64,000 bases of DNA from Limisphaerales bacterium (lineage in GTDB: Bacteria > Verrucomicrobiota > Verrucomicrobiia > Limisphaerales > UBA1100). Location: NCBI GenBank assembly GCA_014382585.1, contig JACNJL010000048.1, positions 1 to 64,000 of the forward strand, in the 5' to 3' direction. The notes beneath the pieces were generated by a model that saw nothing but the letters and a program-made list of their open reading frames with translations, was not told where the DNA came from and did not search any database. The translations under genes and the position numbers were made by a program. Shown in pieces: positions 1 to 64,000 of this stretch. Position 1 is the first letter of the stretch. Each line of letters opens with the position of its first letter.

Positions 1-1114
1 CGTCGCCATTCCAATCCGCCACCGCAATCTGCGTGATGCCGCTGAGGCAGGGGAAGCGGCGCGGACTGGCAAACGTGCCGCGCTCGGTTTGTGTTTGCAG
101 CACCAGTTGGCTGCCCTCCGGATCGGCATAAATCAAATCTGTGCGGCCATCGCCATCCACATCCGCCCACGCGCGACCGCGTTTGTTCTTGGCAGTTTTG
201 GGCAGAGCAAGCAGCTCGAGCTGGCCGCGCCTCAATTCGCCCGCCAACGCTTTGGGCGCGGTTGTGGCCAGATGATGCACGCTCACGCGGCCGGATTGTT
301 GGGCAATGGAAATCAACTCCGCGCGGCCATCGGCATCCAAATCTTCCGCGTGAAAGCTGCGCAGCCTGGGCATTCGAAACTGCAGCTCCGGCCCGAGTTG
401 CCCGTCTTTGCCCTGCAATCGAAACCGAAACGGCACGGTGCTCTGCCAATTCATCAACGCCAAGTCACTGCGCCGGTCGCCATCGAGGTCCACCACCTGA
501 AACGCCTTCACGCTGTCCGCCAGCGGGAGGCTCACTGGTTTGCCCAGCGCGCCCTTGGCGTCCTGATACAGCACGTATAATTTTGATTCGCCCAGCAACA
601 ATAAATCCGTGCGGCCATCGCCGTTGAGGTCGCCCGTGCCCAGTGCGTTGGCGCTCAGTTGCCCGTCGCGCAGCGTCCACCGCTTCGGTGTGCCCCAGCC
701 TTTGGCCTCGCGAAATTGGACCAGCAATTCCTTCGGCTCGCCGTAGTAGGCTAGGTCCGGCTTTTTGTCGCCATTCAAATCTGCCACCACCAAACTGGAA
801 ATGCGTTTCTCTGACGGGATGGATTCAATCCGAAACCGTGCATCTGGCGGCAGTGCATTGGCGGCGTCTTCCGTGGGCGTCGTGGGTTTTTCGCCCGGGC
901 GATTGTAAAGCAGCGTGATTTTACTGCGCGGATTGTTGACCAAAACCAAATCGCGGCGCCCATCGCCATCAAGATCCGCTTGGCAAAGATTATCAATCCC
1001 TCGCCCGACCGGAAAAATTTCCGGCCCCAAAAAACCAAACCGTTCTGCCGCCGAAGGTGCATCAGCCGCCACAATCGTGGTCGCCGTAAAGAGAGCCAAA
1101 AGTAGTGTGCGCAT
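1..1114 (-). CDS. Secreted FG-GAP/VCBS-repeat beta-propeller protein (C-terminus outside window)
   Basis: The reading frame opens at ATG 1114-1112 and stays open to the left edge (371 codons visible). It begins with a signal peptide (MRTLLLALFTATTIVAA) followed by at least five repeats of the FG-GAP/VCBS type. Each repeat carries a calcium-loop motif such as DLDGDGRRDL, DLNGDKKPDL, DLNGDGRTDL, DLDGDRRSDL or DVDGDGRTDL, about 55-70 residues apart. Such repeats fold as integrin-alpha-like propeller blades and occur in exported proteins. No catalytic domain is visible in this part. It follows the YjbQ gene on the same strand after a palindrome. The function is unknown; surface binding or polysaccharide contact is only a guess. 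Confidence 0.85.
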   Translation of the reverse strand, partial: MRTLLLALFTATTIVAADAPSAAERFGFLGPEIFPVGRGIDNLCQADLDGDGRRDLVLVNNPRSKITLLYNRPGEKPTTPTEDAANALPPDARFRIESIPSEKRISSLVVADLNGDKKPDLAYYGEPKELLVQFREAKGWGTPKRWTLRDGQLSANALGTGDLNGDGRTDLLLLGESKLYVLYQDAKGALGKPVSLPLADSVKAFQVVDLDGDRRSDLALMNWQSTVPFRFRLQGKDGQLGPELQFRMPRLRSFHAEDLDADGRAELISIAQQSGRVSVHHLATTAPKALAGELRRGQLELLALPKTAKNKRGRAWADVDGDGRTDLIYADPEGSQLVLQTQTERGTFASPRRFPCLSGITQIAVADWNGD

Positions 1115-1168
1115 AATTTACAGGTGAAGGAGAATGATGGGCGGGTTCATACCACTTGGCCAGATAAA

Positions 1169-1190
1169 TTGAACCGCCTTGGCGGTTCAA
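1169..1190. terminator. Perfect inverted repeat behind yjbQ, possible terminator
   Basis: A 10-bp perfect stem (TTGAACCGCC / GGCGGTTCAA) with a 2-nt centre lies 3 nt after the stop of the YjbQ gene. The following T-tract on the minus strand is short (ATTTA), so termination is plausible but not certain. Confidence 0.5.
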
Positions 1191-1193
1191 AAA

Positions 1194-1616
1194 TCATTCC
1201 CCAATTAAATGCACCGTCACTTTCCGGTGATGGCCGGCGTGGCGGTGTTCCCATAAATAAATTCCCTGCCACGTGCCGAGCGCCAAGCGGCTGCCGGTGA
1301 TGGGGATGGAAAGATTCACCGCCGTCAACGCCGTGCGGACGTGGGCGGGCATATCGTCGGGGCCTTCGTAATCGTGCTCGAACATCGGATCGCCATCGGG
1401 ACACACGCGGGCCATAAAGCGTTCCAAATCCCGCCGCACGCCGGGGTCGGCATTTTCCTGAATTAACAGCGACGCGCTGGTGTGCTGCAAATGCATCGTC
1501 GCCAAGCCTTCGGCAAAGCCGGTTTCTGAAACCAACGATTCCACTTCACCGGTGATTTCGTGAAACTCACGGCCCGTGGTCGGCACGGTAAGTGTGTGCG
1601 TGTGTTGTGATAGCAT
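1194..1616 (-). CDS. yjbQ: YjbQ/UPF0047 family protein
   Basis: A 140-residue protein, the usual length for the UPF0047/YjbQ family. Family members have been linked to weak thiamine-phosphate synthase activity, but their physiological role is unsettled. Recognisable features are the strand motif around TMHLQHTSASLLIQEN, the acidic segment PDGDPMFEHDYEGPDDMP, and the C-terminal half with LALGTWQGIYLWEHR. The ATG at 1616 is chosen because family similarity begins there; the upstream extension of the frame is low-complexity and crosses an inverted repeat. It is flanked by unrelated genes on the same strand and is probably its own transcription unit. Confidence 0.88.
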   Translation of the reverse strand: MLSQHTHTLTVPTTGREFHEITGEVESLVSETGFAEGLATMHLQHTSASLLIQENADPGVRRDLERFMARVCPDGDPMFEHDYEGPDDMPAHVRTALTAVNLSIPITGSRLALGTWQGIYLWEHRHAGHHRKVTVHLIGE

Positions 1617-1653
1617 TGAATGGGTTTGCCTTGGAAGTTGCCGAAAGGCAAGC

Positions 1654-1682
1654 CGCGAGGACGGAGGTGGGCCGCCCTCGCG
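1654..1682. repeat. Short inverted repeat between yjbQ and the hypothetical gene
   Basis: CGCGAGG (1654-1660) and CCTCGCG (1676-1682) form a 7-bp stem around a GC-rich 15-nt loop. It resembles the other intergenic palindromes of this window (24368-24427 and 34596-34651), but it is much shorter and shares no obvious sequence with them. Confidence 0.4.
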
Positions 1683-1686
1683 ACTT

Positions 1687-1989
1687 TTAGGTGGAGTGAA
1701 ACCGACCGGGGTGGAGGGCGTTCGCCGCCCAAGGAGGATCGATTTCCGCCGGTTCAAACCGCCAGGAGGAGAAGTAGGCGTCGGCGCTTTGGGCGTCGGT
1801 GGAACTATTCGCGCTTAATTCCCGTAAGAGGAAACTCAAGATGGGCGTGCGCGTATTCCATTGCGGCAGGTGCTCGAACTCCGCGATGGTGTACACCTCA
1901 CCTTCTCTCGGCACGTTGGAGGTCCAATCCCAAATCGCGCCGGAAAAGTTGTCGTTGGTGCAAATCACCCGTTGCCCTGCATACCACAT
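1687..1989 (-). CDS. Small conserved-looking hypothetical protein (100 aa)
   Basis: No function recognised. The protein starts MWYAGQRVICTNDNF and contains VPREGEVYTIAEFE and a C-terminal SSWRFEP segment. That layout reminds me of small hypothetical proteins described as beginning with 'vGqkVvCidD' followed by a 'P..G..YtV' strand, which suggests a short all-beta, KOW/SH3-like fold; this is from memory. ATG 1989 is preferred over ATG 1995 because AAGGAG sits 6-7 nt before it. The last ~20 residues (PPWAANALHPGRFHST) look less conserved and run towards the inverted repeat, so the C-terminus may be eroded. No hydrophobic segment or signal peptide is seen. Confidence 0.6.
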   Translation of the reverse strand: MWYAGQRVICTNDNFSGAIWDWTSNVPREGEVYTIAEFEHLPQWNTRTPILSFLLRELSANSSTDAQSADAYFSSWRFEPAEIDPPWAANALHPGRFHST

Positions 1990-2087
1990 TTCCATTCTCC
2001 TTAATTCAACGTAAGCCGGATTGAAGGATCGCGCTTGGAAAGTTGCTAACCGAGTGTGAAAAAAGGTTGAGGCCAAGGTGGCGATTC

Positions 2088-2114
2088 AAAAAAAGACGGC
2101 CCGTAGGCCGCCTT
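2088..2114 (-). terminator. Rho-independent terminator of gap
   Basis: Read on the minus strand, AAGGCGGCC pairs with GGCCGUCUU (9 bp including one G-U) around a UACG tetraloop, followed immediately by a run of seven U. It lies about 33 nt after the gap stop codon and is a textbook intrinsic terminator. Confidence 0.9.
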
Positions 2115-2146
2115 GTAAATTCCAGGTTTTGAATGCTGTCTCCGGA

Positions 2147-3190
<1,044 letters not shown>

Positions 3191-3291
3191 TTAAAAATGC
3201 GGGCCGCGCATCATAGCGATGGCGGCTGCGGCGTCAAGAGCGGAGTCCAGCGACCTCGACATCCCCGCACCGGTGCGTTATTCTCTCGCCG

Positions 3292-3972
3292 ATGCCACTG
3301 CTGGAAATCAGCGATCTCAATAAATGCTACCGCACCCCCGAAGGCGAAACGCAAACGGTGCTGGATGTGCCGACGTTTTCCCTCAAGACCGGCCAACAAA
3401 TCGCTCTGCGCGGGGTCAGCGGCACGGGTAAAACCACCTTGCTCAATTGCATCGCCGGCATTCTGAGCCCCACGAGCGGCACCGTGCGGCTTGATGGCCG
3501 CGATATGGCCGCCGCCAGCGAGCCCCATCGCGACGCCCTCCGCGCGCGATGCATCGGCTACATTTTTCAAACTTTTAACCTTTTGCAAGGCTATACCTGT
3601 ATGGAAAATGTTTTGCTCGGGATGAGTTTTGGCCGAGGGCCGGACACCGATGCTGCGCGCGGCTTGCTTGATCGCGTGGGGCTCAGCCATCGCTTGCATC
3701 ATCGTCCCGGTCAACTTTCTGTGGGCCAACAGCAACGCGTGGCTGTGGCGCGCGCGTTGGCCAACCAGCCGCTGCTTGTGTTGGCCGATGAACCGACGGG
3801 AAATCTTGATCCGCACAACGCGCGCGAGGCATTGCAGCTCATCCGCGAAGTGTGCGAGGAAAGCAGCGCGGCATTGTTGATAGTGAGCCACGATCCATTG
3901 GTTCTCGAACAATTTGAAGATTCCCAGGATTTGGCAAAGTTGAACCGCGCCGCGCAGGAGGTGGCCGTATGA
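3292..3972 (+). CDS. ABC transporter ATP-binding protein (LolD/MacB-type)
   Basis: A 226-residue ATPase of the type that works with FtsX-like permeases. Walker A is GVSGTGKTT (41-49), the Q-loop is in IFQTFNLLQG (91-100), the signature is LSVGQQQ (142-148, a variant of LSGGQ), Walker B plus catalytic Glu are LLVLADEP (161-168), and the H-loop is SHDP. It overlaps the next gene by 4 nt (ATGA at 3969-3972), so the two are almost certainly translated together as one transporter. Two lipoproteins, one His-rich, follow in the same operon, which points towards metal handling rather than the generic LolCDE lipoprotein sorting role (inference). Confidence 0.92.
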   Translation: MPLLEISDLNKCYRTPEGETQTVLDVPTFSLKTGQQIALRGVSGTGKTTLLNCIAGILSPTSGTVRLDGRDMAAASEPHRDALRARCIGYIFQTFNLLQGYTCMENVLLGMSFGRGPDTDAARGLLDRVGLSHRLHHRPGQLSVGQQQRVAVARALANQPLLVLADEPTGNLDPHNAREALQLIREVCEESSAALLIVSHDPLVLEQFEDSQDLAKLNRAAQEVAV

Positions 3973-5204
3973 CGTGGTGGATGATCATCCGCAACAGCCT
4001 GCGCCAGCACGCGTTGTCTACGATCATTACCGCCACGAGCATCGGCCTCGGTTGCGGTTTGTTGATGGCGGTGTGGGTGGTGAACTTCCAATCGCAGCGC
4101 GCCTTTCGGAATGTCACCGGCGGATTCGATGCCATCCTCGGCCCGCGGGGGTCGCAAACGCAATTGGTGCTGAATAGCTTGTTTCATATGGACGCCTCGC
4201 CCGGGCTCATCAACCGCGCCGATTACGAGACATTCCGCAAAAGCTACAAACGCTTTTACCGCAACGCCGTGCCGATTGCCGTGGGCGATAATTTCCAGGG
4301 CTATCGCATTGTGGGCACCACGCACGATTTGTTTGCCGCCGAGCATTCGCCGGGCGAGCCTTACGCGTTGGCGGTGGGCGATTATTTTATCCGGAACGAC
4401 AAGCAATGGAACAAGGAAGCGGTGATCGGCGACACCGTGGCACGCAAACTCGGCTGGCGCGTGAACCAAAAATTCAATCCGTATCACGGCCTCAACTTTG
4501 CCGAAGGCCAGCAGCCGCACAAAGATGAGTACACCGTGGTGGGCATTCTGCGCCCCACCGGCACGCCGGCTGACAAAGTGATTTGGATTCCCATCGAGGG
4601 CCTGCAGCAGATGGACGGACACGACGCGCAATACGCCGGCGACGTTAGCGCCGTACTCATCCAGCTCAGCACCAACACCACCGCGCGCGCTTTCGGGATG
4701 AACACCCTCGACAGCATTTACAACAAAGGCACCGACCACCTCACGTTTGTGAAATCCACCGCCGACGTCGTGGCGCGATTGTTCGACCGACTCGGTTGGG
4801 CGGAAAAAGTGTTGCGTTGGGTCGCGCTGCTCGTGGCCGTGGTGGCGGCGGGTTCCGTGCTGGCGAGTATATATAATACGATGAATGAACGCCGCCGCGA
4901 GTTTGCCATTCTGCGCGCGTTGGGCGCGGGACGCGGCACGGTGTTTGGCGTCATTGTGCTGGAGAGCGCCACCATCGCCGCGCTCGGCGCAGTGATTGGC
5001 TTCGCCGTGTACGCCGGAATTATGGCCGCCGCCGAAAACATTCTGCGAAATGAAATCGGCGTCACCCTCCATCCCTTCGAGCAACACCCCGTGATGCTCA
5101 TTGTGCCGGTGGGGCTGATTGTGCTCGGCGCAGTCGTGGGCATCATCCCCGCCCTCAAAGCCTACCGCACCGACGTAGCCGAAAACCTCATCCCACAAAG
5201 CTAA
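3969..5204 (+). CDS. ABC transporter permease, FtsX/MacB type
   Basis: 411 residues with the classic FtsX-permease layout: one N-terminal membrane segment (about 10-35), a long extracytoplasmic domain (about 36-270), then three membrane segments in the C-terminal FtsX domain (about 280-400). The last domain holds ASIYNTMNERRREFAILRALGAGR, the cytoplasmic loop that contacts the ATPase (quoted in parts: YNTMNERRREFAILRALG). It partners with the ATPase encoded 4 nt overlapping upstream. MacB/LolC-like proteins move substrates out of the inner membrane or act mechanically in the periplasm; the substrate here is not evident. The stop is 4 nt before the His-rich lipoprotein gene. Confidence 0.9.
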   Translation: MTWWMIIRNSLRQHALSTIITATSIGLGCGLLMAVWVVNFQSQRAFRNVTGGFDAILGPRGSQTQLVLNSLFHMDASPGLINRADYETFRKSYKRFYRNAVPIAVGDNFQGYRIVGTTHDLFAAEHSPGEPYALAVGDYFIRNDKQWNKEAVIGDTVARKLGWRVNQKFNPYHGLNFAEGQQPHKDEYTVVGILRPTGTPADKVIWIPIEGLQQMDGHDAQYAGDVSAVLIQLSTNTTARAFGMNTLDSIYNKGTDHLTFVKSTADVVARLFDRLGWAEKVLRWVALLVAVVAAGSVLASIYNTMNERRREFAILRALGAGRGTVFGVIVLESATIAALGAVIGFAVYAGIMAAAENILRNEIGVTLHPFEQHPVMLIVPVGLIVLGAVVGIIPALKAYRTDVAENLIPQS

Positions 5205-5208
5205 GATA

Positions 5209-5703
5209 ATGATGCTCAAACATTTCGTGTCCCTGCCCATATTGATCCTCGCCGCCGCGCTCGGTTGCGGCGATAGCCACAATCACGATCACGCGGGCCA
5301 CAACCACAACCACGGTGAAGGCGATGCTCACGGCCACGCCGCCCCGCACGGCGGCGTGTTGGTAAATGTGGAAAATGAATTTTGTCACCTCGAATTTGTG
5401 CTCGAGCCGGGCACCGACCGTCTGCAACTGCACGCGATGCGCTTTCATCCCCGCGAATCACCGTTGAAATTTTTTATGGAAAAAATCGAGGCCACTGCCA
5501 AAGTCGGCGAGGCTGAGAAAACCATCATTTTCAAACCCACGGAGCTCGATGGTGTGACCGCCACCACCCAACCCACCTCCCTCTACGTCGCCCAAATCGA
5601 TTGGATAAACGACACCCCCACCTTCACTGGCACCCTCACCGAACTAAAAATCGAAGGCAAATCCCTCACAAAAATAACTTTCCATCTCGCCAAAAAGGAG
5701 TAG
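5209..5703 (+). CDS. His-rich putative lipoprotein, probable metal-binding
   Basis: 164 residues with a lipoprotein-type signal (LPILILAAALGCG; lipobox Cys about residue 20). Directly after it comes a histidine-rich stretch (HNHDHAGHNHNHGEGDAHGHAAPHGG, given here in parts: HNHDHAGHNHNH then HGHAAPHGG), typical of zinc, nickel or copper binding tails. The rest is a beta-rich domain of about 110 residues with no match I can name. Gene order (ATPase, FtsX permease, His-rich protein, DUF3299 protein) recalls the Vibrio Zrg zinc-regulated operon, where a His-rich periplasmic DUF2796 protein is encoded with an ABC system. That link is from memory and inferred. Confidence 0.8.
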   Translation: MMLKHFVSLPILILAAALGCGDSHNHDHAGHNHNHGEGDAHGHAAPHGGVLVNVENEFCHLEFVLEPGTDRLQLHAMRFHPRESPLKFFMEKIEATAKVGEAEKTIIFKPTELDGVTATTQPTSLYVAQIDWINDTPTFTGTLTELKIEGKSLTKITFHLAKKE

Positions 5704-5713
5704 ATTGTTGGTA

Positions 5714-6430
5714 ATGAAACTTTGGCAGGGCATCAGTGTAATGGCGTTGGTGGGGTTGGCCGGTTGCGGCCAGCAAACGCAGGTTCGATCCAACGTGATC
5801 GTGCAACGCGGCGAGGCCGTGATGCGCGTGGCGGCTGCGCCGGAGCAACCGTTTATTCAGGAATTACCCCAGCCGCCCGCGGTGGCCAAGCCCGTCGAGC
5901 CGCTCATCGCCAAGGTGGAGCCCAATGAGCCCGCGCAAAAACCCGAGGCCGGCAAGCCCGCGCCGACGCCGGCGGAATTGGTGCAGTCCGAAAACGCGAT
6001 GATCGGCGATTATTCCCTCATCAGTTTCGACAAGCTCGCCTCGTTCGCCTACGAAGTGCCCGATGATCCCATCACTGATCCCAAGGCCAAAGCGATCATT
6101 GAGAAAAATATCATCCCCAAAGTTGTCACCGATTTTCACAAAAAGAAAATCGCGCTTAAGGGATACATGCTCCCGCTCAAGGTGGAAGGCGGCAAGATCA
6201 CCGAGATGCTCATTATGCGCGATCAATCGATGTGCTGCTACGGCACGGTACCCAAGATTAACGAATGGGTGAGCGTGCGTATGCCCGAGGGCAAAGGCGT
6301 GAAGCCGATCATGGACGTGCCCATCACCATTTTCGGTACGCTCAAAGTCGGCGAAGTGCTGGAGAACGGCTATCTCGTCGGCATCTATGAATTGGACGGC
6401 GACCGCCTTGGCGGCCCGATTGATTTATAG
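5714..6430 (+). CDS. DUF3299 family lipoprotein
   Basis: About 238 residues. A lipobox signal (ISVMALVGLAGCG) is followed by a Pro/Ala/Glu-rich linker up to about residue 90 and then a C-terminal domain that matches DUF3299 as I know it: ALKGYMLPL, then MCCYGTVPKINEWV and a C-terminal YELDG. The adjacent cysteines of MCCYG are a family hallmark and could bind metal. ATG 5714 is used; a TTG at 5705 has a better-placed GGAG (4 nt spacing), so the true start could be three codons earlier. It is last in the ABC operon and converges on the next unit with 7 nt between the stop codons. Confidence 0.82.
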   Translation: MKLWQGISVMALVGLAGCGQQTQVRSNVIVQRGEAVMRVAAAPEQPFIQELPQPPAVAKPVEPLIAKVEPNEPAQKPEAGKPAPTPAELVQSENAMIGDYSLISFDKLASFAYEVPDDPITDPKAKAIIEKNIIPKVVTDFHKKKIALKGYMLPLKVEGGKITEMLIMRDQSMCCYGTVPKINEWVSVRMPEGKGVKPIMDVPITIFGTLKVGEVLENGYLVGIYELDGDRLGGPIDL

Positions 6431-6437
6431 ATTGTAA

Positions 6438-7091
6438 TCAATCAATTCGCCAAACCCGCACATCATCCACCGCAATCGGTTTGCCGGAAAATGGCTGACC
6501 CCAAACAGTGGCGCGGCCGGGGAGGGGTTCCACATTTTCCATCCACGCGAGTTGCCAATCATTTGGCTCCAGTTCGCTGCTGTGCCACACCTTGGCATTC
6601 ACGCTCCATTTCAATCCGGGCATTGGTTGGATTTGCAAAGCTATGTGCGTCCAATCGCCGGGTACCCACGTGTGTTTCACCTCGTGCACGGGCAGGTCAT
6701 TGCGGAATAATTTCAGCTTCATTTGCCCGGGGCTGACCATCACGCGATACCCGCCAATGCCGTTGAGCCCCAAACCAAATTCCGGTAACTGTCGTCCTTC
6801 CGCTTTGGCTTGAAACCGCGCGGCCACGCGCAAGTTATCCGGCAGCGCCGGGCCAAACATCACCCCGTGCAATCCCAGTGGCTTGGCTGGCAACTGCAGC
6901 GCGCCGTTGGTGACGGTGACTTCGCCGTTGAGTACAATCCAGTTTTCAGGCAGCGCGGTGGACTGGAAATTTGCCTGCACCAACGGCGTCAAATTCGTGT
7001 CCGCACGCGGCGGCATCACGCATGCAGAAATGAACACAGCGAATAATGGAAAAAAAATCAAACGCGTCATTGCCGGAGTGTAATCATTCAT
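6438..7091 (-). CDS. Putative lipoprotein with LamG/concanavalin-like domain
   Basis: 217 residues. The start ATG (7091-7089) overlaps the permease stop as TGATG, so translation is probably coupled; MTRLIFF at 7070 is a possible alternative start. A lipoprotein signal (LIFFPLFAVFISACV) precedes a single beta-sandwich domain. Strands such as LRVAARFQAK, YRVMVSPGQMKLKLFRN, WTHIALQIQPMPG and a closing IAVDDVRVWRID are typical of LamG or DUF1080-like carbohydrate-binding folds. No catalytic residues can be assigned. As the last gene of the eleven-gene minus-strand operon it may be an outer-membrane-anchored accessory of the ABC exporter (inference). Confidence 0.78.
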   Translation of the reverse strand: MNDYTPAMTRLIFFPLFAVFISACVMPPRADTNLTPLVQANFQSTALPENWIVLNGEVTVTNGALQLPAKPLGLHGVMFGPALPDNLRVAARFQAKAEGRQLPEFGLGLNGIGGYRVMVSPGQMKLKLFRNDLPVHEVKHTWVPGDWTHIALQIQPMPGLKWSVNAKVWHSSELEPNDWQLAWMENVEPLPGRATVWGQPFSGKPIAVDDVRVWRID

Positions 7092-10000
7092 CACTCGTGG
7101 CGCAATGCCGGCAATAATTTTCCACGCAGGGCGGCGGCTGAGGCGAGCCATGTCCAAAGCAGTCCACTCAGCAAGATGCCGCCCACCGTCCACGCCAGTA
7201 ATTCGAGCGGCATGCCTTGGCCGGGGGCGCTCAAGGTCGGCCAAACCGCGACGGCTGCGCTGATGATGCCCGCGGCCAAGCCCAAAATTAACAGCCCGCC
7301 GTGCTCGGCCAGCACCAGCCAATGCAGCGCGGATTTGCGGAAGCCGATCGCTTGCAGCAGCGCCAGTTCTCCGCGCCGTTCCAAAACATTGCGCAGTACC
7401 ACCACGCCGAGGCCCGCGCTGCCGAGTAGGAGGGCCAGGCCGCCGAGTGCTTGGAAAATATCGAGGTAGGTGTTTTGCACTTGGCTAAATTCCGCCAAGC
7501 GCCGCGTGGCGGGCGTCAGCTCGAGACCGTAATCTTCCAGCGCAAAATTCAGTGCGGCAGCGGTAGCTTTGGGGTCGGCTGAATCGATCAGGAACACGCG
7601 ATATCCACTGGCGGATGGGAAGTGTTTCACGAAGTGTTTTTCAGAAATGATGAGATCGCCCTGCAGCACGGAGTTGGCGAGGAACCCGGCGATACGGATT
7701 TTAAATGTGCCACCGGATTCGTCAGGGTAATCGATGACATCGCCCACTCTCACGTGCAGCATCCACATGCCGGTATTCATATCCACAATGGCGGGCACGG
7801 CGTCACGTTCGGTTTCATCAAGCACTTTCCAGCCGGTGCCCTGGGCGAAGGTGAACGCCTTTTTATCCGCCAGTGCTTTTGGATTCACACCGAGCAGGCG
7901 CGGTTCGCGGGTTTGATTGAGGTTGAGGCAGCTTGCATCGTCACCCGCGCGCACTCGGAACTGAACCAGATTAACCTCACCATCAAGCGCCATTTTCTCG
8001 CGGCCTTTTTGGGTGTTGAGATCGTATAACACCGGCACATCACTCTGGCCGAATAACGCAAAGCCGCCTGTGCCGCCCCACCGTTCGTTCGCGCCTTCGT
8101 TCGGATCAAGCCGGAACGCGCCCACGGCGATCAGCAAAAATACGCCGCACGCCAGCAGCCCGATGCATGCAAGACTGCGTCCGCGCCGCCGCGCGCTGCC
8201 ACGCCAACCCATTGCGCCCAACGAGGCAAACGAAGCAAGGGAGGAGCCACCGCCCGCCGCCAGTTTTCCTAACCACACGTGGCACACGCACAGGCCACTG
8301 ATGAGCAGCAGCATCCCCGCGCCAAAAAATCCGCCCGCCTTCATTTGCCCCTGCGCATCCTTCATCGCAAATCCAAGCGCAATCGCGCCCACGGCACAGA
8401 TGATCGCGGTGATGATGGCTTTGCTGCCCGCTGTAGTCGCAGAGGGTTGGGCGGGGGCACCTTGCAACAAGGCAATGGCGTTGGCGCGGCTGAGCTTGCG
8501 GACGGTCAGCCAAATGGTAAACAGCGCGACAAACAACCCGCCGAGGACGCCGTACAATACCGTGAGCGGTTTGGCGTGGTAAACCAAACTGCCGTTGCCG
8601 ATGGCGCCGCCCCATTCAGAGTTGAGAAGGTGGACCAGTGCTTGCGTGTAGCCCAGGCCCGCCCAAGCGCCGAGCGCCGCGCCGATGAGCGCGAGCACGA
8701 GGCCTTCGGTGAGGAGGAGGTTGCGGACGGTTTTGCCGGTAAAACCGATGGCGAGGAGGGTGCCGATTTGCGGGGCACGTTGTTCCACGCCAAAGACAAA
8801 AAGGAGGCCCATCAAAATGAGCGCGGCGAGGACGAGGAAAAAACTGAGGCCGATGAACAGGCCGCCAAAATCGCTGGCGGATTGGCCGGTGATGGCCTCG
8901 GTGCGTACGTCGCGGAACACAAGGCCGATGTCGGCGGGATTGAGTTTTTCCTGAAGCGCGGATTCAATTTGGGCGCGTTTTCCTTTGGCGAACGTGTAAC
9001 GCACCGTGGTGGCTTCGCCGTAGCGATTGGCCCAGAGTTTTTGCGCGGTGGCCAATGCGATGAAGGCTTTGGGCGTGCCGCGATGTTGTTTCCAATAATC
9101 TTCATCCTGATCGCGGATGCGGCTGGAATAAAAATCAATGCCGGGATTCCAATCGCGCAGATTATCTTTGTCAACGATGCCGGGAAATTTGGGCATCAGT
9201 TCGCGCCAGCCGGGCTCCTCTGTGGGCACGATGCCGGTGACGGTGAAGGTGTGCAGGTGCTCCTCGAGTTGCCGATTAAGGCCGAGCACGAAATAATCCA
9301 TTTCGATTTTGTCGCCGGCCTTCGCGCCGAGGTCGTCCGCGAGCCATTGAGTGATGAGTATTTCATCACCGGTGGGCGTGTGTTCAAAAAAACCATCGCT
9401 CACGCCGGTAATCATCGAGTACGGAACGGCGTTGGTGCCGAGGCGAAATTCATTGGCGATGTAGGTGAGTGCCGTTTGGGTATCGGAGGTGGCTTTTAGC
9501 GTGTTCGCATCGAGGAAAATTCGGTCGGTACGCAGGTCGATGACGCCGTTGGTTTCGTTTTCCAGCAGCTCTAATTCAGCGTCCGCCAAACGCCATTCCG
9601 TTTTCAATGTTGCATTGGCTGATTGCACCAATTCCTTCGTTGGCTTTGGGCCACTCGCTAACATCGCGTTGGCGCGCCCGTCCAGTTCGGCTTTGTTTTG
9701 CAACCACGCGAGCGGCACGAACACGTTAAACGGTGGCACGGCGCCGGGGCGCAGGCTGAAGTTGGCCAGCTCGGAATTTGCACTGGTTACTTTGGCGACG
9801 GTGAGGCGCAGGCGCACTGTGAGATCTTCCGTCACCGAGAGCGGCGCGTCGCGGGGAAGCACGCTGGGCTTGGCGATGCGCAGGCGGAATTCATCACCGG
9901 CCTTGAGGCCGAGCTGGGCGGCGAGGCGCGGGTTGATGAGCGCTTCACCATCTTTCATCGGCGGCGGAAGATTCGCTTTGAGCATCGCGTGTTTCCAAAA

Positions 10001-10354
10001 CGATTTGTCGATGCCGATGAGTTGGATTTGGTTGGCGCGCGTTTTTGTCGCGCCTGATTCATCCTCGGCAAATCCTGCGGCTCCGAGCATCAGGACGGGG
10101 GCGAAATGAGTTGGGTTATCCAGTTCGATTGCTTTCGCGAGGTCCGCACGGAAAAAACGGTCGTGCTGGACCGTTGCTGCCTGAATGTAGCCGAGGCGTT
10201 GCTCGGCCTGAATTTGCAGCGTTCGTTTTACTGAATCCCCCACCACCAGCGAGCCGGTGAGCACGGCGCCGGCTACGATGGCCCCGAGCAGGGTGCCAAG
10301 GTGCGAGCGTGCGTGGTGCGCAAAGCTGTTAAAAATAAGTCGGCAGCGGGTCAT
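7091..10354 (-). CDS. Large ABC transporter permease with two FtsX domains
   Basis: 1087 residues, far longer than a LolC/MacB permease. It has an N-terminal membrane segment (about 17-38), a very long extracytoplasmic region (about 40-500), a first FtsX block (about 510-700, beginning GGLFIGLSFFLVLAALILMG and containing VEQRAPQIGTLLAIGFTGK), a second extracytoplasmic region, and a C-terminal FtsX block (about 960-1080, with VLERRGELALLQAIGFRKS). This double-FtsX arrangement is known from 'AcfX/YbbP-like' permeases that need no second permease subunit. Its start overlaps the stop of the ATPase gene by one base (TAATG), so the two form one transporter. The substrate is unknown; operon context suggests export of the pathway product. 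Confidence 0.9.
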   Translation of the reverse strand: MTRCRLIFNSFAHHARSHLGTLLGAIVAGAVLTGSLVVGDSVKRTLQIQAEQRLGYIQAATVQHDRFFRADLAKAIELDNPTHFAPVLMLGAAGFAEDESGATKTRANQIQLIGIDKSFWKHAMLKANLPPPMKDGEALINPRLAAQLGLKAGDEFRLRIAKPSVLPRDAPLSVTEDLTVRLRLTVAKVTSANSELANFSLRPGAVPPFNVFVPLAWLQNKAELDGRANAMLASGPKPTKELVQSANATLKTEWRLADAELELLENETNGVIDLRTDRIFLDANTLKATSDTQTALTYIANEFRLGTNAVPYSMITGVSDGFFEHTPTGDEILITQWLADDLGAKAGDKIEMDYFVLGLNRQLEEHLHTFTVTGIVPTEEPGWRELMPKFPGIVDKDNLRDWNPGIDFYSSRIRDQDEDYWKQHRGTPKAFIALATAQKLWANRYGEATTVRYTFAKGKRAQIESALQEKLNPADIGLVFRDVRTEAITGQSASDFGGLFIGLSFFLVLAALILMGLLFVFGVEQRAPQIGTLLAIGFTGKTVRNLLLTEGLVLALIGAALGAWAGLGYTQALVHLLNSEWGGAIGNGSLVYHAKPLTVLYGVLGGLFVALFTIWLTVRKLSRANAIALLQGAPAQPSATTAGSKAIITAIICAVGAIALGFAMKDAQGQMKAGGFFGAGMLLLISGLCVCHVWLGKLAAGGGSSLASFASLGAMGWRGSARRRGRSLACIGLLACGVFLLIAVGAFRLDPNEGANERWGGTGGFALFGQSDVPVLYDLNTQKGREKMALDGEVNLVQFRVRAGDDASCLNLNQTREPRLLGVNPKALADKKAFTFAQGTGWKVLDETERDAVPAIVDMNTGMWMLHVRVGDVIDYPDESGGTFKIRIAGFLANSVLQGDLIISEKHFVKHFPSASGYRVFLIDSADPKATAAALNFALEDYGLELTPATRRLAEFSQVQNTYLDIFQALGGLALLLGSAGLGVVVLRNVLERRGELALLQAIGFRKSALHWLVLAEHGGLLILGLAAGIISAAVAVWPTLSAPGQGMPLELLAWTVGGILLSGLLWTWLASAAALRGKLLPALRHE

Positions 10355-11040
10355 TATTTAATTTGGCCCTCGTTGAGTTCCACGGTGCGAGTCATTTGGG
10401 CGGCGAGTGTTTCGGAGTGGGTAACGGTGATGAGGGTGACGTTTTCCTCGGTATTCAATTCCACGAGCAACTGGCCGAGTTGATCAGCGGTGGCTTGGTC
10501 GAGGGCGCCGGTGGGTTCATCGGCGAGGAGCAATTGAGGCTCGTTGATGAGCGCGCGCACCACAGCCACGCGCTGGCGTTCGCCACCGGAAAGTTGGCCG
10601 GGTCGGTGCGAAAGCCGTTCGGCAAGGCCCACGCGGTCAAGCAGGCGGCCAGCGCGATCTTCATCATCTTCGGTGGTGCGTCCGTGGGCGAGCGTGGGTA
10701 CGAGTACGTTTTCCATCACGGTGCATTGCGGCAGCAAATGGTGGCTTTGGAAAACGAACCCCATCTCGCGATTGCGCAAAATGGCTAATTCGTCCGCGTC
10801 CAGTTCACCGAGGTTGCGGCCATCGAATGCGATGGTGCCGTCGGTCGGTTGGTCGAGCGTGCCGATGAGGTTGAGCAGCGTGCTTTTGCCGCAACCGGAA
10901 GGGCCAACGATGGCGATGGATTCGCCGCCCGCTACTTCCATCGACAAGTTCCGCAACACTTGGAGCGGTTCACCGGCGTCGGCAGAGGGGAATTCGCGGG
11001 AAATATTTTTTAGCTGCAGCAGAGGAGTATCGTTGGGCAT
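10354..11040 (-). CDS. ABC transporter ATP-binding protein (YbbA/LolD type)
   Basis: 228 residues. Walker A is GPSGCGKS (46-53), the Q-loop is VFQSHHLLPQ, the signature is LSGGERQR (150-157), Walker B is LLLADEPTGALD, and the H-loop is VTHSE. The closest types are LolD, MacB and YbbA ATPases, which pair with FtsX permeases. The start ATG lies 3 nt after the stop of the ligase gene, and its stop overlaps the permease start. It therefore bridges the enzyme genes and the transporter genes of the same operon, the main argument that the product of the upstream enzymes is exported. Confidence 0.93.
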   Translation of the reverse strand: MPNDTPLLQLKNISREFPSADAGEPLQVLRNLSMEVAGGESIAIVGPSGCGKSTLLNLIGTLDQPTDGTIAFDGRNLGELDADELAILRNREMGFVFQSHHLLPQCTVMENVLVPTLAHGRTTEDDEDRAGRLLDRVGLAERLSHRPGQLSGGERQRVAVVRALINEPQLLLADEPTGALDQATADQLGQLLVELNTEENVTLITVTHSETLAAQMTRTVELNEGQIK

Positions 11041-11043
11041 GGG

Positions 11044-12312
11044 TTATTCTTTAATCCAGCGTTTGGCTTTGAGCTCGAAGCGGGGGAGGGTTTCGGGTGC
11101 GACGGTTTCCACGGGGATGCGGAGGTTGAGTTGGGTGCGGAGGGTGTCGGTGATTTGTTCGGCGAGGGTGGAGGCGTTGGCCTCGGGTTTGGGTTCGATG
11201 CGGAGGCGGAGTTCGGCCATTTCGGTTTTCTGGGAAATAATGACTTGATATTCGGCGACGCCATCGAAGGGGCGGAGGATGTGCTCGAAGGCGCTGGGGT
11301 AAATATTGACGCCGCGAATGATGACCATATCGTCCGCGCGACCAAGAATGCCGCCGCGCAGAATGAGGGCGTCGCCGTGGGTCTCGGGGCGCACGAGGTC
11401 GCCGGTGCGATAGCGGAGCAACGGCATCGCGGTGCGGGTGAGGGGGGTGAGGATGAGTTCGCCTTCTTCGCCGTTGGCGACGGGCGCGTGGGTTTCGGGA
11501 TGGACGATTTCGGCGAGGTAAGCGGCGTCGATGATTTGCAGATTATTTTTTTCACGAGGCCACTCGTGGGTGACGGGGCCGACTTCGGTCATGCCGTGAT
11601 GATCAAACACTTTGGCGTTGGGCCACGCGCTTTCGATGCGTTCGCGCGTGGCGGGAATGCTCCCGCCCGGTTCACCGGCGACGACAATGGTTTTCAGCTT
11701 GGACTGCGATAGATCGATGCTTTCCTGCGCAGCTACTTCGGCAAGCCGCAGGGCGTAAGTGGGCGTGCAGCAGAGCAGGGAGATTTCGTTTTCCAACAGA
11801 ATGCGCAGGCGCGTGGTGCTGGTGAGGCCGCCGCCGGGGAAGCAGAGGCAACCCATTTGCGCGGCGGCTTCGTAGGCCATCCAGAAGCCAATGAAGGGGC
11901 CAAAGGAAAATGCGAACAGCGCGCGGTCGCCGGACGTGATGCCGGCGGCACGGTAAACTGTTTGCCAACTCTCGAGCATACTTTGCCAGCTTTCAGGTGT
12001 GTCCAGCCAACGCAGTGGCGTGCCGGTGGTGCCGCTGGTTTGGTGAATGCGGGTGTAGTGCTCGAGTGGAAAAGTGAGGTTGCTGCCGTAAGGTGCGTGG
12101 GCGGCTTGGTCGGTGACGAGTTCGTCTTTGGTAGTGAATGGGCAGCGCTCGGCAAAGTCTTCGAGGCTGGCGATGGAATCATCGATGTCCGCCGCCGCGA
12201 GTTTTTTTTCGTAAAACGCATTGGCGGGGCGCACCGCGCGGATGAGGTCGCGCAGTTGCTCGAGTTGTCGGGCACGGATGGTTTTCCGACTGGTTGATGG
12301 CGCATTGGCCAT
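11044..12312 (-). CDS. Phenylacetate-CoA ligase-like (PaaK-type) AMP-forming ligase
   Basis: 422 residues, the size of PaaK-type adenylate-forming ligases rather than the larger acyl-CoA synthetases. The phosphate-binding loop is SGTTGTP (93-99), preceded by HYTRIHQ. An HHGMTEVGP motif corresponds to the family's adenine-binding region, and the C-terminal domain carries GRADDMVIIRGVNIYPSAFE, typical of PaaK. Known members activate aryl acids to aryl-AMP and aryl-CoA. With a chorismate-lyase-like protein in the same operon, a hydroxybenzoate-type substrate is reasonable (inference). The MANAPS start is chosen because the upstream extension of the frame runs antisense-like through the membrane protein gene. 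The gap to the upstream gene is 5 nt. Confidence 0.88.
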   Translation of the reverse strand: MANAPSTSRKTIRARQLEQLRDLIRAVRPANAFYEKKLAAADIDDSIASLEDFAERCPFTTKDELVTDQAAHAPYGSNLTFPLEHYTRIHQTSGTTGTPLRWLDTPESWQSMLESWQTVYRAAGITSGDRALFAFSFGPFIGFWMAYEAAAQMGCLCFPGGGLTSTTRLRILLENEISLLCCTPTYALRLAEVAAQESIDLSQSKLKTIVVAGEPGGSIPATRERIESAWPNAKVFDHHGMTEVGPVTHEWPREKNNLQIIDAAYLAEIVHPETHAPVANGEEGELILTPLTRTAMPLLRYRTGDLVRPETHGDALILRGGILGRADDMVIIRGVNIYPSAFEHILRPFDGVAEYQVIISQKTEMAELRLRIEPKPEANASTLAEQITDTLRTQLNLRIPVETVAPETLPRFELKAKRWIKE

Positions 12313-12317
12313 GGTGA

Positions 12318-12866
12318 TTAATTGGCTTTCTCGGTGGCGACGGGCTTTTCCGTGGGCGGTGGTTTGGGCGGATTTTGGGTGACGAGATAACCGCCCAGCG
12401 CGGCGAGGCAAATGCCGATAATGAAAGGGGGTTTCACAAATGCCCAGTTGCCTTCCTTGGTGGTGTTTACGATGGCGTTCACGATGGGCGCGCCAGCGAA
12501 GATGATGGACATCACAATGGGAACATAAATCGGCGGATTTGGTGACGCACCGAAAGCGAGCAACACGCCGAGCGCGCCAATCGCGCCGAGGATGCCGGCG
12601 ATGAGTGACCACTTCAGGCCTTTCGCCGGGTAAGCCCAAAATTCAATCGGGCCGCCTTTGAGTTTCAAAAGAATCAGCGGCGCAATGACCGCCGTGAGAA
12701 AATAAGCGAGGCCCACCCAAAGAAACGCCATGATGCGGCCGTGTTCTTTGTTTTCCATGCTGGTGGAGCCGGTGTGCATGCACACGCCGTAGACGCCCCA
12801 GCAGGCGACGGTGAGAAGGGCCCATGCGTACCATGGGATACCAGATGCGGTGGTGGTTGCTGCCAT
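12318..12866 (-). CDS. Small multispanning membrane protein (DMT/EamA-like half)
   Basis: 182 residues from ATG 12866 with about five hydrophobic segments: WYAWALLTVACWGVYGV, IMAFLWVGLAYFLTAVIAP, WSLIAGILGAIGALGVLLAF, YVPIVMSIIFAGAPIVNAI and FIIGICLAALGGYLV. The tail is proline/lysine-rich (PPKPPPTEKPV). Size and pattern resemble half of a drug/metabolite (DMT, EamA or GRP-sugar) transporter. Upstream of the ATG the frame extends to a TTG at 12905 that overlaps the thioesterase stop as TTGA, matching the overlaps elsewhere in the operon, so the start may be there. The transported compound is unknown. Confidence 0.78.
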   Translation of the reverse strand: MAATTTASGIPWYAWALLTVACWGVYGVCMHTGSTSMENKEHGRIMAFLWVGLAYFLTAVIAPLILLKLKGGPIEFWAYPAKGLKWSLIAGILGAIGALGVLLAFGASPNPPIYVPIVMSIIFAGAPIVNAIVNTTKEGNWAFVKPPFIIGICLAALGGYLVTQNPPKPPPTEKPVATEKAN

Positions 12867-12901
12867 TTTTTTTTGTGACTTTCTATTTTGGGTTGGTTTG
12901 C

Positions 12902-13336
12902 TCAAACGTTAATGATCAATTTATCCTCGGGCGCGGCCTCGATGAGGGAGGCAATTTCGGGCGGGATGTTGGCGGCTTTCATTTCGCCGGCTTCGTTGCG
13001 GCGAACACAGACGATAGTGAATCCGCCGCGGCCGACTTCGGTTCCATTAGCACAAAAACGAAATTGGTATCGGATGGATTTGCTGGTGATGGCTTCCACG
13101 AGCAATTGGATTTCCACTTGATCCTCAAACTTCAGCGGCTTTTTAAAATCGCAGTGGCAATGCACACGTGGCCAGCCGACATCGAGTTCGGAATCCACAA
13201 TCGAGCGGCCGAGTGAACGAAAGAACGCGTGCTCCGCGTGTTCCATGTAGCGGAAATAATTCGCGAAATGGACAATCCCGGCCGCGTCGGTTTCGCTAAA
13301 CTCAACGCGGCGAGTGATATTGAATTCGTGTGCCAT
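12902..13336 (-). CDS. Hotdog-fold acyl-CoA thioesterase (4-HBT/YbgC family)
   Basis: 144 residues, the standard size of a 4-hydroxybenzoyl-CoA thioesterase-like single hotdog. The N-terminal signature FSETDAAGIVHFANYFRYME includes the catalytic aspartate at residue 17, as in the Pseudomonas 4-HBT enzyme. Later strands IEVDVGW-like, FKKPLKFEDQVEIQL and FRFCANGTEVGRGGFTIVCV complete the fold. It would hydrolyse an acyl- or aroyl-CoA. Encoded with a PaaK-like ligase and a chorismate-lyase-like protein, an aromatic CoA ester is plausible (inference). The start ATG overlaps the glycosyltransferase stop (TAATG). Confidence 0.9.
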   Translation of the reverse strand: MAHEFNITRRVEFSETDAAGIVHFANYFRYMEHAEHAFFRSLGRSIVDSELDVGWPRVHCHCDFKKPLKFEDQVEIQLLVEAITSKSIRYQFRFCANGTEVGRGGFTIVCVRRNEAGEMKAANIPPEIASLIEAAPEDKLIINV

Positions 13337-14637
13337 TATGCTTCCGTGGGATTGGGGGTTAACTCGCCAAACGCCGCCGCGATCTCGGTAGCCTTGCGTT
13401 TGACAGAAAAATTTTCGCGGACGGCCTCTCTCGCTTTGAGGCCGAGGGCTTTGGCTTCAGTTGGATTGTGCAGCATTTTTTCGATGGCGTTGGCGAGGCT
13501 TTCGGGCCCGTCGTGACGATAGCACACACCGCCGCCGGTGGCTTCCACCAATTCCGGAAAAGACGCGCAGTGCGGCTGCACCACCGGCACGCCCGCAGCC
13601 ATCGCTTCGATGACATAAAATCCAAAGGACTCGCCAAACTGCGCGGGCACCGAAAGCACGGAGAGCGATTTTAGAAAATCCAGTTTCGCTTCGCGGCTGA
13701 GGTTGGGGTGAAATTCCACATCCCCCAACAACGCCTTGGCGTGCAGTCGCGCGCGCATGCGTTCGACAAACGGTTCGTCCATCGGTCGGCAGCCGCCGCC
13801 AATTTTGAGGCGTAACTGCGGAATGGAATTATTGGCCTTGAGCTTGATGAAGGCGTCGATGAGTGTGTCGAGGCCTTTGTCTTTGCACAGACGCGCGAAG
13901 AATCCGATGACCGGCGGATTGGGTGCCACGCGTTCAGCGGTGTAGCCTTCGTGGTTTATGCCGTTGTGAATCACGCGCACGCGGTCACCGGGCAGTTTGA
14001 GTTTGTCGCGCATTTGCGTTGCGTAAAATTCGCTGGGGGCGATGAAGCAATCCACCTCGCGTGCGCGCTCGGTCATCATTTTCCATACTTGTCCGCGCAA
14101 CCCCTCAGCCATGTTGTCGATGTACGGCGCTTCGTTTTGGAGCATGCAGGCGATCGGTGTGCCGAGTGCCTCCCTGAGCTGCCGTGCGAGCCCGAGTAGC
14201 ATGCAATTGGAAAGGCAAATGACGTCTGGTCTGGGTTGGGTTTTCAGCCAATCGATGAGATGCTCCAGTTCGCGGGCCTGATGCCCGGCTTCGCCGCGCA
14301 ACATCGAGAGGGTGATTTCACCGACGTCCTCGGCATTCGTTTTTCCCATCCGACTCGAAGCCATTTTCAATAACCGTTCCGATCCCACCAGCCGATGCAC
14401 CCACTGTGGCGCGTTGCGATAGAAAGGCGATTTTTGTTCCAAATAAACATTCACGCCATTGTAAAAAATCGGTGAACCCTCCGCTTGGTTTTCCTCATCC
14501 AACATTAGCGGCAAATAAAGCGGCACCATCGTTACCTCGTGCCCATCCTCCCGCAAAGCCGCCACAAGCGCGTTATCGCGGAAACAATTCCCGCAATACA
14601 TATTGCCCGCGCCGGGTGTGATTTGGATGATGTTCAC
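13336..14637 (-). CDS. Glycosyltransferase family 4 (GT-B fold)
   Basis: 433 residues starting at a GTG (14637-14635) that overlaps the upstream stop as GTGA; no ATG fits the conserved N-terminus VNIIQITPGAGNMYCGNCF. The GT-B N-terminal glycine loop (PGAGNMYCGNC) and a C-terminal GT4 donor site (GFFARLCKDKGLDTLIDA, then PAQFGESFGFYVIEAMAAGVPVV with the E-x7-E element) are clear. No signal peptide or membrane segment is seen, so it acts in the cytoplasm. The sugar donor and acceptor are unknown. Position between the flavoprotein and the thioesterase suggests that the pathway product is glycosylated. Confidence 0.9.
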   Translation of the reverse strand: MNIIQITPGAGNMYCGNCFRDNALVAALREDGHEVTMVPLYLPLMLDEENQAEGSPIFYNGVNVYLEQKSPFYRNAPQWVHRLVGSERLLKMASSRMGKTNAEDVGEITLSMLRGEAGHQARELEHLIDWLKTQPRPDVICLSNCMLLGLARQLREALGTPIACMLQNEAPYIDNMAEGLRGQVWKMMTERAREVDCFIAPSEFYATQMRDKLKLPGDRVRVIHNGINHEGYTAERVAPNPPVIGFFARLCKDKGLDTLIDAFIKLKANNSIPQLRLKIGGGCRPMDEPFVERMRARLHAKALLGDVEFHPNLSREAKLDFLKSLSVLSVPAQFGESFGFYVIEAMAAGVPVVQPHCASFPELVEATGGGVCYRHDGPESLANAIEKMLHNPTEAKALGLKAREAVRENFSVKRKATEIAAAFGELTPNPTEA

Positions 14638-15881
14638 TTTAATGGCTCTCCCAAATCCAAAGCCTCCGGCACTTCGCAAAAATCTTCGATGCACTTGAAC
14701 ATGTGACTGAAATCTTTGTTCACGTCGCCGGAGAGGCAGTCGGTGACGTCGCCGGCGACTTCGGGATATTTTTTGACCAGTTTGCCGAAGCTGAAATTTT
14801 CGTTGTAGAAGGCGTAGCAAAGTTTGCGCATATTTTCGATGCCTTCGCGGAGGTCGGTGGCGTATTCGGTGAAGCGTTCGGGCGAGAGGTCGTTGGCTTC
14901 AAGGGCTTCGTGCGCGGCGTCGGCGGCCATCACGCCGCTCTTGAGGGCGAGCATTAGACCGCTGGAAAAAACGGGGTCGAGAAAGCAAAAGGCATCGCCG
15001 AGCAACAGCAAACCGTGCGTGCCGCAGTGGCGCGAGTGATGGGTGAATTCGTTGGTGATATAATATTCGCCAATTTGTGTCGCGGGCGCGAGGTTGTCTT
15101 TCACCCACTGATTGTTTTCAATCTCGCGCTCGAGCATCGCTTTGGGATCGCGCACGCCGTCGCGGCTAAGGTATTTTCCTTCGGCCACCACGCCCACGCT
15201 GGCGCGGTCATCATGCAGCGGGATCCACCAAAACCAGCCTTTTTGCGGCACAAACGCCACGCCCGTCGCGCCTTCGTCGATGCCTTTTTGCCGCACGGCA
15301 CCTTTATAATAAGTCCACACGGCGATTTTATTGAGAAACGGATCGCGCTCGCGCCAGCCGTTGCGGTTGGCGGTGAGGGCTTCTTTGCCGGTGGCATCGA
15401 AGGTGAGCGGTGCGCGGAATTCTTTTTCCTCGCCAGCTTGATCGACAGCGCGCACGCCGACGACTTGTTTGCCTTCCCAAATTAATTCTTTCACCGAAAT
15501 TTCTTCGATGACTTCCGCGCCTTTTTCGCGGGCGTTGTTGAGGAGCATTTCGTCAAACTCCGCACGCATGACCTGCCACGTTTGCGCGACGGTTTCGCGG
15601 TCGTACCGGTCAAAAAAATAAAAGGGCTGGCTCGCGCGGCCATCGGGCGAGACGAATTGCACGCTGTATTTTTTGGTGAAGGCCGATTGTTTGAGTTTTT
15701 CAATCATGCCCAAACGCTCGAGCGGTTGGTACGTGAAAGGCAGGAGCGATTCGCCAATGTGATAACGCGGGAATTTTTCGCGTTCGAGCACCAACACGCG
15801 GCGTCCGTGCTCGGCCAGGATGGCGGCGGCCGCGCTGCCGGCGGGCCCCGCGCCAATGATAATGACGTCGTGGCCGGCCAT
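14634..15881 (-). CDS. FAD-dependent oxidoreductase, flavin-halogenase-like
   Basis: 415 residues. The Rossmann FAD motif is GAGPAG (10-15), then a GESLLP segment (43-48). The second FAD element is in LLLLGDAFCFLDPVFSSG. A WFWWIP sequence (216-221) matches the WxWxIP motif widely used as a marker of flavin-dependent halogenases and their close non-halogenating relatives, including flavoproteins in aryl-polyene pathways. Whether it halogenates cannot be told from sequence alone. ATG 15881 is 2 nt after the stop of the chorismate-lyase-like gene; the longer frame upstream has no family similarity. Its stop overlaps the glycosyltransferase GTG. Confidence 0.87.
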   Translation of the reverse strand: MAGHDVIIIGAGPAGSAAAAILAEHGRRVLVLEREKFPRYHIGESLLPFTYQPLERLGMIEKLKQSAFTKKYSVQFVSPDGRASQPFYFFDRYDRETVAQTWQVMRAEFDEMLLNNAREKGAEVIEEISVKELIWEGKQVVGVRAVDQAGEEKEFRAPLTFDATGKEALTANRNGWRERDPFLNKIAVWTYYKGAVRQKGIDEGATGVAFVPQKGWFWWIPLHDDRASVGVVAEGKYLSRDGVRDPKAMLEREIENNQWVKDNLAPATQIGEYYITNEFTHHSRHCGTHGLLLLGDAFCFLDPVFSSGLMLALKSGVMAADAAHEALEANDLSPERFTEYATDLREGIENMRKLCYAFYNENFSFGKLVKKYPEVAGDVTDCLSGDVNKDFSHMFKCIEDFCEVPEALDLGEPLK

Positions 15882-15883
15882 CG

Positions 15884-16450
15884 TTAAGCGCTGGATTCGG
15901 GCGGCAGAATTTCGACAATCTCGGCGAGATGTTTGCCGTCGAGATTGCGGTGAATGTTGCAGCGGCCGTACAACTCGGTGGAAGCGGGCAAACCGAGGGC
16001 TTCGGTAATAAGCGGGTCGGAGTTCACGCGGAAATACGCTTGCGGGCAACTTTCGTGTAAGATCGCGTGGTCGGCGAGGATGGTGCCGAGGGGCACGCTT
16101 TCACCGAGAATTAGGTCGCGCGCGGCCTCGGGAAATTGCTCGAGATGAATCGCGATCGCGCCAAACTCCACCGGTGCATTGTTTTCACCCGCTTCGAGAA
16201 TGACCTCGCGCGTGTAAGCAGCCTCGGTCACTTCACGGTTGACCATTCGTAGGTGAATGCGGCTGCCATGAAAATGCTCAAGTGTGGGCGTCATGTCATC
16301 GGCGTGCACAAGGAGTTTGCGAAACGGCTCGGGCATTTCCGTGCCGTCGATGGGCAGCAGCTCGGGCGGGGCGACGCCGCTCCGTTGGTAAAAATCGAGC
16401 AACGGCCGCGCAGCGTCGTGCAGGGAGAGGGAGGGAGCGGGTGTGGACAT
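15884..16450 (-). CDS. Chorismate lyase-like protein (UbiC/DUF98 fold)
   Basis: 188 residues. The layout fits the chorismate lyase/DUF98 fold: SRIHLRMVNREV (63-74), AAYTREVILEAG (77-88) with the R81-E-V trio typical of the pyruvate-lyase active site, VPLGTIL (119-125) and a terminal HLAEIVEILP with E178 near the end, as in UbiC. UbiC makes 4-hydroxybenzoate and pyruvate from chorismate; relatives make 3-hydroxybenzoate. Assignment is by motif and spacing, not by search, so it may have another substrate. The start ATG overlaps the radical SAM stop as TGATG. Confidence 0.68.
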   Translation of the reverse strand: MSTPAPSLSLHDAARPLLDFYQRSGVAPPELLPIDGTEMPEPFRKLLVHADDMTPTLEHFHGSRIHLRMVNREVTEAAYTREVILEAGENNAPVEFGAIAIHLEQFPEAARDLILGESVPLGTILADHAILHESCPQAYFRVNSDPLITEALGLPASTELYGRCNIHRNLDGKHLAEIVEILPPESSA

Positions 16451-17790
16451 CAAGCGTAGCGTGCGTTGCGGTGTTCGGGCAAAAAGAATTCGTGCAGCAA
16501 CCGGTCGACCTGCAGCAGGCCTTCGCGGTTGATGGACACGGTGTCGCCTTCGATGTTGAGGTAGCCCCATTCCTTGATGCGTCGGAGCGGTTCCGCAAAA
16601 CGTTCTTGTGGATTCACGTTAAATTTTTTCTCAAAATAATTCAAACTCACCGAGCCCAACTTGAGCTGTAAAATAAATTCCCGAATCAGCCGCTCGTCAT
16701 CCGTCGGCGTCAACGCACGGTGGACAGGCAGTTCGCCGGCATTCACGCGTTCCACGTACGGATCGAAGTCGTGATGGTTTTGATAATGCACCCCGCCGAT
16801 GTGGCCGAAGGACGCGACGCCCAGCGAAAGTAAATCCGCGCCCGCCCAAAGTTGGTCGCGGTATTCAAAAGTGCTCTTGGCCTTGTCCTTCACCGCTGTG
16901 TACGCGCTGCCGATGGTGTAACCGGCGGCTTCAAGCTCGGCGAACGCATAATCCGTCCAGCGACGTTTGGTTTCCCAATCGGCCACCGGCGCGGTGAGTT
17001 TGCCGTCCTCCTGCATCCGTTTGTAAATGGTCGTATTGTATGGCACTTCCATTTGATAAACCGTCACGCTGTCGGGTGACATCTCGATGGTTTTGGCCAC
17101 GCACGCTTTCCAGTTATCCTCGGTTTCATCGAGCATCCCCGCGATGAGATCGATGTTGATTTGTGGGAAACCCACTTCGCGCGCGAAATTATAAGCGCGG
17201 TCAATCTCGCCGCCGCGATGGGCGCGTCCGTTGATTTCCAGAATGTGATCGTCAAAATTTTCCACGCCCAAGCTCAAACGAGTGACGCCCACCTCGCGGA
17301 TAATTTTTAGCTTCGCATCCGTCAGCGTGCCCGGCTCGCATTCGAACGTGACCTCCTCCACTTCATCCCACGGCAGCAATGCCTTCATCCCTTCGGTGAG
17401 ATAGCTCAGTTGTTTGGTGGAAAGATAACTCGGCGTGCCGCCGCCAAAATAAACAAAGCGCGGCGAGCGCCCGCCGATAAACGGTTGGCGCGCGTAAATT
17501 TTCAGCTCCGCCAACGTGGCATCGAGGTAGCTTTTAATTGCCGCCGAATCTTTGTCCGTATAAACGCGGAAATAACAAAAGTGACACCGTTTGCGGCAAA
17601 ACGGAATGTGCAGATAAAGCCCCAACGGCGTGCCCTCATCCGGCGCGCGCTCCATCGCTTCCATCACTTCCGGCACGGCCTCCGTTTGCCAAAACGAAAA
17701 CGGCGGATAATTCGACACAAAATAATTCCCCACCGTCGTTTGGGTTTCCAGTTTCGGCTTGGCTGCGGGTTCGAGAGGTGCGTTGCTCAT
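16450..17790 (-). CDS. Radical SAM protein, HemN/HemW-like
   Basis: 446 residues. The cluster-binding motif C65-x3-C69-x2-C72 lies in HIPFCRKRCHFC, typical of the coproporphyrinogen III dehydrogenase-like (HemN/HemW) group. Other group features are FGGGTPSYL, EVTFECEPGT, RLSLGVENF and a C-terminal HemN_C-type domain (about 370-440, beginning DDERLIREFILQLK). HemN itself decarboxylates coproporphyrinogen, HemW is a haem chaperone, and relatives include methyltransferases. Its position within an operon for an aromatic compound, not among haem genes, argues for a dedicated role. The ATG overlaps the upstream stop as ATGA. Confidence 0.88.
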   Translation of the reverse strand: MSNAPLEPAAKPKLETQTTVGNYFVSNYPPFSFWQTEAVPEVMEAMERAPDEGTPLGLYLHIPFCRKRCHFCYFRVYTDKDSAAIKSYLDATLAELKIYARQPFIGGRSPRFVYFGGGTPSYLSTKQLSYLTEGMKALLPWDEVEEVTFECEPGTLTDAKLKIIREVGVTRLSLGVENFDDHILEINGRAHRGGEIDRAYNFAREVGFPQINIDLIAGMLDETEDNWKACVAKTIEMSPDSVTVYQMEVPYNTTIYKRMQEDGKLTAPVADWETKRRWTDYAFAELEAAGYTIGSAYTAVKDKAKSTFEYRDQLWAGADLLSLGVASFGHIGGVHYQNHHDFDPYVERVNAGELPVHRALTPTDDERLIREFILQLKLGSVSLNYFEKKFNVNPQERFAEPLRRIKEWGYLNIEGDTVSINREGLLQVDRLLHEFFLPEHRNARYA

Positions 17791-18896
17791 TTCTTTTTCG
17801 GGCCGAGGCAGTACAACGTGCCGTCCTCGCTGCCGATGATTATTTTCCCATCCACCACCGCCGGCGAAGCTGTGATGCTGTCCTCTGTCTCAAAACTCGA
17901 AAGTAATTTGCCGTCCTTCAGCCGTACGATGTACAGCCGCCCGTCGTTGGATCCTACGATGACCTTGCCGCCGCATACTACCGGCGAGCTGTTCACTTGT
18001 CCGCGGGTGCTGAAGGTCCACACTGCGTTGCCGTTGTCGCGGCGAATACAATGGATCCGCTTGTCTTCGCCGCCAAAAAGGACACGATCTTTTGTCAGTG
18101 CCGGTGAAGATGAATAGGGGAACAGTCGGTCCTTATATTGCCACACCACTTTTTCCGTTTTGAGATCAATGCACAAAAACGCGCAGTCGTGATGTCCCAC
18201 ATACGCGCGTCCGCCTTCCGTGGCCATGCTGCCGATGATGTGCGATTGCGCGTCGATGGATTTTTGACGCGTGCCTTTGGCAATATCAATGATGTGCAGC
18301 ATTGCATCGCAGCCGCCAAACATCGTGCGGCCATTGCTTAAAGCCGGCGATCCGTTTACATAATTTTCTGATTCATATTCCCAAATCTTTTTACCGGTCT
18401 TCGCATTGAGACAATATAGAAAGAAATCGTGGCTGCCGATGATGACATAAGTTTCTTTTCCATCGGGACTCTTTGTCCAATTTGGGCCGCCGGTGATTTG
18501 GTCGCCCGTTTCAAATTCCCAAAGTTTGATGCCGGTTTTCGCCTCGAGCGCATAGAATTTCCCAATGCTATTACCAAAATAAACGCGTCCGTCCAAAAAC
18601 AACGCTGGAGCCTCAATGGGGTCTTTACTGTCGAACGCCCAAATTTTTTTGCCGTCAGCCAAATTCAGCGCGTAAAACTTCCCGTCATCCGAGCCAAAAT
18701 AAACACGCCCATCGCCCACGACCGCCGAAGCTCTCACTGGTTTTTTGGCATTGAATTTCCAATGTAACACCGGTTGGTCCGGCACCGCCCCCGCAGCCAC
18801 GCCAGTGAGGCCGCGATTGCCCCGAAAAATAGGCCAATCCGCACCGCGCAGCAAAGGCGCCGTCAGCATGATCAAAGTGAGAATCCAGTGTTTCAT
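17787..18896 (-). CDS. Secreted PQQ-like (WD40-type) beta-propeller protein
   Basis: 369 residues. A signal peptide (MKHWILTLIMLTAPLLRGA) is followed by seven to eight repeats of the PQQ/quinoprotein propeller type, for example VYFGSDDGKFYALNLADGKKIWAF, given here by its core YFGSDDGKFYAL, and later YFGNSIGKFYALEAKTG. A quinone cofactor is not implied; many such propellers (BamB-like) are structural. It is the first gene of the long minus-strand operon, overlapping the radical SAM start, and is divergent from dprA with about 194 nt between starts, where the operon promoter should lie. Being exported, it may cooperate with the ABC exporter. Confidence 0.87.
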   Translation of the reverse strand: MKHWILTLIMLTAPLLRGADWPIFRGNRGLTGVAAGAVPDQPVLHWKFNAKKPVRASAVVGDGRVYFGSDDGKFYALNLADGKKIWAFDSKDPIEAPALFLDGRVYFGNSIGKFYALEAKTGIKLWEFETGDQITGGPNWTKSPDGKETYVIIGSHDFFLYCLNAKTGKKIWEYESENYVNGSPALSNGRTMFGGCDAMLHIIDIAKGTRQKSIDAQSHIIGSMATEGGRAYVGHHDCAFLCIDLKTEKVVWQYKDRLFPYSSSPALTKDRVLFGGEDKRIHCIRRDNGNAVWTFSTRGQVNSSPVVCGGKVIVGSNDGRLYIVRLKDGKLLSSFETEDSITASPAVVDGKIIIGSEDGTLYCLGPKKK

Positions 18897-19090
18897 AGTG
18901 GAATCATTGCGGGAAACGTTGCTTATTTGACGTGAGCCGCTCCATCCGCTTTCAGAAAACATCCCCCGAAATCAGAGGGAAAGCAACGCAAAAAGTACGT
19001 GAACGTATGATTTTGCCTGGGGAGAGCCAGTTTTTCATCCATCTCAAACTGCCCTTGCTGCTCCGGAATTTTATTATTAAAATCAATCTT
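18897..19090. promoter_or_regulatory. Divergent intergenic region between the propeller gene and dprA
   Basis: This 194-nt gap separates two divergent starts and should carry the promoters of both the eleven-gene operon and dprA. I could not assign a convincing -35/-10 pair; AT-rich DNA just before dprA (ttttattattaaaatcaatc) may be part of one. Confidence 0.45.
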
Positions 19091-20179
19091 ATGAATCCAC
19101 GTGAAGCGTTGCTGGTGCTCAATCTGTTGCCGGAGGTGGGTTCAGTGGGGGTGCGGCGGTTGCTCGATCAGTTCGGCGATGCGCCGGCGATTTTGCGTGC
19201 GCCGGAGCGGGCGTTGATGGAGGTGGAACGCATCGGCCCGAAAGTCGCCGGGCTCATCACGCGTTGGGAAAAACACGTGGACCTCGCGGGCGAATTGAAA
19301 CGCATCCGTGATTTCGGTTGCACGCTGCTCACGCCGGAGGATGATTTGTATCCGCCGCTGCTGCGCGAAATTTATGACCCGCCGATTGTACTTTATGTGC
19401 GTGGCAAATTGGCGGAACGCGACCGTCATGCCATCGCGATGGTGGGCACGCGGCAATCGACAATGTACGGCCGCGAAGCGTGCGGTCGCCTTTCCGGCCA
19501 ACTCGCCGCTAGTGGCATCACGGTGGTGAGCGGTGGCGCGCGCGGTATCGACACCGCCGCGCACGAGGCCGCACTGCGCGCAGGCGGTCGCACCATCGCG
19601 GTGCTCGGGACCGGGATGGACATCGTTTACCCCGCCGAAAACATTGAACTCTTCAAACGCATTGCCGAAAGCGGCGCGGTGATTACGCAGTTCCCCTTCG
19701 GTCGCCGAGGCGACAAACAGAGTTTCCCCATCCGCAATCGCATCGTCGCGGGTATGACGCAAGGCACAGTCGTCGTCGAAGCCAACCGTGCCAGTGGCGC
19801 GCTCATCACGGCCAACTTGGCCGCCGAATACGGTCGCGCGGTTTACGCTGTGCCCGGCCAAATCAATTCCCCACGTAGCGCCGGTTGTCACGGCTTGATC
19901 AAAGACGGCGCGCAACTTTGTGAATCCGCCGAGGACGTGCTGGCTGAATTCGCCAACTTTAATTACAGCTGCGAAGAGCAACCCGAGCTGCCGTTGCCCG
20001 CCCTCACGCCCGCCGAGCAATCCGTTTATAACGTCCTCACCCACGAGGAAATGCAGCAGGACGAAATCATTCGCCGCAGCGAACTTCCGCCTGCTCAAGT
20101 CTCCGTGGCCCTCCTCCAGCTCGAAATGAAAAAGCTGATCCAACAACACCCCGGCCGCCTCTTCACCCGCGTGCGGTGA
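19091..20179 (+). CDS. dprA: DNA-processing protein DprA
   Basis: 362 residues. The N-terminal helix-hairpin region (LNLLPEVGSVGVRRLLDQFG) is followed by the DprA Rossmann core: AMVGTRQSTMYG, VVSGGARGIDTAAHEAAL, AVLGTGMDIVYPAEN, PFGRRGDKQSFPIRNRI, a VVEANRASGALITA segment and YAVPGQI. A C-terminal winged-helix domain (about 300-360) completes the protein. DprA binds incoming single-stranded DNA and loads RecA during natural transformation. ATG 19091 is used; the upstream extension of 53 codons is Lys/Arg-rich and lies in the divergent promoter region. No other competence gene is in the window. Confidence 0.95.
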   Translation: MNPREALLVLNLLPEVGSVGVRRLLDQFGDAPAILRAPERALMEVERIGPKVAGLITRWEKHVDLAGELKRIRDFGCTLLTPEDDLYPPLLREIYDPPIVLYVRGKLAERDRHAIAMVGTRQSTMYGREACGRLSGQLAASGITVVSGGARGIDTAAHEAALRAGGRTIAVLGTGMDIVYPAENIELFKRIAESGAVITQFPFGRRGDKQSFPIRNRIVAGMTQGTVVVEANRASGALITANLAAEYGRAVYAVPGQINSPRSAGCHGLIKDGAQLCESAEDVLAEFANFNYSCEEQPELPLPALTPAEQSVYNVLTHEEMQQDEIIRRSELPPAQVSVALLQLEMKKLIQQHPGRLFTRVR

Positions 20180-20186
20180 GGAACAC

Positions 20187-20204
20187 GGATGGACAGGATG
20201 GACA
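20187..20204 (+). repeat. Short direct repeat downstream of dprA
   Basis: Two exact tandem copies of the 9-mer GGATGGACA, with a partial third copy after. Phrases of this kind recur in intergenic DNA of this bacterial group as far as I recall. No gene is associated with it. Confidence 0.5.
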
Positions 20205-20303
20205 GGATGAATTTTTGGATGGAGCTTTCCAATCCGTTTCAAAAATCCTGACCATCCGGTTTAAATCGAAAAATGTACTGACAGCCGCGCGTGTTCTGCG
20301 ACA

Positions 20304-23300
20304 ATGCTGCCGGTGAACGGCAAACTCTTCATTGGGATTTTTTTTGGATGCGCTGGGTTTGAGGCACCGGCTGCAGTTTCCTTTCCTGAGCTTTCAAAAA
20401 ATTATCAGCGTACCATTCAGCCTTTGCTGAAAAAATTCTGTCTCGATTGCCACTCCACGGAAAAGGAAAAGGGTGAGCTGGACCTTGAGCGGTTTGGGAC
20501 TTTGGCGAAGGTGCGGGCGGCGCCGAAAGTTTGGGTGAAGGTGGTGGAGATGATTGAGGACGGCGAGATGCCGCCGAAGAAGGAGGCGCAGTTTTCGGCG
20601 GCGGAACGGAAGGCGTTCCTGGGTTGGGTGAAAAATTATCTCGATGCCGAGGCGCTGGCCAATGCGGGGGACCCCGGGCGGGTGGTATTGCGGCGGTTGA
20701 GCAGCGCGGAGTACACGTACACGATTCAGGATTTGACGGGCGTGAAGCTGTCGCCGGCGCGGGAATTTCCGGTGGACGGCGCGGCGGGGGAAGGCTTCAT
20801 GAATGTCGGTGACGCGATGGCGATGTCGCCGGCGCTGGTGCAAAAATATCTCGATGCGGGCAAGGAAGTCGCCGCGCACGCGGTGCTCACGCCGAGTGGC
20901 CTTCGCTTTTCGCTGGGCACCTCGCGTCGCGATTGGGCGGATGAATTGCTGTACGGAATTCGCACCATTTACGCGCGGCACACTTCCGGCACGGCTGCGA
21001 CGGACAAGGTGTACGCGTGGGATCCCGCCGCCCTCAACCGCGCCATGAACACCTCGGGCCGCGTTGATCCGAAGCCGTACTTGGCCGCGCTGATAACGCA
21101 TCGCGATCGGTTGCAAAAGAATCCGGAGGCGGCCGCCGAAGTGGCGCGAGAGGCAAAGCTAAACGCAAAATATCTCCGGCAGCTGGTTGACTTGTTGGTG
21201 GACGAAAACCCGTCGCAACTGCTCCGTGGGATGCGCGATGAGCTGCGCGCGGCCAAGCCGGCGGACGCGGCGCGCCTCGCGGCGGACATTCGCCGTTGGC
21301 AGGATCGGTTGTGGAAATTCGATGCGGTGGGGCAAGTCGGGCGCGCGGGACGTTCGAAGGCTTGGATGAATCCCGTGACGCCGCTCTCGGCGCGGCAGGA
21401 TTTTCGGCTGAAACTGCCGGCGAACGCGAATGGGGAAATCACCGTTTATCTCGCCGCGGGCGATGCCGGCGATGGCGCTGCGGGCGATGTGGTGGTTTGG
21501 AGCCAGCCGCGACTCGTGGTGGCGGGACAGCCGCCGATTCCGCTGAGTAGCGTCAAGGCACTCGCGCCGCGCATGGCGATGTTGAAGCTGAACGAGCTGC
21601 GGCGGACCGATCAATATTTGAACGTCATCGCCGAGGCCCACGCGAGCGGCAAGCCCATCGAGGCGGTGGCGAAAGGGCGCGGGCTGGACGCGCGGCTGCT
21701 GGCGAACTGGGCGGCGGCGGTGCAGTTGGGCAAGTTCGCCCAGCCGGTGGTGAAGGGGCGGTTCACGAAAAAAAATTCCAACATCGGCGGCTACGCGGAC
21801 ATCCGCGGCTGGGGTGTGGCGGCCACGCCGAGCATGTTGGTGAACGCATCGAAGGACACCCGCCGCTTCTCGACGCTCATCGTCCCGGGCCGCAGCGTGC
21901 ACGTGCATCCCTCGCCCACCCAGGAGGCCATCGTTTGGTGGCGCAGCCCGCTGGCGGGGAAGGTGCGGCTCACCGGATTTTTTGCCGACTCGGACGCCGT
22001 CTGCGGTAATGGCGCGGCTTGGCGGGTGGAGCTGATTGGAAGCGCCGGCGCGGCCACAATTGCCAGCGGTGTTTTTGACAACGGCAAGCGCAGCGTGTTT
22101 GCGCCAAAACAGGATTTTGCCGTGCAGCCGGGGGACCTGCTCAAGCTCGTGGTCAACGCGCGCGACCGTTCGCACGTGTGCGATACCACCGAGGTTTCGC
22201 TGACCGTCACCGAGCAAGCCGGCAAAAAGCGCGTGTGGAATCTCGCGCAGGAAGTGGTCGACCGCATTCACGACAGCAATCCGTTGGCCGATTCTCTCGG
22301 CAACGCGGCGGTGTGGCACTTCGGCGAATCGGCCGCGGCCAAGCCGGCGCAGGCCGTCATCGCGCCCGGTTCGGCACTGGCGCACTGGCGCGCGGCGGTG
22401 GCGGGCAAGGCTGCGGCGGCGGAAATCAAAAAACACACCACAGCCGTGCAGCGTGTGCTCGGCGTGCAAGGCTTTCCCGCCGCTGATGCGGACAAGGCGT
22501 TGGTGAAAAAATTCAACGAACCCAACGGCCCGCTGAAATGGCTCGCGCTCTCCACTGGCAATTTTGCCATAAAGGATATCGAGGCAGCCGCGCCGTCGGT
22601 GCTGGAATTCAAGTTGCCCGCGGCCCTCGCCGCCGGCGCGGAAGTGGTGACCACCGGCACGTTGCATCCGGCAAAAGGGCGCGACGGCAGCGCGCAGTTT
22701 TTGGTTTCGCTCACCAAGCCGGCGGCCGGTGCCATCTCCGTCCAACCCATCATCACCGGCACGGCAGCGGCCAAGCGAATGGTGCAGGCGTATGACGACT
22801 TTCGGGCGCTGTTTCCGGCGGCGATGTGCCACGCGCAGATTGTGCCAGTGGATGAGGTGGTGACGATGATTCTATATCATCGCGAGGACGAGGCGCTGCG
22901 CCGGCTGATGTTGAGCGAGGCGGAGGTGGCGGAGCTGGATCGGCTGTGGGACGAGCTGTTTTACGTGTCGCAGGAGCCGCTGCTTCGGGTGGTGAGTCAC
23001 GAGCAGTTATATGAATTCGCCACGCAGGACCGGAAAGATTTGCTGCCGCCGCTGGAGGCGATGCGCATCCCCACGCGCCAACGCGCCGAGGCCTTTCGCG
23101 CGCGTTTGAAAAAGACTGAGCCGGTTCATCTGGCGGCGGTTTTGGAGTTGGCCGAACGCGCCTGGCGGCGGCCGGTGGCGGATGCGGACAAACAAGAGCT
23201 GCGCGGTCTGTACGAGACACTGCGCAAACAGGAACTGCCACACGACCGCGCCATTCGGTTGGTACTTGCGCGAGTGCTGACCTCGCCGGCGTTTTTGTAT

Positions 23301-24365
23301 CGGCTGGAACAACCGGCCACGGCCAAGGGCCAACGCTGGGCGCCGGTGAGCAATCGCGAACAGGCCAGTCGGCTGAGCTATTTTCTGTGGTCCACCTTGC
23401 CGGATGAACAATTACAGCGCGCGCTGAATGGCAAGCTGCCGGTGGATGACCGCGTGGTGGCGGCGCAGGCGCGGCGGATGCTCGATGACCCGCGCACGCG
23501 GCGGTTGGCGGTGGAGTTTGCCAGCCAATGGCTGGGCATCCGGGAGTTTGATCTGGACGATGGCAAGAACGAGAAGCTGTATCCGCAGTTCGCGACTTTG
23601 CGTGGGCCGATGTACGAGGAGAGCGTTCGGTTTCTGGAGGAACTGTTTCGCAAGGACGGTTCGATTCTCGATTTGCTCAATGCGGATCACACCTTTCTGA
23701 ATGAACCGCTGGCGAAGCATTACGGCATCGACGGTGTGCGCGGCAGCGAATGGCGTCGCGTGGAAGACGCGCGGGCGAAAGGGCGGGGCGGTATTCTCGG
23801 GATGGCGACGGTGCTGGCCAAACAATCGGGCGCCTCACGCACCAGCCCCATCCTGCGAGGCAACTGGGTTTCCGAAACCCTGCTGGGCGAGCGCCTGCCC
23901 AAGCCGCCAGCCAATGTGCCCGATCTTCCGGAGCAGGTGCCCGCGGGGCTGACGGCGCGGCAGTTGATTGAAAAGCACAGTAGCGTGGCCGCCTGCGCCA
24001 AGTGCCATGCGCGGATTGATCCGTATGGGTTTGCGCTGGAACAGTACGATGCGATTGGTCGGCGGCGTCCGCAGTCGGTGGACACGAAAACGAATCTGGT
24101 CGACGGCAAAACCATTGAAGGACTGGCCGGTTTGCGCGGGTACTTGGCCAACGACCGGCGCGAGGCGTTTGTCCGGCAGTTCTGCAAAAAACTGCTGGGC
24201 TACGCGCTGGGCCGCGAGGTGGGACTGTCCGACGAGCCGTTGTTGAAAGCCATGCAGGTGCGGCTCGCGAAGGAAAACTACCGCTTCAGTGTGGCGGTGG
24301 AGATGATCGTGACCAGCGAGCAGTTTCGGAGCATACGCGCGGTGGAGGAGTCGAAGGGGAAATGA
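20304..24365 (+). CDS. Exported cytochrome-c-like protein with DUF1587/1592/1588/1585 domains
   Basis: 1353 residues with an N-terminal signal sequence. A planctomycete-type haem motif CLDCH (46-50) is followed by the DUF1587 segment RRLSSAEYTYTIQDLTGV. A long Ala-rich middle (about 150-850) is an addition relative to shorter homologues. In the C-terminal half DUF1592, DUF1588 and DUF1585 are recognisable (RLSYFLWSTLPDEQL; ILGMATVLAKQSGASRTSPI; CAKCHARIDPYGFALEQYD), with a second CxxCH. Such proteins are almost always encoded next to a DUF1552 Tat protein, as here, and are thought to be periplasmic redox proteins in catabolism. Their reaction is unproven. Confidence 0.9.
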   Translation: MLPVNGKLFIGIFFGCAGFEAPAAVSFPELSKNYQRTIQPLLKKFCLDCHSTEKEKGELDLERFGTLAKVRAAPKVWVKVVEMIEDGEMPPKKEAQFSAAERKAFLGWVKNYLDAEALANAGDPGRVVLRRLSSAEYTYTIQDLTGVKLSPAREFPVDGAAGEGFMNVGDAMAMSPALVQKYLDAGKEVAAHAVLTPSGLRFSLGTSRRDWADELLYGIRTIYARHTSGTAATDKVYAWDPAALNRAMNTSGRVDPKPYLAALITHRDRLQKNPEAAAEVAREAKLNAKYLRQLVDLLVDENPSQLLRGMRDELRAAKPADAARLAADIRRWQDRLWKFDAVGQVGRAGRSKAWMNPVTPLSARQDFRLKLPANANGEITVYLAAGDAGDGAAGDVVVWSQPRLVVAGQPPIPLSSVKALAPRMAMLKLNELRRTDQYLNVIAEAHASGKPIEAVAKGRGLDARLLANWAAAVQLGKFAQPVVKGRFTKKNSNIGGYADIRGWGVAATPSMLVNASKDTRRFSTLIVPGRSVHVHPSPTQEAIVWWRSPLAGKVRLTGFFADSDAVCGNGAAWRVELIGSAGAATIASGVFDNGKRSVFAPKQDFAVQPGDLLKLVVNARDRSHVCDTTEVSLTVTEQAGKKRVWNLAQEVVDRIHDSNPLADSLGNAAVWHFGESAAAKPAQAVIAPGSALAHWRAAVAGKAAAAEIKKHTTAVQRVLGVQGFPAADADKALVKKFNEPNGPLKWLALSTGNFAIKDIEAAAPSVLEFKLPAALAAGAEVVTTGTLHPAKGRDGSAQFLVSLTKPAAGAISVQPIITGTAAAKRMVQAYDDFRALFPAAMCHAQIVPVDEVVTMILYHREDEALRRLMLSEAEVAELDRLWDELFYVSQEPLLRVVSHEQLYEFATQDRKDLLPPLEAMRIPTRQRAEAFRARLKKTEPVHLAAVLELAERAWRRPVADADKQELRGLYETLRKQELPHDRAIRLVLARVLTSPAFLYRLEQPATAKGQRWAPVSNREQASRLSYFLWSTLPDEQLQRALNGKLPVDDRVVAAQARRMLDDPRTRRLAVEFASQWLGIREFDLDDGKNEKLYPQFATLRGPMYEESVRFLEELFRKDGSILDLLNADHTFLNEPLAKHYGIDGVRGSEWRRVEDARAKGRGGILGMATVLAKQSGASRTSPILRGNWVSETLLGERLPKPPANVPDLPEQVPAGLTARQLIEKHSSVAACAKCHARIDPYGFALEQYDAIGRRRPQSVDTKTNLVDGKTIEGLAGLRGYLANDRREAFVRQFCKKLLGYALGREVGLSDEPLLKAMQVRLAKENYRFSVAVEMIVTSEQFRSIRAVEESKGK

Positions 24366-24367
24366 AT

Positions 24368-24427
24368 CGGACTCGCAGGCTCCTCCCTCCATTGGATTGG
24401 CGCTGGAGGGACGAGCCTGCGAGTCCG
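24368..24427. repeat. Long REP-like palindrome between the DUF1592 and DUF1552 genes
   Basis: Two 24-nt arms (24368-24391 and 24404-24427) are complementary except for one mismatch, around a 12-nt loop. It lies 2 nt after the DUF1592 gene stop and could form a very stable hairpin that sets mRNA stability between the two genes. There is no U-tract, so it is not a standard terminator. Confidence 0.75.
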
Positions 24428-24486
24428 TTGATTGACAATAACGCAGACGAACATAAACTGAATGGACTAACGCGAAAGAGATCGAA

Positions 24487-25791
24487 ATGATGATGCACAC
24501 TATTTCACGACGGACGATGTTGCGCGGGCTGGGGGTGACGATGGCGTTGCCTTGGATGGAGAGCGTGCGGGTGTGGGGCGACACGAAGAAGGAGTCGAAG
24601 CAGGCCAGCGAAGCGCCGGTGCGGATGGCGGTTTTATTTTCGGGTTGCGGGTATCACTCGAAAGAATGGTGGGCGAAAGGCGAGGGCAAAGACATGCAGC
24701 TGGGGAAGGTGCTCGCGCCGCTGAATGAGTTCCGCGAGCGGATGGTGTTCATTCGCGGCCTGTACAATAAGGAGGCGCTAAAGGGGAATATTCACAGCTC
24801 GCAAACGGGCAATCTGCTTTCAGGCGCGCCGCTGGCCTCGGGCGGGCGGATTCAGTCGGGCACCAGCGTGGACCAGTATGTGGCCCAGCGTATCGGGCAC
24901 CAAACGAAGGTGCCGAGCCTGGTGCTCGGTTGTGAGAAATCCAACCCCGGCGTGCACAAGAATTATTCGCTGCTCTACAGCTCGCACATTTCGTGGAGCA
25001 GCCCGAACTCGCCCACGCCGCTGGAGGTGTACCCGGCGCTGGCCTTTGATCGGTTGTTTAAAAACAAAACCGAGACCGGCGACCGCAGTGTGCTCGATGC
25101 CGTGCTGGGCGATGCCAAGGATTTGCGTCGCAACATCAGTCGGCAGGACCAGCAGAAGCTCGATGAATATTTGAACTCCGTGCGCGAAGTGGAACAGCGC
25201 ATCGAGAGCGCCGGCAAACGCGGCGAGCTGCAAGGCTGGCGGCCCACGCTCGCCAAGCCGAACATGCCGCGCCCGAAGGACGGTTATCCGCAGGACATCG
25301 TGGAGCATATGCGCCTGATGAGCGACATCCTCGTGCTCGCTTTCCAGACCGACACCACGCGCATTTGCACGCTGAAACTCAACAACGATCACGGCACCCT
25401 GCGATTCCCGCACATCGGCGTGGATTACATGATCCACCATCTTCTCTCGCACACCGACAACGCTGATTGGCTGAAGGTAAACCAGTTTTTCCTTGAGCAA
25501 ATGGCCTACATCGCCCGGCGGCTCGACGCCATCCAGGAAGGCCCCCGCACCGCGCTGGACAACACGATGCTCATGCTCTGCTCCAGCATGCTTACGGGTC
25601 ATCACAATGCCACCCAACTTCCCGTCGTGATGCTCGGCGGCGGCGGCGGTCGAATCAAAGGCGGCCGCAATCTCGATTACCTCAAAAATCCCAACCGCCA
25701 AATGAGCCGGCTGTTTCTCAGTATGATGGACAAAATGGACGTACGGCCGAAGGCGTTCGGTGATGCGACGGCTCCGTTGGAGGAGATTTAG
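24487..25791 (+). CDS. DUF1552 family protein, Tat-exported
   Basis: 434 residues. The twin-arginine signal SRRTMLRGLGV sits near the N-terminus (residues 7-17), so a folded protein is exported. The body matches the DUF1552 family as known from Planctomycetes and Verrucomicrobia: FSGCGYHSKEWW, FIRGLYNKEALKGNIHSSQTGNLLSG, HMRLMSDILVLAFQTDTTR and the terminal ML..GGGGRIKGGR. DUF1552 proteins resemble the metal-dependent alkaline phosphatase/sulfatase-like DUF1501 group and pair with DUF1592 cytochrome proteins. The exact activity is unknown. It probably forms an operon with the preceding gene despite the palindrome between them. Confidence 0.9.
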   Translation: MMMHTISRRTMLRGLGVTMALPWMESVRVWGDTKKESKQASEAPVRMAVLFSGCGYHSKEWWAKGEGKDMQLGKVLAPLNEFRERMVFIRGLYNKEALKGNIHSSQTGNLLSGAPLASGGRIQSGTSVDQYVAQRIGHQTKVPSLVLGCEKSNPGVHKNYSLLYSSHISWSSPNSPTPLEVYPALAFDRLFKNKTETGDRSVLDAVLGDAKDLRRNISRQDQQKLDEYLNSVREVEQRIESAGKRGELQGWRPTLAKPNMPRPKDGYPQDIVEHMRLMSDILVLAFQTDTTRICTLKLNNDHGTLRFPHIGVDYMIHHLLSHTDNADWLKVNQFFLEQMAYIARRLDAIQEGPRTALDNTMLMLCSSMLTGHHNATQLPVVMLGGGGGRIKGGRNLDYLKNPNRQMSRLFLSMMDKMDVRPKAFGDATAPLEEI

Positions 25792-25840
25792 GGCGGGATT
25801 TGCATTTGCCCAAACTGGATTGCGTCCCTAGCCTCGACGC

Positions 25841-26695
25841 ATGAACCGACGTGATTTCTGCAAGACCGCCGGGGCTGCTGCTGCGGTGGCCGCCACATCG
25901 ACTCTTCAGGCTGAGGACAAAAAACGCGCTCGCGCTAACCAGGGGCTCATTTACAAATCTGTGAAGTGGGGCGGGAAACCGAACCTGCTACGGATGAAAA
26001 GGCTCAAGGAGCTGGGCTTTGACGGCATCGAGGGCAGTGCGCCGGGGATGGATGTCGGCGGGATGCGCAAGGCGTGCGAAGAGATCGGTCTGCCGATGCA
26101 CGGCGTGGTGTACAACAAGCACTGGAATCAACGATTGTCTTCACCGGACAAGGCGGTGCGCGATGAAGGGCGCACCGGACTGGAGGCGGCGATTCGCGAG
26201 TCGAAGGCGGTGGGCGGCTCGTCGGTGTTGCTGGTGCCCGGACGCGTGAGTGGGCCGAACGAGACGCACGAGCATGTTTGGGAACGTTCCATCACAGAGA
26301 TCCGTAAGGTAATCCCGCTGGCCAGCAAGCTGGGTATTCATGTGCTCATCGAGACAGTGTGGAACGGATTCTGTTACAAGCCCGAGCAGTTTCGTGATTA
26401 CCTCGACGAAATCAACAACCCTTGGGTGCAGGCCTATTACGACATCGGCAACATGCAGAAGTTCGCGCCGAGCCACGATTGGATTCGCATTCTCGGTAAC
26501 CGCAACGTGAAGCTGGATGTGAAGGATTGGGGTGTCAAAAATGGTTTCTGTCCGCTCGGCCAAGGCGATGTGGAATGGGATAAGGTCCGCGCTGAGCTGA
26601 AGAAAATCGGCTTCAACGGCTGGGTCACCCGCGAAGGCGGCGACGGAGGCGACGACAAGACCGCCGCGTTGATGGACGAGTTGCTCGATCTTTAG
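25841..26695 (+). CDS. Sugar phosphate isomerase/epimerase-like TIM-barrel protein, exported
   Basis: 284 residues with a Tat-like signal (MNRRDFCKTAGAAAAVAATS). The AP-endonuclease-2/xylose-isomerase TIM barrel is recognised by KELGFDGIEGSAPGM near the first strands, LIETVWNGF, YYDIGNMQKFAP and VKLDVKDWG followed by GQGDVEWDKVRAELKKIGFNGWVT (in part). Acidic and His metal ligands are in the expected places, consistent with an isomerase, epimerase or 3-keto-sugar lyase-type reaction. It converges with the sensor kinase gene, the two overlapping by 4 nt at their ends. Confidence 0.87.
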   Translation: MNRRDFCKTAGAAAAVAATSTLQAEDKKRARANQGLIYKSVKWGGKPNLLRMKRLKELGFDGIEGSAPGMDVGGMRKACEEIGLPMHGVVYNKHWNQRLSSPDKAVRDEGRTGLEAAIRESKAVGGSSVLLVPGRVSGPNETHEHVWERSITEIRKVIPLASKLGIHVLIETVWNGFCYKPEQFRDYLDEINNPWVQAYYDIGNMQKFAPSHDWIRILGNRNVKLDVKDWGVKNGFCPLGQGDVEWDKVRAELKKIGFNGWVTREGGDGGDDKTAALMDELLDL

Positions 26696-28623
26696 CCCGA
26701 CGCTTCCAGCACGATTTTGAATTCCAGCCCGGAGGGCTTGCGGTTTTGGCAGGTGACGGTTCCGTTACAGGCGGTGACGCAGGTTTTTACGATGGCGAGG
26801 CCGAGGCCTACGCCGCCGGTGGCTCGGCCGCGGGAGAGTTCAGGGCGATAAAATGGGTCAAAGATTTTGGGTAAACAGTCTTCCGGCAAGCCCGGGCCAC
26901 AGTCGGTAATGGTGAGGGAAACGGTTTCGTTTTCGCGCCGGGCGGTTACATTGATGGGGCCGGCGTCGCCGGCGTATTGGATCGCATTGCGGAGGAGATT
27001 GCCGAGTGCAAGAGACATTCGCTGCGCGTTGGCGGTTACGGAAATGTCCTCGCTTACCGAAATGTTCATCATCGAGGATTTGGCGCCTTCGCGTTCCATC
27101 ACGCGGTCGATGATTTTGCGGAGGTTTACTGGTTCTAGTTCAACGGACTTAGGCTTCACGCTTTCCTGCGAAAAAAGCAGCAGTTCATTGACCAGTTCGG
27201 ACATATGTTCCATCTCGTCCTGCACATTTTTCACGTATTTTTTTTGCTGATCATCCGCGCGTTGATCGAGGATGCCGAGGGCGACTTGAATGCGCGCGAT
27301 GGGGGAACACAGCTCGTGCGAGATGTCGCCAAGGAATCGCCGTTGGCCTTTGACAAATCCATCGAGCCGGTCGGCCATATGATCGACCGCCTGACCGACG
27401 CGGCCAATTTCGTCGGTGCGTTCGGTGCTGACTCGGGTGTTGAAATTTCCTTCTGCAATTTGTTCTGTGGCGGCGGTGATCTCCGCGATGGGTTGGGTGA
27501 TGTTGCGCACCATTGGCAACCAGAAAAGCACGGAAAGCACCACAGCCAAAATGAGGAGATTCACCCATCGCAATGGATCGGAAAAGAGACCGGCGCCGCC
27601 CATCGTGTCGGACACTGTGACGAGCGTGGCAAAGTACTGGGCTTGACTTCGCCCTCGTTGCACCCGGCGCAGCCCGATAAGATTTTCGCTGGGGAGTTCT
27701 TCGCTGCCCTCAGCCCGAACCACCACGGGAATATCTACGCCCGCCCAATACCGTGCTTTGGGCTTGTCCGTTTTAATCATAAAAACTGCGGCGGGTGGAG
27801 CGGATGGTCGGCTCTTCGGAGGACTCCCACCACCCGGAGTGGGTCTGGATTCGTTGCCGCCCGAATTTGAACCGCTGCGTTGTCGCAGCCAGGCTTCCAA
27901 TTCAGCTTTGCTTAACTGGTTGTCTTTGTTGGTGTCGGCCCCGGTCATTATTTCTGTGATTTGTTCGGGCCTGATGGGATTTCGCCGTCGACTGAAAGGA
28001 CTGCTGCTGCGGGTGCCGCGCTGGACAATTTCCTCATATTTTTTGCGCTGATCTTCATCGAGCAACTCATCCATCTTGTCTCGATAGTTCTGCATTATTT
28101 TACTGAGCAACTCGCGCGATTGGGTGAAGCGTTCTTCACGGGGTAATTCCCGTAAGGTGGAGTTGGTCCAAATACTACGAAGGGCCTGATCGCGCTCGAG
28201 CCTGACAGAAGAGTATTTTTCTTGTTGTTCCTCATTCAATTTAAGTTGCTCGGCCAAGCTTGGCGGTCGTTCACGAGGCGGGCCGGGGCGGGGAAGGGTG
28301 GCGATTTTTTCACGAACCGCTTCGGGGATTTTCAGGGAATCATCCACCAGCGATTGGCCGTCAGCGCCCACCAGATGAAAATCCACTTTGTAAATTTCAG
28401 AAAACTTTCTCAGCTCATTCGGCCAGTCCTCGCGCAGCCGGTTGGTAAGTCCTCCGGAAATAACCTGAGCGACTTGGCGCACCCGTTGTTCGGATGGGCC
28501 AACGAACGGCGAGCCGGGGCCGATTTGAAATTCGTAAACTGCCCAGATCATTGCGCCAATCAGCAACAGGTTCAAAAAGAACCATGCGAAAATTTTGGTA
28601 AAAAGTGTGCCGCGAATCTTCAT
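26692..28623 (-). CDS. CpxA-like sensor histidine kinase with LTxxQ-like and EF-hand sensor segments
   Basis: 643 residues. Transmembrane segment 1 spans about 9-31 and segment 2 about 353-371. Between them is an unusually long extracytoplasmic region: a helical LTxxQ/CpxP/Spy-like stretch (about 119-202, with LAEQLKLNEEQQEKY and LLDEDQRKKYEEIV), and a canonical EF-hand loop DTNKDNQLSKAE (230-241), then a Gly/Ser/Pro-rich linker. After segment 2 come HAMP (372-425), HisKA with phospho-acceptor H436 in DISHELCSPI, and HATPase with NLLRNAIQYAG, DCGPGLPED and GGVGLGLAIVK. It acts with the OmpR-family regulator encoded 7 nt upstream. The sensor suggests envelope-stress and/or calcium input (inference). 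Confidence 0.92.
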   Translation of the reverse strand: MKIRGTLFTKIFAWFFLNLLLIGAMIWAVYEFQIGPGSPFVGPSEQRVRQVAQVISGGLTNRLREDWPNELRKFSEIYKVDFHLVGADGQSLVDDSLKIPEAVREKIATLPRPGPPRERPPSLAEQLKLNEEQQEKYSSVRLERDQALRSIWTNSTLRELPREERFTQSRELLSKIMQNYRDKMDELLDEDQRKKYEEIVQRGTRSSSPFSRRRNPIRPEQITEIMTGADTNKDNQLSKAELEAWLRQRSGSNSGGNESRPTPGGGSPPKSRPSAPPAAVFMIKTDKPKARYWAGVDIPVVVRAEGSEELPSENLIGLRRVQRGRSQAQYFATLVTVSDTMGGAGLFSDPLRWVNLLILAVVLSVLFWLPMVRNITQPIAEITAATEQIAEGNFNTRVSTERTDEIGRVGQAVDHMADRLDGFVKGQRRFLGDISHELCSPIARIQVALGILDQRADDQQKKYVKNVQDEMEHMSELVNELLLFSQESVKPKSVELEPVNLRKIIDRVMEREGAKSSMMNISVSEDISVTANAQRMSLALGNLLRNAIQYAGDAGPINVTARRENETVSLTITDCGPGLPEDCLPKIFDPFYRPELSRGRATGGVGLGLAIVKTCVTACNGTVTCQNRKPSGLEFKIVLEASG

Positions 28624-28630
28624 TGGAATT

Positions 28631-29386
28631 TCATTGCTTGATCATCATGTATCCGATTGAGCGGACGGTTTGGATGAAGGTGGGTGCCTTGGGATCGTCG
28701 CCGAGCTTTTGCCGCAGGGCGCTCACGTGGACGTCGATGGAGCGATCGAATACTTCGTAATTGCGTCCGGTAACGTCATCGAGAATCTGTTCGCGCGATT
28801 TCACCCGGCCGCGTGCGCGGGCGAGGCTCAGCAGCAGGTCGAATTCCAGCGAGGTTAGCTTCAGCGGCACATCGCCTAAAGCGGCAGTGCGTGAGCCGGG
28901 CGAAATCACGAGGTCGCCATTGGTGAGATTCGCTTCGATCTCCGTTGCGCTTCCTGCATCGGTTTTCGATTGAGTCCGCCGCATCACCGCGCGCAATCGC
29001 GCCAGTAGCTCGCGGGTGGAAAATGTTTTGGGCAAGTAATCATCCGCACCGATCTCCAGCCCCACCACCCGGTCGGCCTCATCGCCACGTCCGGTGAGCA
29101 TCAACACGGGCACATTGGATTGATGGCGAATAGCCTTGAGTACTTCAAAGCCATCCATGCCCGGCAGCATCACATCCAGAATCACCGCGTGGTAATCGCC
29201 GGCGAGCACCATCTCCAGCCCGTCGGTCCCGGTGTTGGCCGAGGCCACATCGTAACCGAGTGGGGCGAGGTAATCGCCGATCAATTCACATAGCTTCGGA
29301 TCATCATCGATGATGATAATCGGCGTGGCTGCCGAGGTGGATCCCGGTGCGGCGGCGTCCGGCTGGATGTTCATTGCTTGGCTCAT
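28631..29386 (-). CDS. OmpR-family response regulator (CpxR-like)
   Basis: 251 residues. Receiver domain: acidic pocket IIIDDDPKL (about 24-32), phospho-acceptor Asp in VILDVMLPGMDGFEV (about residue 71), Thr in MLTGRGDEADR, and the conserved Lys in DDYLPKTF. The C-terminal winged helix is of the OmpR/PhoB type (LTSLEFDLLLSLARARGRVKSREQI and the RSIDVHVSALRQKLGDD recognition part). A 23-residue Ala/Pro-rich leader precedes the receiver; MNIQP at 29374 is an alternative start. GTAAA-type repeats at 29416-29495 lie directly upstream and probably bind this regulator (autoregulation, inferred). Confidence 0.93.
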   Translation of the reverse strand: MSQAMNIQPDAAAPGSTSAATPIIIIDDDPKLCELIGDYLAPLGYDVASANTGTDGLEMVLAGDYHAVILDVMLPGMDGFEVLKAIRHQSNVPVLMLTGRGDEADRVVGLEIGADDYLPKTFSTRELLARLRAVMRRTQSKTDAGSATEIEANLTNGDLVISPGSRTAALGDVPLKLTSLEFDLLLSLARARGRVKSREQILDDVTGRNYEVFDRSIDVHVSALRQKLGDDPKAPTFIQTVRSIGYMMIKQ

Positions 29387-29415
29387 CGCATGGTGCTACC
29401 TGCGTCTGGGAGCAG

Positions 29416-29495
29416 TTTACCCGTTTTTGCACGTTTCTTCCCCAAACTTTACAACACTTTACATTTTTCAGGCCCCGTTCACACAACTTCTTTAC
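29416..29495 (-). promoter_or_regulatory. CpxR-box-like GTAAA repeats upstream of the response regulator
   Basis: On the minus strand GTAAA-N5-GTAAA occurs exactly at 29462-29448, identical to the CpxR box known from E. coli. Two more GTAAA half-sites lie at 29495-29491 and 29420-29416, spaced about three helical turns from the central pair. The region lies between the divergent regulator and ECF sigma genes, so either or both could be controlled. Confidence 0.6.
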
Positions 29496-29566
29496 ATCCA
29501 ACGAGTCTAATGAATCAAGCAGATGCGATGCATCTTGGCTGACGGAAAACAAACTCGAGGAAAAAA

Positions 29567-30262
29567 ATGAGCACAATGAGCATGGTGATCGCGGGAATGG
29601 CCGATTGCGCAACGCGCAATGAAGTTGACGAATTGATCGAATCGGATGCCTCGATCCTGCGCCGTATTCAAAATGGCGAGCCGGAGGCGTTTGAGATTTT
29701 GGTTGCCCGTTATAAAAATCGGGTGTTTGGAATCCTCACCCATTACGAGCGCGACGCGCACAAAGTTGAAGACCTCGCGCAAGACACTTTTCTCAAAGCG
29801 TGGCGCAATCTGAAACAATACCGCGCCCAATCGCCCTTCGAGTATTGGATTTCTCGCATTGCCAGCAACGTGGCGCGCGATCATCTGCGGCGCATCCAGC
29901 GGCGCATTCGCGAAACCAGCTTCGAGGATCTGGGCGAGAGCTCCATCGATTGGCTGAGCACCGGCAACGTGAATCGTCAGCTCAATGTGCATGAAGCGCG
30001 CCAACTGCTTGAGTACGCGATGAATGCGCTCACCCCCCTCAGCCGCGTGATCCTCACGATGCGCGAGATCGAAGGTCGCAGCCTGAAAGAGGTTAGCAAA
30101 TTCACCGGCCAATCCGTCGACTCCGTAAAAGTCCGTTGCCATCGCGCAAAAGTTAAAATGCGCGAGACCCTCCAGCACCTTCAGGAAAAAGAAAACCGCG
30201 CCCTCGCCTCAAAGCAAACTGATTGGCAGCTGTTTTTGGAAGTTGCCCCGATGGCTGTTTAG
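29567..30262 (+). CDS. ECF-type RNA polymerase sigma factor
   Basis: 231 residues. Region 2 is FEILVARYKNRVFGI followed by DLAQDTFLKAWRNL and FEYWISRIASNVARDHLRR (about 40-105). Region 4 is LTPLSRVILTMREIEGRSLKEVSKFTG followed by VKVRCHRAKVKMRETL (about 150-205). GAGG lies 6 nt before ATG 29567. No anti-sigma factor gene is next to it; the following gene encodes a ceramidase-like enzyme. It is divergent from the CpxR-like regulator and shares the region with GTAAA repeats, so it might belong to the same stress regulon (inference). Confidence 0.93.
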   Translation: MSTMSMVIAGMADCATRNEVDELIESDASILRRIQNGEPEAFEILVARYKNRVFGILTHYERDAHKVEDLAQDTFLKAWRNLKQYRAQSPFEYWISRIASNVARDHLRRIQRRIRETSFEDLGESSIDWLSTGNVNRQLNVHEARQLLEYAMNALTPLSRVILTMREIEGRSLKEVSKFTGQSVDSVKVRCHRAKVKMRETLQHLQEKENRALASKQTDWQLFLEVAPMAV

Positions 30263-30317
30263 CCGATTCCCACCCCATTTCGCTTTACGCCGACGCTTGC
30301 GCCGCTACGCTTGGCGT

Positions 30318-31829
30318 ATGCACTCCCTCGTTTCGCATTCACGAATCCTCGCCCTCTGTATTAGTTTACTCTTCATTGGAAAAACAAATGCCGCCGTCCT
30401 CATGGCGGGTGCTGCCAAAGTGGATATCACCGATGAGCGCGGGCCGGTGAACGATCGTCTTTACGCGCGCGCGCTGGTTTTGAAAAGTGGCGGCACCACT
30501 GCCGTGTTGGTCTCCATCGATGCTGTGGCTATCGGCGGTATCGGCCGCATCAAGGACGATTTTTTGCCGAACGTCCGCACCAAACTGCAACAGGAAATGG
30601 GCATTGCACCGGGCAATACTCTTTTCAACGCCAGTCATTGCCACGGCTTGGTGCATCCGGAAGTGGAGACCCGTACTGTGGCGGCGGTGCGGGCGGCGAT
30701 GAACAACCTCGTGCCCGCGAAGGCCGGTGCGGGGGTGGGGTGCGAGACGCGCATCATGGAAAACCGTCGGCTCATTTTGAAGGACGGTCGTACCGTGGAC
30801 GTGCGTCACGCCTACTCGCTGCCACCGGATGAATTGGTCGCCGCCGTCGGCCCGGTGGATCCGGAAATCGGCGTGTTACGGCTCGACCGGCTTGATGGAA
30901 AACCATTGGCCGTCGTTTATAATTTTGCCTGTCACCCCATTCAAAATGTGCCCAGCGGCGGCAACACCGCCGACATCACCGGTTTTTCCTCCAAGACCAT
31001 TGAGGAAAATCTGGGTAAAGATTGTATCGCGCTGTTTGTTCAAGGCTGTGGCGGCGACATTAATCCCATCAATTACAAATCCGTCAACCACCTGCGCAGT
31101 GCCGAGCCGCTCGGACTGATGCTCGGCTTGAGCACGCTGCGCGCCGTGCGGGAAATCAAAAGCCAACCCGGTCAGCCGTTGGTCATTCATAGCGAAAAAC
31201 TCAAGCTCCCCCGCGCTGACCACGCCCCGCGCATTGCCAAGATGGAAGCGGAGCTCAAACAATTGGCGGAGTCACTCAACGGCACGTTTTTAAATCTGAA
31301 CACCTTTCTGCCACTCGCCGCGAAGCACGGGCTTGCGCCTGATTTCCCCTCGCTCAATTCCTACCGCTACCTGCACGAGCACAAAATGGGCCGCACCGGA
31401 TTGGAAAAAATGGATGCCAAAAACCGCGCCAATTTGCAGGCGTACATCGCCAACATCCACAAGATGGAACAAATCACCCGCATCAACACCAACCTCCGCC
31501 TGCTCAAGCGTCACCAAAAAGACGGCTATGGCTCCGGCGTTAAGACTATTGAAGTCGAAATCGCCGGACTGCGTGTGGGTGACTTTGTGCTCACAACATT
31601 CCCCGGCGAATTGACCGTCCCGATCGGTCTCAACATCAAAAAAGCGTCGAAACACAAACTCACTTTCGTGGCCGGCTATACCAACGGCTACATTTTTTAT
31701 TCGCCCACCGCGGAGCAACTGAAAAACGCAGGTGGCGCGCAGGAGGACAGCGATTGTCTGCTGGCTCCCGCGTGGCAGAAAATCTTCGAAACCAAGGCCG
31801 GTGTCATCATCGGTAGATTAACAAAATAA
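30318..31829 (+). CDS. Neutral/alkaline ceramidase-like exported amidase
   Basis: 503 residues. A signal peptide (RILALCISLLFIGKTNA) is followed by a domain matching the N-terminal domain of neutral/alkaline non-lysosomal ceramidases: GAAKVDITDERGPVNDRLYARAL, then NASHCHG (104-110, the first zinc-histidine motif), FACHPIQNV (second zinc histidine) and QGCGGDINP. Such enzymes are zinc amidases that hydrolyse N-acyl bonds; many relatives in PVC bacteria act on unknown substrates. The C-terminal Ig-like domain of true ceramidases is not obvious. MHSLV (30318) is preferred to the upstream ATG at 30243, which overlaps the sigma-factor gene. Confidence 0.85.
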   Translation: MHSLVSHSRILALCISLLFIGKTNAAVLMAGAAKVDITDERGPVNDRLYARALVLKSGGTTAVLVSIDAVAIGGIGRIKDDFLPNVRTKLQQEMGIAPGNTLFNASHCHGLVHPEVETRTVAAVRAAMNNLVPAKAGAGVGCETRIMENRRLILKDGRTVDVRHAYSLPPDELVAAVGPVDPEIGVLRLDRLDGKPLAVVYNFACHPIQNVPSGGNTADITGFSSKTIEENLGKDCIALFVQGCGGDINPINYKSVNHLRSAEPLGLMLGLSTLRAVREIKSQPGQPLVIHSEKLKLPRADHAPRIAKMEAELKQLAESLNGTFLNLNTFLPLAAKHGLAPDFPSLNSYRYLHEHKMGRTGLEKMDAKNRANLQAYIANIHKMEQITRINTNLRLLKRHQKDGYGSGVKTIEVEIAGLRVGDFVLTTFPGELTVPIGLNIKKASKHKLTFVAGYTNGYIFYSPTAEQLKNAGGAQEDSDCLLAPAWQKIFETKAGVIIGRLTK

Positions 31830-31868
31830 ATTTGATCGCGGCTGTTGTGATTTTTTTCCGGCAAGTTC

Positions 31869-32804
31869 ATGCCCCCAAAACGAATGAAAAACATAATCCT
31901 ATCCATCTTACTTTTTGCAACTTGCTCAGTGCAGGGCGCCGACTCAATATTCAATTTGCCGGCCCGGAATCTTGCGACGCCAGAGGCCGTGCCGGACATT
32001 CGAACCGTGAAGGCGGATCTCGTGCTGCCGCCGTTATCTAAAGGAGCGGCTGCGGTCGGGAAACGTGTTAAACAAACTCATTCCGATTGGCGGGATACGA
32101 AAATTTACCATGTGCTGTTCCTGCCGCGAGATTGGAAGCCTGAAGCAAAGCTGCCCGTGATCGTGGAATTTGCCGGCAACGGACCTTATCGAAGCCGGTT
32201 TGGCGATGTGAGCACCGGCAAACCGGAGGGCAGCAAAATGGGTTTAGGAATTTCTGGAGGCAACGGGTTCATTTGGGTTTGCCTGCCCTACCTGAATCAT
32301 ACCGGCACACGCAACGTAACGCAATGGTGGGGCGATGCGCCGAAATACGATGTGCGACCCACGGTGGAGTATTGCAAAAAAACGGTGCCGTGGATTTGCA
32401 AACAATACGGAGGCGATCCCGGGCGCGTCATCCTCTGCGGTTTCTCACGCGGGGCAATCGCCTGTAATTTTGTGGGGCTTCATGACGACGCGATCGCCAA
32501 GCTTTGGTGCGCGTTCATCCCCTATAGTCATTACGACGGCGTGAATGAGCGTTGGGGGTATCCCGGCGCGGATCGCAAATCGGCTTTGATCCGGCTCAAG
32601 CGTTTGGGAGATCGACCGCAGTTGATCTGTCACGAAGGTAACGGCATCGCGGCTACCCGGCGTTGGGTGGAATCCACCGGGATCAAGAGCCCGATTACGT
32701 TTCGCTCCACGGGTTTTCGCAACCACAACGACGCCTGGCTGTTGCGCCCCAGCTCCTCCCGCTCGGCATTGCGTCACTGGTTGGGCAGTACATTGGCAAA
32801 TTAG
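31869..32804 (+). CDS. Exported alpha/beta-hydrolase-like protein
   Basis: 311 residues with a signal peptide (LSILLFATCSVQGA). An alpha/beta-hydrolase core is suggested by PVIVEFAGNGPY (oxyanion-side strand), the nucleophile elbow CGFSRGAIA, and late His residues in FRNHNDAW. It resembles PHB-depolymerase or dienelactone-hydrolase-like esterases but I cannot name a family. ATG 31884 (MKNII) is an alternative start. It sits 39 nt after the ceramidase-like gene on the same strand, so co-transcription is likely. Confidence 0.8.
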   Translation: MPPKRMKNIILSILLFATCSVQGADSIFNLPARNLATPEAVPDIRTVKADLVLPPLSKGAAAVGKRVKQTHSDWRDTKIYHVLFLPRDWKPEAKLPVIVEFAGNGPYRSRFGDVSTGKPEGSKMGLGISGGNGFIWVCLPYLNHTGTRNVTQWWGDAPKYDVRPTVEYCKKTVPWICKQYGGDPGRVILCGFSRGAIACNFVGLHDDAIAKLWCAFIPYSHYDGVNERWGYPGADRKSALIRLKRLGDRPQLICHEGNGIAATRRWVESTGIKSPITFRSTGFRNHNDAWLLRPSSSRSALRHWLGSTLAN

Positions 32805-32844
32805 CCGTTGCATGGTATGGGCCGCTAAGGTAGGTTCATCAGCC

Positions 32845-33780
32845 ATGAAACCCATTAAACATTACTCCACCCGCATGGCGCTGGCCGTCATGTTTTCCAC
32901 GCTGTTCGTGAGCACCGCCCTAGCCGAAGAAGGCTGGTTGGTGGACTTCGAAAAAGCCAAAGCCCAAGCCGCCAAGGAAGGCAAACCCATCCTGATGGAA
33001 TTCACCGGTTCAGACTGGTGCCCGCCCTGCAAAGCACTGCACAAAAACGTGTTGGTGAAAGACATCTTCAAAAATGAAATGCCCAAGCATTACATTTTGC
33101 TGAAGCTCGACAGCCCGCGCGATAAATCCAAAACCACCGACGCGGAAAAGGCCCAGTACAAAGAACTATCTGCCCATTACAAAGTGCGCGGCGTGCCGTC
33201 GATTTTCCTAACCGACGCTGAAGGCAAACCCTTCTTTTCCAACTCCGGCTATGGCGGCCAATCCGCTGATGAATGGGTGGAACAAATGGTCGGCAAATCC
33301 CGCATCCCCAAAGCATTGGCCCAAGCTGAAAAAGCCAAGGGCATTGAGCGGGCTAAACTACTCGACACTGCGCTGACGCTGATGGGTTCCAAATTCGCCA
33401 ACGAAAGCCACAGTGAAAAGATTGATGAAATCATCAAGCTCGATGCAAAGAATAAAGCCGGCCTCAAAGTTAAATACGAAGGCGCCCGTAAGGCTGCCGT
33501 TTTCAAGGATGCGCTCACGCAAATCATGAGCGACAATCGCGGCGCCAAGACCGAGGTGCTGATTGCCAAAGTCGATGCTCTGGTGAACAAAGAAAAAGCC
33601 ACCGGTGAATCCCTGCAACAAGCATTGTTTATGCAATCCTCCATTATGTTCCAAGCCAAGAAAAAGGATGAAGCCGAGAAGCTCCTGATCAAGGCCCAAA
33701 AAGCCGCACCCAAGAGCGATACGGCCAAGCGCATTGATCAAATACTGAAACAATACTTCGGCAAGAAAAACTCCATCTAA
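32845..33780 (+). CDS. Exported thioredoxin-fold protein (DsbD-gamma/TlpA-like) with helical tail
   Basis: 311 residues. A signal peptide (MALAVMFSTLFVSTALA) is followed by a thioredoxin domain (about 30-150) with the active-site motif SDWCPPCKALHKNV (Cys59 and Cys62) and the cis-Pro region VRGVPSIFL. The remaining 150 residues are Lys/Ala-rich and helical, reminiscent of tetratricopeptide-type repeats. It is likely a periplasmic thiol-disulphide oxidoreductase. It is a monocistronic unit with a strong terminator at 33811-33838. Confidence 0.88.
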   Translation: MKPIKHYSTRMALAVMFSTLFVSTALAEEGWLVDFEKAKAQAAKEGKPILMEFTGSDWCPPCKALHKNVLVKDIFKNEMPKHYILLKLDSPRDKSKTTDAEKAQYKELSAHYKVRGVPSIFLTDAEGKPFFSNSGYGGQSADEWVEQMVGKSRIPKALAQAEKAKGIERAKLLDTALTLMGSKFANESHSEKIDEIIKLDAKNKAGLKVKYEGARKAAVFKDALTQIMSDNRGAKTEVLIAKVDALVNKEKATGESLQQALFMQSSIMFQAKKKDEAEKLLIKAQKAAPKSDTAKRIDQILKQYFGKKNSI

Positions 33781-33810
33781 GCACCGATCACCAAACCCAA
33801 ATTCACCCAA

Positions 33811-33838
33811 CGGGGCAGGGCAACCTGCCCCGTTTTTT
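33811..33838 (+). terminator. Rho-independent terminator after the thioredoxin-like gene
   Basis: CGGGGCAGG pairs perfectly with CCTGCCCCG around a GCAA tetraloop and is followed by six T. It lies 30 nt downstream of the stop codon. Confidence 0.95.
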
Positions 33839-33908
33839 ATCGGCCCCTGTCAATAGTTCCCGCTTGCCGCGCGTATCCACATTCGCCACAAATGCTGCAG
33901 GAGGTTTT

Positions 33909-34439
33909 ATGGATCGCATTAGGGAATACACTCAGGAAAATTTACCCATTATCATTCATGTTTGGGGGCCGAAAATTTTAATGGCGGCCGCGCTGCTCTT
34001 TGTCTTTTGGATTGCCTCACGCATTGTCCGCAAAACCATCTCCGCCGCCGGCGAGAAAGCCTCCCTTGATTATTCCGTCGTGCGCCTGTTGGCGATGGCC
34101 GCCCGTGTCACGCTGTTGGTCGCCGGCCTCATCACCGCGCTCGGCACACTGGGCGTGGATGTCTCTGCCCTTGTCGCTGGCCTTGGTCTCACCGGTTTCG
34201 CCCTCGGCTTCGCGGTGAAAGACACCATCTCCAACATCCTCGCCGGTGTGTTGCTGCTCGTCTACCGCCCCTTTTCCAAACAGGATTTCGTGGAAGTCAA
34301 AGGCATGTCCGGCGAAGTCACCGCCATCGACCTTCGCTACACCACCCTGCAACACGCCGGCCAAAAAATCCTCCTCCCCAATTCCCTCCTCTTCACCAAC
34401 CCCATCACCATCGGCAAAGCCGAGAGCGACGAAGGTTAG
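33909..34439 (+). CDS. MscS-family mechanosensitive channel, C-terminally short
   Basis: 176 residues from ATG 33909, which has AGGAGG 5-6 nt upstream; a longer frame exists but lacks a site. Three membrane segments are visible (about 14-36, 55-78 and 80-115); the third is the Gly/Ala-rich pore helix (LGLTGFALGFAVKDTISNILAG). The following beta-domain (FVEVKGMSGEVTAIDLRYTTL, then ILLPNSLLFTNPI) is typical MscS. The protein stops soon after, lacking the usual C-terminal alpha/beta domain (MscS is about 286 aa). Its final codons (SDEG-stop) are the first unit of the 15-bp tandem array. The end therefore appears to have been replaced by repeat DNA. Confidence 0.86.
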   Translation: MDRIREYTQENLPIIIHVWGPKILMAAALLFVFWIASRIVRKTISAAGEKASLDYSVVRLLAMAARVTLLVAGLITALGTLGVDVSALVAGLGLTGFALGFAVKDTISNILAGVLLLVYRPFSKQDFVEVKGMSGEVTAIDLRYTTLQHAGQKILLPNSLLFTNPITIGKAESDEG

Positions 34440-34573
34440 AGCGACGAAGGTTAGAGCGACGAAGGTTAGATCGACGAAGGTTAGATCGACGAAGGTTAGA
34501 TCGACGAAGGTTAGATCGACGAAGGTTAGATCGACGAAGGTTAGATCGACGAAGGTTAGATCGACGAAGGTTA
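34424..34573 (+). repeat. 15-bp tandem repeat array, ten units
   Basis: Ten perfect head-to-tail units: three of GAGCGACGAAGGTTA, then seven of GATCGACGAAGGTTA (150 bp). The first unit supplies the last codons and the TAG stop of the MscS gene. The unit length is a multiple of three, so expansion or contraction would not alter that end. Several stacked stop codons occur in that frame. Confidence 0.97.
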
Positions 34574-34595
34574 GGGCGTAACGGATTGGGCACCA

Positions 34596-34651
34596 AGGTA
34601 GGGCGTGCTCTCCGAGCGCGCCAAGGCGGTTTCGGAGAAACCGCCCTACCT
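34596..34651. repeat. REP-like palindromic element after the tandem array
   Basis: The element is bounded by AGGTAGGGCG (34596-34605) and its reverse complement CGCCCTACCT (34642-34651). Inside is a hairpin GGCGGTTT-C-GGAG-AAACCGCC. It lies 20 nt after the stop of the PhoD-like gene on the minus strand and could act there as a transcript end or stabiliser. Confidence 0.75.
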
Positions 34652-34671
34652 ATCTATGCGGGCAGAGGAAA

Positions 34672-36636
34672 TTACAGTTTTACGGACTGATCTCCTGCGG
34701 CTTTTTTTGACTTTGGCTCGAGTCCGTTCAGGGTTTTAGAATTTGAGGCATCCGGCTTTTGCATTCCGATTTTTACGGTGTGTTTTCCTTTGGAATAGAC
34801 GCGGGGTTGGAAGCGGTTGTTTTGGGCGCGGGCGGTGTAGAGGATTTCGCCGGTTTTTTCTTCGATGACTTGGATGACGGGGTTTTGGCCTTTTCCGAAT
34901 TTGAGTTCGGGCAACCAGCCGGTGACTTTGCGGCCGTCGTTGGCTTCTTCGGCGACGGTGATGGGCCAACCCGGGTATTGAGCTTTATCGCCATCGGCCA
35001 CATCGCAAAAGCGCGGCCAACATTCGAAGGTGACTTTGCGCGTCTTTTTGTTAAAGCGTGCGATGCCGTAGCCATCGGCGCGTTTCTTTTCGTCGTTGCG
35101 ATCTTCCGGATTGGCGTAGGCCATCATGGAAATCTTGTTGCCAAGGCCGTCCTTGTAATCGCCAGTCCACGGTAGCGGACTGTTCGGCACGGGATTGGGC
35201 CCCGCCTTTTCGTCGAGCGGATGCCACCAGCGACCGTAAATAGTATTCACCAAGGCGGGCCCGGTGAAGCCGTACGGACCGTCGCCGTGTTCTTTGATGC
35301 CGTGTTTGACGACGACGGCGAGGTGTTGATCACCGCACAAATGCACGGCGCGGGCGCGCCGGATGATTTCCAACGCGCGTCGGCTCGGCGTTTGCGGCCA
35401 GCCATTGCAATCGAGGTCGGCCAGCAGCCGGCTGTTGGGGCCGCCGTGCATATGGACGGCACCGCAGAACGCGGTTTGGGACAGAACACATTTCATTTCG
35501 GCGTCGGTCCAGTCGGCAGTCCAGTCGTTGAGGAATTTTTCCTGTCGCGGGCCGAGTAATTCTAATCCGGGCAAATCGATTCTATTGGGATCGTATTTCG
35601 GATCGTTAATGTGATCGGGGCGCGGGCCCATCTTTGGGATTTTGCCGGCGGGGCCAGTTTTGAATTTGCGATCCTCAAGGATGGCGAAATCCACGCCGCC
35701 GACGTTGAGGCGTGTGTAGTACACGCCGATGTTGCGATCCACGGGCGTGGGGTCGGCGGGGTCGGGCAGGTTGGAGGTTTGTTGGCGCTGGACTTGGTTG
35801 ACGTATTTGACCGGATATTTATAACCGCCATCGGCATCGCCCGGGATGGTGGACTGCTTGCCGCTTTCGCCCCAGACGTTGCCGTGGCCCACGTCGTGGT
35901 CGTCGGGAATACAAATGGCGGGGCGATCGCGAATGATGTCGCGATATTGCATGCCGAACTCAATCCAGCCGGTGGTATGCTCGGTGTGGCGGTAGTGTTG
36001 GTCGCCGCCGAAGTACAGCAGATCGGGATCGTGATGGCGGAGGTTGTCGACGATTTCTTTGCGCGGCCCGCCGGTGCGGCTGGAGTTGCAGGAAAGATTG
36101 GCGACAACGATGGTTTCTTTTTCTGACGGATCACGCCGGATTAGCCCCTCGAAATTTGCCTTCGCGCCGTGCCGCACGCGGTAGGGCACGTTCTGCGTGT
36201 TATCCCATTTTTCGATGCGAAAATGCGCATCCCAGCCGGGATAAAGCACTTCCGCCTTGGCGGCCTCGACCCACAACCCGTTGCGCTTGAACTCCAGGCG
36301 CGCCTCGCGTTTCTCGCCGGGCTTGAGCGGGAAAAGTTGGCCGGTAATTTTCAGCACGCCGTTCTGATGCGTGTAAACCGCAAACGCCACCACTTCATCG
36401 CGCGGCACATTGAGATTGGGCGCGGCGGCTTTGCGTCCACCCTTGAGAGGCACGCCGAGATTGCTCGGGCGTTTCCACCACTCACCGGTGGTCAATGATT
36501 CCAGCCGCGCGAAGCCCTTGCCGAATGGTTTGAGAGCGTCCTGCGCCAGCAGCATTTCGTGGGAGACCACCAGCGCGCCGGCACCGGCGGCAGTTATTTT
36601 CAACGCCGTGCGGCGTGTGATTTTTTTGTCGTTCAT
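34672..36636 (-). CDS. PhoD-like metallophosphatase, Tat-exported
   Basis: 654 residues. The Tat signal ITRRTALKITAAGAGALVV is at the N-terminus. Metal-site motifs of the PhoD/metallophosphatase superfamily are visible: VANLSCNS, LLYFGGDQHYRHTEHTTG (the GDxH/Y element), PAICIPDDHDVGHGN (the DDHD element) and VHLCGDQHLAV. It would hydrolyse phosphate esters or diesters in the periplasm. It is the last gene of a three-gene minus-strand operon (DUF1080, ThuA-like, this gene) with gaps of about 10 nt, which suggests action on sugar or polysaccharide substrates. Confidence 0.88.
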   Translation of the reverse strand: MNDKKITRRTALKITAAGAGALVVSHEMLLAQDALKPFGKGFARLESLTTGEWWKRPSNLGVPLKGGRKAAAPNLNVPRDEVVAFAVYTHQNGVLKITGQLFPLKPGEKREARLEFKRNGLWVEAAKAEVLYPGWDAHFRIEKWDNTQNVPYRVRHGAKANFEGLIRRDPSEKETIVVANLSCNSSRTGGPRKEIVDNLRHHDPDLLYFGGDQHYRHTEHTTGWIEFGMQYRDIIRDRPAICIPDDHDVGHGNVWGESGKQSTIPGDADGGYKYPVKYVNQVQRQQTSNLPDPADPTPVDRNIGVYYTRLNVGGVDFAILEDRKFKTGPAGKIPKMGPRPDHINDPKYDPNRIDLPGLELLGPRQEKFLNDWTADWTDAEMKCVLSQTAFCGAVHMHGGPNSRLLADLDCNGWPQTPSRRALEIIRRARAVHLCGDQHLAVVVKHGIKEHGDGPYGFTGPALVNTIYGRWWHPLDEKAGPNPVPNSPLPWTGDYKDGLGNKISMMAYANPEDRNDEKKRADGYGIARFNKKTRKVTFECWPRFCDVADGDKAQYPGWPITVAEEANDGRKVTGWLPELKFGKGQNPVIQVIEEKTGEILYTARAQNNRFQPRVYSKGKHTVKIGMQKPDASNSKTLNGLEPKSKKAAGDQSVKL

Positions 36637-36646
36637 TGTTAAAAAA

Positions 36647-37699
36647 TTATTTACGGCGCGGTGCGCGTTTGGGTTTGTGGATTCCGCCCTTGGGCATGAT
36701 GGGGCTGGCCCAACCGGCGAGGTCGGCGGGCTTCACATTTTGCGCCTCCCCGCCAAAGGTGAATGGCGTGGGCTGATACGGGCCGACGAAATCGACGTTC
36801 ATGTCCGCTTTGATTTCCTTCTCCATGCCCATGCACCAGAAGACGCCGTTGATGATGCAGCGGCGCACGCCTTCGCTGATGATATCTTCCGAGGCGCCCT
36901 GCGTGCTTGCAAACACGCGGCCTTTCTTGCCGGAGGTCGATTTGTATTCGCGCACCCAAATGCTCGGGCTGGGCGGCTTGTTGGCCAGCGGTTTGCCGTC
37001 GGGTTTCATCGAGTCGAGCACTTGATTCTTGCCGAGGATAATCGATCCCTCAATCGGCACCGCGCTGTACGCGCCGGCCAAGGCGTGCATGTCCTTCACG
37101 CCGCGCACCACGGGATGGTCCTTGTGTTCCGGCACGACAAACATCGCCGTGCTGTAGCGGTGGTTGCTGCCGTAATGGCCCGCCCCTTCGCGCGGCCGCC
37201 ACGTCTCGCCGAGGATTTGCCGGCCGAACCCCCAGTCGAAGGATTCATTGCGCGAGTTATAATTGTAATTAGCGTACTTGCCCTTGAGACCATTGAAGGC
37301 GTGCGTGGTGGTGCGTAGTCCCAGCACCGGACCGCCGCGATCGAGATAGCCGGCGAACTGTTTCATCCACGCATCGTTCGGCGCTAGGAAGCGCATGAAA
37401 CAAAACATCAAGTCCGCATCCTTGAGGGCCTCAATCCCGGGGACATCCGAGGAGCCCGCCTTGATGTGGCCCTTGTCATCCAAGCCAAAGAGCACGGTGC
37501 ACTTGAAGCCATAGCGCTTGGCCAAAATGCGCGCGATGGCCGGGCAGGTTTCCTCGCCGCGATATTCGTGGTCGCTGGCGATGAAGACGATGTGTTTACC
37601 CTTGCCGGGCCCTTCAGTGCCCTCATAAACCAGCGGTCCGGCCACAGCGAAGGTGGCCAATTGCAGGAAGAGAGCGAGTGCGATATGGATGGTTTTCAT
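36647..37699 (-). CDS. ThuA-like exported protein
   Basis: 350 residues with a signal peptide (IALALFLQLATFAVAG). The ThuA/trehalose-utilisation-like fold (class I glutamine amidotransferase-like) is indicated by KHIVFIASDHEYRGEE, DADLMFCFMRFL, YLDRGGPVLGLRTTTHAF and SNHRYSTAMFVVPEHKDHPVVRGVKDMHAL (in part), ending in VFWCMGMEKEI. ThuA-like proteins commonly accompany DUF1080 and Gfo/Idh/MocA genes in PVC bacteria, in sugar catabolism with undefined chemistry. It lies between the DUF1080 and PhoD-like genes in the same operon. Confidence 0.85.
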   Translation of the reverse strand: MKTIHIALALFLQLATFAVAGPLVYEGTEGPGKGKHIVFIASDHEYRGEETCPAIARILAKRYGFKCTVLFGLDDKGHIKAGSSDVPGIEALKDADLMFCFMRFLAPNDAWMKQFAGYLDRGGPVLGLRTTTHAFNGLKGKYANYNYNSRNESFDWGFGRQILGETWRPREGAGHYGSNHRYSTAMFVVPEHKDHPVVRGVKDMHALAGAYSAVPIEGSIILGKNQVLDSMKPDGKPLANKPPSPSIWVREYKSTSGKKGRVFASTQGASEDIISEGVRRCIINGVFWCMGMEKEIKADMNVDFVGPYQPTPFTFGGEAQNVKPADLAGWASPIMPKGGIHKPKRAPRRK

Positions 37700-37712
37700 T
37701 TTTTAAATTGAG

Positions 37713-38312
37713 TTATTTGAGTTGGAGAATGCCGAGCTTGCGATAGTCGATCGCCATGTTGCGGTTGCCGTGCAGTTGAATGCCGATGGGGCCTTCCTTG
37801 ATGGCCGAGTCGCTTTTGTAGGTCATCACCTTTTCGCCCTGCAACCACACGGTGTATTCCTTGCCGATGGCCTGAATGCGCATGCGGTTCCAGTCCTTTG
37901 CCTTCAGCAGTTTCTTGATATTCTTGGCCTCCACCGGATAGCCCTTGCCGGGGATGTAGGGCGAGCAGGTCATGTCGCGCTTGAGCGAGCCGCTGATGCC
38001 GATCTGAATCTGGTCGGCATTGCGCACGTGCACGCCGCTGTCCACCACGCCTTCGCCAAAGCGGAACTCCAGCTCCATCATGAAATTGCCGTACTTCTTT
38101 TCCGTCCAAAGCACCGAGCCCTTCTTCTTCGGCCCACTTTGAATTTTCAATACGCCATCGACCGCCTTGTACCAACCGGCCGCGTCATTGCCTGCGGGCA
38201 CTTTCCAGCCGGAAAGATCCTTGCCGTTAAACAGGGGTTGAAGAATCGGCTCCGCCAATGCCCCGCCGGCCAACCCGACCCACAACAACACACCCAAAAG
38301 CTTGGAGTACAT
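37713..38312 (-). CDS. DUF1080 family protein (3-keto-disaccharide hydrolase-like)
   Basis: 199 residues with a signal peptide (LGVLLWVGLAGGALA). The DUF1080 beta-jelly-roll motifs are PLFNGKDLSGWK, NFMMELEFRF, DSGVHVRNADQIQI and GPIGIQLHGN. Family members bind or cleave glycans; several have been shown to hydrolyse 3-keto-glycosides. The protein starts the minus-strand operon with ThuA-like and PhoD-like genes and is divergent from the hydrolase gene at 38409 (96 nt between starts). Confidence 0.9.
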   Translation of the reverse strand: MYSKLLGVLLWVGLAGGALAEPILQPLFNGKDLSGWKVPAGNDAAGWYKAVDGVLKIQSGPKKKGSVLWTEKKYGNFMMELEFRFGEGVVDSGVHVRNADQIQIGISGSLKRDMTCSPYIPGKGYPVEAKNIKKLLKAKDWNRMRIQAIGKEYTVWLQGEKVMTYKSDSAIKEGPIGIQLHGNRNMAIDYRKLGILQLK

Positions 38313-38408
38313 GCGCGCAGTGTGCCCGATCCATTCCGCGAATCAAGCCCGTAGGCGGTTTTCCCCATTGACCGCGCCTCGCGCTCGCCCGACACTGGTG
38401 TCCTTATC

Positions 38409-39731
38409 ATGAACCTCCGCCACGCCATCCTGATGTTGCTCGCTCTCACCGTCACGCTCCCCGCCCAACAGGCGCCGTACGATAATCCGCCGGAGGTGAA
38501 GCCGCCGTACTATCGCGTGCGCTTTGAGGCTTCGGTGAAGCCGGGTGAATTGATGTTTCCCGTGCAATACACGGTCTGGATTCCGGCCGGGGTGAAGCAA
38601 TTACGCGGCGTGGTGGTGCATCAGCACGGCTGCGGTGAGGGCTCGTGTAAATCCGGCCAAACCGGTGCCTTCGATTTGCATTGGCAGGCGCTGGCCAAGA
38701 AACACAACTGCGCCCTGCTCTCGCCTTCCTATGAGCAACCGCAACAGGCCGATTGCCAACTATGGTGCGATCCGCGCAACGGCTCCAGCAAGGCCTTTCA
38801 GGAAGCGCTCGTTGAGCTGGGCAAACTCAGCGGTCATGCCGAATTGGCCACCGTGCCGTGGGCGCTCTGGGGACACAGCGGCGGCGGACATTGGGCCGGC
38901 GGCATGGTGATGCTGCATCCCGAGCGCGTGGCCGCCGCCTGGCTGCGATCGGGCGTGCCATTTCTCGCGGCCAATCCGGACCGGCCCACCATCAAGCCGC
39001 ACGCTCTGCCCAAGGCCGCGCTCGGCGTGCCGATGATGTGCAATCCCGGCACCAAGGAAGGCGTCACCGTCAAGACCGGCCGCTTCGCCCGCGTGTGGCC
39101 CATGAACGAAACTTTTTTCAACACCGTGCGCGGCCAGGGCGGTCTGCTCGGCATGGCGATTGATCCGCTCTCCGCTCACGAATGCGGCAACCAACGCTAC
39201 CTCGCCATCCCGTGGCTCGACGTCTGCCTCACCGCGCGTCTGTCCGCCAAGCCCGGTCAACCGCTCAAGCCCATGCCCACTCAAGGCGCTTGGTTGGCTC
39301 CGTTGCTCGGCAAGATCGCCGTGCCGGCCCCGACGGTCATCGACGATAACAAAGCCTCCTGGCTTCCCAACAAGGCCTTTGCCCAACAATGGATGCAGTA
39401 CGTAACGGACACCAAGGTGATCGACACCACGCCGCCGCCGGCGCCCAAGAATGTGAAGTGGACCGGCCGCACACTCACGTGGACTGCTGAAGCTGATTTG
39501 GAAAGTGGCATATCCCATTTCATCATCCTCCAAGGCAGCCGCCCCATCGCCACCGTGCCCGAGCAACCGAGCAACCGCTTCGGCCGGCCGCTCTTTCAGG
39601 GGCTGCAATACAGCGACACACCGACCGTGCCGCTCACCAAAATGGAATACACCATGAAAGATACCGCCATTCTCACCAAAAGCGCCTACAAGGTCGTGAC
39701 CGTCAATACCGCGGGATTGCGATCAGAGTAG
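38409..39731 (+). CDS. Exported alpha/beta-hydrolase-like protein with C-terminal beta domain
   Basis: 440 residues with a signal peptide ([16 protein letters not shown]). An esterase-like domain carries [11 protein letters not shown] (oxyanion side) and the nucleophile elbow [12 protein letters not shown]; an acidic and a His residue should follow but were not fixed. The last ~90 residues ([21 protein letters not shown] onwards) look like a fibronectin-III-type domain. The combination suggests a secreted esterase acting on glycans. It reads away from DUF1080 with a shared upstream region and is followed by a Gfo/Idh/MocA gene. Confidence 0.8.
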
Positions 39732-39866
39732 AGTCGAGGTATCGGATGTCTCGCGAAGCGACGCGATTGTGATGGGTTGTTTTTTCATACGAAAAGAGAC
39801 GCTCAACCAATCCCATCGACAAGCCTGAAGGCCGGCTTTATACTGGCGCAGCCATTCACTCACGCC

Positions 39867-41180
39867 ATGAACAAAGTATCCCGTAGAGATTTCGTTAAAA
39901 CATCCGCCGCCGTCAGTAGCTTTTTTGTGCTGCCCTCCGGGTTACGGGCGAACTCGCCCAATAGCCGGATTTGCACCGCCCACATCGGCACCGGCGGCAA
40001 GGGCCGCGTGGATACCGGCCAATTGCTCGATCACGCGCACGCGCAGGCCGTTGGGTTTTGTGATGTGGACCGCGCGCGGGGCATGGCCGATTCCTGGCTC
40101 TCCAAGCACAAGAGCGCGAAGTTTTTCCAGGACTACCGCGAGATGCTTACGGCCCTTGGCGACAAGGTGGATGTGGTGTCCATCTCCACGCCGGATCACA
40201 CGCATTACCCGGCCACCATGGCGGCGATGAAGCTCGGCAAGCACGTCTACACGCAGAAACCGCTTACCCACAAACTCACCGAAGCGCGCGAGCTGGCGGA
40301 ATTTGCCGCGGAGAAAAAGCTCACCACTCAGATGGGCATTCAGAACCAATCCCGTGCGCCCTACCGGTTTACCCGCCACCACATCAAGGCCGGCATCATC
40401 GGCAAGATCAAGAAGGTCTACGTGTGGTCGTTCAAGAATTGGGGCTATGACGGCAAACCCTACGCCGAAGAATCGCCCATTCCCGAAACGCTCGACTGGA
40501 ATCTCTGGCTGGGCACCGCGCCGGTGCGGAAGTTTACCTCGAAGGTCTATCACCCCGGCCAATGGCGCAAGATCCTCGACTACGGCTGCGGCACGTTGGG
40601 CGACATGGGCATCCACATTTTCGATACGCCCTTCAAATCGCTGGACCTCACTGACCCGCTCTGGGTCGAGGCCGAATGCCGCGCGCCCAACGGCTTTGGG
40701 CACGCCGAGCAAAACAAGGTGCATTACGGCTTTAAGCCCACGAAATATACCACCGACGATTTCACCTTCACGTGGTGGGATGGCGAAGGTGCCCCGCGCC
40801 ATGGCGGCAATCCGGATCTCCAACTGCCCAACGGCGACAAGCTGCCCAAGCAGGGCGCCCTCTACGTCGGCGAAGGCGGCCGCATGGTCCTGCCGCACTG
40901 CGCCGCGCCGACCTTTTACCCGGATTCCGTGCTGAAGGATGCGGACACGAAGGCCTTCGGCAACGTCAACCATTACACGCAGTTTCTCGACGCCATTGAG
41001 GGCAAAGACAAAACCCTCGCCGGCTTCGACTACGCCGGTCCGCTGGCGGAATCCCTCTGCCTCGGCGTGGTGGCCTGTCAATTCCCCGGCAAACGCCTGC
41101 AATGGGACTCCAAGAAAATGCACGTCCCCAACCTCGCCGCCGCCAACCCAATGCTCGAAGGCAAGTACCGGAAGTTTTAG
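39867..41180 (+). CDS. Gfo/Idh/MocA family oxidoreductase, Tat-exported
   Basis: 437 residues. The Tat signal is VSRRDFVKTSAAVSSFFVLP. The NAD(P)-binding fold shows HIGTGGKGR (near residue 36), VGFCDVD, STPDHTH and KHVYTQKPLTH, the classic GFO/IDH/MOCA EKP-like motif (here QKPLTH). Exported members in PVC bacteria are linked to oxidation or 3-keto modification of sugars and may carry a tightly bound cofactor. ATG 39867 is chosen because the signal begins there; the upstream part of the frame is unrelated. It is upstream of the fuconate-dehydratase-like gene. Confidence 0.9.
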   Translation: MNKVSRRDFVKTSAAVSSFFVLPSGLRANSPNSRICTAHIGTGGKGRVDTGQLLDHAHAQAVGFCDVDRARGMADSWLSKHKSAKFFQDYREMLTALGDKVDVVSISTPDHTHYPATMAAMKLGKHVYTQKPLTHKLTEARELAEFAAEKKLTTQMGIQNQSRAPYRFTRHHIKAGIIGKIKKVYVWSFKNWGYDGKPYAEESPIPETLDWNLWLGTAPVRKFTSKVYHPGQWRKILDYGCGTLGDMGIHIFDTPFKSLDLTDPLWVEAECRAPNGFGHAEQNKVHYGFKPTKYTTDDFTFTWWDGEGAPRHGGNPDLQLPNGDKLPKQGALYVGEGGRMVLPHCAAPTFYPDSVLKDADTKAFGNVNHYTQFLDAIEGKDKTLAGFDYAGPLAESLCLGVVACQFPGKRLQWDSKKMHVPNLAAANPMLEGKYRKF

Positions 41181-41276
41181 GCCGCAACACCCGACATCGG
41201 TTGTGCCCGGGAAAATGTGGAGTTCTCCGAACGCCTGAACCGGCGCGCCTTCTCCGTTGGTTCTCCTGAGAAAATC

Positions 41277-42617
41277 ATGCCCCAATCTCCCATCACCATT
41301 ACTTCGGCCGAGGTCATTGATCTGCGCGTGCCCACCTCGGACCAAATGCTGGGTTCCGATCCCTTTCATAAAGCACCGGATTATTCCTCGGCTGTACTGC
41401 ATCTGGAAACTGATTCCGATCTGCGCGGTGTGTCGGTGGTGTTCACTATCGGCGCGGGCACGGACTGGATGTGCCACGGCATCCGCGACCTCTGCCAACT
41501 CGTGGTGGGCACGCGGCTCGATGAATTCACCGCCGCCCCGTTCCAACTCTACCGGCGCCTGATCGATCATCATCAACTGCGCTGGCTGCACGACGGCGTG
41601 TTTCGCATGGCCGCCGGCGCCGTGTTGAATGCCATGTGGGATCTGTGGGCCAAATCCCTCAATCAACCGCTCTGGAAATTGCTCGTGGATTTGGAGCCGG
41701 AATTCGTTGCCGACTGCATCGACTGGCGCAACCTCGGCGATGCCCTCACGCGCGAGGAAGCCATTGCCCTCCTGCAAGCCCGCCGCGCCGAGGTGCCCCA
41801 ACGCGAAACCGCCATGGCCGAGCGCGGGCCCAAGGCCTACTGCACCGCCGGTTGGCTGGGCCTGAGCGATGAAGACATTCTCGGCACCATCCGCAAACTG
41901 CAGGCCGAAGGGTTCGATGCCTTCAAGCTCAAAGTCGGGCAGGACTCCGCCCAAGACGTGGCGCGCATTCGCTTCATGCGCGACGCCATCGGGTCGGACG
42001 CCCAACTGATGGTCGATGCCAACCAATTCTGGGGATTGGCCGAGGCCAAGCAACACATCGAGCTATACCGGCCGTTTGATCTGAAGTGGGTCGAGGAACC
42101 CATCGCCCGCGACGACGTGCTCGGTTATGTGGAATTGGCCGAGACCTTCGCCGATGCCTCCTTTGATTTTGCCTGTGGCGAACAAGCGGCGTCCCCAGTG
42201 ATCTTCAAGCAACTCCTCAAAAGCGGCGCCATTCGTTACTGCCAAATCGATGCCGTCCGCGTCGCGGGCGTGAACGACGTGATGGCGATCATTCTGCTGG
42301 CCGCCAAGTACGGCGTGCCCGTCTGCCCGCACGGTGGCGGCATCGCCCTGTGCAACATGATTCAGCACTACGGCATGTGGGATCAGATCGCCGTGGCCGG
42401 CCATTCCGACACGCAACTGGTGGAGTACATCGATTTCCTGCAAGACGCCGTCGAGCATCCCGTGGCCGTGCGCGATGGCTGCTACGTCACCCCTTCGGCC
42501 CCCGGTTGGGGGCTGGAGTTTCGGTCGGAATTCATAGATCAACACCGCTACCCTGATGGAGCGCATTGGATCAACCGCCCCTCAAACAAAAAGGGCGTCC
42601 ATTTCGAAGCACGCTAA
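41277..42617 (+). CDS. L-fuconate dehydratase-like enzyme (enolase superfamily)
   Basis: 446 residues, the length of L-fuconate dehydratase/ENOSF1. N-terminal MLGSDPFHKAPDYSSA and FTIGAGTDWMCHGI match that group. The barrel shows the base pair K217-x-K219 (FKLKVG), metal ligands D247 (VDANQ), E273 (EEPI) and E302 (GEQ), and H352 in CPHGGG. The enzyme removes water from L-fuconate to give 2-keto-3-deoxy-L-fuconate in L-fucose catabolism. No signal peptide is present, so it is cytoplasmic. It fits a fucose-containing (fucoidan-like) substrate for the sulfatase-rich region; related sugar acids remain possible. Confidence 0.9.
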   Translation: MPQSPITITSAEVIDLRVPTSDQMLGSDPFHKAPDYSSAVLHLETDSDLRGVSVVFTIGAGTDWMCHGIRDLCQLVVGTRLDEFTAAPFQLYRRLIDHHQLRWLHDGVFRMAAGAVLNAMWDLWAKSLNQPLWKLLVDLEPEFVADCIDWRNLGDALTREEAIALLQARRAEVPQRETAMAERGPKAYCTAGWLGLSDEDILGTIRKLQAEGFDAFKLKVGQDSAQDVARIRFMRDAIGSDAQLMVDANQFWGLAEAKQHIELYRPFDLKWVEEPIARDDVLGYVELAETFADASFDFACGEQAASPVIFKQLLKSGAIRYCQIDAVRVAGVNDVMAIILLAAKYGVPVCPHGGGIALCNMIQHYGMWDQIAVAGHSDTQLVEYIDFLQDAVEHPVAVRDGCYVTPSAPGWGLEFRSEFIDQHRYPDGAHWINRPSNKKGVHFEAR

Positions 42618-42684
42618 AAACTTGTTCCATGTTCCAATCCCCCTGTAACCATTACTGGGTAGCAACGTCACATCCTCTTTAATC

Positions 42685-43941
42685 ATGAACCGGAAAACTC
42701 AATCGACCCGCCGGACTTTTCTCAAGGCGGCGGGCGTTGCCATTGCCCTGCCTCCGCTTGAATCCTTCGGAACGCCGGCCGCCGCCCAGCCGCCGATGGG
42801 GCTGGTGTGCATCTGCACCGGATTGGGGATGAACCCAGCCACCTTTTTTCCGAAAACTTTTGGGAAAGATTTCACACCTTCGCCGGTGCTCGCCCCGCTC
42901 GCGCCGTTGCGAGATGACCTGACCGTGTTTTCCCACATGGATCACCCCTCCATCTTCACCAAGCACGGCGGGATGAATTCCTTCCTCAGTGGCGTGGATG
43001 CGAAAAAGGCGCGGACGGGCGAAAATCAATCCCTCGACCAAGTAGCGGCGGCGCACGTCGGATACCGGACGCGATTTCCTTCGGTCCACATTTCTCTGGG
43101 AGGCAGTCAGGGCAGTTCATGGACGGCATCGGGAATCAAGGTGCGCGAGGAGAGCGATCCTTTGCTGTTGTTCAAAAAACTGTTTGTGACCGACTCCCCC
43201 GCTGCCCGCAAAGCCCGCCAGCTTGAACTTGATCGGCAGGGCAGCGTGCTGGATCTCGTCCGCGGCCAGGCGAAACGTCTGGAGCACAGCATCAACGCGG
43301 CGGACAAAGCCAAGCTCGAGGAATACCTGACCGCCATTCGCGAAGCCGAGGAACGCATCCAAGGCATTCAACGCTGGCAGAAAATTCCAAAACCCAAAGT
43401 GGCCGTGAACGACACGGTCCACCCACACGGCGGGATGGACTACAGCACCCTTTCGCCGTTGATGTTCGACCTACTCCATCTGGCGCTGCAAAACGATTCC
43501 AGCCGCGTCTTCACCGCGGGCTTCGGCATGCACAACCACGTCATCGAACTGGACGGCGTGACCGGCGGTTACCATGGCCTCAGCCATCACGGCAATCTGC
43601 CCGACCGATTGCGGGAGCTTCAAATCATTGAGACGTTTTACATGAAACAGATGGCCCGCTTCGTGCAACGCCTCAAGGACACCCGGACGCAGGACGCCAA
43701 CCTGCTGGACCGCACCATGGTGCTGTTCGGCAGTGGTCTGGGTGATGCCGCCCGCCATTCAAACCGCAACCTGCCCATGGTTCTCGCCGGAGGCGGATTC
43801 CAGCACCGCGGTCACGTGGACGCCATGCGGCCCGACCACAGTCAGACGCCCTTGAACAATCTTTACACCACCATGCTGCAAAATTTCGGCGTGGAAACCG
43901 AACGGTTCAACGGCGCCACGGGCACCTTCGACTTAAGCTAG
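42685..43941 (+). CDS. DUF1552 family protein, Tat-exported (second copy)
   Basis: 418 residues with the Tat signal STRRTFLKAAGVAIALPP. It has the DUF1552 landmarks FFPKTFGKDFTPSPVLAPL, VFSHMDHPS, HGGMNSFLSG and a terminal FGSGLGDAARHSN with VLAGGGFQHRGHV. It resembles the protein at 24487-25791 and, like it, is partnered with a DUF1592-type cytochrome gene, here 3 nt downstream. The activity is unknown. It belongs to the catabolic region, downstream of the fuconate-dehydratase-like gene. Confidence 0.9.
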   Translation: MNRKTQSTRRTFLKAAGVAIALPPLESFGTPAAAQPPMGLVCICTGLGMNPATFFPKTFGKDFTPSPVLAPLAPLRDDLTVFSHMDHPSIFTKHGGMNSFLSGVDAKKARTGENQSLDQVAAAHVGYRTRFPSVHISLGGSQGSSWTASGIKVREESDPLLLFKKLFVTDSPAARKARQLELDRQGSVLDLVRGQAKRLEHSINAADKAKLEEYLTAIREAEERIQGIQRWQKIPKPKVAVNDTVHPHGGMDYSTLSPLMFDLLHLALQNDSSRVFTAGFGMHNHVIELDGVTGGYHGLSHHGNLPDRLRELQIIETFYMKQMARFVQRLKDTRTQDANLLDRTMVLFGSGLGDAARHSNRNLPMVLAGGGFQHRGHVDAMRPDHSQTPLNNLYTTMLQNFGVETERFNGATGTFDLS

Positions 43942-43944
43942 GCC

Positions 43945-46323
43945 ATGTCCACCGCTCAACTGCCACGAATCCTCCGCCTAGCCCTTCTGGCCGCGCCAAT
44001 GCTACTGACGGCCCTCACCACGCGGGCAGACGGAGACGCGGCGACTCACAAAGAATTTTTCAAAACCCACTGCCTCAAATGTCACGGACCCGACAAACAA
44101 AAGGGCGACGTGCGACTGGACCGGTTTGAAGCCATCGATCCGGAGCTATGGTTGCGGGTATCCGAACAGTTGTCCCTCCGGGAAATGCCTCCCGAAGATG
44201 AACCTCAACCCTCTGATCCCGCGCGCGCCGCATTCACCGCCCTCGCCCTGAGCAAGGCGGCCAAGGACAAACCGACTCGCGCATCGGGACTGCGGCGGCT
44301 CAATAAACGGGAGTACAGCAACACCCTCCGCGACCTCCTGGGTTTGCGAAACGGAACGTTTGATCCGGCCGAATACGTTTATGACGACGAGATCGATCAC
44401 GGCTTCGACACCGAAGCCGAGCAATTGGTAATCTCCAACGAACTGCTCATCGAATACATGGCCGCCGCGCGGAAGAGTCTGCAATACGCGCTCTTTTCAC
44501 CCGGCGCCACTAAGCCTTCCCCGCAAACGATTCAGGTGCCGCTGCATCGCGTCACCGGCACTTCAAGCCGTTATATCAACACCGCGAAGAACTACGCCAT
44601 CGGCCGTTCCGGCGGCAAAGCCAAGCTCTTTGACGGCTCCCCCAGTCGCGTGCCGGCGTACCCCGGCCGATACCAACTCACCGTCACCGCATCCGCCGTG
44701 GACCGGAAATTCTACCCCATTCCCTTTACGCCGGAACAGGGGCCGATCCTGATGGGCTTCGGCGTCATGCAGGAAGTCTCCGACTCCCTATCCGCCCAAG
44801 GCACCCTCCATCGCACCTTCGAACTCAAGGATGATAAGGCGCAAACCTTCCGCTTCAACAGCTGGATTGATCGGAATCATTTTCCCTACCTCACCTTCAA
44901 GAACGGTTCATCAAAACCCATCACCCAAATCCGCTCCAACATCCGGCGCAAAAACCTTCCGCCCTCTGCCCTCAAGCAACCCTATCGCGGGCCCGGCATC
45001 AAAATCACCCGCTTCACCATCGAGGGCCCCTTTTATGACGAATGGCCGCCCCCATCTTTCCGCGCCACCTACGACGCCGAGACCGTGCCGGATCTCAGTC
45101 AGGCGACCGAACGCGAGCAACTCATTATGCGGTTCGCCAAACGCGCCTTCCGCCGGCCCGTCACCCAAGCGGAAATCCGGCCTTACCTTGATTTTCTGGA
45201 GAAAGAACACCGGGCCCGACACGACTGGCACGAGGCGCTCATCGAAACGCTCTCCGCCATCCTGTCCTCCATCGATTTCCTTTACATCCACGATGCCGGT
45301 AACGCCGCCACCCTTTCCGCCCATGGTCTGGCCAACCGCCTCTCCTACTTCCTTTGGAGCAGCATGCCCGATGCCCAACTGATGGCCTTGGCCGATTCCG
45401 GAGAACTCCTCAAGCCGGCCGTCCTCCAGAAACAAGTCCAACGCCTCCTCGCCGATCCCCGCGCCATTGAATTCAGTCGCAGCTTTGCGGATCAATGGCT
45501 CGCCCTCGACACCCTCGGCACAATGCCACCGGACGTAAAGAATCCGCAGTACCGGAGCTATTTCCGAAACAATCTGGAAGCGGCCATGAAAGAAGAAACC
45601 CGCGCCTTTTTTCATCACGTGCTCCGGGAAAACCGCAGTATCGCCGACTTCATCGATTCCGATTATTCCTTCCTGAACAAAAGTCTCGCTCAACTCTACG
45701 ACATCCCCTTTGCCGGAGGCGCCCAACTCGTCCGCACCCCCTTCCCTCCGAACACGCCGCGCGGGGGGCTGCTTGGTCACGGCAGTATCCTCACCCTCAC
45801 CTCCAACGGCGTCGAAACCTCCCCCGTCGTGCGGGGTCACTGGGTGCTGGCCGAAATGCTCGGCACCCCGCCACCGCCCGCGCCCAAAGAAGTACCCGCC
45901 CTCGTGCCCGACCTCAACGGAGCCACCACCGTCCGCGAACAACTCGCCAAGCATCGCACCAATGCCGCCTGCGTCGAATGCCACCGCAAAATGGACCCCA
46001 TCGGCATGTCCCTCGAAGCCTACGACCCCATCGGCCGACTGCGTGTCCGGTACGAAAACAAACAACCCGTCACCACCTACGGCACCTTTAAGGGCACGGA
46101 CATTGAAGGCGTGCAGGATCTGAAACGAATCCTTCTGCAAGACCTGCGCCCCTTCGCCTACAACCTGACCGTTCGCCTTGCCGAATACGCCAAAGGCCGA
46201 CAGCTCGACGCCGCCGATTTCGTCGTAGTCAACAAAATCGTGGACCAAGCCGCCGACCACCGGCATCCCCTGCGCCACCTCGTCGAAGCCATCGCCACCG
46301 GGGATCTGTTGCGGCAGCGTTAG
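43945..46323 (+). CDS. Exported cytochrome-c-like protein with DUF1587/1592/1588/1585 domains (second copy)
   Basis: 792 residues. After a signal sequence, the haem motif CLKCH (43-47) is followed by GPDKQKGDVRLDRF. DUF1587 is seen in RRLNKREYSNTLRDLLGLR, DUF1592 in NRLSYFLWSSMPDAQLMALADSG, DUF1588 in HGSILTLTSNGVETSPVVRG, and DUF1585 with CVECHRKMDPIGMSLEAYD. It is much shorter than the 1353-residue copy because it lacks the long middle section. The reading frame starts 3 nt after the DUF1552 gene, so the pair is one operon. It probably passes electrons or oxidises a substrate in the periplasm (inference). Confidence 0.9.
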   Translation: MSTAQLPRILRLALLAAPMLLTALTTRADGDAATHKEFFKTHCLKCHGPDKQKGDVRLDRFEAIDPELWLRVSEQLSLREMPPEDEPQPSDPARAAFTALALSKAAKDKPTRASGLRRLNKREYSNTLRDLLGLRNGTFDPAEYVYDDEIDHGFDTEAEQLVISNELLIEYMAAARKSLQYALFSPGATKPSPQTIQVPLHRVTGTSSRYINTAKNYAIGRSGGKAKLFDGSPSRVPAYPGRYQLTVTASAVDRKFYPIPFTPEQGPILMGFGVMQEVSDSLSAQGTLHRTFELKDDKAQTFRFNSWIDRNHFPYLTFKNGSSKPITQIRSNIRRKNLPPSALKQPYRGPGIKITRFTIEGPFYDEWPPPSFRATYDAETVPDLSQATEREQLIMRFAKRAFRRPVTQAEIRPYLDFLEKEHRARHDWHEALIETLSAILSSIDFLYIHDAGNAATLSAHGLANRLSYFLWSSMPDAQLMALADSGELLKPAVLQKQVQRLLADPRAIEFSRSFADQWLALDTLGTMPPDVKNPQYRSYFRNNLEAAMKEETRAFFHHVLRENRSIADFIDSDYSFLNKSLAQLYDIPFAGGAQLVRTPFPPNTPRGGLLGHGSILTLTSNGVETSPVVRGHWVLAEMLGTPPPPAPKEVPALVPDLNGATTVREQLAKHRTNAACVECHRKMDPIGMSLEAYDPIGRLRVRYENKQPVTTYGTFKGTDIEGVQDLKRILLQDLRPFAYNLTVRLAEYAKGRQLDAADFVVVNKIVDQAADHRHPLRHLVEAIATGDLLRQR

Positions 46324-46377
46324 CCCGCATCTTTAGCTCGCGCCAGCGGCAATTTTGGCCAATGCTCGGCCGATCCT

Positions 46378-47859
46378 ATGAAGCACTTCTCAGTCGTCTT
46401 ATCGCTATTCCTATCGATTTCAGCATTAGTTGCCGGAGATACCCTTCTCATTCGCACCCAAGCCGAATGGAAAAAAGCCGTAGCCGATTCCAAGGGAGTC
46501 GCCATTGAAAATGGCACCGTGACGCCCACCGAAAAAGCCGGACAGATCCGCACGCACCTACAAAAATTCGACCGCAAACAAACGGCCAAGGCGCTGACCC
46601 TCACCCAATCGGCCGTGTGGCAAAACTGGAACCCGATCGAAAACCTCGGCCCGGCCAACCTGAGCGATGCCCCGGTGCTGCTCACCGTGGGACCGGGTAA
46701 CTATTGGATGTTCGGCCGCTACGGCGGTCGACGCGGCGGCGCATTCAAAGCCGAGAAGGCAACGCTGAAGGGTTTTGATATGCCATTGCGGACGACCCCT
46801 TTCCCCAACCAATTTAACGCGCCCGGTGGGCTCAAGCCGGGCAAGGGCGGCTACCACGCCTGGCAAAGCCGCGACATGAAGAACTGGGTGCACCACGGCC
46901 CCGTCACCGAAGGGTTTTCCCGCTGGGTCACCAGTGCCGAGTGGGTCGATGGCAAGGCCTACATCTACTATGATTTTCCAAACGATCAGGATCCGCACGT
47001 CTACGTGGACGACAACCTCTTCGACGGTGTCCCCGGCAAAAACATGGGCATCGCCGTGAAGGATCCCTCGCACGGTTCAGACGCCGGCTTCATCCGCGAT
47101 CTCCAAGGCAACATGCACGTGATCATCGAGGACTGGAGCCCGATCAACGCCAGCAAACGCTCGTGGGATTCTCCGCTCGCCGGCCACGCCGTGAGCCCGA
47201 ACGGCCTGAACAATTTCAAGTTCCAAAAACCCGCCGTCGACAACCGGACGAAACCCACCGGCAAGATCGCCACCTACAACCATCCGCACTGGCTCAAGGA
47301 GGATCCGAAGCGCTTCAAGACCAACGTCGCCAAGTACGAAGTGCACCAGCCGGAGCAGGAAGCCTACGGCGATTGGGCGGCCATTTGCATCGGCGGCCAA
47401 TACTATCTCTTCGGCGATTACGATCCCGCCGGCGGTCACCAAATGAGCGTCGGCTGGTTTACTTCTGCGTCCATCAATGAACCTTTCAAGTGGTGCGACA
47501 AAATCGGTAACGGTCACCCCGATCCGGACGTCGCCTTCGCCGAAGGCCAGTTCTATCTCGCCACCCAACAGCGCACCGACTACGTGAGCCCCGGCCCGTG
47601 GGTTGAGACCGTCACCGCCCGCGTCGGCGTCGATACCAACAACGACGGCAAGATCAACCAGTGGACCGACTGGACCGAGGTCAAGGAGACCTACGACTAC
47701 ATCAAGGGCTACTCCAAACAAATCCAACGCACCCCCGCCGCGCTCGATCTCTCCAAGCTCCCCGCTGGATTTGCCTTCCAGATCGAGTTGAAGATCACCG
47801 ACTCCACCGCCAACAAATCCAAGCCCATCCTCGAGAGCCTGCAGCTTGAACTCAACTAA
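46378..47859 (+). CDS. Exported GH43-like five-bladed propeller protein
   Basis: 493 residues with a signal peptide (SVVLSLFLSISALVAG). The body is a glycosyl-hydrolase-43-like propeller: YHAWQSRDMKNWVHHG, TSAEWVDGKAYIYYDF, YYLFGDYDPAGGHQM and GHPDPDVAFAEGQFYLATQ. A loop DTNNDGKIN looks like a calcium site. GH43/GH117-type enzymes cut arabino-, galacto- or anhydro-galacto-glycans; the exact specificity cannot be set by eye. It lies between the DUF1592 pair and a sulfatase gene, consistent with a role on sulfated polysaccharide. Confidence 0.8.
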   Translation: MKHFSVVLSLFLSISALVAGDTLLIRTQAEWKKAVADSKGVAIENGTVTPTEKAGQIRTHLQKFDRKQTAKALTLTQSAVWQNWNPIENLGPANLSDAPVLLTVGPGNYWMFGRYGGRRGGAFKAEKATLKGFDMPLRTTPFPNQFNAPGGLKPGKGGYHAWQSRDMKNWVHHGPVTEGFSRWVTSAEWVDGKAYIYYDFPNDQDPHVYVDDNLFDGVPGKNMGIAVKDPSHGSDAGFIRDLQGNMHVIIEDWSPINASKRSWDSPLAGHAVSPNGLNNFKFQKPAVDNRTKPTGKIATYNHPHWLKEDPKRFKTNVAKYEVHQPEQEAYGDWAAICIGGQYYLFGDYDPAGGHQMSVGWFTSASINEPFKWCDKIGNGHPDPDVAFAEGQFYLATQQRTDYVSPGPWVETVTARVGVDTNNDGKINQWTDWTEVKETYDYIKGYSKQIQRTPAALDLSKLPAGFAFQIELKITDSTANKSKPILESLQLELN

Positions 47860-47868
47860 CCGCGCGCG

Positions 47869-49260
47869 ATGTCCTTACGTTTAATTACAATCCTGACGAC
47901 GCTGTGGATCGGTCTGCCCGCACAAGCGGAGCGAGCCAACCGCCCCAACTTCGTGGTGATCTTCACGGACGACCAAGGCTATGGCGATCTCAGTTGTTTC
48001 GGGGGCAAGCATGTTCACACCCCGCGCATCGATCGCATGGCCAAAGAAGGCGCCAAACTCACAAGCTTCTACGTGGCGGCCCCGGTTTGCACTCCGTCCC
48101 GAGCCGCGTTGATGACCGGTTGTTACCCATCGCGTATCGATATGGCGACCGGCTCGAATTTCGCCGTCCTGCTGGCAGGAGACCCCAAGGGGCTGAACCC
48201 CAATGAAATAACCATCGCCGAAATCCTGAAAACGGTCGGATACAAAACCGCCATCTCCGGCAAATGGCATCTCGGGGATCAACCGGAGTTTCTGCCCACT
48301 CGACAAGGGTTCGACGAGTTTTTTGGCATCCCCTTCAGCCACGACATTCATCCGTTTCACCCACGCCAGAACCACTTCAAGTTCCCGCCCTTGGCCTTGC
48401 TCGAAAACGAAACGGTCACCGAAATGGATCCCGACGCAGATTACCTGACCAAACGCATCACCGAACATGCGGTGTCATTCATTGAGCGCAACAAGGAAAA
48501 CCCCTTCTTCCTCTACGTCCCGCACCCCATCCCGCATAAGCCACTCCATGTGGCCCCGCCGTTCATGAAAGGTGTGGCGAAGGAAATCACTGAGAAACTA
48601 AAACTCGAGAATGGCACGGTCGACTACAAGACCCGCGACCGTCTCTTTCGTCAGGCCATCAACGAGATCGACTGGTCGGTGGGGCGCATCCTCGACACCC
48701 TCAAAAAGCACGATCTTGACGACAACACGCTGGTGATCTTCACCTCCGATAACGGCCCCGCCATTGGCAGCGCCGGCCCGCTCAAAGGCCGCAAAGGCAG
48801 CACCTTCGAAGGCGGTATGCGCGAAGCCACAGTGATCCGTTGGCCCGGCAAAATTCCGGCGGGCAAAACCAATCCCAAACTCATGACCACCATGGATCTA
48901 CTCCCCACCTTCGCCAAACTCGCCGGCGCCAAGCTTCCGAATGACCGCGTCATCGACGGCAAAGACGTCTGGCCGGTACTCACCGGCAAGGCGAGCACTC
49001 CGCATGAAGCCTTTTTCTACCACAGCCGCACCAACCTCAACGCCGTGCGCTCAGGCAATTGGAAGCTCCACGTTAACAAAGGCAAACCCACCCAACTGTA
49101 CAATCTGGAAACCGATATCGGTGAAAAACAAAACGTGCTCAAGGCAAACCCTGACATTGTGCGTCGCCTCCAAAACCACCTTCAGGTGTTCACCAAGGAT
49201 ATCGCAAAAAACAGTCGGCCGGCCGCCTTTGTAAAAAACGCCAAACCCCTTTCCAAATAA
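47869..49260 (+). CDS. Type I sulfatase, Cys-type (1 of 7)
   Basis: 463 residues, secreted (signal ITILTTLWIGLPAQA). The metal-binding start FVVIFTDDQGYGD and the formylglycine motif C74-T-P-S-R are present, followed by the family motif GYKTAISGKWHLGDQPE. It hydrolyses sulfate esters, probably on polysaccharide, and needs conversion of C74 to formylglycine by an FGE/anSME enzyme not encoded here. It is 9 nt downstream of the GH43-like gene, so the two are likely co-transcribed. Confidence 0.93.
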   Translation: MSLRLITILTTLWIGLPAQAERANRPNFVVIFTDDQGYGDLSCFGGKHVHTPRIDRMAKEGAKLTSFYVAAPVCTPSRAALMTGCYPSRIDMATGSNFAVLLAGDPKGLNPNEITIAEILKTVGYKTAISGKWHLGDQPEFLPTRQGFDEFFGIPFSHDIHPFHPRQNHFKFPPLALLENETVTEMDPDADYLTKRITEHAVSFIERNKENPFFLYVPHPIPHKPLHVAPPFMKGVAKEITEKLKLENGTVDYKTRDRLFRQAINEIDWSVGRILDTLKKHDLDDNTLVIFTSDNGPAIGSAGPLKGRKGSTFEGGMREATVIRWPGKIPAGKTNPKLMTTMDLLPTFAKLAGAKLPNDRVIDGKDVWPVLTGKASTPHEAFFYHSRTNLNAVRSGNWKLHVNKGKPTQLYNLETDIGEKQNVLKANPDIVRRLQNHLQVFTKDIAKNSRPAAFVKNAKPLSK

Positions 49261-49385
49261 CTCATGAAACCTGCCTCACTCCTGAAGCTTGTTACTGAAT
49301 TTCAAACACGCCAAACTCGACTGGTAACGAATCGTTCTCTGAAAATCACTCGTGTCCATTCGTGTTTACAAAAAGGAACAATCCA

Positions 49386-50675
49386 ATGAAAAACTCCCCC
49401 CTCTGGCTCTGCCTCACCGCCCTCGCCTTCGCCCTCCACACCTCCCCGCTTCTGGCCCAGGAAGGTCAGGCGAATAAGCCGCGGGTGAATAATGAAAAGC
49501 CCGGTAGCCGCGGACAGGTGAAGCGCGTGCATCCGCATGCGCTCAAGCTGATCCTGCAGGGCAAGAAAAAGGAGGCCGCTGCCTACCTGTTTGAGACCTC
49601 CGCCTTTGAGGTAAATCCCAAACATACCCAGCTGTTGCTGGACATCGCCAACGACAAGCCCAACGCCTGGAAGTACGATGCCAAGACCTGGCCGTGGGAG
49701 CGTGTGCTGCCCGATACCTCACTCAAAAAAGATGCCCCGAGCGAGAAGTTCACCATCGCCTTTGGCGGCGGCTCAGGCTACGTGCCCGCCAACGAACGCG
49801 TGTGGAACACCATCGGCGCCATTGATCCACGCGCCATTCTCCTGCTCGGCGACAATGTTTACATCGACGACCCTGAAACACCAGAAATGCAACTGTTCCA
49901 CTACTACCGTCGGCAAAGCCAGCCCGAATGGATGAAGCTCGCCAAGCGCGTGCCCATCTACGGCATCTGGGATGACCACGACTTCACCACCAACGACGGC
50001 TGGGGCGGGCCCGATATCGAGAAGCCCAAATGGAAGCGCAAGGTCTGGGAAATTTTCAAGGAGAACTACGACAACCCTTACTACGGCGGCGGCGAGAAGC
50101 AGCCCGGTTGTTGGTTTGATTTCTGGATCGGCAAGGTGCACTTCGTGATGATCGATGGCCGCTACTATCGCGAATCCCCGCGCAGCAAGGAGAACCCTTC
50201 CATGCTCGGCCCCGTACAATTGAAGTGGCTCAAGCAAACCCTCAAAAAACCGGCCACCTTCACTGTGTTCTGCACCAACGTGCCCATCACCCCCAAGGTG
50301 AAGCCCGGCTCAAAGGATACTTGGGACGGCTTTGCCGGCGAACGTCAGGCGATCTTTGAGCACCTGGCCAAGGAGAAGATTCCCGGTGTCATCATCCTCT
50401 CCGCCGACCGCCATCGGTCCGATGCCTACAAGATCGACACCGGCATTGACGGCATGTACCCGCTCTACGAATGGCAGTCCTCACGTCTCACCAATCAACA
50501 TGTGCACGGCCTGATCAAGCACTCGCTTTTTGGTTACAACGAAAAGCAATCCTTCGGCCGCGTGGACTTCGATCTCAAGGCCGACGATCCAACCGTCAAA
50601 TACACCATCATCAACATCGACGGCAAACCCATCCACGACCTCACCCTCAAGCGCAGCGAACTGCAGTTCAAATAA
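49386..50675 (+). CDS. Exported metallophosphatase (PhoD-like), short form
   Basis: 429 residues. A signal peptide (WLCLTALAFALHTSPLLAQ) precedes a basic linker and a PhoD-type core: FGGGSGYVP, ILLLGDNVYIDDP (GDxxY), YGIWDDHDFTTNDG (DDHD) and IILSADRHRSD. It resembles the PhoD-like protein at 34672-36636 but is shorter and lacks a Tat signal. AAGGA lies about 8 nt before ATG 49386; the in-frame extension to 49362 is unlikely. It sits between two sulfatase genes. Confidence 0.87.
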   Translation: MKNSPLWLCLTALAFALHTSPLLAQEGQANKPRVNNEKPGSRGQVKRVHPHALKLILQGKKKEAAAYLFETSAFEVNPKHTQLLLDIANDKPNAWKYDAKTWPWERVLPDTSLKKDAPSEKFTIAFGGGSGYVPANERVWNTIGAIDPRAILLLGDNVYIDDPETPEMQLFHYYRRQSQPEWMKLAKRVPIYGIWDDHDFTTNDGWGGPDIEKPKWKRKVWEIFKENYDNPYYGGGEKQPGCWFDFWIGKVHFVMIDGRYYRESPRSKENPSMLGPVQLKWLKQTLKKPATFTVFCTNVPITPKVKPGSKDTWDGFAGERQAIFEHLAKEKIPGVIILSADRHRSDAYKIDTGIDGMYPLYEWQSSRLTNQHVHGLIKHSLFGYNEKQSFGRVDFDLKADDPTVKYTIINIDGKPIHDLTLKRSELQFK

Positions 50676-50693
50676 ACGAACATCCTTTCAACC

Positions 50694-52076
50694 ATGAAAC
50701 TCACATCCGCTCTCACCACCCTCGCCGTGCTCCTTTTTGGAGCGTTCACCACGCAAGCCGCTCCCGATGGCGCCCGGCCCAATGTGATTCTCATCATGGC
50801 CGACGACATGGGCTACGAAGCGTTGTCCGCCAACGGCAGCGAATCCTGCAAGTCGCCCAACCTCGACAAGCTGGCAGCGAACGGCGTGCGCTTCACCAAC
50901 TGTTTCTCCAACCCGATCTGTACGCCGTCGCGGACGAAGATCATGACCGGCCATTACAACGTCCGGAACTACGTGAAGTTTGGCTGGCTGGATCGTGAAC
51001 AAACCACCTTCGCTCATCAGCTCAAGGCTGCCGGCTACGCGACCGCCATCGCCGGCAAGTGGCAACTCGGCAAAGACAAGGATTCACCGCAGCATTTCGG
51101 ATTCGAACAATCCTGCCTCTGGCAACACACCCGAAGTGGTCGATCCAACGAAGATGGCAAACGCATCGACCGCCGCTTCGTCAACCCACTATTGGAGATC
51201 AACGGCGTGGAGAAGGATTACACCAACGGCGAATACGGTCCGCAGGTCTGCACCGACTTCCTCTGCGACTTCATCGACGCGAACAAGAAGAAGCCTTTCC
51301 TCGTGTACTACCCGATGATCCTCACGCACTGCCCCTTCGACCCCACACCGGACTCCACCGACTGGGATCCCAAGCGGCTCGGTTCCACCACCTACAAGGG
51401 CGACCGCGAAGATCCTCAGCGCCACTTCATTGACATGGTTGCCTACGCCGACAAGGCCGTCGGACAGATCGTGGCGCAGCTCGAAAAATCCGGTGTGCGC
51501 GACAACACGCTAATCATCTTTACGGGCGATAATGGTACGGACACACCCATTGTTACTCCCTGGAACGGAACTAAGGTTGTGGGTGGCAAAGGCACCATGA
51601 GCGACACGGGCACACGCGTGCCGCTCATCGCCAGTTGGCCGGCTGGCATCCAAAAGCCCGGGCGCGTAGTGGATGATCTCGTCGAGTTCACCGACATGTT
51701 CCCAACGCTCTGCGAAGTCACCGGCGCCAAGCTGCCTAAGAACCATCCCGCTGACGGCGCCAGCATCGTCCCCGTACTCCAAAACAAGGCGTCCGCCCGC
51801 ACAAAGGATTGGATCTACATCTGGTACCGCAAGCAGGTCATGATTCGCAACAAGCAATACGCCCTCCTCGCCAACCAAGACGGCACCAACACCGCCTTCA
51901 CCCGCTATAAAGGCCCTTTTGACGGCAAGCAGTTGAAGGACAACAAACTCAGCCAATCCGAGCGCGCGCTCAAGGACCAGTTCGAAGCCAAGCTCGCCGA
52001 GCTGGCCAAGACCCGCCTCACCACCGCCAGCAAAGAAGGCCGCATCCAAGGGCTGAAGAACAAGACCAACCGGTAA
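50694..52076 (+). CDS. Type I sulfatase, Cys-type (2 of 7)
   Basis: 460 residues with a signal (LTTLAVLLFGAFTTQAA). ILIMADDMGYEAL holds the metal aspartates, and the formylglycine site is C76-T-P-S-R. The later GKWQLGKDKD and FTGDNGTDTP motifs are family-typical. It is one of the sulfatases of the catabolic cluster and sits 18 nt after the phosphatase gene. The unusual YATAIAGKWQLG variant (usually GKWHLG) may mark a subfamily of its own. Confidence 0.92.
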   Translation: MKLTSALTTLAVLLFGAFTTQAAPDGARPNVILIMADDMGYEALSANGSESCKSPNLDKLAANGVRFTNCFSNPICTPSRTKIMTGHYNVRNYVKFGWLDREQTTFAHQLKAAGYATAIAGKWQLGKDKDSPQHFGFEQSCLWQHTRSGRSNEDGKRIDRRFVNPLLEINGVEKDYTNGEYGPQVCTDFLCDFIDANKKKPFLVYYPMILTHCPFDPTPDSTDWDPKRLGSTTYKGDREDPQRHFIDMVAYADKAVGQIVAQLEKSGVRDNTLIIFTGDNGTDTPIVTPWNGTKVVGGKGTMSDTGTRVPLIASWPAGIQKPGRVVDDLVEFTDMFPTLCEVTGAKLPKNHPADGASIVPVLQNKASARTKDWIYIWYRKQVMIRNKQYALLANQDGTNTAFTRYKGPFDGKQLKDNKLSQSERALKDQFEAKLAELAKTRLTTASKEGRIQGLKNKTNR

Positions 52077-52098
52077 GCTTTTTCAAATCTACCAGAAC

Positions 52099-53214
52099 AT
52101 GAAACCCCTTCACCTTTTCGCCGCTATGTTGGTGACCGTATTCACCCTGCCCGCGCAAGGCGCCAAGCGGCAACCACCGCCGGTTCGCAAATTTGATGGA
52201 CCGGGCGCGCCCAAGTTCATTCGACTCGATGCCAAGCCGGGGCTCAACCCGCCCGTGGCCGCCAATGGCAATTACCTGATTGGCCCGGAATACCAGCCGG
52301 CGCCGGAGACGAAGGCCAACCCCAATGTGCCGCAGGGCAAGATTCACCAGTTCAAAATCGATTCCCGCACCACCAAGCTGCTGAACCCCGGCATCGCGCG
52401 CAAGGTCTTCGGCACGGTCGATCCCAACAACCCCAAGACCTTGATCGTGGACACGCACAAGATTGATTACGTCCGCCAGATCACCGTTTACGTGCCCGCC
52501 CAGTACCGGCCCGGCGAGGCCGCTCCTTTCATCGTCTGCCACGACGGGCCCAAAGGAAAACCCAACCTCACCTTGCCCCGCATTCTCGATAACCTGATCG
52601 CCCAGAAACGCGTTCCCGCCCAGATCGCTATCATGGTGGCTAACGGCGGCGGCGATGCTCAAGGCCATCAACGCGGCAAGGAATACGACACCATGTCCGG
52701 CCTGTTCGCCGAATACATCGAGACCGAGGTGTTGCCGTTGGTGGAGAAAAACTGCGGCGTGAAACTCACCAAGAATCCGGATGGCCGGGCCGTGATGGGT
52801 AGCAGCTCCGGCGGTTCCGCCGCCCTGATCATGGCGTGGTATCGCACGGATCTTTATCACCGCGTGCTGACCACCTCCGGCACCTTCGTCAACCAGCAAT
52901 GGCCGTTCAATCCCAAGACCCCCGGCGGCGCCTGGGATTTTCACGACCAGCTCATCCCGCAGAGTCCCAAGAAACCGCTTCGCATCTTTCTGGCCGTGGG
53001 CGACCGCGACAACTTCAACCCCAACGTCATGCGCGACGATATGCACGATTGGGTGGAAGCCAACCATCGCATGGCCAAGGTGCTCAAGGCCAAGGGTTAC
53101 GATTACCAATATCTGTTTTGCCAAAACTCCGGCCACGGCATCCGCAACGCCAAGACCCAGTTCCTGCCCCACGCACTGGAATGGGTCTGGCACGGCTACA
53201 AACCGAAGGAGTAA
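52099..53214 (+). CDS. Exported esterase (enterochelin-esterase/feruloyl-esterase-like)
   Basis: 371 residues with a signal (FAAMLVTVFTLPAQG). The alpha/beta-hydrolase core shows VYVPAQYRPGEAAPFIVCHDG, the nucleophile elbow MGSSSGGSAAL, an acid-side strand FLAVGDRDNFNPN and the late His in SGHGIRNAKTQF. This pattern is the esterase-D/enterochelin-esterase-like group, which includes acetyl- and feruloyl-esterases acting on polysaccharide side chains. It follows a sulfatase gene by 22 nt and is the last gene before an AT-rich inserted segment. Confidence 0.87.
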   Translation: MKPLHLFAAMLVTVFTLPAQGAKRQPPPVRKFDGPGAPKFIRLDAKPGLNPPVAANGNYLIGPEYQPAPETKANPNVPQGKIHQFKIDSRTTKLLNPGIARKVFGTVDPNNPKTLIVDTHKIDYVRQITVYVPAQYRPGEAAPFIVCHDGPKGKPNLTLPRILDNLIAQKRVPAQIAIMVANGGGDAQGHQRGKEYDTMSGLFAEYIETEVLPLVEKNCGVKLTKNPDGRAVMGSSSGGSAALIMAWYRTDLYHRVLTTSGTFVNQQWPFNPKTPGGAWDFHDQLIPQSPKKPLRIFLAVGDRDNFNPNVMRDDMHDWVEANHRMAKVLKAKGYDYQYLFCQNSGHGIRNAKTQFLPHALEWVWHGYKPKE

Positions 53215-53266
53215 ACTTCTGAGCAACTCCTTTTACTTCACAAAATTTCGACCAAAGTTACAGTAA

Positions 53267-53545
53267 ATGAATAATGAAATTATACCTTATTTGGAGATGT
53301 GCAAACGTGAAGGATCAAGCCTGCAAAGAGGCATGAATTACCGACTCGGACATGACCACTCAGTTATTTTAATGTCTGTGCGTCCTGGAGCCCCATACGA
53401 AGACCGATTAGAAGACAATGGTGAAACACTTATTTATGAAGGTCACGATATAAACAGAACAAGAACAGGCCCAAACCCAAAAACAGTCGATCAACCAGAA
53501 AAGTATTCAACAGGCAAGTTGACTGAAAATGGAAAGTTTAATTAA
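53267..53545 (+). CDS. SRA/YDG-like domain fragment (N-terminal half of a split SRA-HNH endonuclease)
   Basis: 92 residues. The segment GMNYRLGHDHSVILMSVRPG with YEDRLEDNGETLIYEGHD resembles the SRA/YDG modified-base-binding domain that is fused to HNH nucleases in restriction enzymes recognising methylated DNA. The frame ends (TENGKF-N-stop) where the nuclease half starts in another frame, overlapping it by 17 nt. In fused relatives, as I recall them, the text runs on without a break, so a single-base indel is the simplest explanation. Local base composition is much more AT-rich than the flanking genes, suggesting recent acquisition. It may be non-functional, or expressed as two polypeptides. 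Confidence 0.65.
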   Translation: MNNEIIPYLEMCKREGSSLQRGMNYRLGHDHSVILMSVRPGAPYEDRLEDNGETLIYEGHDINRTRTGPNPKTVDQPEKYSTGKLTENGKFN

Positions 53546-53957
53546 AGCAGCCCAACTAGCCAAGCGGCGCGAACAATTACCAGAACGGGTACGTGTTTAT
53601 GAAAAAATCAAACCCGGGATCTGGACTTATAATGGTGTTTTCCATCTCATTGATTCCTGGCGAGAAAAATCTAATCGAAGACATGTTTTTAAATTTCGCC
53701 TTGTTGCTGTAGAGGGCGACGAAGATTTCTCTCGACCTGTAAGTATTGACATTCCACACAGAAGAATAATACCGACGAATATCAAGTTAGAAGTTTGGAC
53801 TCGAGATCAGGGCCAGTGTGTTGAATGTGGATCGGAAGACAATCTCCACTTTGACCATATCCTTCCTTTTTCAAAAGGCGGAACCTCTATAACAACGGAT
53901 AACATTCAGCTTCTTTGCATGCGACACAACCTTAAAAAATCCGCGAAAATACAATAA
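53529..53957 (+). CDS. HNH endonuclease (C-terminal half of a split SRA-HNH protein)
   Basis: 142 residues. An N-terminal stretch (AAQLAKRREQLPERVRVYEKI, then GIWTYNGVFHLIDSWREKS) extends the SRA part, and a C-terminal HNH nuclease follows with two zinc-binding Cys pairs: CVECGSEDNLHFDHILPFSKGG and the end LLCMRHNLKKS (first pair C-x2-C, catalytic His in FDHI, then Asn/His of the HNH). HNH enzymes cut DNA with a metal ion. No clear ribosome-binding site precedes the ATG, which fits a frameshift rather than a separate gene. No methyltransferase lies near. Confidence 0.75.
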   Translation: MESLIKAAQLAKRREQLPERVRVYEKIKPGIWTYNGVFHLIDSWREKSNRRHVFKFRLVAVEGDEDFSRPVSIDIPHRRIIPTNIKLEVWTRDQGQCVECGSEDNLHFDHILPFSKGGTSITTDNIQLLCMRHNLKKSAKIQ

Positions 53958-53976
53958 ATCCCTCCAGGTAATCGCA

Positions 53977-55446
53977 ATGAAAACAATTGACATTTACTCT
54001 GTTGCATATGCGCTCGTTTTCTTTGCATTTTCACCTGCGGCCGCCGCCAAGCCCAATGTGCTGTTCGTCATTTCGGACGACCTGAACTACGCCCTCGGCG
54101 GAGACGGCCATCCCGAATGCAAGACGCCGAACCTTGATCGGTTTGCCAAGACGGGCGTTAGCTTTACGCGGGCGTATTGTCAGTTTCCGTTCTGTGGTCC
54201 TTCGCGGGCTTCCATCATGACGGGCCAGTATCCGTTGGTGAACGGCGTGATGCGCAACGGAGGCAAGGTCGATCCCAACCGGGTGACCCTTCCCCGGCAC
54301 TTTGCCAACCACGGCTATTGGAGCGCGCGCGTGAGCAAGATCTATCACATGGGCATCCCCGTCGACATCGTGCAAGGAACGTCCGGCCCGGACCATGCCG
54401 CTTCTTGGAGCGAGGCCCATAATATCACCGCCCTCGAAACGATGACGCCTGGCAAGCTGGCCGATTACACGCATCCAGACGCCGCCGAGCATTACCCCGC
54501 CGAACGCGCCAAATGGGCCGCCGCGCATCGTGAAGGGGCTCCCTACAAAATGCATCCCTCCATCCGCGGCGATTACGCCGTGCTCGAAGTAGCGGATAAG
54601 GACACCGGATTACTCGCCGATACCCTGGCCGTCGACAAGGCCCTCGCACTGCTCAAAGGCCGCCAAGGCCAGGCCAAGCCCTTCTTTCTCGCTGTCGGCT
54701 TGGTGCGCCCGCACTTTCCGTTTGTGGCGACCGAGGGCAGCCTTGAACCTTATGATGCCCATCGAATGGCTCATCCGGATTTTCCGCAGGACGATCACGC
54801 CGACATGCCGACCGGCTCCAAGGGACGCATGATGGAGCTAAAGAAAACCGCCGTCCGGGAAGTCCGCCGCGGTTACTACGGCGCGGTCACTTACATGGAC
54901 GCGCAATTTGGCCGCCTCATGAACGGGCTCGATCATCTCAAGCTTCGCGGCAACACCATCGTCGTCTTCGTCTCCGACCACGGCTATCTGCTGGGCGAAC
55001 ATCAGATGTGGAAAAAAGGCGTCCTTTGGAACGAAGCCATCCATGTCCCGCTCATCATTTCCGCGCCCGGCAAAAAGCAAGGCGCGCGCACGAATCACAT
55101 CGTCGAACTCATCGACCTGTATCCTACCCTCGCCGAACTCGCGGGCTTGCCTCCCGAACCCAAGGCCCAAGGGCAAAGCCTCGTACCGCTGTTGAATAAC
55201 CCAGACGCAAAACTCCCGCGTCAAGATGCCTGGACAACCGTCGCGCGCGGCCATGGCCTACGTTCCGGCAAATGGGCCTTCATGTGGTACCCCGCCTCCA
55301 AGCGCACCAAAACCGAAGGATTCATGCTCTACGACATGGAGAAAGATCCGAAACAATTCACCAACCTCGCCAATGACCCCGCCCACGCCGCCATCAAGGC
55401 CAAGCTCTTAGAGCGCTTGAAAGAACGGCTCAATGAAGTAAAGTGA
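53977..55446 (+). CDS. Type I sulfatase, iduronate-2-sulfatase-like (3 of 7)
   Basis: 489 residues with a signal (VAYALVFFAFSPAAAA). Metal motif VISDDLNYALGG and the formylglycine site C73-G-P-S-R (FPFCGPSRASIMTG) are intact; the CGPSR form and YWSARVSKIYHMG fit the iduronate-2-sulfatase-like group. HGYLLGEHQMWKKG marks the catalytic region. Its first 10 codons are AT-rich like the insert just upstream, then composition returns to the local norm. It probably removes sulfate from a glycan and is 6 nt from the next gene's start. Confidence 0.92.
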   Translation: MKTIDIYSVAYALVFFAFSPAAAAKPNVLFVISDDLNYALGGDGHPECKTPNLDRFAKTGVSFTRAYCQFPFCGPSRASIMTGQYPLVNGVMRNGGKVDPNRVTLPRHFANHGYWSARVSKIYHMGIPVDIVQGTSGPDHAASWSEAHNITALETMTPGKLADYTHPDAAEHYPAERAKWAAAHREGAPYKMHPSIRGDYAVLEVADKDTGLLADTLAVDKALALLKGRQGQAKPFFLAVGLVRPHFPFVATEGSLEPYDAHRMAHPDFPQDDHADMPTGSKGRMMELKKTAVREVRRGYYGAVTYMDAQFGRLMNGLDHLKLRGNTIVVFVSDHGYLLGEHQMWKKGVLWNEAIHVPLIISAPGKKQGARTNHIVELIDLYPTLAELAGLPPEPKAQGQSLVPLLNNPDAKLPRQDAWTTVARGHGLRSGKWAFMWYPASKRTKTEGFMLYDMEKDPKQFTNLANDPAHAAIKAKLLERLKERLNEVK

Positions 55447-55452
55447 ACGGTG

Positions 55453-56499
55453 ATGAGATTCTCAATTGCGCTATGTGCACTGGCCATTCTGACACCCGCG
55501 GTAATTGCCGAACCGCCGCCGGCATTGGAGCGTTACCGTAATTTGGAGTTCCCACCGCGACCGGAGAATTTTGACAAGGGTTGGCGTGAACGGGTAGCGC
55601 TGGAATTTGAGATTATCAATCAGGCCAACCTGTCCTCCCTGCGCGCGGGTCTGACTGACAAAAACGAATTTGTACGATCCATGGCCGCCCGGGCGCTGGG
55701 CATTCGTGGAGACAAGGCCTCGGCCAATGCGCTGGCGGAGGTGGCCCGGAAAGATCGGGAGTTCATGGTTCGCATTCGGGCCGTGGAATCACTTGGTCTG
55801 CTCAAGATGAAGGCGGAGGTGATTGAGGCGGCAAAGAAGGATCGCCAAGGCGCTGTGCGCTGGTCGGCTGATTTGGCCGCTGACCAGCTCAAGAGCAAAC
55901 AGGATTGTGCCGGCCAAATTCGGCGGGCGTTTGCGGCGGGCATTAACCGCAAGAAAATGGGCTCGGCAATGATCGGGCAACCCGCTCCGGATTTCACCGC
56001 CCAAACGCTGGACGGCAAGCCCTTCAAGCTATCGACCGTTCTGGGCAAGAAACCCATTGCGCTGTATTTTGCGGCCTTCGATCAATGAGGCGGCTGCATG
56101 CATGAGCAGGCGCAGTTGCGCCTGAAAAAAGAAGAAGTCCTTAAGCTGGGTGCAGAAGTATATCTGATCCAGTCCCATGACCTGCTGCGCACCCGGGTGT
56201 TTAAGGAGGAGAATCGGTTGCTCTCCCGCGGCAACGGCCCGTTCGCCAAACAAAAGAGCCTCGTCTTCAGCACGGCACTGGCTGATCCGGCGGGACAGGC
56301 GGCAGCGATTTATGGGGTTGCCCGCAAATGCATCCGCTGGGGCGGCTGGGTAGAGAACAACCCTTGTTGGTTCGTTATCGATCGCAAAGGCATTCTCACC
56401 TACGCAGCGCATCCCACGTTTGCCTCGCCTACTTCCTATGTAAAGGAAGTTGACGATATGCTAAAAGCACTGGAGCAAGCTTCCCGCCACTCCAATTAG
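55453..56499 (+). CDS. HEAT-repeat/redoxin protein interrupted by in-frame UGA, candidate selenoprotein
   Basis: A signal peptide (SIALCALAILTPAVIA) is followed by HEAT-like helices (about 50-150) and an AhpC/TSA-like redoxin domain (from about 175, IGQPAPDFTAQTLDGKPF). At codon 212 (TGA 56086-56088) the frame continues after the stop with GGCMHEQAQLRL and a full thioredoxin-fold remainder (CIRWGGWVENNPCWFVIDRKG), giving 348 residues. The UGA takes the place of the first Cys/Thr of a CxxC/TxxC redox motif (UGGC). Conventional annotation gives two ORFs, 55453-56088 and 56098-56499. Alternatives are a nonsense mutation, or reinitiation at ATG 56098 with GAGG 7 nt before it. GTG 55450 is another start. 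Confidence 0.72.
56107..56124 (+). promoter_or_regulatory. SECIS-like hairpin just downstream of the in-frame UGA
   Basis: CAGGCGC (56107-56113) pairs perfectly with GCGCCTG (56118-56124) around the loop AGTT (56114-56117). The loop is 26-29 nt after the UGA and has G in its second position and GU within it. This matches what is known of bacterial SECIS elements, which lie in the coding frame shortly after the Sec codon. The hairpin is seen in the sequence; the role is inferred. Confidence 0.5.
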
Positions 56500-56553
56500 C
56501 CCCCGCTAAAAGCTGGCCTTCGCAGGCGCTTTGGTACAGATTCCCCGCCCATT

Positions 56554-58077
56554 ATGATCCGTTTCCTTACGCTTCTCTTTGCACTGACATTGCCCATCAA
56601 GGCCGAGAATCGCCCGCCCAACATCGTGTTCATTTTCATTGATGACTGGGCCTGGAACGGCACCCCGATTGCCTTTGATGAGGCGATGGCCAATTCCAAA
56701 ATGCCCGTGCTGCAGATGCCGCATCTCAAGCGGCTCGCACGCGATGGTATGAAGTTTCGCAACGCCTACGCCTCGCCGCAGTGTTCGCCTTCGCGTGTGT
56801 GTGTGCAGACCGGCCAATCCTCCCCGCGCAATGGCTACACCGTGTTCTCGAATGCGCTCGGGCAGGAATATTTTAACGTCAAGAAATCGCGCGGCCTGCC
56901 GGTGATCTCCTGCATCTCGGATATGACACTCGATCCCGAGGCCGTGACCATTCCGGAGGCGCTCAAGCCGTTGGGCTATGCGAGCGCGCATTTTGGTAAA
57001 TGGCATATGCGCGGCGATCCCGGCGCTGAGGGGTACATCGCGCATGACGGCGATACCACCAACGACCCCGGCAACACCGTGGGCAAAGTCGCCCGCCAAC
57101 CGGATGATCTTACCGACCCCAAGCTGATGTTCAGCGTCACCCAACGCTCGATGGACTTCATCGACGCACAGGCCAAGGCGAAGCGGCCTTTTTACCTGCA
57201 GATTTCCCACTACGCCATGCACGAGGGCCGCGAATGCCTGCCCGCCACGCGCACCAAGTACGTGAAACATCCCGCCGTGCAGGCCTACTACAAGCGCGCC
57301 GGCAAGACCGCCGACAACATCAACCGCAAACAAGACCCCGCCATCTGGCTGGGCATGGCGGAGGATCTCGACCGCTGCATCGGCGACGTGCTCGCCAAGC
57401 TTAAGCAGGCCGGCATTGCGGACAACACCTACGTCGTGGTGATGTCCGACAACGGTTATCGTCACAAGGAACTCAAGCTGCATCCCAAGCTCACCCAGCC
57501 CATGCACGCCCACAAATGGTGGGTGTGGCAGGGCGGCATTCGTGTGCCGATGATTGTGCGCGGCCCCGGCATCCCCGCCGGCAGGACGTTTGATGGCAAC
57601 GTGGTGAACTACGATCTGCTCCCCACCTTCGTCGACTGGGCTGGCGGTCAGCCCGGGAAATTAAAAGACATCGACGGCGTTTCCCTCGCCGACTATTTGC
57701 GCGGCAAAAAACCGGACGAGGCTTTCCTCAAGCGGCACCTCTATTTTCATTACCCGCACAACCGCACCTCCATGCCGCACTCGGCCATTGTCTCCGGCAC
57801 GGACAAGGTCATCCACTTTTACGACCACGACGACATCCCGATGCTCTTCGATCTCGCCAAGGACGAAGCCGAGACGACCAATCTTGCCGGCAAGCATCCA
57901 GAGCGCCATCAGGCGCTCTTCGGTGAGATGATGCGCTACCTCAAGGCCGTCGACGCCCGCATCCCCAAGGTGAACCCGGACTTCGATCCCGAGGCGTACA
58001 AACAAATGGAAGCGTACGAAAAACGCCTGCCCTACGGCCCGTTCAAGGGACGCCGGCCGGCCGGTGATGACGAATAA
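56554..58077 (+). CDS. Type I sulfatase (4 of 7)
   Basis: 507 residues with a signal ([15 protein letters not shown]). [15 protein letters not shown] provides the metal aspartates; the formylglycine site is C77-S-P-S-R. An insertion ([18 protein letters not shown]) before the site is unusual among the seven. [17 protein letters not shown] replaces the common GKWHLG. The sulfatase acts on an unidentified sulfate ester. It lies about 55 nt after the redoxin-like gene and 14 nt before the next sulfatase gene. Confidence 0.92.
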
Positions 58078-58091
58078 TCCTTTAACACTCC

Positions 58092-59831
58092 ATGAAACGA
58101 ATGACACTATTGATCGCGGCACTGCTCATTGCAGTCCCGTTACACGGCGAGAACGCAGACCGCCCGAACATCCTCTGGATTACCAGCGAGGACAATAGCA
58201 TCTCTTGGCTGAGTTGTTACGGTAGTAAAAATGCCAAGACCCCCAACCTAGATCAGTTTGCCAAGGAAGGCTTTCGTTACCTGCACTGCTTCGATAACGC
58301 GGCCGTCTGCGCTCCCACGCGATCTACTTGGATCACCGGCCATTACGCCATCTCCATTGGCACCCAGCCAATGCGAAGCCGTTACAAGATTCCGCACGAC
58401 AAGATTCCCTACTATCCAGACCTATTGAAAGCCGCGGGCTACCACGTTTCTAATGGCGGTAAGACTGATTACAATATCGGCGGCAGAGACGATAAGGATA
58501 CTTGGCGGGTCGATGGAAAACTAGCCAAGCGCCAGCCCGGACAAAAATTCTTCCAAATCCGCAACATAGGGGACAGCCACGAAAGCCGAGCCTTCCCGAA
58601 GAATGCCGGCCAAGTGAAGACTGACCCCGCCAAAATGGTCTTACACGCCTACCATCCTGACCTTCCAGAGATGCGGATGACTTACGCGACTTACACCGAT
58701 GCGGTCCAGCGCATGGACGCCAAAGTTGGTGAAATTCTCGCTCAACTTAAGGCAGACGGACTCGCGGATGACACCATCGTCGTTTACTGTTCGGATCATG
58801 GCGGCGTCTTGCCTCGCAGCAAACGCTTCCTCTATTCGAGTGGAACGCATTGCCCTCTCATCGTTCGTATTCCAGAAAAATGGAAGCATTGGTGGCCCGC
58901 CGAAAAACCGGGGATGACCGTGGATCGCATCGTTAGCTTTGTCGATATGCCTAAAACATTCCTTAGCCTTGCGGGTGCCGCAGTCCCCAAAAGCTACCAA
59001 GGGCGCATTTTTCTCGGTGGCGACATCGAGCCGGCCCCAAAATACCACCTCAGCTTTCGGGAACGAGCCGACGAGTGCTCTGACATGGTCCGCGGCATGC
59101 GTGACGAACGGTATGCTTACATTAAAAACTATATGCCTTGGGCCCCTAACGGACAAAAGCTCCGATACATGTGGACGATGACCGGCACCCAAGCCTGGGA
59201 AAAACACTACCAAGACGGCAAGTGCGATGCGGTGACCGGACGTTTTTTCCGCCCTCGGCCCTCTGAGGAGTTCTTTGATACCGTGAATGACTTCGACAAT
59301 ATCCACAACCTAGCCAACTCCCCCCAACACCGGGCCAAGCTTACCGAGTTGAAACAGGCTTTACGTAAGAAACAATTGGAACTGTTCGACTCGGGTCTGC
59401 TGCCTGAAAACATGCGGGTACGCCGGGCCGAAGCCCATGGGCTGACGATCTACGAAATGGTCCGAGACCCAAAACTTTACCCTCTCGAAAAGTACCTAGA
59501 CTTTTCCGACTTGGCCCTATCCCGAAATCCCACCAACCTGAATCAGCTGATCAAGGGCATGAACGACCCGGACGAAGGGATTCGCTACTGGGCCATCTGT
59601 GGCCTGTTCCTTCTCGAAGAAAAAGCCAAGCCTGCGCTCAAAACTATAGAAAAAGCGCTAATTGACGACAGCACTGAAGTCCAAATGATGGCCGCATGGA
59701 CCCTGCACAAATTCGGAGACCAAGAGAAAGCCGCAGCCGCTTTATCCGCGGTCCACAAGGTCTCGAATAAGGACAAACCCCTTTATGAATCCATCAAGCG
59801 CTGGATGAACGCGGTTCACCCAAAACACTAA
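58092..59831 (+). CDS. Type I sulfatase with C-terminal HEAT repeats (5 of 7)
   Basis: 579 residues with a signal (LIAALLIAVPLHG). The metal motif is ILWITSEDNSISW (SED in place of the usual DD) and the formylglycine site is C73-A-P-T-R, a variant that still fits C-x-P/A-x-R. This form is common in heparan-N-sulfatase-like PVC enzymes. After about residue 480 there are two or three HEAT/PBS-type repeats (DPDEGIRYWAICGLFLLEE; STEVQMMAAWTLHKFGD), which might mediate protein contact. Codon use includes more AT-ending and CTA codons than in neighbours, so transfer is possible. Confidence 0.9.
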   Translation: MKRMTLLIAALLIAVPLHGENADRPNILWITSEDNSISWLSCYGSKNAKTPNLDQFAKEGFRYLHCFDNAAVCAPTRSTWITGHYAISIGTQPMRSRYKIPHDKIPYYPDLLKAAGYHVSNGGKTDYNIGGRDDKDTWRVDGKLAKRQPGQKFFQIRNIGDSHESRAFPKNAGQVKTDPAKMVLHAYHPDLPEMRMTYATYTDAVQRMDAKVGEILAQLKADGLADDTIVVYCSDHGGVLPRSKRFLYSSGTHCPLIVRIPEKWKHWWPAEKPGMTVDRIVSFVDMPKTFLSLAGAAVPKSYQGRIFLGGDIEPAPKYHLSFRERADECSDMVRGMRDERYAYIKNYMPWAPNGQKLRYMWTMTGTQAWEKHYQDGKCDAVTGRFFRPRPSEEFFDTVNDFDNIHNLANSPQHRAKLTELKQALRKKQLELFDSGLLPENMRVRRAEAHGLTIYEMVRDPKLYPLEKYLDFSDLALSRNPTNLNQLIKGMNDPDEGIRYWAICGLFLLEEKAKPALKTIEKALIDDSTEVQMMAAWTLHKFGDQEKAAAALSAVHKVSNKDKPLYESIKRWMNAVHPKH

Positions 59832-59843
59832 GCTCATACTCCG

Positions 59844-61472
59844 ATGACCATTCACGCATCGCTCCGTTCACACCTGTTTTGCATTCTGTGGAGTTTCATA
59901 CTGCTCCCGTTCATCACCCTGCCCGCGGCGACCAAACAGCAACCGAATGTCCTCTTCCTCGCAGTCGATGACATGAACGACTGGATCGGCTGCTTAAACA
60001 CCACCCCACGGGCGCTCACGCCGAACATCGACAAACTGGCCGCGCGCGGCGTGAACTTCTCCAACGCCCACACCGCCGGCGTGTATTGTGCCCCCAGTCG
60101 CGCCGCAATTTTCTCCGGCCAATTCGCCTCCACCACCGGCTGTTATCAGAGCGCCACTTATTTTGTGGAACACCCCCAAATCGAATCGCTGCAAACCAGC
60201 TTCGCCAAGGCCGGCTATGCCACTTATGGCGGCGGCAAACTGTTTCATCATCCGGCCGGCAACATCGACACGCGCAACTGGACGGAGTTTTTTCTGCGCA
60301 ATCCACACCAGCGGAATGCCGGTTGGCCGATGGAATCGTGGAGCAAGGAAACCCCCTTCCCTCACCCGTTCCCGGCCAGTTCGTACAACGCCGGACAGGA
60401 AATCAGTGGCGGCCTCTTTCTTGAGTGGGCGCCGATTCCGAATGATCAGGAGGAACACCTCGCCGACACCCAGCGCGCCAATTGGGCGGTGCAGCAACTC
60501 CAGAAAAAACACGATCAACCCTTCTTTCTGGGCGTGGGGTTTTACGCCCCGCATTATCCGAATTATTGTCCGCAAAAATATTTCGATCTCTACGAGACTG
60601 AGAAAATCAAACTGCCCCCGATCAAGAAGGACGACCTCGCCGATTTACCGGCTCGGATTCAAAAGATTCGAACCAACCGCGCCCGAGTCCATGACAAGCT
60701 GGAATCGCTGGACGCCGTGGATGACGCGATCCATGGCTACCTCGCCTGTATCAGTTATGCGGATGCCATGATCGGCCGTGTGCTGGATGCGCTCGAAGCC
60801 AGCCCGCATGCCAACAACACCCTCGTCGTGCTCTGGAGTGATCACGGCTACCATCACGGCGAGAAAGGGCAATGGGGCAAACACACCCTTTGGGAGCGCA
60901 CCTCCAACGTCCCCTTCATCTGGGCCGGCCCCGGCGTCGCCAAAGGGGAGCGTACCGACGTCACCGTTAGTCTGATCGATATCTATCCAACCCTTGCCGA
61001 GATGTGCCAACTGCCCAAGCCGCATCAATCGCTCGAAGGCACCTCGCTGGCCGCCACCTTGGGCAAGCCCTCAGAAGCCAAGGATCGCACCGTGTTTTTG
61101 CCGTATCTGCAACCCGGCGAATACGCCGCCATCAACCGCGACTGGCGTTACATTCGCTATGCCGATGGCGAGGAACTCTACGATCTCAAGGCCGACCCGA
61201 ACGAATGGCACAACCTCGCCGATCAACCCCGGCACGCGGCCGTGAAAACCAAACTAGCGGCAATTGCCCCGAAACAATTCGCCCCACAAGCCCAGAAGTT
61301 TAACGTCAAACGCGATCTCGTGGTGAAAGACGGCCGGTTTGAATGGAAATACCGAAAAGGCAACACCACGCCAACCCCGACCTTTAAACCGCCCGTGACG
61401 TCCAAACCCGTCGCCCCAAAACCAACACAGCCTAAGGAGAAATTACCCAATACACTTCACCTCAAGCGATAA
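59844..61472 (+). CDS. Type I sulfatase, iduronate-2-sulfatase-like (6 of 7)
   Basis: 542 residues with a signal ([18 protein letters not shown]). [14 protein letters not shown] and the formylglycine site C82-A-P-S-R are intact. [12 protein letters not shown] and [23 protein letters not shown] are typical of the choline/iduronate-sulfatase-like group. The last ~35 residues ([27 protein letters not shown], in part) form a Pro/Thr/Lys-rich tail. The stop overlaps the next start as TAATG, indicating coupled translation with the next sulfatase. Confidence 0.92.
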
Positions 61473-62962
61473 TGAACAGAACGAAATCAATGATCGCTAT
61501 ATCACGTGTTATAATCGGCCTACTGTTTCTACTGGCTGCCATCTTAACTGAAGCTGCGGACCGGCCAAACGTATTGTTAATCGTATGCGATGATTTGAAC
61601 ACACACGTATCCCCCGCCGGTTACGAGCCGATTCACACGCCGGTGATGAAACAGTTCGCTACCGAAGCCCAAACGTTTCAGCGGGCGTTTTGCCAATATC
61701 CCGTTTGCGGCCCCTCACGCGCTTCGTTCATGAGCGGACTCTATCCTGAATCAACTGGGGTACTCGATAACACAGCCGATATCCGACAAACCCGACCGAA
61801 CACTGTGAGTTTGCCGCAACATTTCAAACAACACGGCTACTGGACCGGCGGCGTGGGTAAACTGTTTCACACCCCGAAGCACGACCACGGGGACGCTGCC
61901 TGGAATATCAATCTACGATTCGACAATGATGAGTTGCCCAATGTCCGTGCAGCTCGTCAGAAGTTTGAGGCAGAACACGGTTCAGTAGAAACGGGCCCTA
62001 ACCGTCGTCGATGGCGCACACTAAAGAAACAGGTTTCAGCCAAACTCAGTGGCCAATCCCCGCCGGGCCATGGCCCCAGCGGCCTCACTGATGCCCAGCA
62101 TAAGGATGGTAAAAACGCCCGGCAAGTCGCCCAATGGTTAACCCAAAAGACGTATGGAGATCAGCCATTCTTGATCGCCTGCGGCATCCAGAAACCGCAT
62201 GTGCCCTTTCTGGCACCTAACAAGTATTTCGATCTCTATCCGTTAAACAAAATCACCTATAAACCGGACCATCCAAAACTTTGGGATTCGCTCCCCTCAT
62301 TGGCCAAGGTGAAACGCTACGAATCGTTTGGTTTCGAGCTCGGCAAGGAAAATGACGCCTTACGCCGCGAATATACACAGGCCTATCATGCGTGCATTTC
62401 ATTTATCGACGCGCAGATCGGAATCATGCTTGAGGCTCTCAAGCAAAGCGGCCACTGGAACAATACCGTGGTGATCATCACCTCCGATCATGGCTATCAT
62501 CTCGGCGACCATTTTCTTTGGGGCAAGGTCACTCTATTCGATATTGGAGCCAAGGTTCCATTAATCATCCGCGCCCCCGGCCTCACCCAAGCTGGCAGCA
62601 CATCGCAGGCGATGGTGGAGTTAATCGATCTGTATCCCACCCTCGCCGATCTGGCCGGCTTACCCAAGCCGACACATTTACAAGGCACCTCGCTTCGGCC
62701 ACTCCTTGGGCATCCGGAACGACTCGGTAAAAAGAAATTTGCTTACACAATCGTCACACGCGGCCCCAAGCTGGGCTACGCATTGCGTAATCAAAACTGG
62801 CGTTACGCAAAATGGCCCGATGGTGAGGAACTCTATAACCTTAATTCCGACCCAGAAGAGAAACAGAACCTGGCCGGAAAACCCCATCTCAACGAACGTC
62901 TCATGGAATTTCGCCAGAATCTCGCCGCCAAACAGATTGAATCTGCCTCCAAAAAACGGTAG
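61472..62962 (+). CDS. Type I sulfatase, iduronate-2-sulfatase-like (7 of 7)
   Basis: 496 residues with a signal (VIIGLLFLLAAILTEA). LLIVCDDLNTHVSP and the formylglycine site C79-G-P-S-R are present, and the catalytic DHGYHLGDHFLWGK motif follows. The closest relatives by motif are iduronate-2-sulfatase-like proteins, such as the one at 53977-55446, with which it shares FCQ(Y/F)P-CGPSRAS. It is translationally coupled to the preceding sulfatase (TAATG) and is followed about 13 nt later by a DUF1592-type gene. Confidence 0.92.
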   Translation: MNRTKSMIAISRVIIGLLFLLAAILTEAADRPNVLLIVCDDLNTHVSPAGYEPIHTPVMKQFATEAQTFQRAFCQYPVCGPSRASFMSGLYPESTGVLDNTADIRQTRPNTVSLPQHFKQHGYWTGGVGKLFHTPKHDHGDAAWNINLRFDNDELPNVRAARQKFEAEHGSVETGPNRRRWRTLKKQVSAKLSGQSPPGHGPSGLTDAQHKDGKNARQVAQWLTQKTYGDQPFLIACGIQKPHVPFLAPNKYFDLYPLNKITYKPDHPKLWDSLPSLAKVKRYESFGFELGKENDALRREYTQAYHACISFIDAQIGIMLEALKQSGHWNNTVVIITSDHGYHLGDHFLWGKVTLFDIGAKVPLIIRAPGLTQAGSTSQAMVELIDLYPTLADLAGLPKPTHLQGTSLRPLLGHPERLGKKKFAYTIVTRGPKLGYALRNQNWRYAKWPDGEELYNLNSDPEEKQNLAGKPHLNERLMEFRQNLAAKQIESASKKR

Positions 62963-62975
62963 TCTTATTGCCGGT

Positions 62976-64000
62976 TTGGCATCACTTATTTTCCATCCAC
63001 GCTTACGCGTTTTCGTCTGCTTACTTGGCTTTGTCCTGGGAGGGCTGTCGTCCGTTCAGGCCGAGCGCCCATCGCCGCTGCAGTCTTACAAAACCGATAT
63101 TCTGCCGCTCATTCAAAAGCATTGCGTCCAATGCCACGGGCCGGAGAAACAGAAGGGCAAGTTTCGGATTGATACGCTCGGGGCAAATTTGCACGAAGGC
63201 GAAAGTGCCGGCTACTGGCATGAGGTGCTGGACCAGCTCAACGAAGGTGAGATGCCGCCAACGGACGAAAAGCAGCTGACCCAGACCGAGCTGAACCGCT
63301 TTACCGCCTGGCTGGAATCGGGTCTCAAACAAGCCGCCGCCAAGCGTTCAAGCACGGGCGGACGTCAACTCATGCGACGCATGAGCCAGTACGAGTACCA
63401 GTACACGCTGGAGGATTTACTGGGCGGCCGGCTCGATTACACCGCCCACATCCCCGGCGATCTCTCAGGCGAGGACGGCCTCATGACCAACGCCAAACAC
63501 CTCGGCATGTCGCCCGTGCTCATGAACGGCTATATGGAAGTGGCGCTCATGGCGCTCGACGAAGCCCTGCCGGAGACGCCCAGCAAGATTCACAAGGCGA
63601 CTCACACTCAATTCCAGCCCGCCAAGATTCGTGGCCAACGAGAATTGGGGGTTCCCAAACGCAAGAATGGCGAACCCAAGCCCAAGACCCAAATCGTACG
63701 GACCGATCCGCGCGTCATTGCGCCGACTCCCGGTTTCAAGCTCTCCCACTTCAAGGCGGACCTGCCGCGCAAGGTCACCTTCGTGGAACGCCCCTTTTCC
63801 GGTCGGTTCGCCATTCGCTTGAAGGTGAAGGCCACGGCGGATTCCATCGGTCGCCTGCCGGAGCTGACCCTTCACGTCGGCCACCGTGCCTCGGGCGATT
63901 ACGACCCCAAGAAAATCATGGGCCGTCAAATGGTCGATCCCGCCAAGGGCGAACACGTCATTGAATTCACCGGCAACATCGAGGATTTCCCGCTCGGCAA
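62976..64000 (+). CDS. Exported DUF1592-type cytochrome-like protein (cut by window end)
   Basis: The frame starting at TTG 62976 gives a signal peptide (LRVFVCLLGFVLGGLSSVQA) and stays open to the right edge (341 codons). A haem motif CVQCHGPEKQKGKFRID (Cys50, Cys53, His54) and the DUF1587-like segment RRMSQYEYQYTLEDLLGG match the two other DUF1592-type proteins in the window. No ATG or GTG precedes this point in frame, so the unusual TTG start is a guess; another in-frame start may have been missed. It likely belongs to the sulfatase operon. Confidence 0.85.
   Translation, partial: MASLIFHPRLRVFVCLLGFVLGGLSSVQAERPSPLQSYKTDILPLIQKHCVQCHGPEKQKGKFRIDTLGANLHEGESAGYWHEVLDQLNEGEMPPTDEKQLTQTELNRFTAWLESGLKQAAAKRSSTGGRQLMRRMSQYEYQYTLEDLLGGRLDYTAHIPGDLSGEDGLMTNAKHLGMSPVLMNGYMEVALMALDEALPETPSKIHKATHTQFQPAKIRGQRELGVPKRKNGEPKPKTQIVRTDPRVIAPTPGFKLSHFKADLPRKVTFVERPFSGRFAIRLKVKATADSIGRLPELTLHVGHRASGDYDPKKIMGRQMVDPAKGEHVIEFTGNIEDFPLG

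What the first reader, a model, noticed from the sequence alone, without database searches (positions are those of the whole stretch)
55453..56499. Candidate selenoprotein: in-frame UGA at a redox-active site with a SECIS-like hairpin
Two adjacent ORFs lie in one frame, separated by a single TGA (56086-56088), and together form one signal peptide/HEAT/redoxin-fold protein. The TGA sits where CxxC or TxxC redox residues occur in AhpC/TSA-like proteins, giving UGGC. A perfect 7-bp hairpin with a GU-containing four-base loop starts 18 nt downstream, as expected for bacterial selenocysteine insertion. Sec-containing peroxiredoxin-like proteins are established; the HEAT fusion is not something I know. 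Competing explanations are a nonsense mutation, or reinitiation at ATG 56098, which has a GAGG 7 nt upstream.
Basis: partly seen in the sequence, partly recalled or inferred. Interest (0 to 1): 0.85.

Follow-up and report, generated by a model that had tools for sequence, protein, structure and literature searches.

The report
HEAT-repeat selenoprotein redoxin, UGA-encoded selenocysteine
The apparent stop codon inside this bacterial gene almost certainly encodes selenocysteine at the active site of an exported thiol-redox protein that also carries HEAT repeats; selenocysteine redoxins are well known, but I found no description of this HEAT-fused form.

Summary
TGA 56086-56088 joins two same-frame ORFs into one 348-residue protein: signal peptide, HEAT repeats, AhpC/TSA (redoxin) domain. 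Each half of the redoxin domain alone scores below Pfam's cut-off; joined they score 66 bits. The genome has tRNA-Sec (UCA anticodon), SelD, SelA and SelB clustered on contig C36. A search with residue 212 masked found 62 uninterrupted homologues of the HEAT-redoxin fusion, all with Cys at that position (CPVC), and one Poribacteria homologue with TGA there. Two more Poribacteria homologues also have TGA, and all three genomes have SelB. A hairpin follows each Sec-TGA. The window's hairpin and one Poribacteria hairpin share the loop AGUU and the 25-nt spacing, while three of six shared stem pairs change on both sides. Nonsense mutation and reinitiation are disfavoured. The domain belongs to the known UxxC Prx-like selenoproteins; the HEAT-fused Sec subfamily appears undescribed in the papers I could search. 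The gene occupies a variable slot between two sulfatase genes. Sec incorporation itself is not shown; that needs 75Se labelling or a spanning peptide.

The parts
55453..56499 (+). HEAT-redoxin selenoprotein gene, 348 aa with U212 (a GTG at 55450 is an alternative start)
   Evidence: one frame with a single internal TGA, ending in TAG. Homologous over residues 41-346 to uninterrupted proteins.
55453..55509 (+). putative Sec-type signal peptide, MRFSIALCALAILTPAVIA
   Evidence: Read from the sequence; no predictor was run.
55561..55935 (+). HEAT-repeat region, residues 37-161 (Pfam HEAT_2 hits 53-115)
   Evidence: 42 bits; paired helices, pLDDT mostly 80-98.
55972..56403 (+). AhpC-TSA/redoxin domain, residues 174-317, spanning the TGA
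   Evidence: 66 bits joined; 23.5 and 21.9 bits for the two separate ORFs, both under the cut-off of 26; peroxiredoxin fold (Bcp1 and others).
56086..56088 (+). TGA read as selenocysteine 212 (UGGC motif)
   Evidence: Cys at this position in 62 homologues and TGA in one; two further TGA homologues; it lies between strand 202-207 and helix 213-224, the CxxC position of a thioredoxin fold.
56095..56097 (+). Cys215, the predicted resolving residue
   Evidence: Cys in 63 of 63 homologues.
56107..56124 (+). bacterial SECIS-like hairpin, 7 bp with loop AGUU
53977..55446 (+). upstream sulfatase gene, ending 6 nt before the ATG at 55453
   Evidence: 87-89% identical DNA in same-family genomes.
56554..58077 (+). 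downstream sulfatase gene
   Evidence: 90-94% identical DNA in same-family genomes.

Best explanation
The gene encodes an exported HEAT-redoxin selenoprotein. When the ribosome reaches UGA 56086, the hairpin at 56107-56124 recruits SelB with Sec-tRNA-Sec (UCA anticodon), and selenocysteine is inserted instead of termination. The product is a 348-residue protein. Its thioredoxin-fold domain carries a U212-G-G-C215 redox pair, in which Sec212 most likely attacks the substrate (a disulfide or peroxide) and Cys215 resolves the selenenyl-sulfide. The HEAT repeats would serve as a docking scaffold. Shown by computation: the frame, domain continuity, Sec machinery, Cys/Sec exchange at the exact codon, and a covarying hairpin. 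Inferred: actual Sec insertion, export, the chemistry, the substrate and the role of the HEAT repeats.
For: Frame and domains. Sec machinery in the same genome: tRNA-Sec 67 bits (ARAGORN tca), SelB 333 bits, SelA 472 and SelD 519 bits in one cluster. A second UGA gene in this genome, a peroxiredoxin FTGGU, also found with TGA in several same-family genomes. Cys in 62 of 62 uninterrupted homologues, with the query masked at 212. TGA at the same position in L047, L121 and L122, each genome with SelB. Hairpins of at least 6 Watson-Crick pairs with a loop of at most 4 in all 4 Sec members against 1 of 62 Cys members (Fisher 7e-6, or 9e-5 with the near-identical pair L121/L122 counted once). Same loop and spacing in window and L047, with 3 double-sided compensations. 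Flanks 87-94% identical to same-family genomes, so the contig is not foreign. AlphaFold model pLDDT 81.7 with residue 212 at the CxxC site.
Against: No close relative (none above about 32% identity) was found with or without the TGA, so purifying selection on the downstream part could not be measured. The protein sits on a very long branch. The hairpin is not dominant when the RNA is folded from 56080, and the L121/L122 hairpins are not unusually stable against shuffles. No expression, labelling or peptide data.
Confidence: 0.95

Rival explanations
1. Nonsense mutation: the TGA has recently broken a Cys-type HEAT-redoxin gene.
For: TGC or TGT to TGA is a single substitution. The gene is divergent, on a long branch, and absent from close relatives.
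Against: A random nonsense codon would hit the catalytic Cys codon about 1 time in 348. It would not come with a SECIS-like hairpin (0.26% of TGAs), a complete Sec system, and homologues with TGA at the same codon. No other lesion lies in 1047 nt, and the downstream half keeps coding character and family-invariant residues such as D278, G288, P304, D310 and G313.
Confidence: 0.03
2. Two proteins: termination at the TGA and reinitiation at ATG 56098, giving separate polypeptides.
Against: The cut would fall inside one domain, at its active site. Each half scores under the AhpC-TSA cut-off. All 62 Cys homologues are continuous.
Confidence: 0.015
3. Sequencing or assembly error at the TGA.
For: The window comes from a draft assembly, G000, in 70 contigs.
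Against: The error would have to produce TGA at the one codon where three homologues in other genomes also have it, upstream of a covarying hairpin.
Confidence: 0.005

Closest known systems
Prx-like thiol:disulfide oxidoreductase, UxxC (PF00578), and Redoxin family protein, UxxC (PF08534), as listed in PMC13188914 Table 1; Prx-like UXXC of PMC1088965
   Same: Same domain (PF00578 above cut-off), same UxxC motif, same Cys/Sec exchange, same kind of SECIS.
   Different: The window protein has an N-terminal HEAT-repeat region. The review's main text has no mention of HEAT.
Cys-type HEAT-redoxin proteins (FADWCPVC) of Verrucomicrobiota, Planctomycetota, Bacteroidota, haloarchaea and others; annotated 'redoxin domain-containing protein' in three haloarchaeal plasmids
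   Same: Same two-domain architecture, homologous over residues 41-346.
   Different: Cys instead of Sec; they carry RVMVGKELEP..YWF and IWWPHL stretches that the Sec forms lack; 24-30% identity.
HEAT-redoxin selenoprotein candidates of Poribacteria (L047, L121, L122), found here
   Same: Same architecture, TGA at the same codon, SECIS-like hairpin.
   Different: 30-32% identity; UGYC or UPVC instead of UGGC. L047 adds rhodanese (UxU) and cohesin domains.
Sec peroxiredoxin TxxU (in this genome the FTGGU protein, L033)
   Same: AhpC/TSA fold, Sec at the active site.
   Different: There Sec takes the peroxidatic position; here Sec takes the Thr position and Cys the peroxidatic one.
Prx-like selenoprotein domain fusions reported in the GOS survey (PMC2398784)
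   Same: Fusions of Trx-fold selenoproteins with extra domains are documented.
   Different: The partners named there are Secretin_N-like or unknown domains; HEAT repeats do not appear in the passages I read.

Membership tests
Bacterial selenoprotein | In-frame UGA at a position that is Cys in homologues | tested here: met
   62 of 62 Cys, with 1 TGA homologue; two more TGA homologues.
Bacterial selenoprotein | Host encodes selA, selB, selC, selD | tested here: met
Bacterial selenoprotein | SECIS hairpin just downstream, small apical loop with G (feature stated in PMC1088965; the 16-37 nt spacing is from memory) | tested here: met
   Folded from 56080 an alternative structure wins.
Bacterial selenoprotein | Selenium incorporated in vivo | not testable with these tools
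   Needs 75Se labelling or mass spectrometry.
Prx-like thiol:disulfide oxidoreductase, UxxC (PF00578) | PF00578 match above the curated cut-off | tested here: met
   66.2 bits against 26.
Prx-like thiol:disulfide oxidoreductase, UxxC (PF00578) | UxxC motif at the domain's active site | tested here: met
   U212-G-G-C215; position confirmed and the model.
Prx-like thiol:disulfide oxidoreductase, UxxC (PF00578) | Thiol:disulfide oxidoreductase activity | not testable with these tools
   Enzyme assay needed.
Typical Sec peroxiredoxin | TxxU motif | tested here: not met
   The motif is UxxC.
NCBIfam PrxU NF040737 | Score above cut-off 270 | tested here: not met
   27 bits.
NCBIfam deiodinase family NF038285 | Score above cut-off 250 | tested here: not met
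   26 bits, residues 156-213 only.

The most novel reading that the evidence does not exclude
HEAT-redoxins with Sec form a separate, undescribed selenoprotein subfamily found in unrelated phyla (the window's organism and Poribacteria). They form one side of a branch against all Cys forms, with the HEAT scaffold targeting a Sec active site to a specific exported client.
Probability: 0.5. Interest if true: 0.55.

Novelty: new variant of a known kind. Interest (0 to 1): 0.5.

Why it matters
Standard annotation would split this gene into two truncated ORFs and miss the enzyme. It adds a HEAT-fused subfamily to the UxxC selenoproteins, gives a clean natural Cys/Sec exchange set (62 Cys, 4 Sec) for asking what Sec buys the enzyme, and offers a test case for SECIS covariation across phyla.

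Tried and rejected
Rfam scan of the window and of the locus: no RNA family at the hairpin, and the two weak matches (E 1.3 and 3.6) are unrelated. Single-sequence search of genome contigs found nothing, because its patterns came from this divergent protein; the alignment query succeeded. Viral contigs: no relatives. Orthologues in the same family, order, class and phylum: no TGA-bearing full-length relative, only Cys forms or redoxin-only proteins, some with TGA. Filing as deiodinase, PrxU or SelL-related: scores far below cut-off. Contamination of the contig was considered and rejected, because both flanking sulfatases are 87-94% identical in same-family genomes. The tree grouping of Sec members (98/97) is not taken as proof of a single origin, because the window's branch is very long.

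Full report
Observation. The window frame 55453-56499 is continuous except for TGA 56086-56088. Read through, it is a 348-residue protein with a signal-like N terminus, HEAT repeats and an AhpC/TSA domain. The AhpC/TSA domain bridges the TGA: 66 bits joined, but 23.5 and 21.9 bits for the two ORFs taken apart, both under the cut-off of 26. GC by codon position and codon usage are the same on both sides, with frame 1 the best of six in both.

Sec machinery. The window's genome (G000, 95% complete) has a tRNA-Sec at 67 bits, over the curated cut-off, which ARAGORN also names tRNA-SeC with anticodon tca. On the same contig C36 lie SelD (519 bits), SelA (472 bits), a transglutaminase-like gene (my reading of its translation) and SelB (334 bits) in a row. 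The genome also has a peroxiredoxin with an in-frame TGA in the motif FTGGU, and several same-family genomes have it too, with nearly the same sequence downstream of the TGA.

Homologues. With residue 212 masked as X so that the alignment could not be steered, 63 of the 68 loci fetched could be scored: 62 have Cys at 212, one has a stop, and all 63 have Cys at 215. The stop is TGA in a Candidatus Poribacteria contig (L047, DWUGYC). A search of 85 genomes of that phylum gave two more full-length HEAT-redoxins with TGA (L121, L122, DWUPVC). All three host genomes have SelB over the cut-off. Redoxin-only UxxC genes with TGA are also common in Poribacteria and occur in the window's own order.

Hairpin. 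CAGGCGC-AGUU-GCGCCUG at 56107-56124 folds with -13.9 kcal/mol and z -3.47 when the stretch begins at 56098. From 56080 an alternative wins; I weigh this less, because a ribosome standing on the UGA keeps the first bases unpaired (general knowledge). L047 has UCUCGC-AGUU-GCGAGA with the loop at the identical 25-nt distance. Of the six pairs they share, three are unchanged and three change on both sides. L121 and L122 have a different hairpin, GGAGUUG-GUC-CAACUCC, with its loop four bases nearer to the UGA. Hairpins of at least 6 Watson-Crick pairs with a loop of at most 4 occur in 4 of 4 Sec members and 1 of 62 Cys members. In the window as a whole, the stricter 7-pair criterion is met after 5 of 1946 TGAs.

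Structure. The AlphaFold model (pLDDT 81.7, pTM 0.81; C modelled in place of U) places residue 212 between strand 202-207 and helix 213-224, the CxxC site of thioredoxin folds. Foldseek's best matches are Bcp-type and 2-Cys peroxiredoxins.

Mechanism. Sec insertion by SelB at this UGA is strongly inferred. U at the N-terminal position of UxxC suggests that Sec212 is the nucleophile and Cys215 the resolving residue of a thiol:disulfide oxidoreductase or a thiol-dependent peroxidase; I put the first at about 65% and the second at about 30%, from family knowledge. The HEAT repeats are presumably a docking surface. The client is unknown; the sulfatase neighbourhood is a lead, not evidence.

Context and origin. 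In same-family genomes the two flanking sulfatases are kept at 87-94% DNA identity, but the slot between them differs: G018 has about 1.1 kb with another gene, and G013 is nearly empty (54 bp). The gene is thus an accessory gene within a sulfatase cluster, and the contig is genuine. The tree puts the four Sec members on one side of a branch (98/97), but the window's branch is very long, so one origin is only suggested.

Known or new. UxxC Prx-like and redoxin selenoproteins are established (PMC1088965, PMC2398784, PMC13188914), and domain fusions of such selenoproteins have been reported, but HEAT fusions appear neither in the passages read nor in two literature searches of open-access papers. 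Filing: a new variant (HEAT-fused) of a known kind.

Noticed in passing
L047:2008-3990: One Poribacteria frame encodes rhodanese, cohesin, HEAT and redoxin domains with three in-frame TGAs (rhodanese FYUSUPRE and redoxin UGYC): a candidate triple-Sec protein. The rhodanese part matches NF041203 rhodanese_LYCAU at 104 bits, against a cut-off of 115.
   Followed up: partly
Poribacteria genomes, loci L123-L149: Redoxin-domain genes with an in-frame TGA occur in most genomes of the phylum searched, often several per genome, which suggests large, unannotated selenoproteomes.
   Followed up: partly
L033 (G000 C37:30224-30562): A second selenoprotein candidate of the same genome, peroxiredoxin FTGGU, conserved with TGA in same-family genomes; one genome (L018) has Cys instead.
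   Followed up: partly
window 58092-59831: A sulfatase with C-terminal HEAT repeats lies next to the sulfatase downstream of this HEAT-redoxin.
   Followed up: no
window 55447-56553, against L192 and L193: The slot between the two sulfatases is variable: HEAT-redoxin here, an unrelated gene of about 340 codons in G018 with similar first residues (MMRF), nearly empty in G013.
   Followed up: partly
window 53529-53957: A small ORF with an HNH-endonuclease-like C terminus (CVECG...HFDHILPFSKGG...LLCMRHN) among the sulfatase genes.
   Followed up: no
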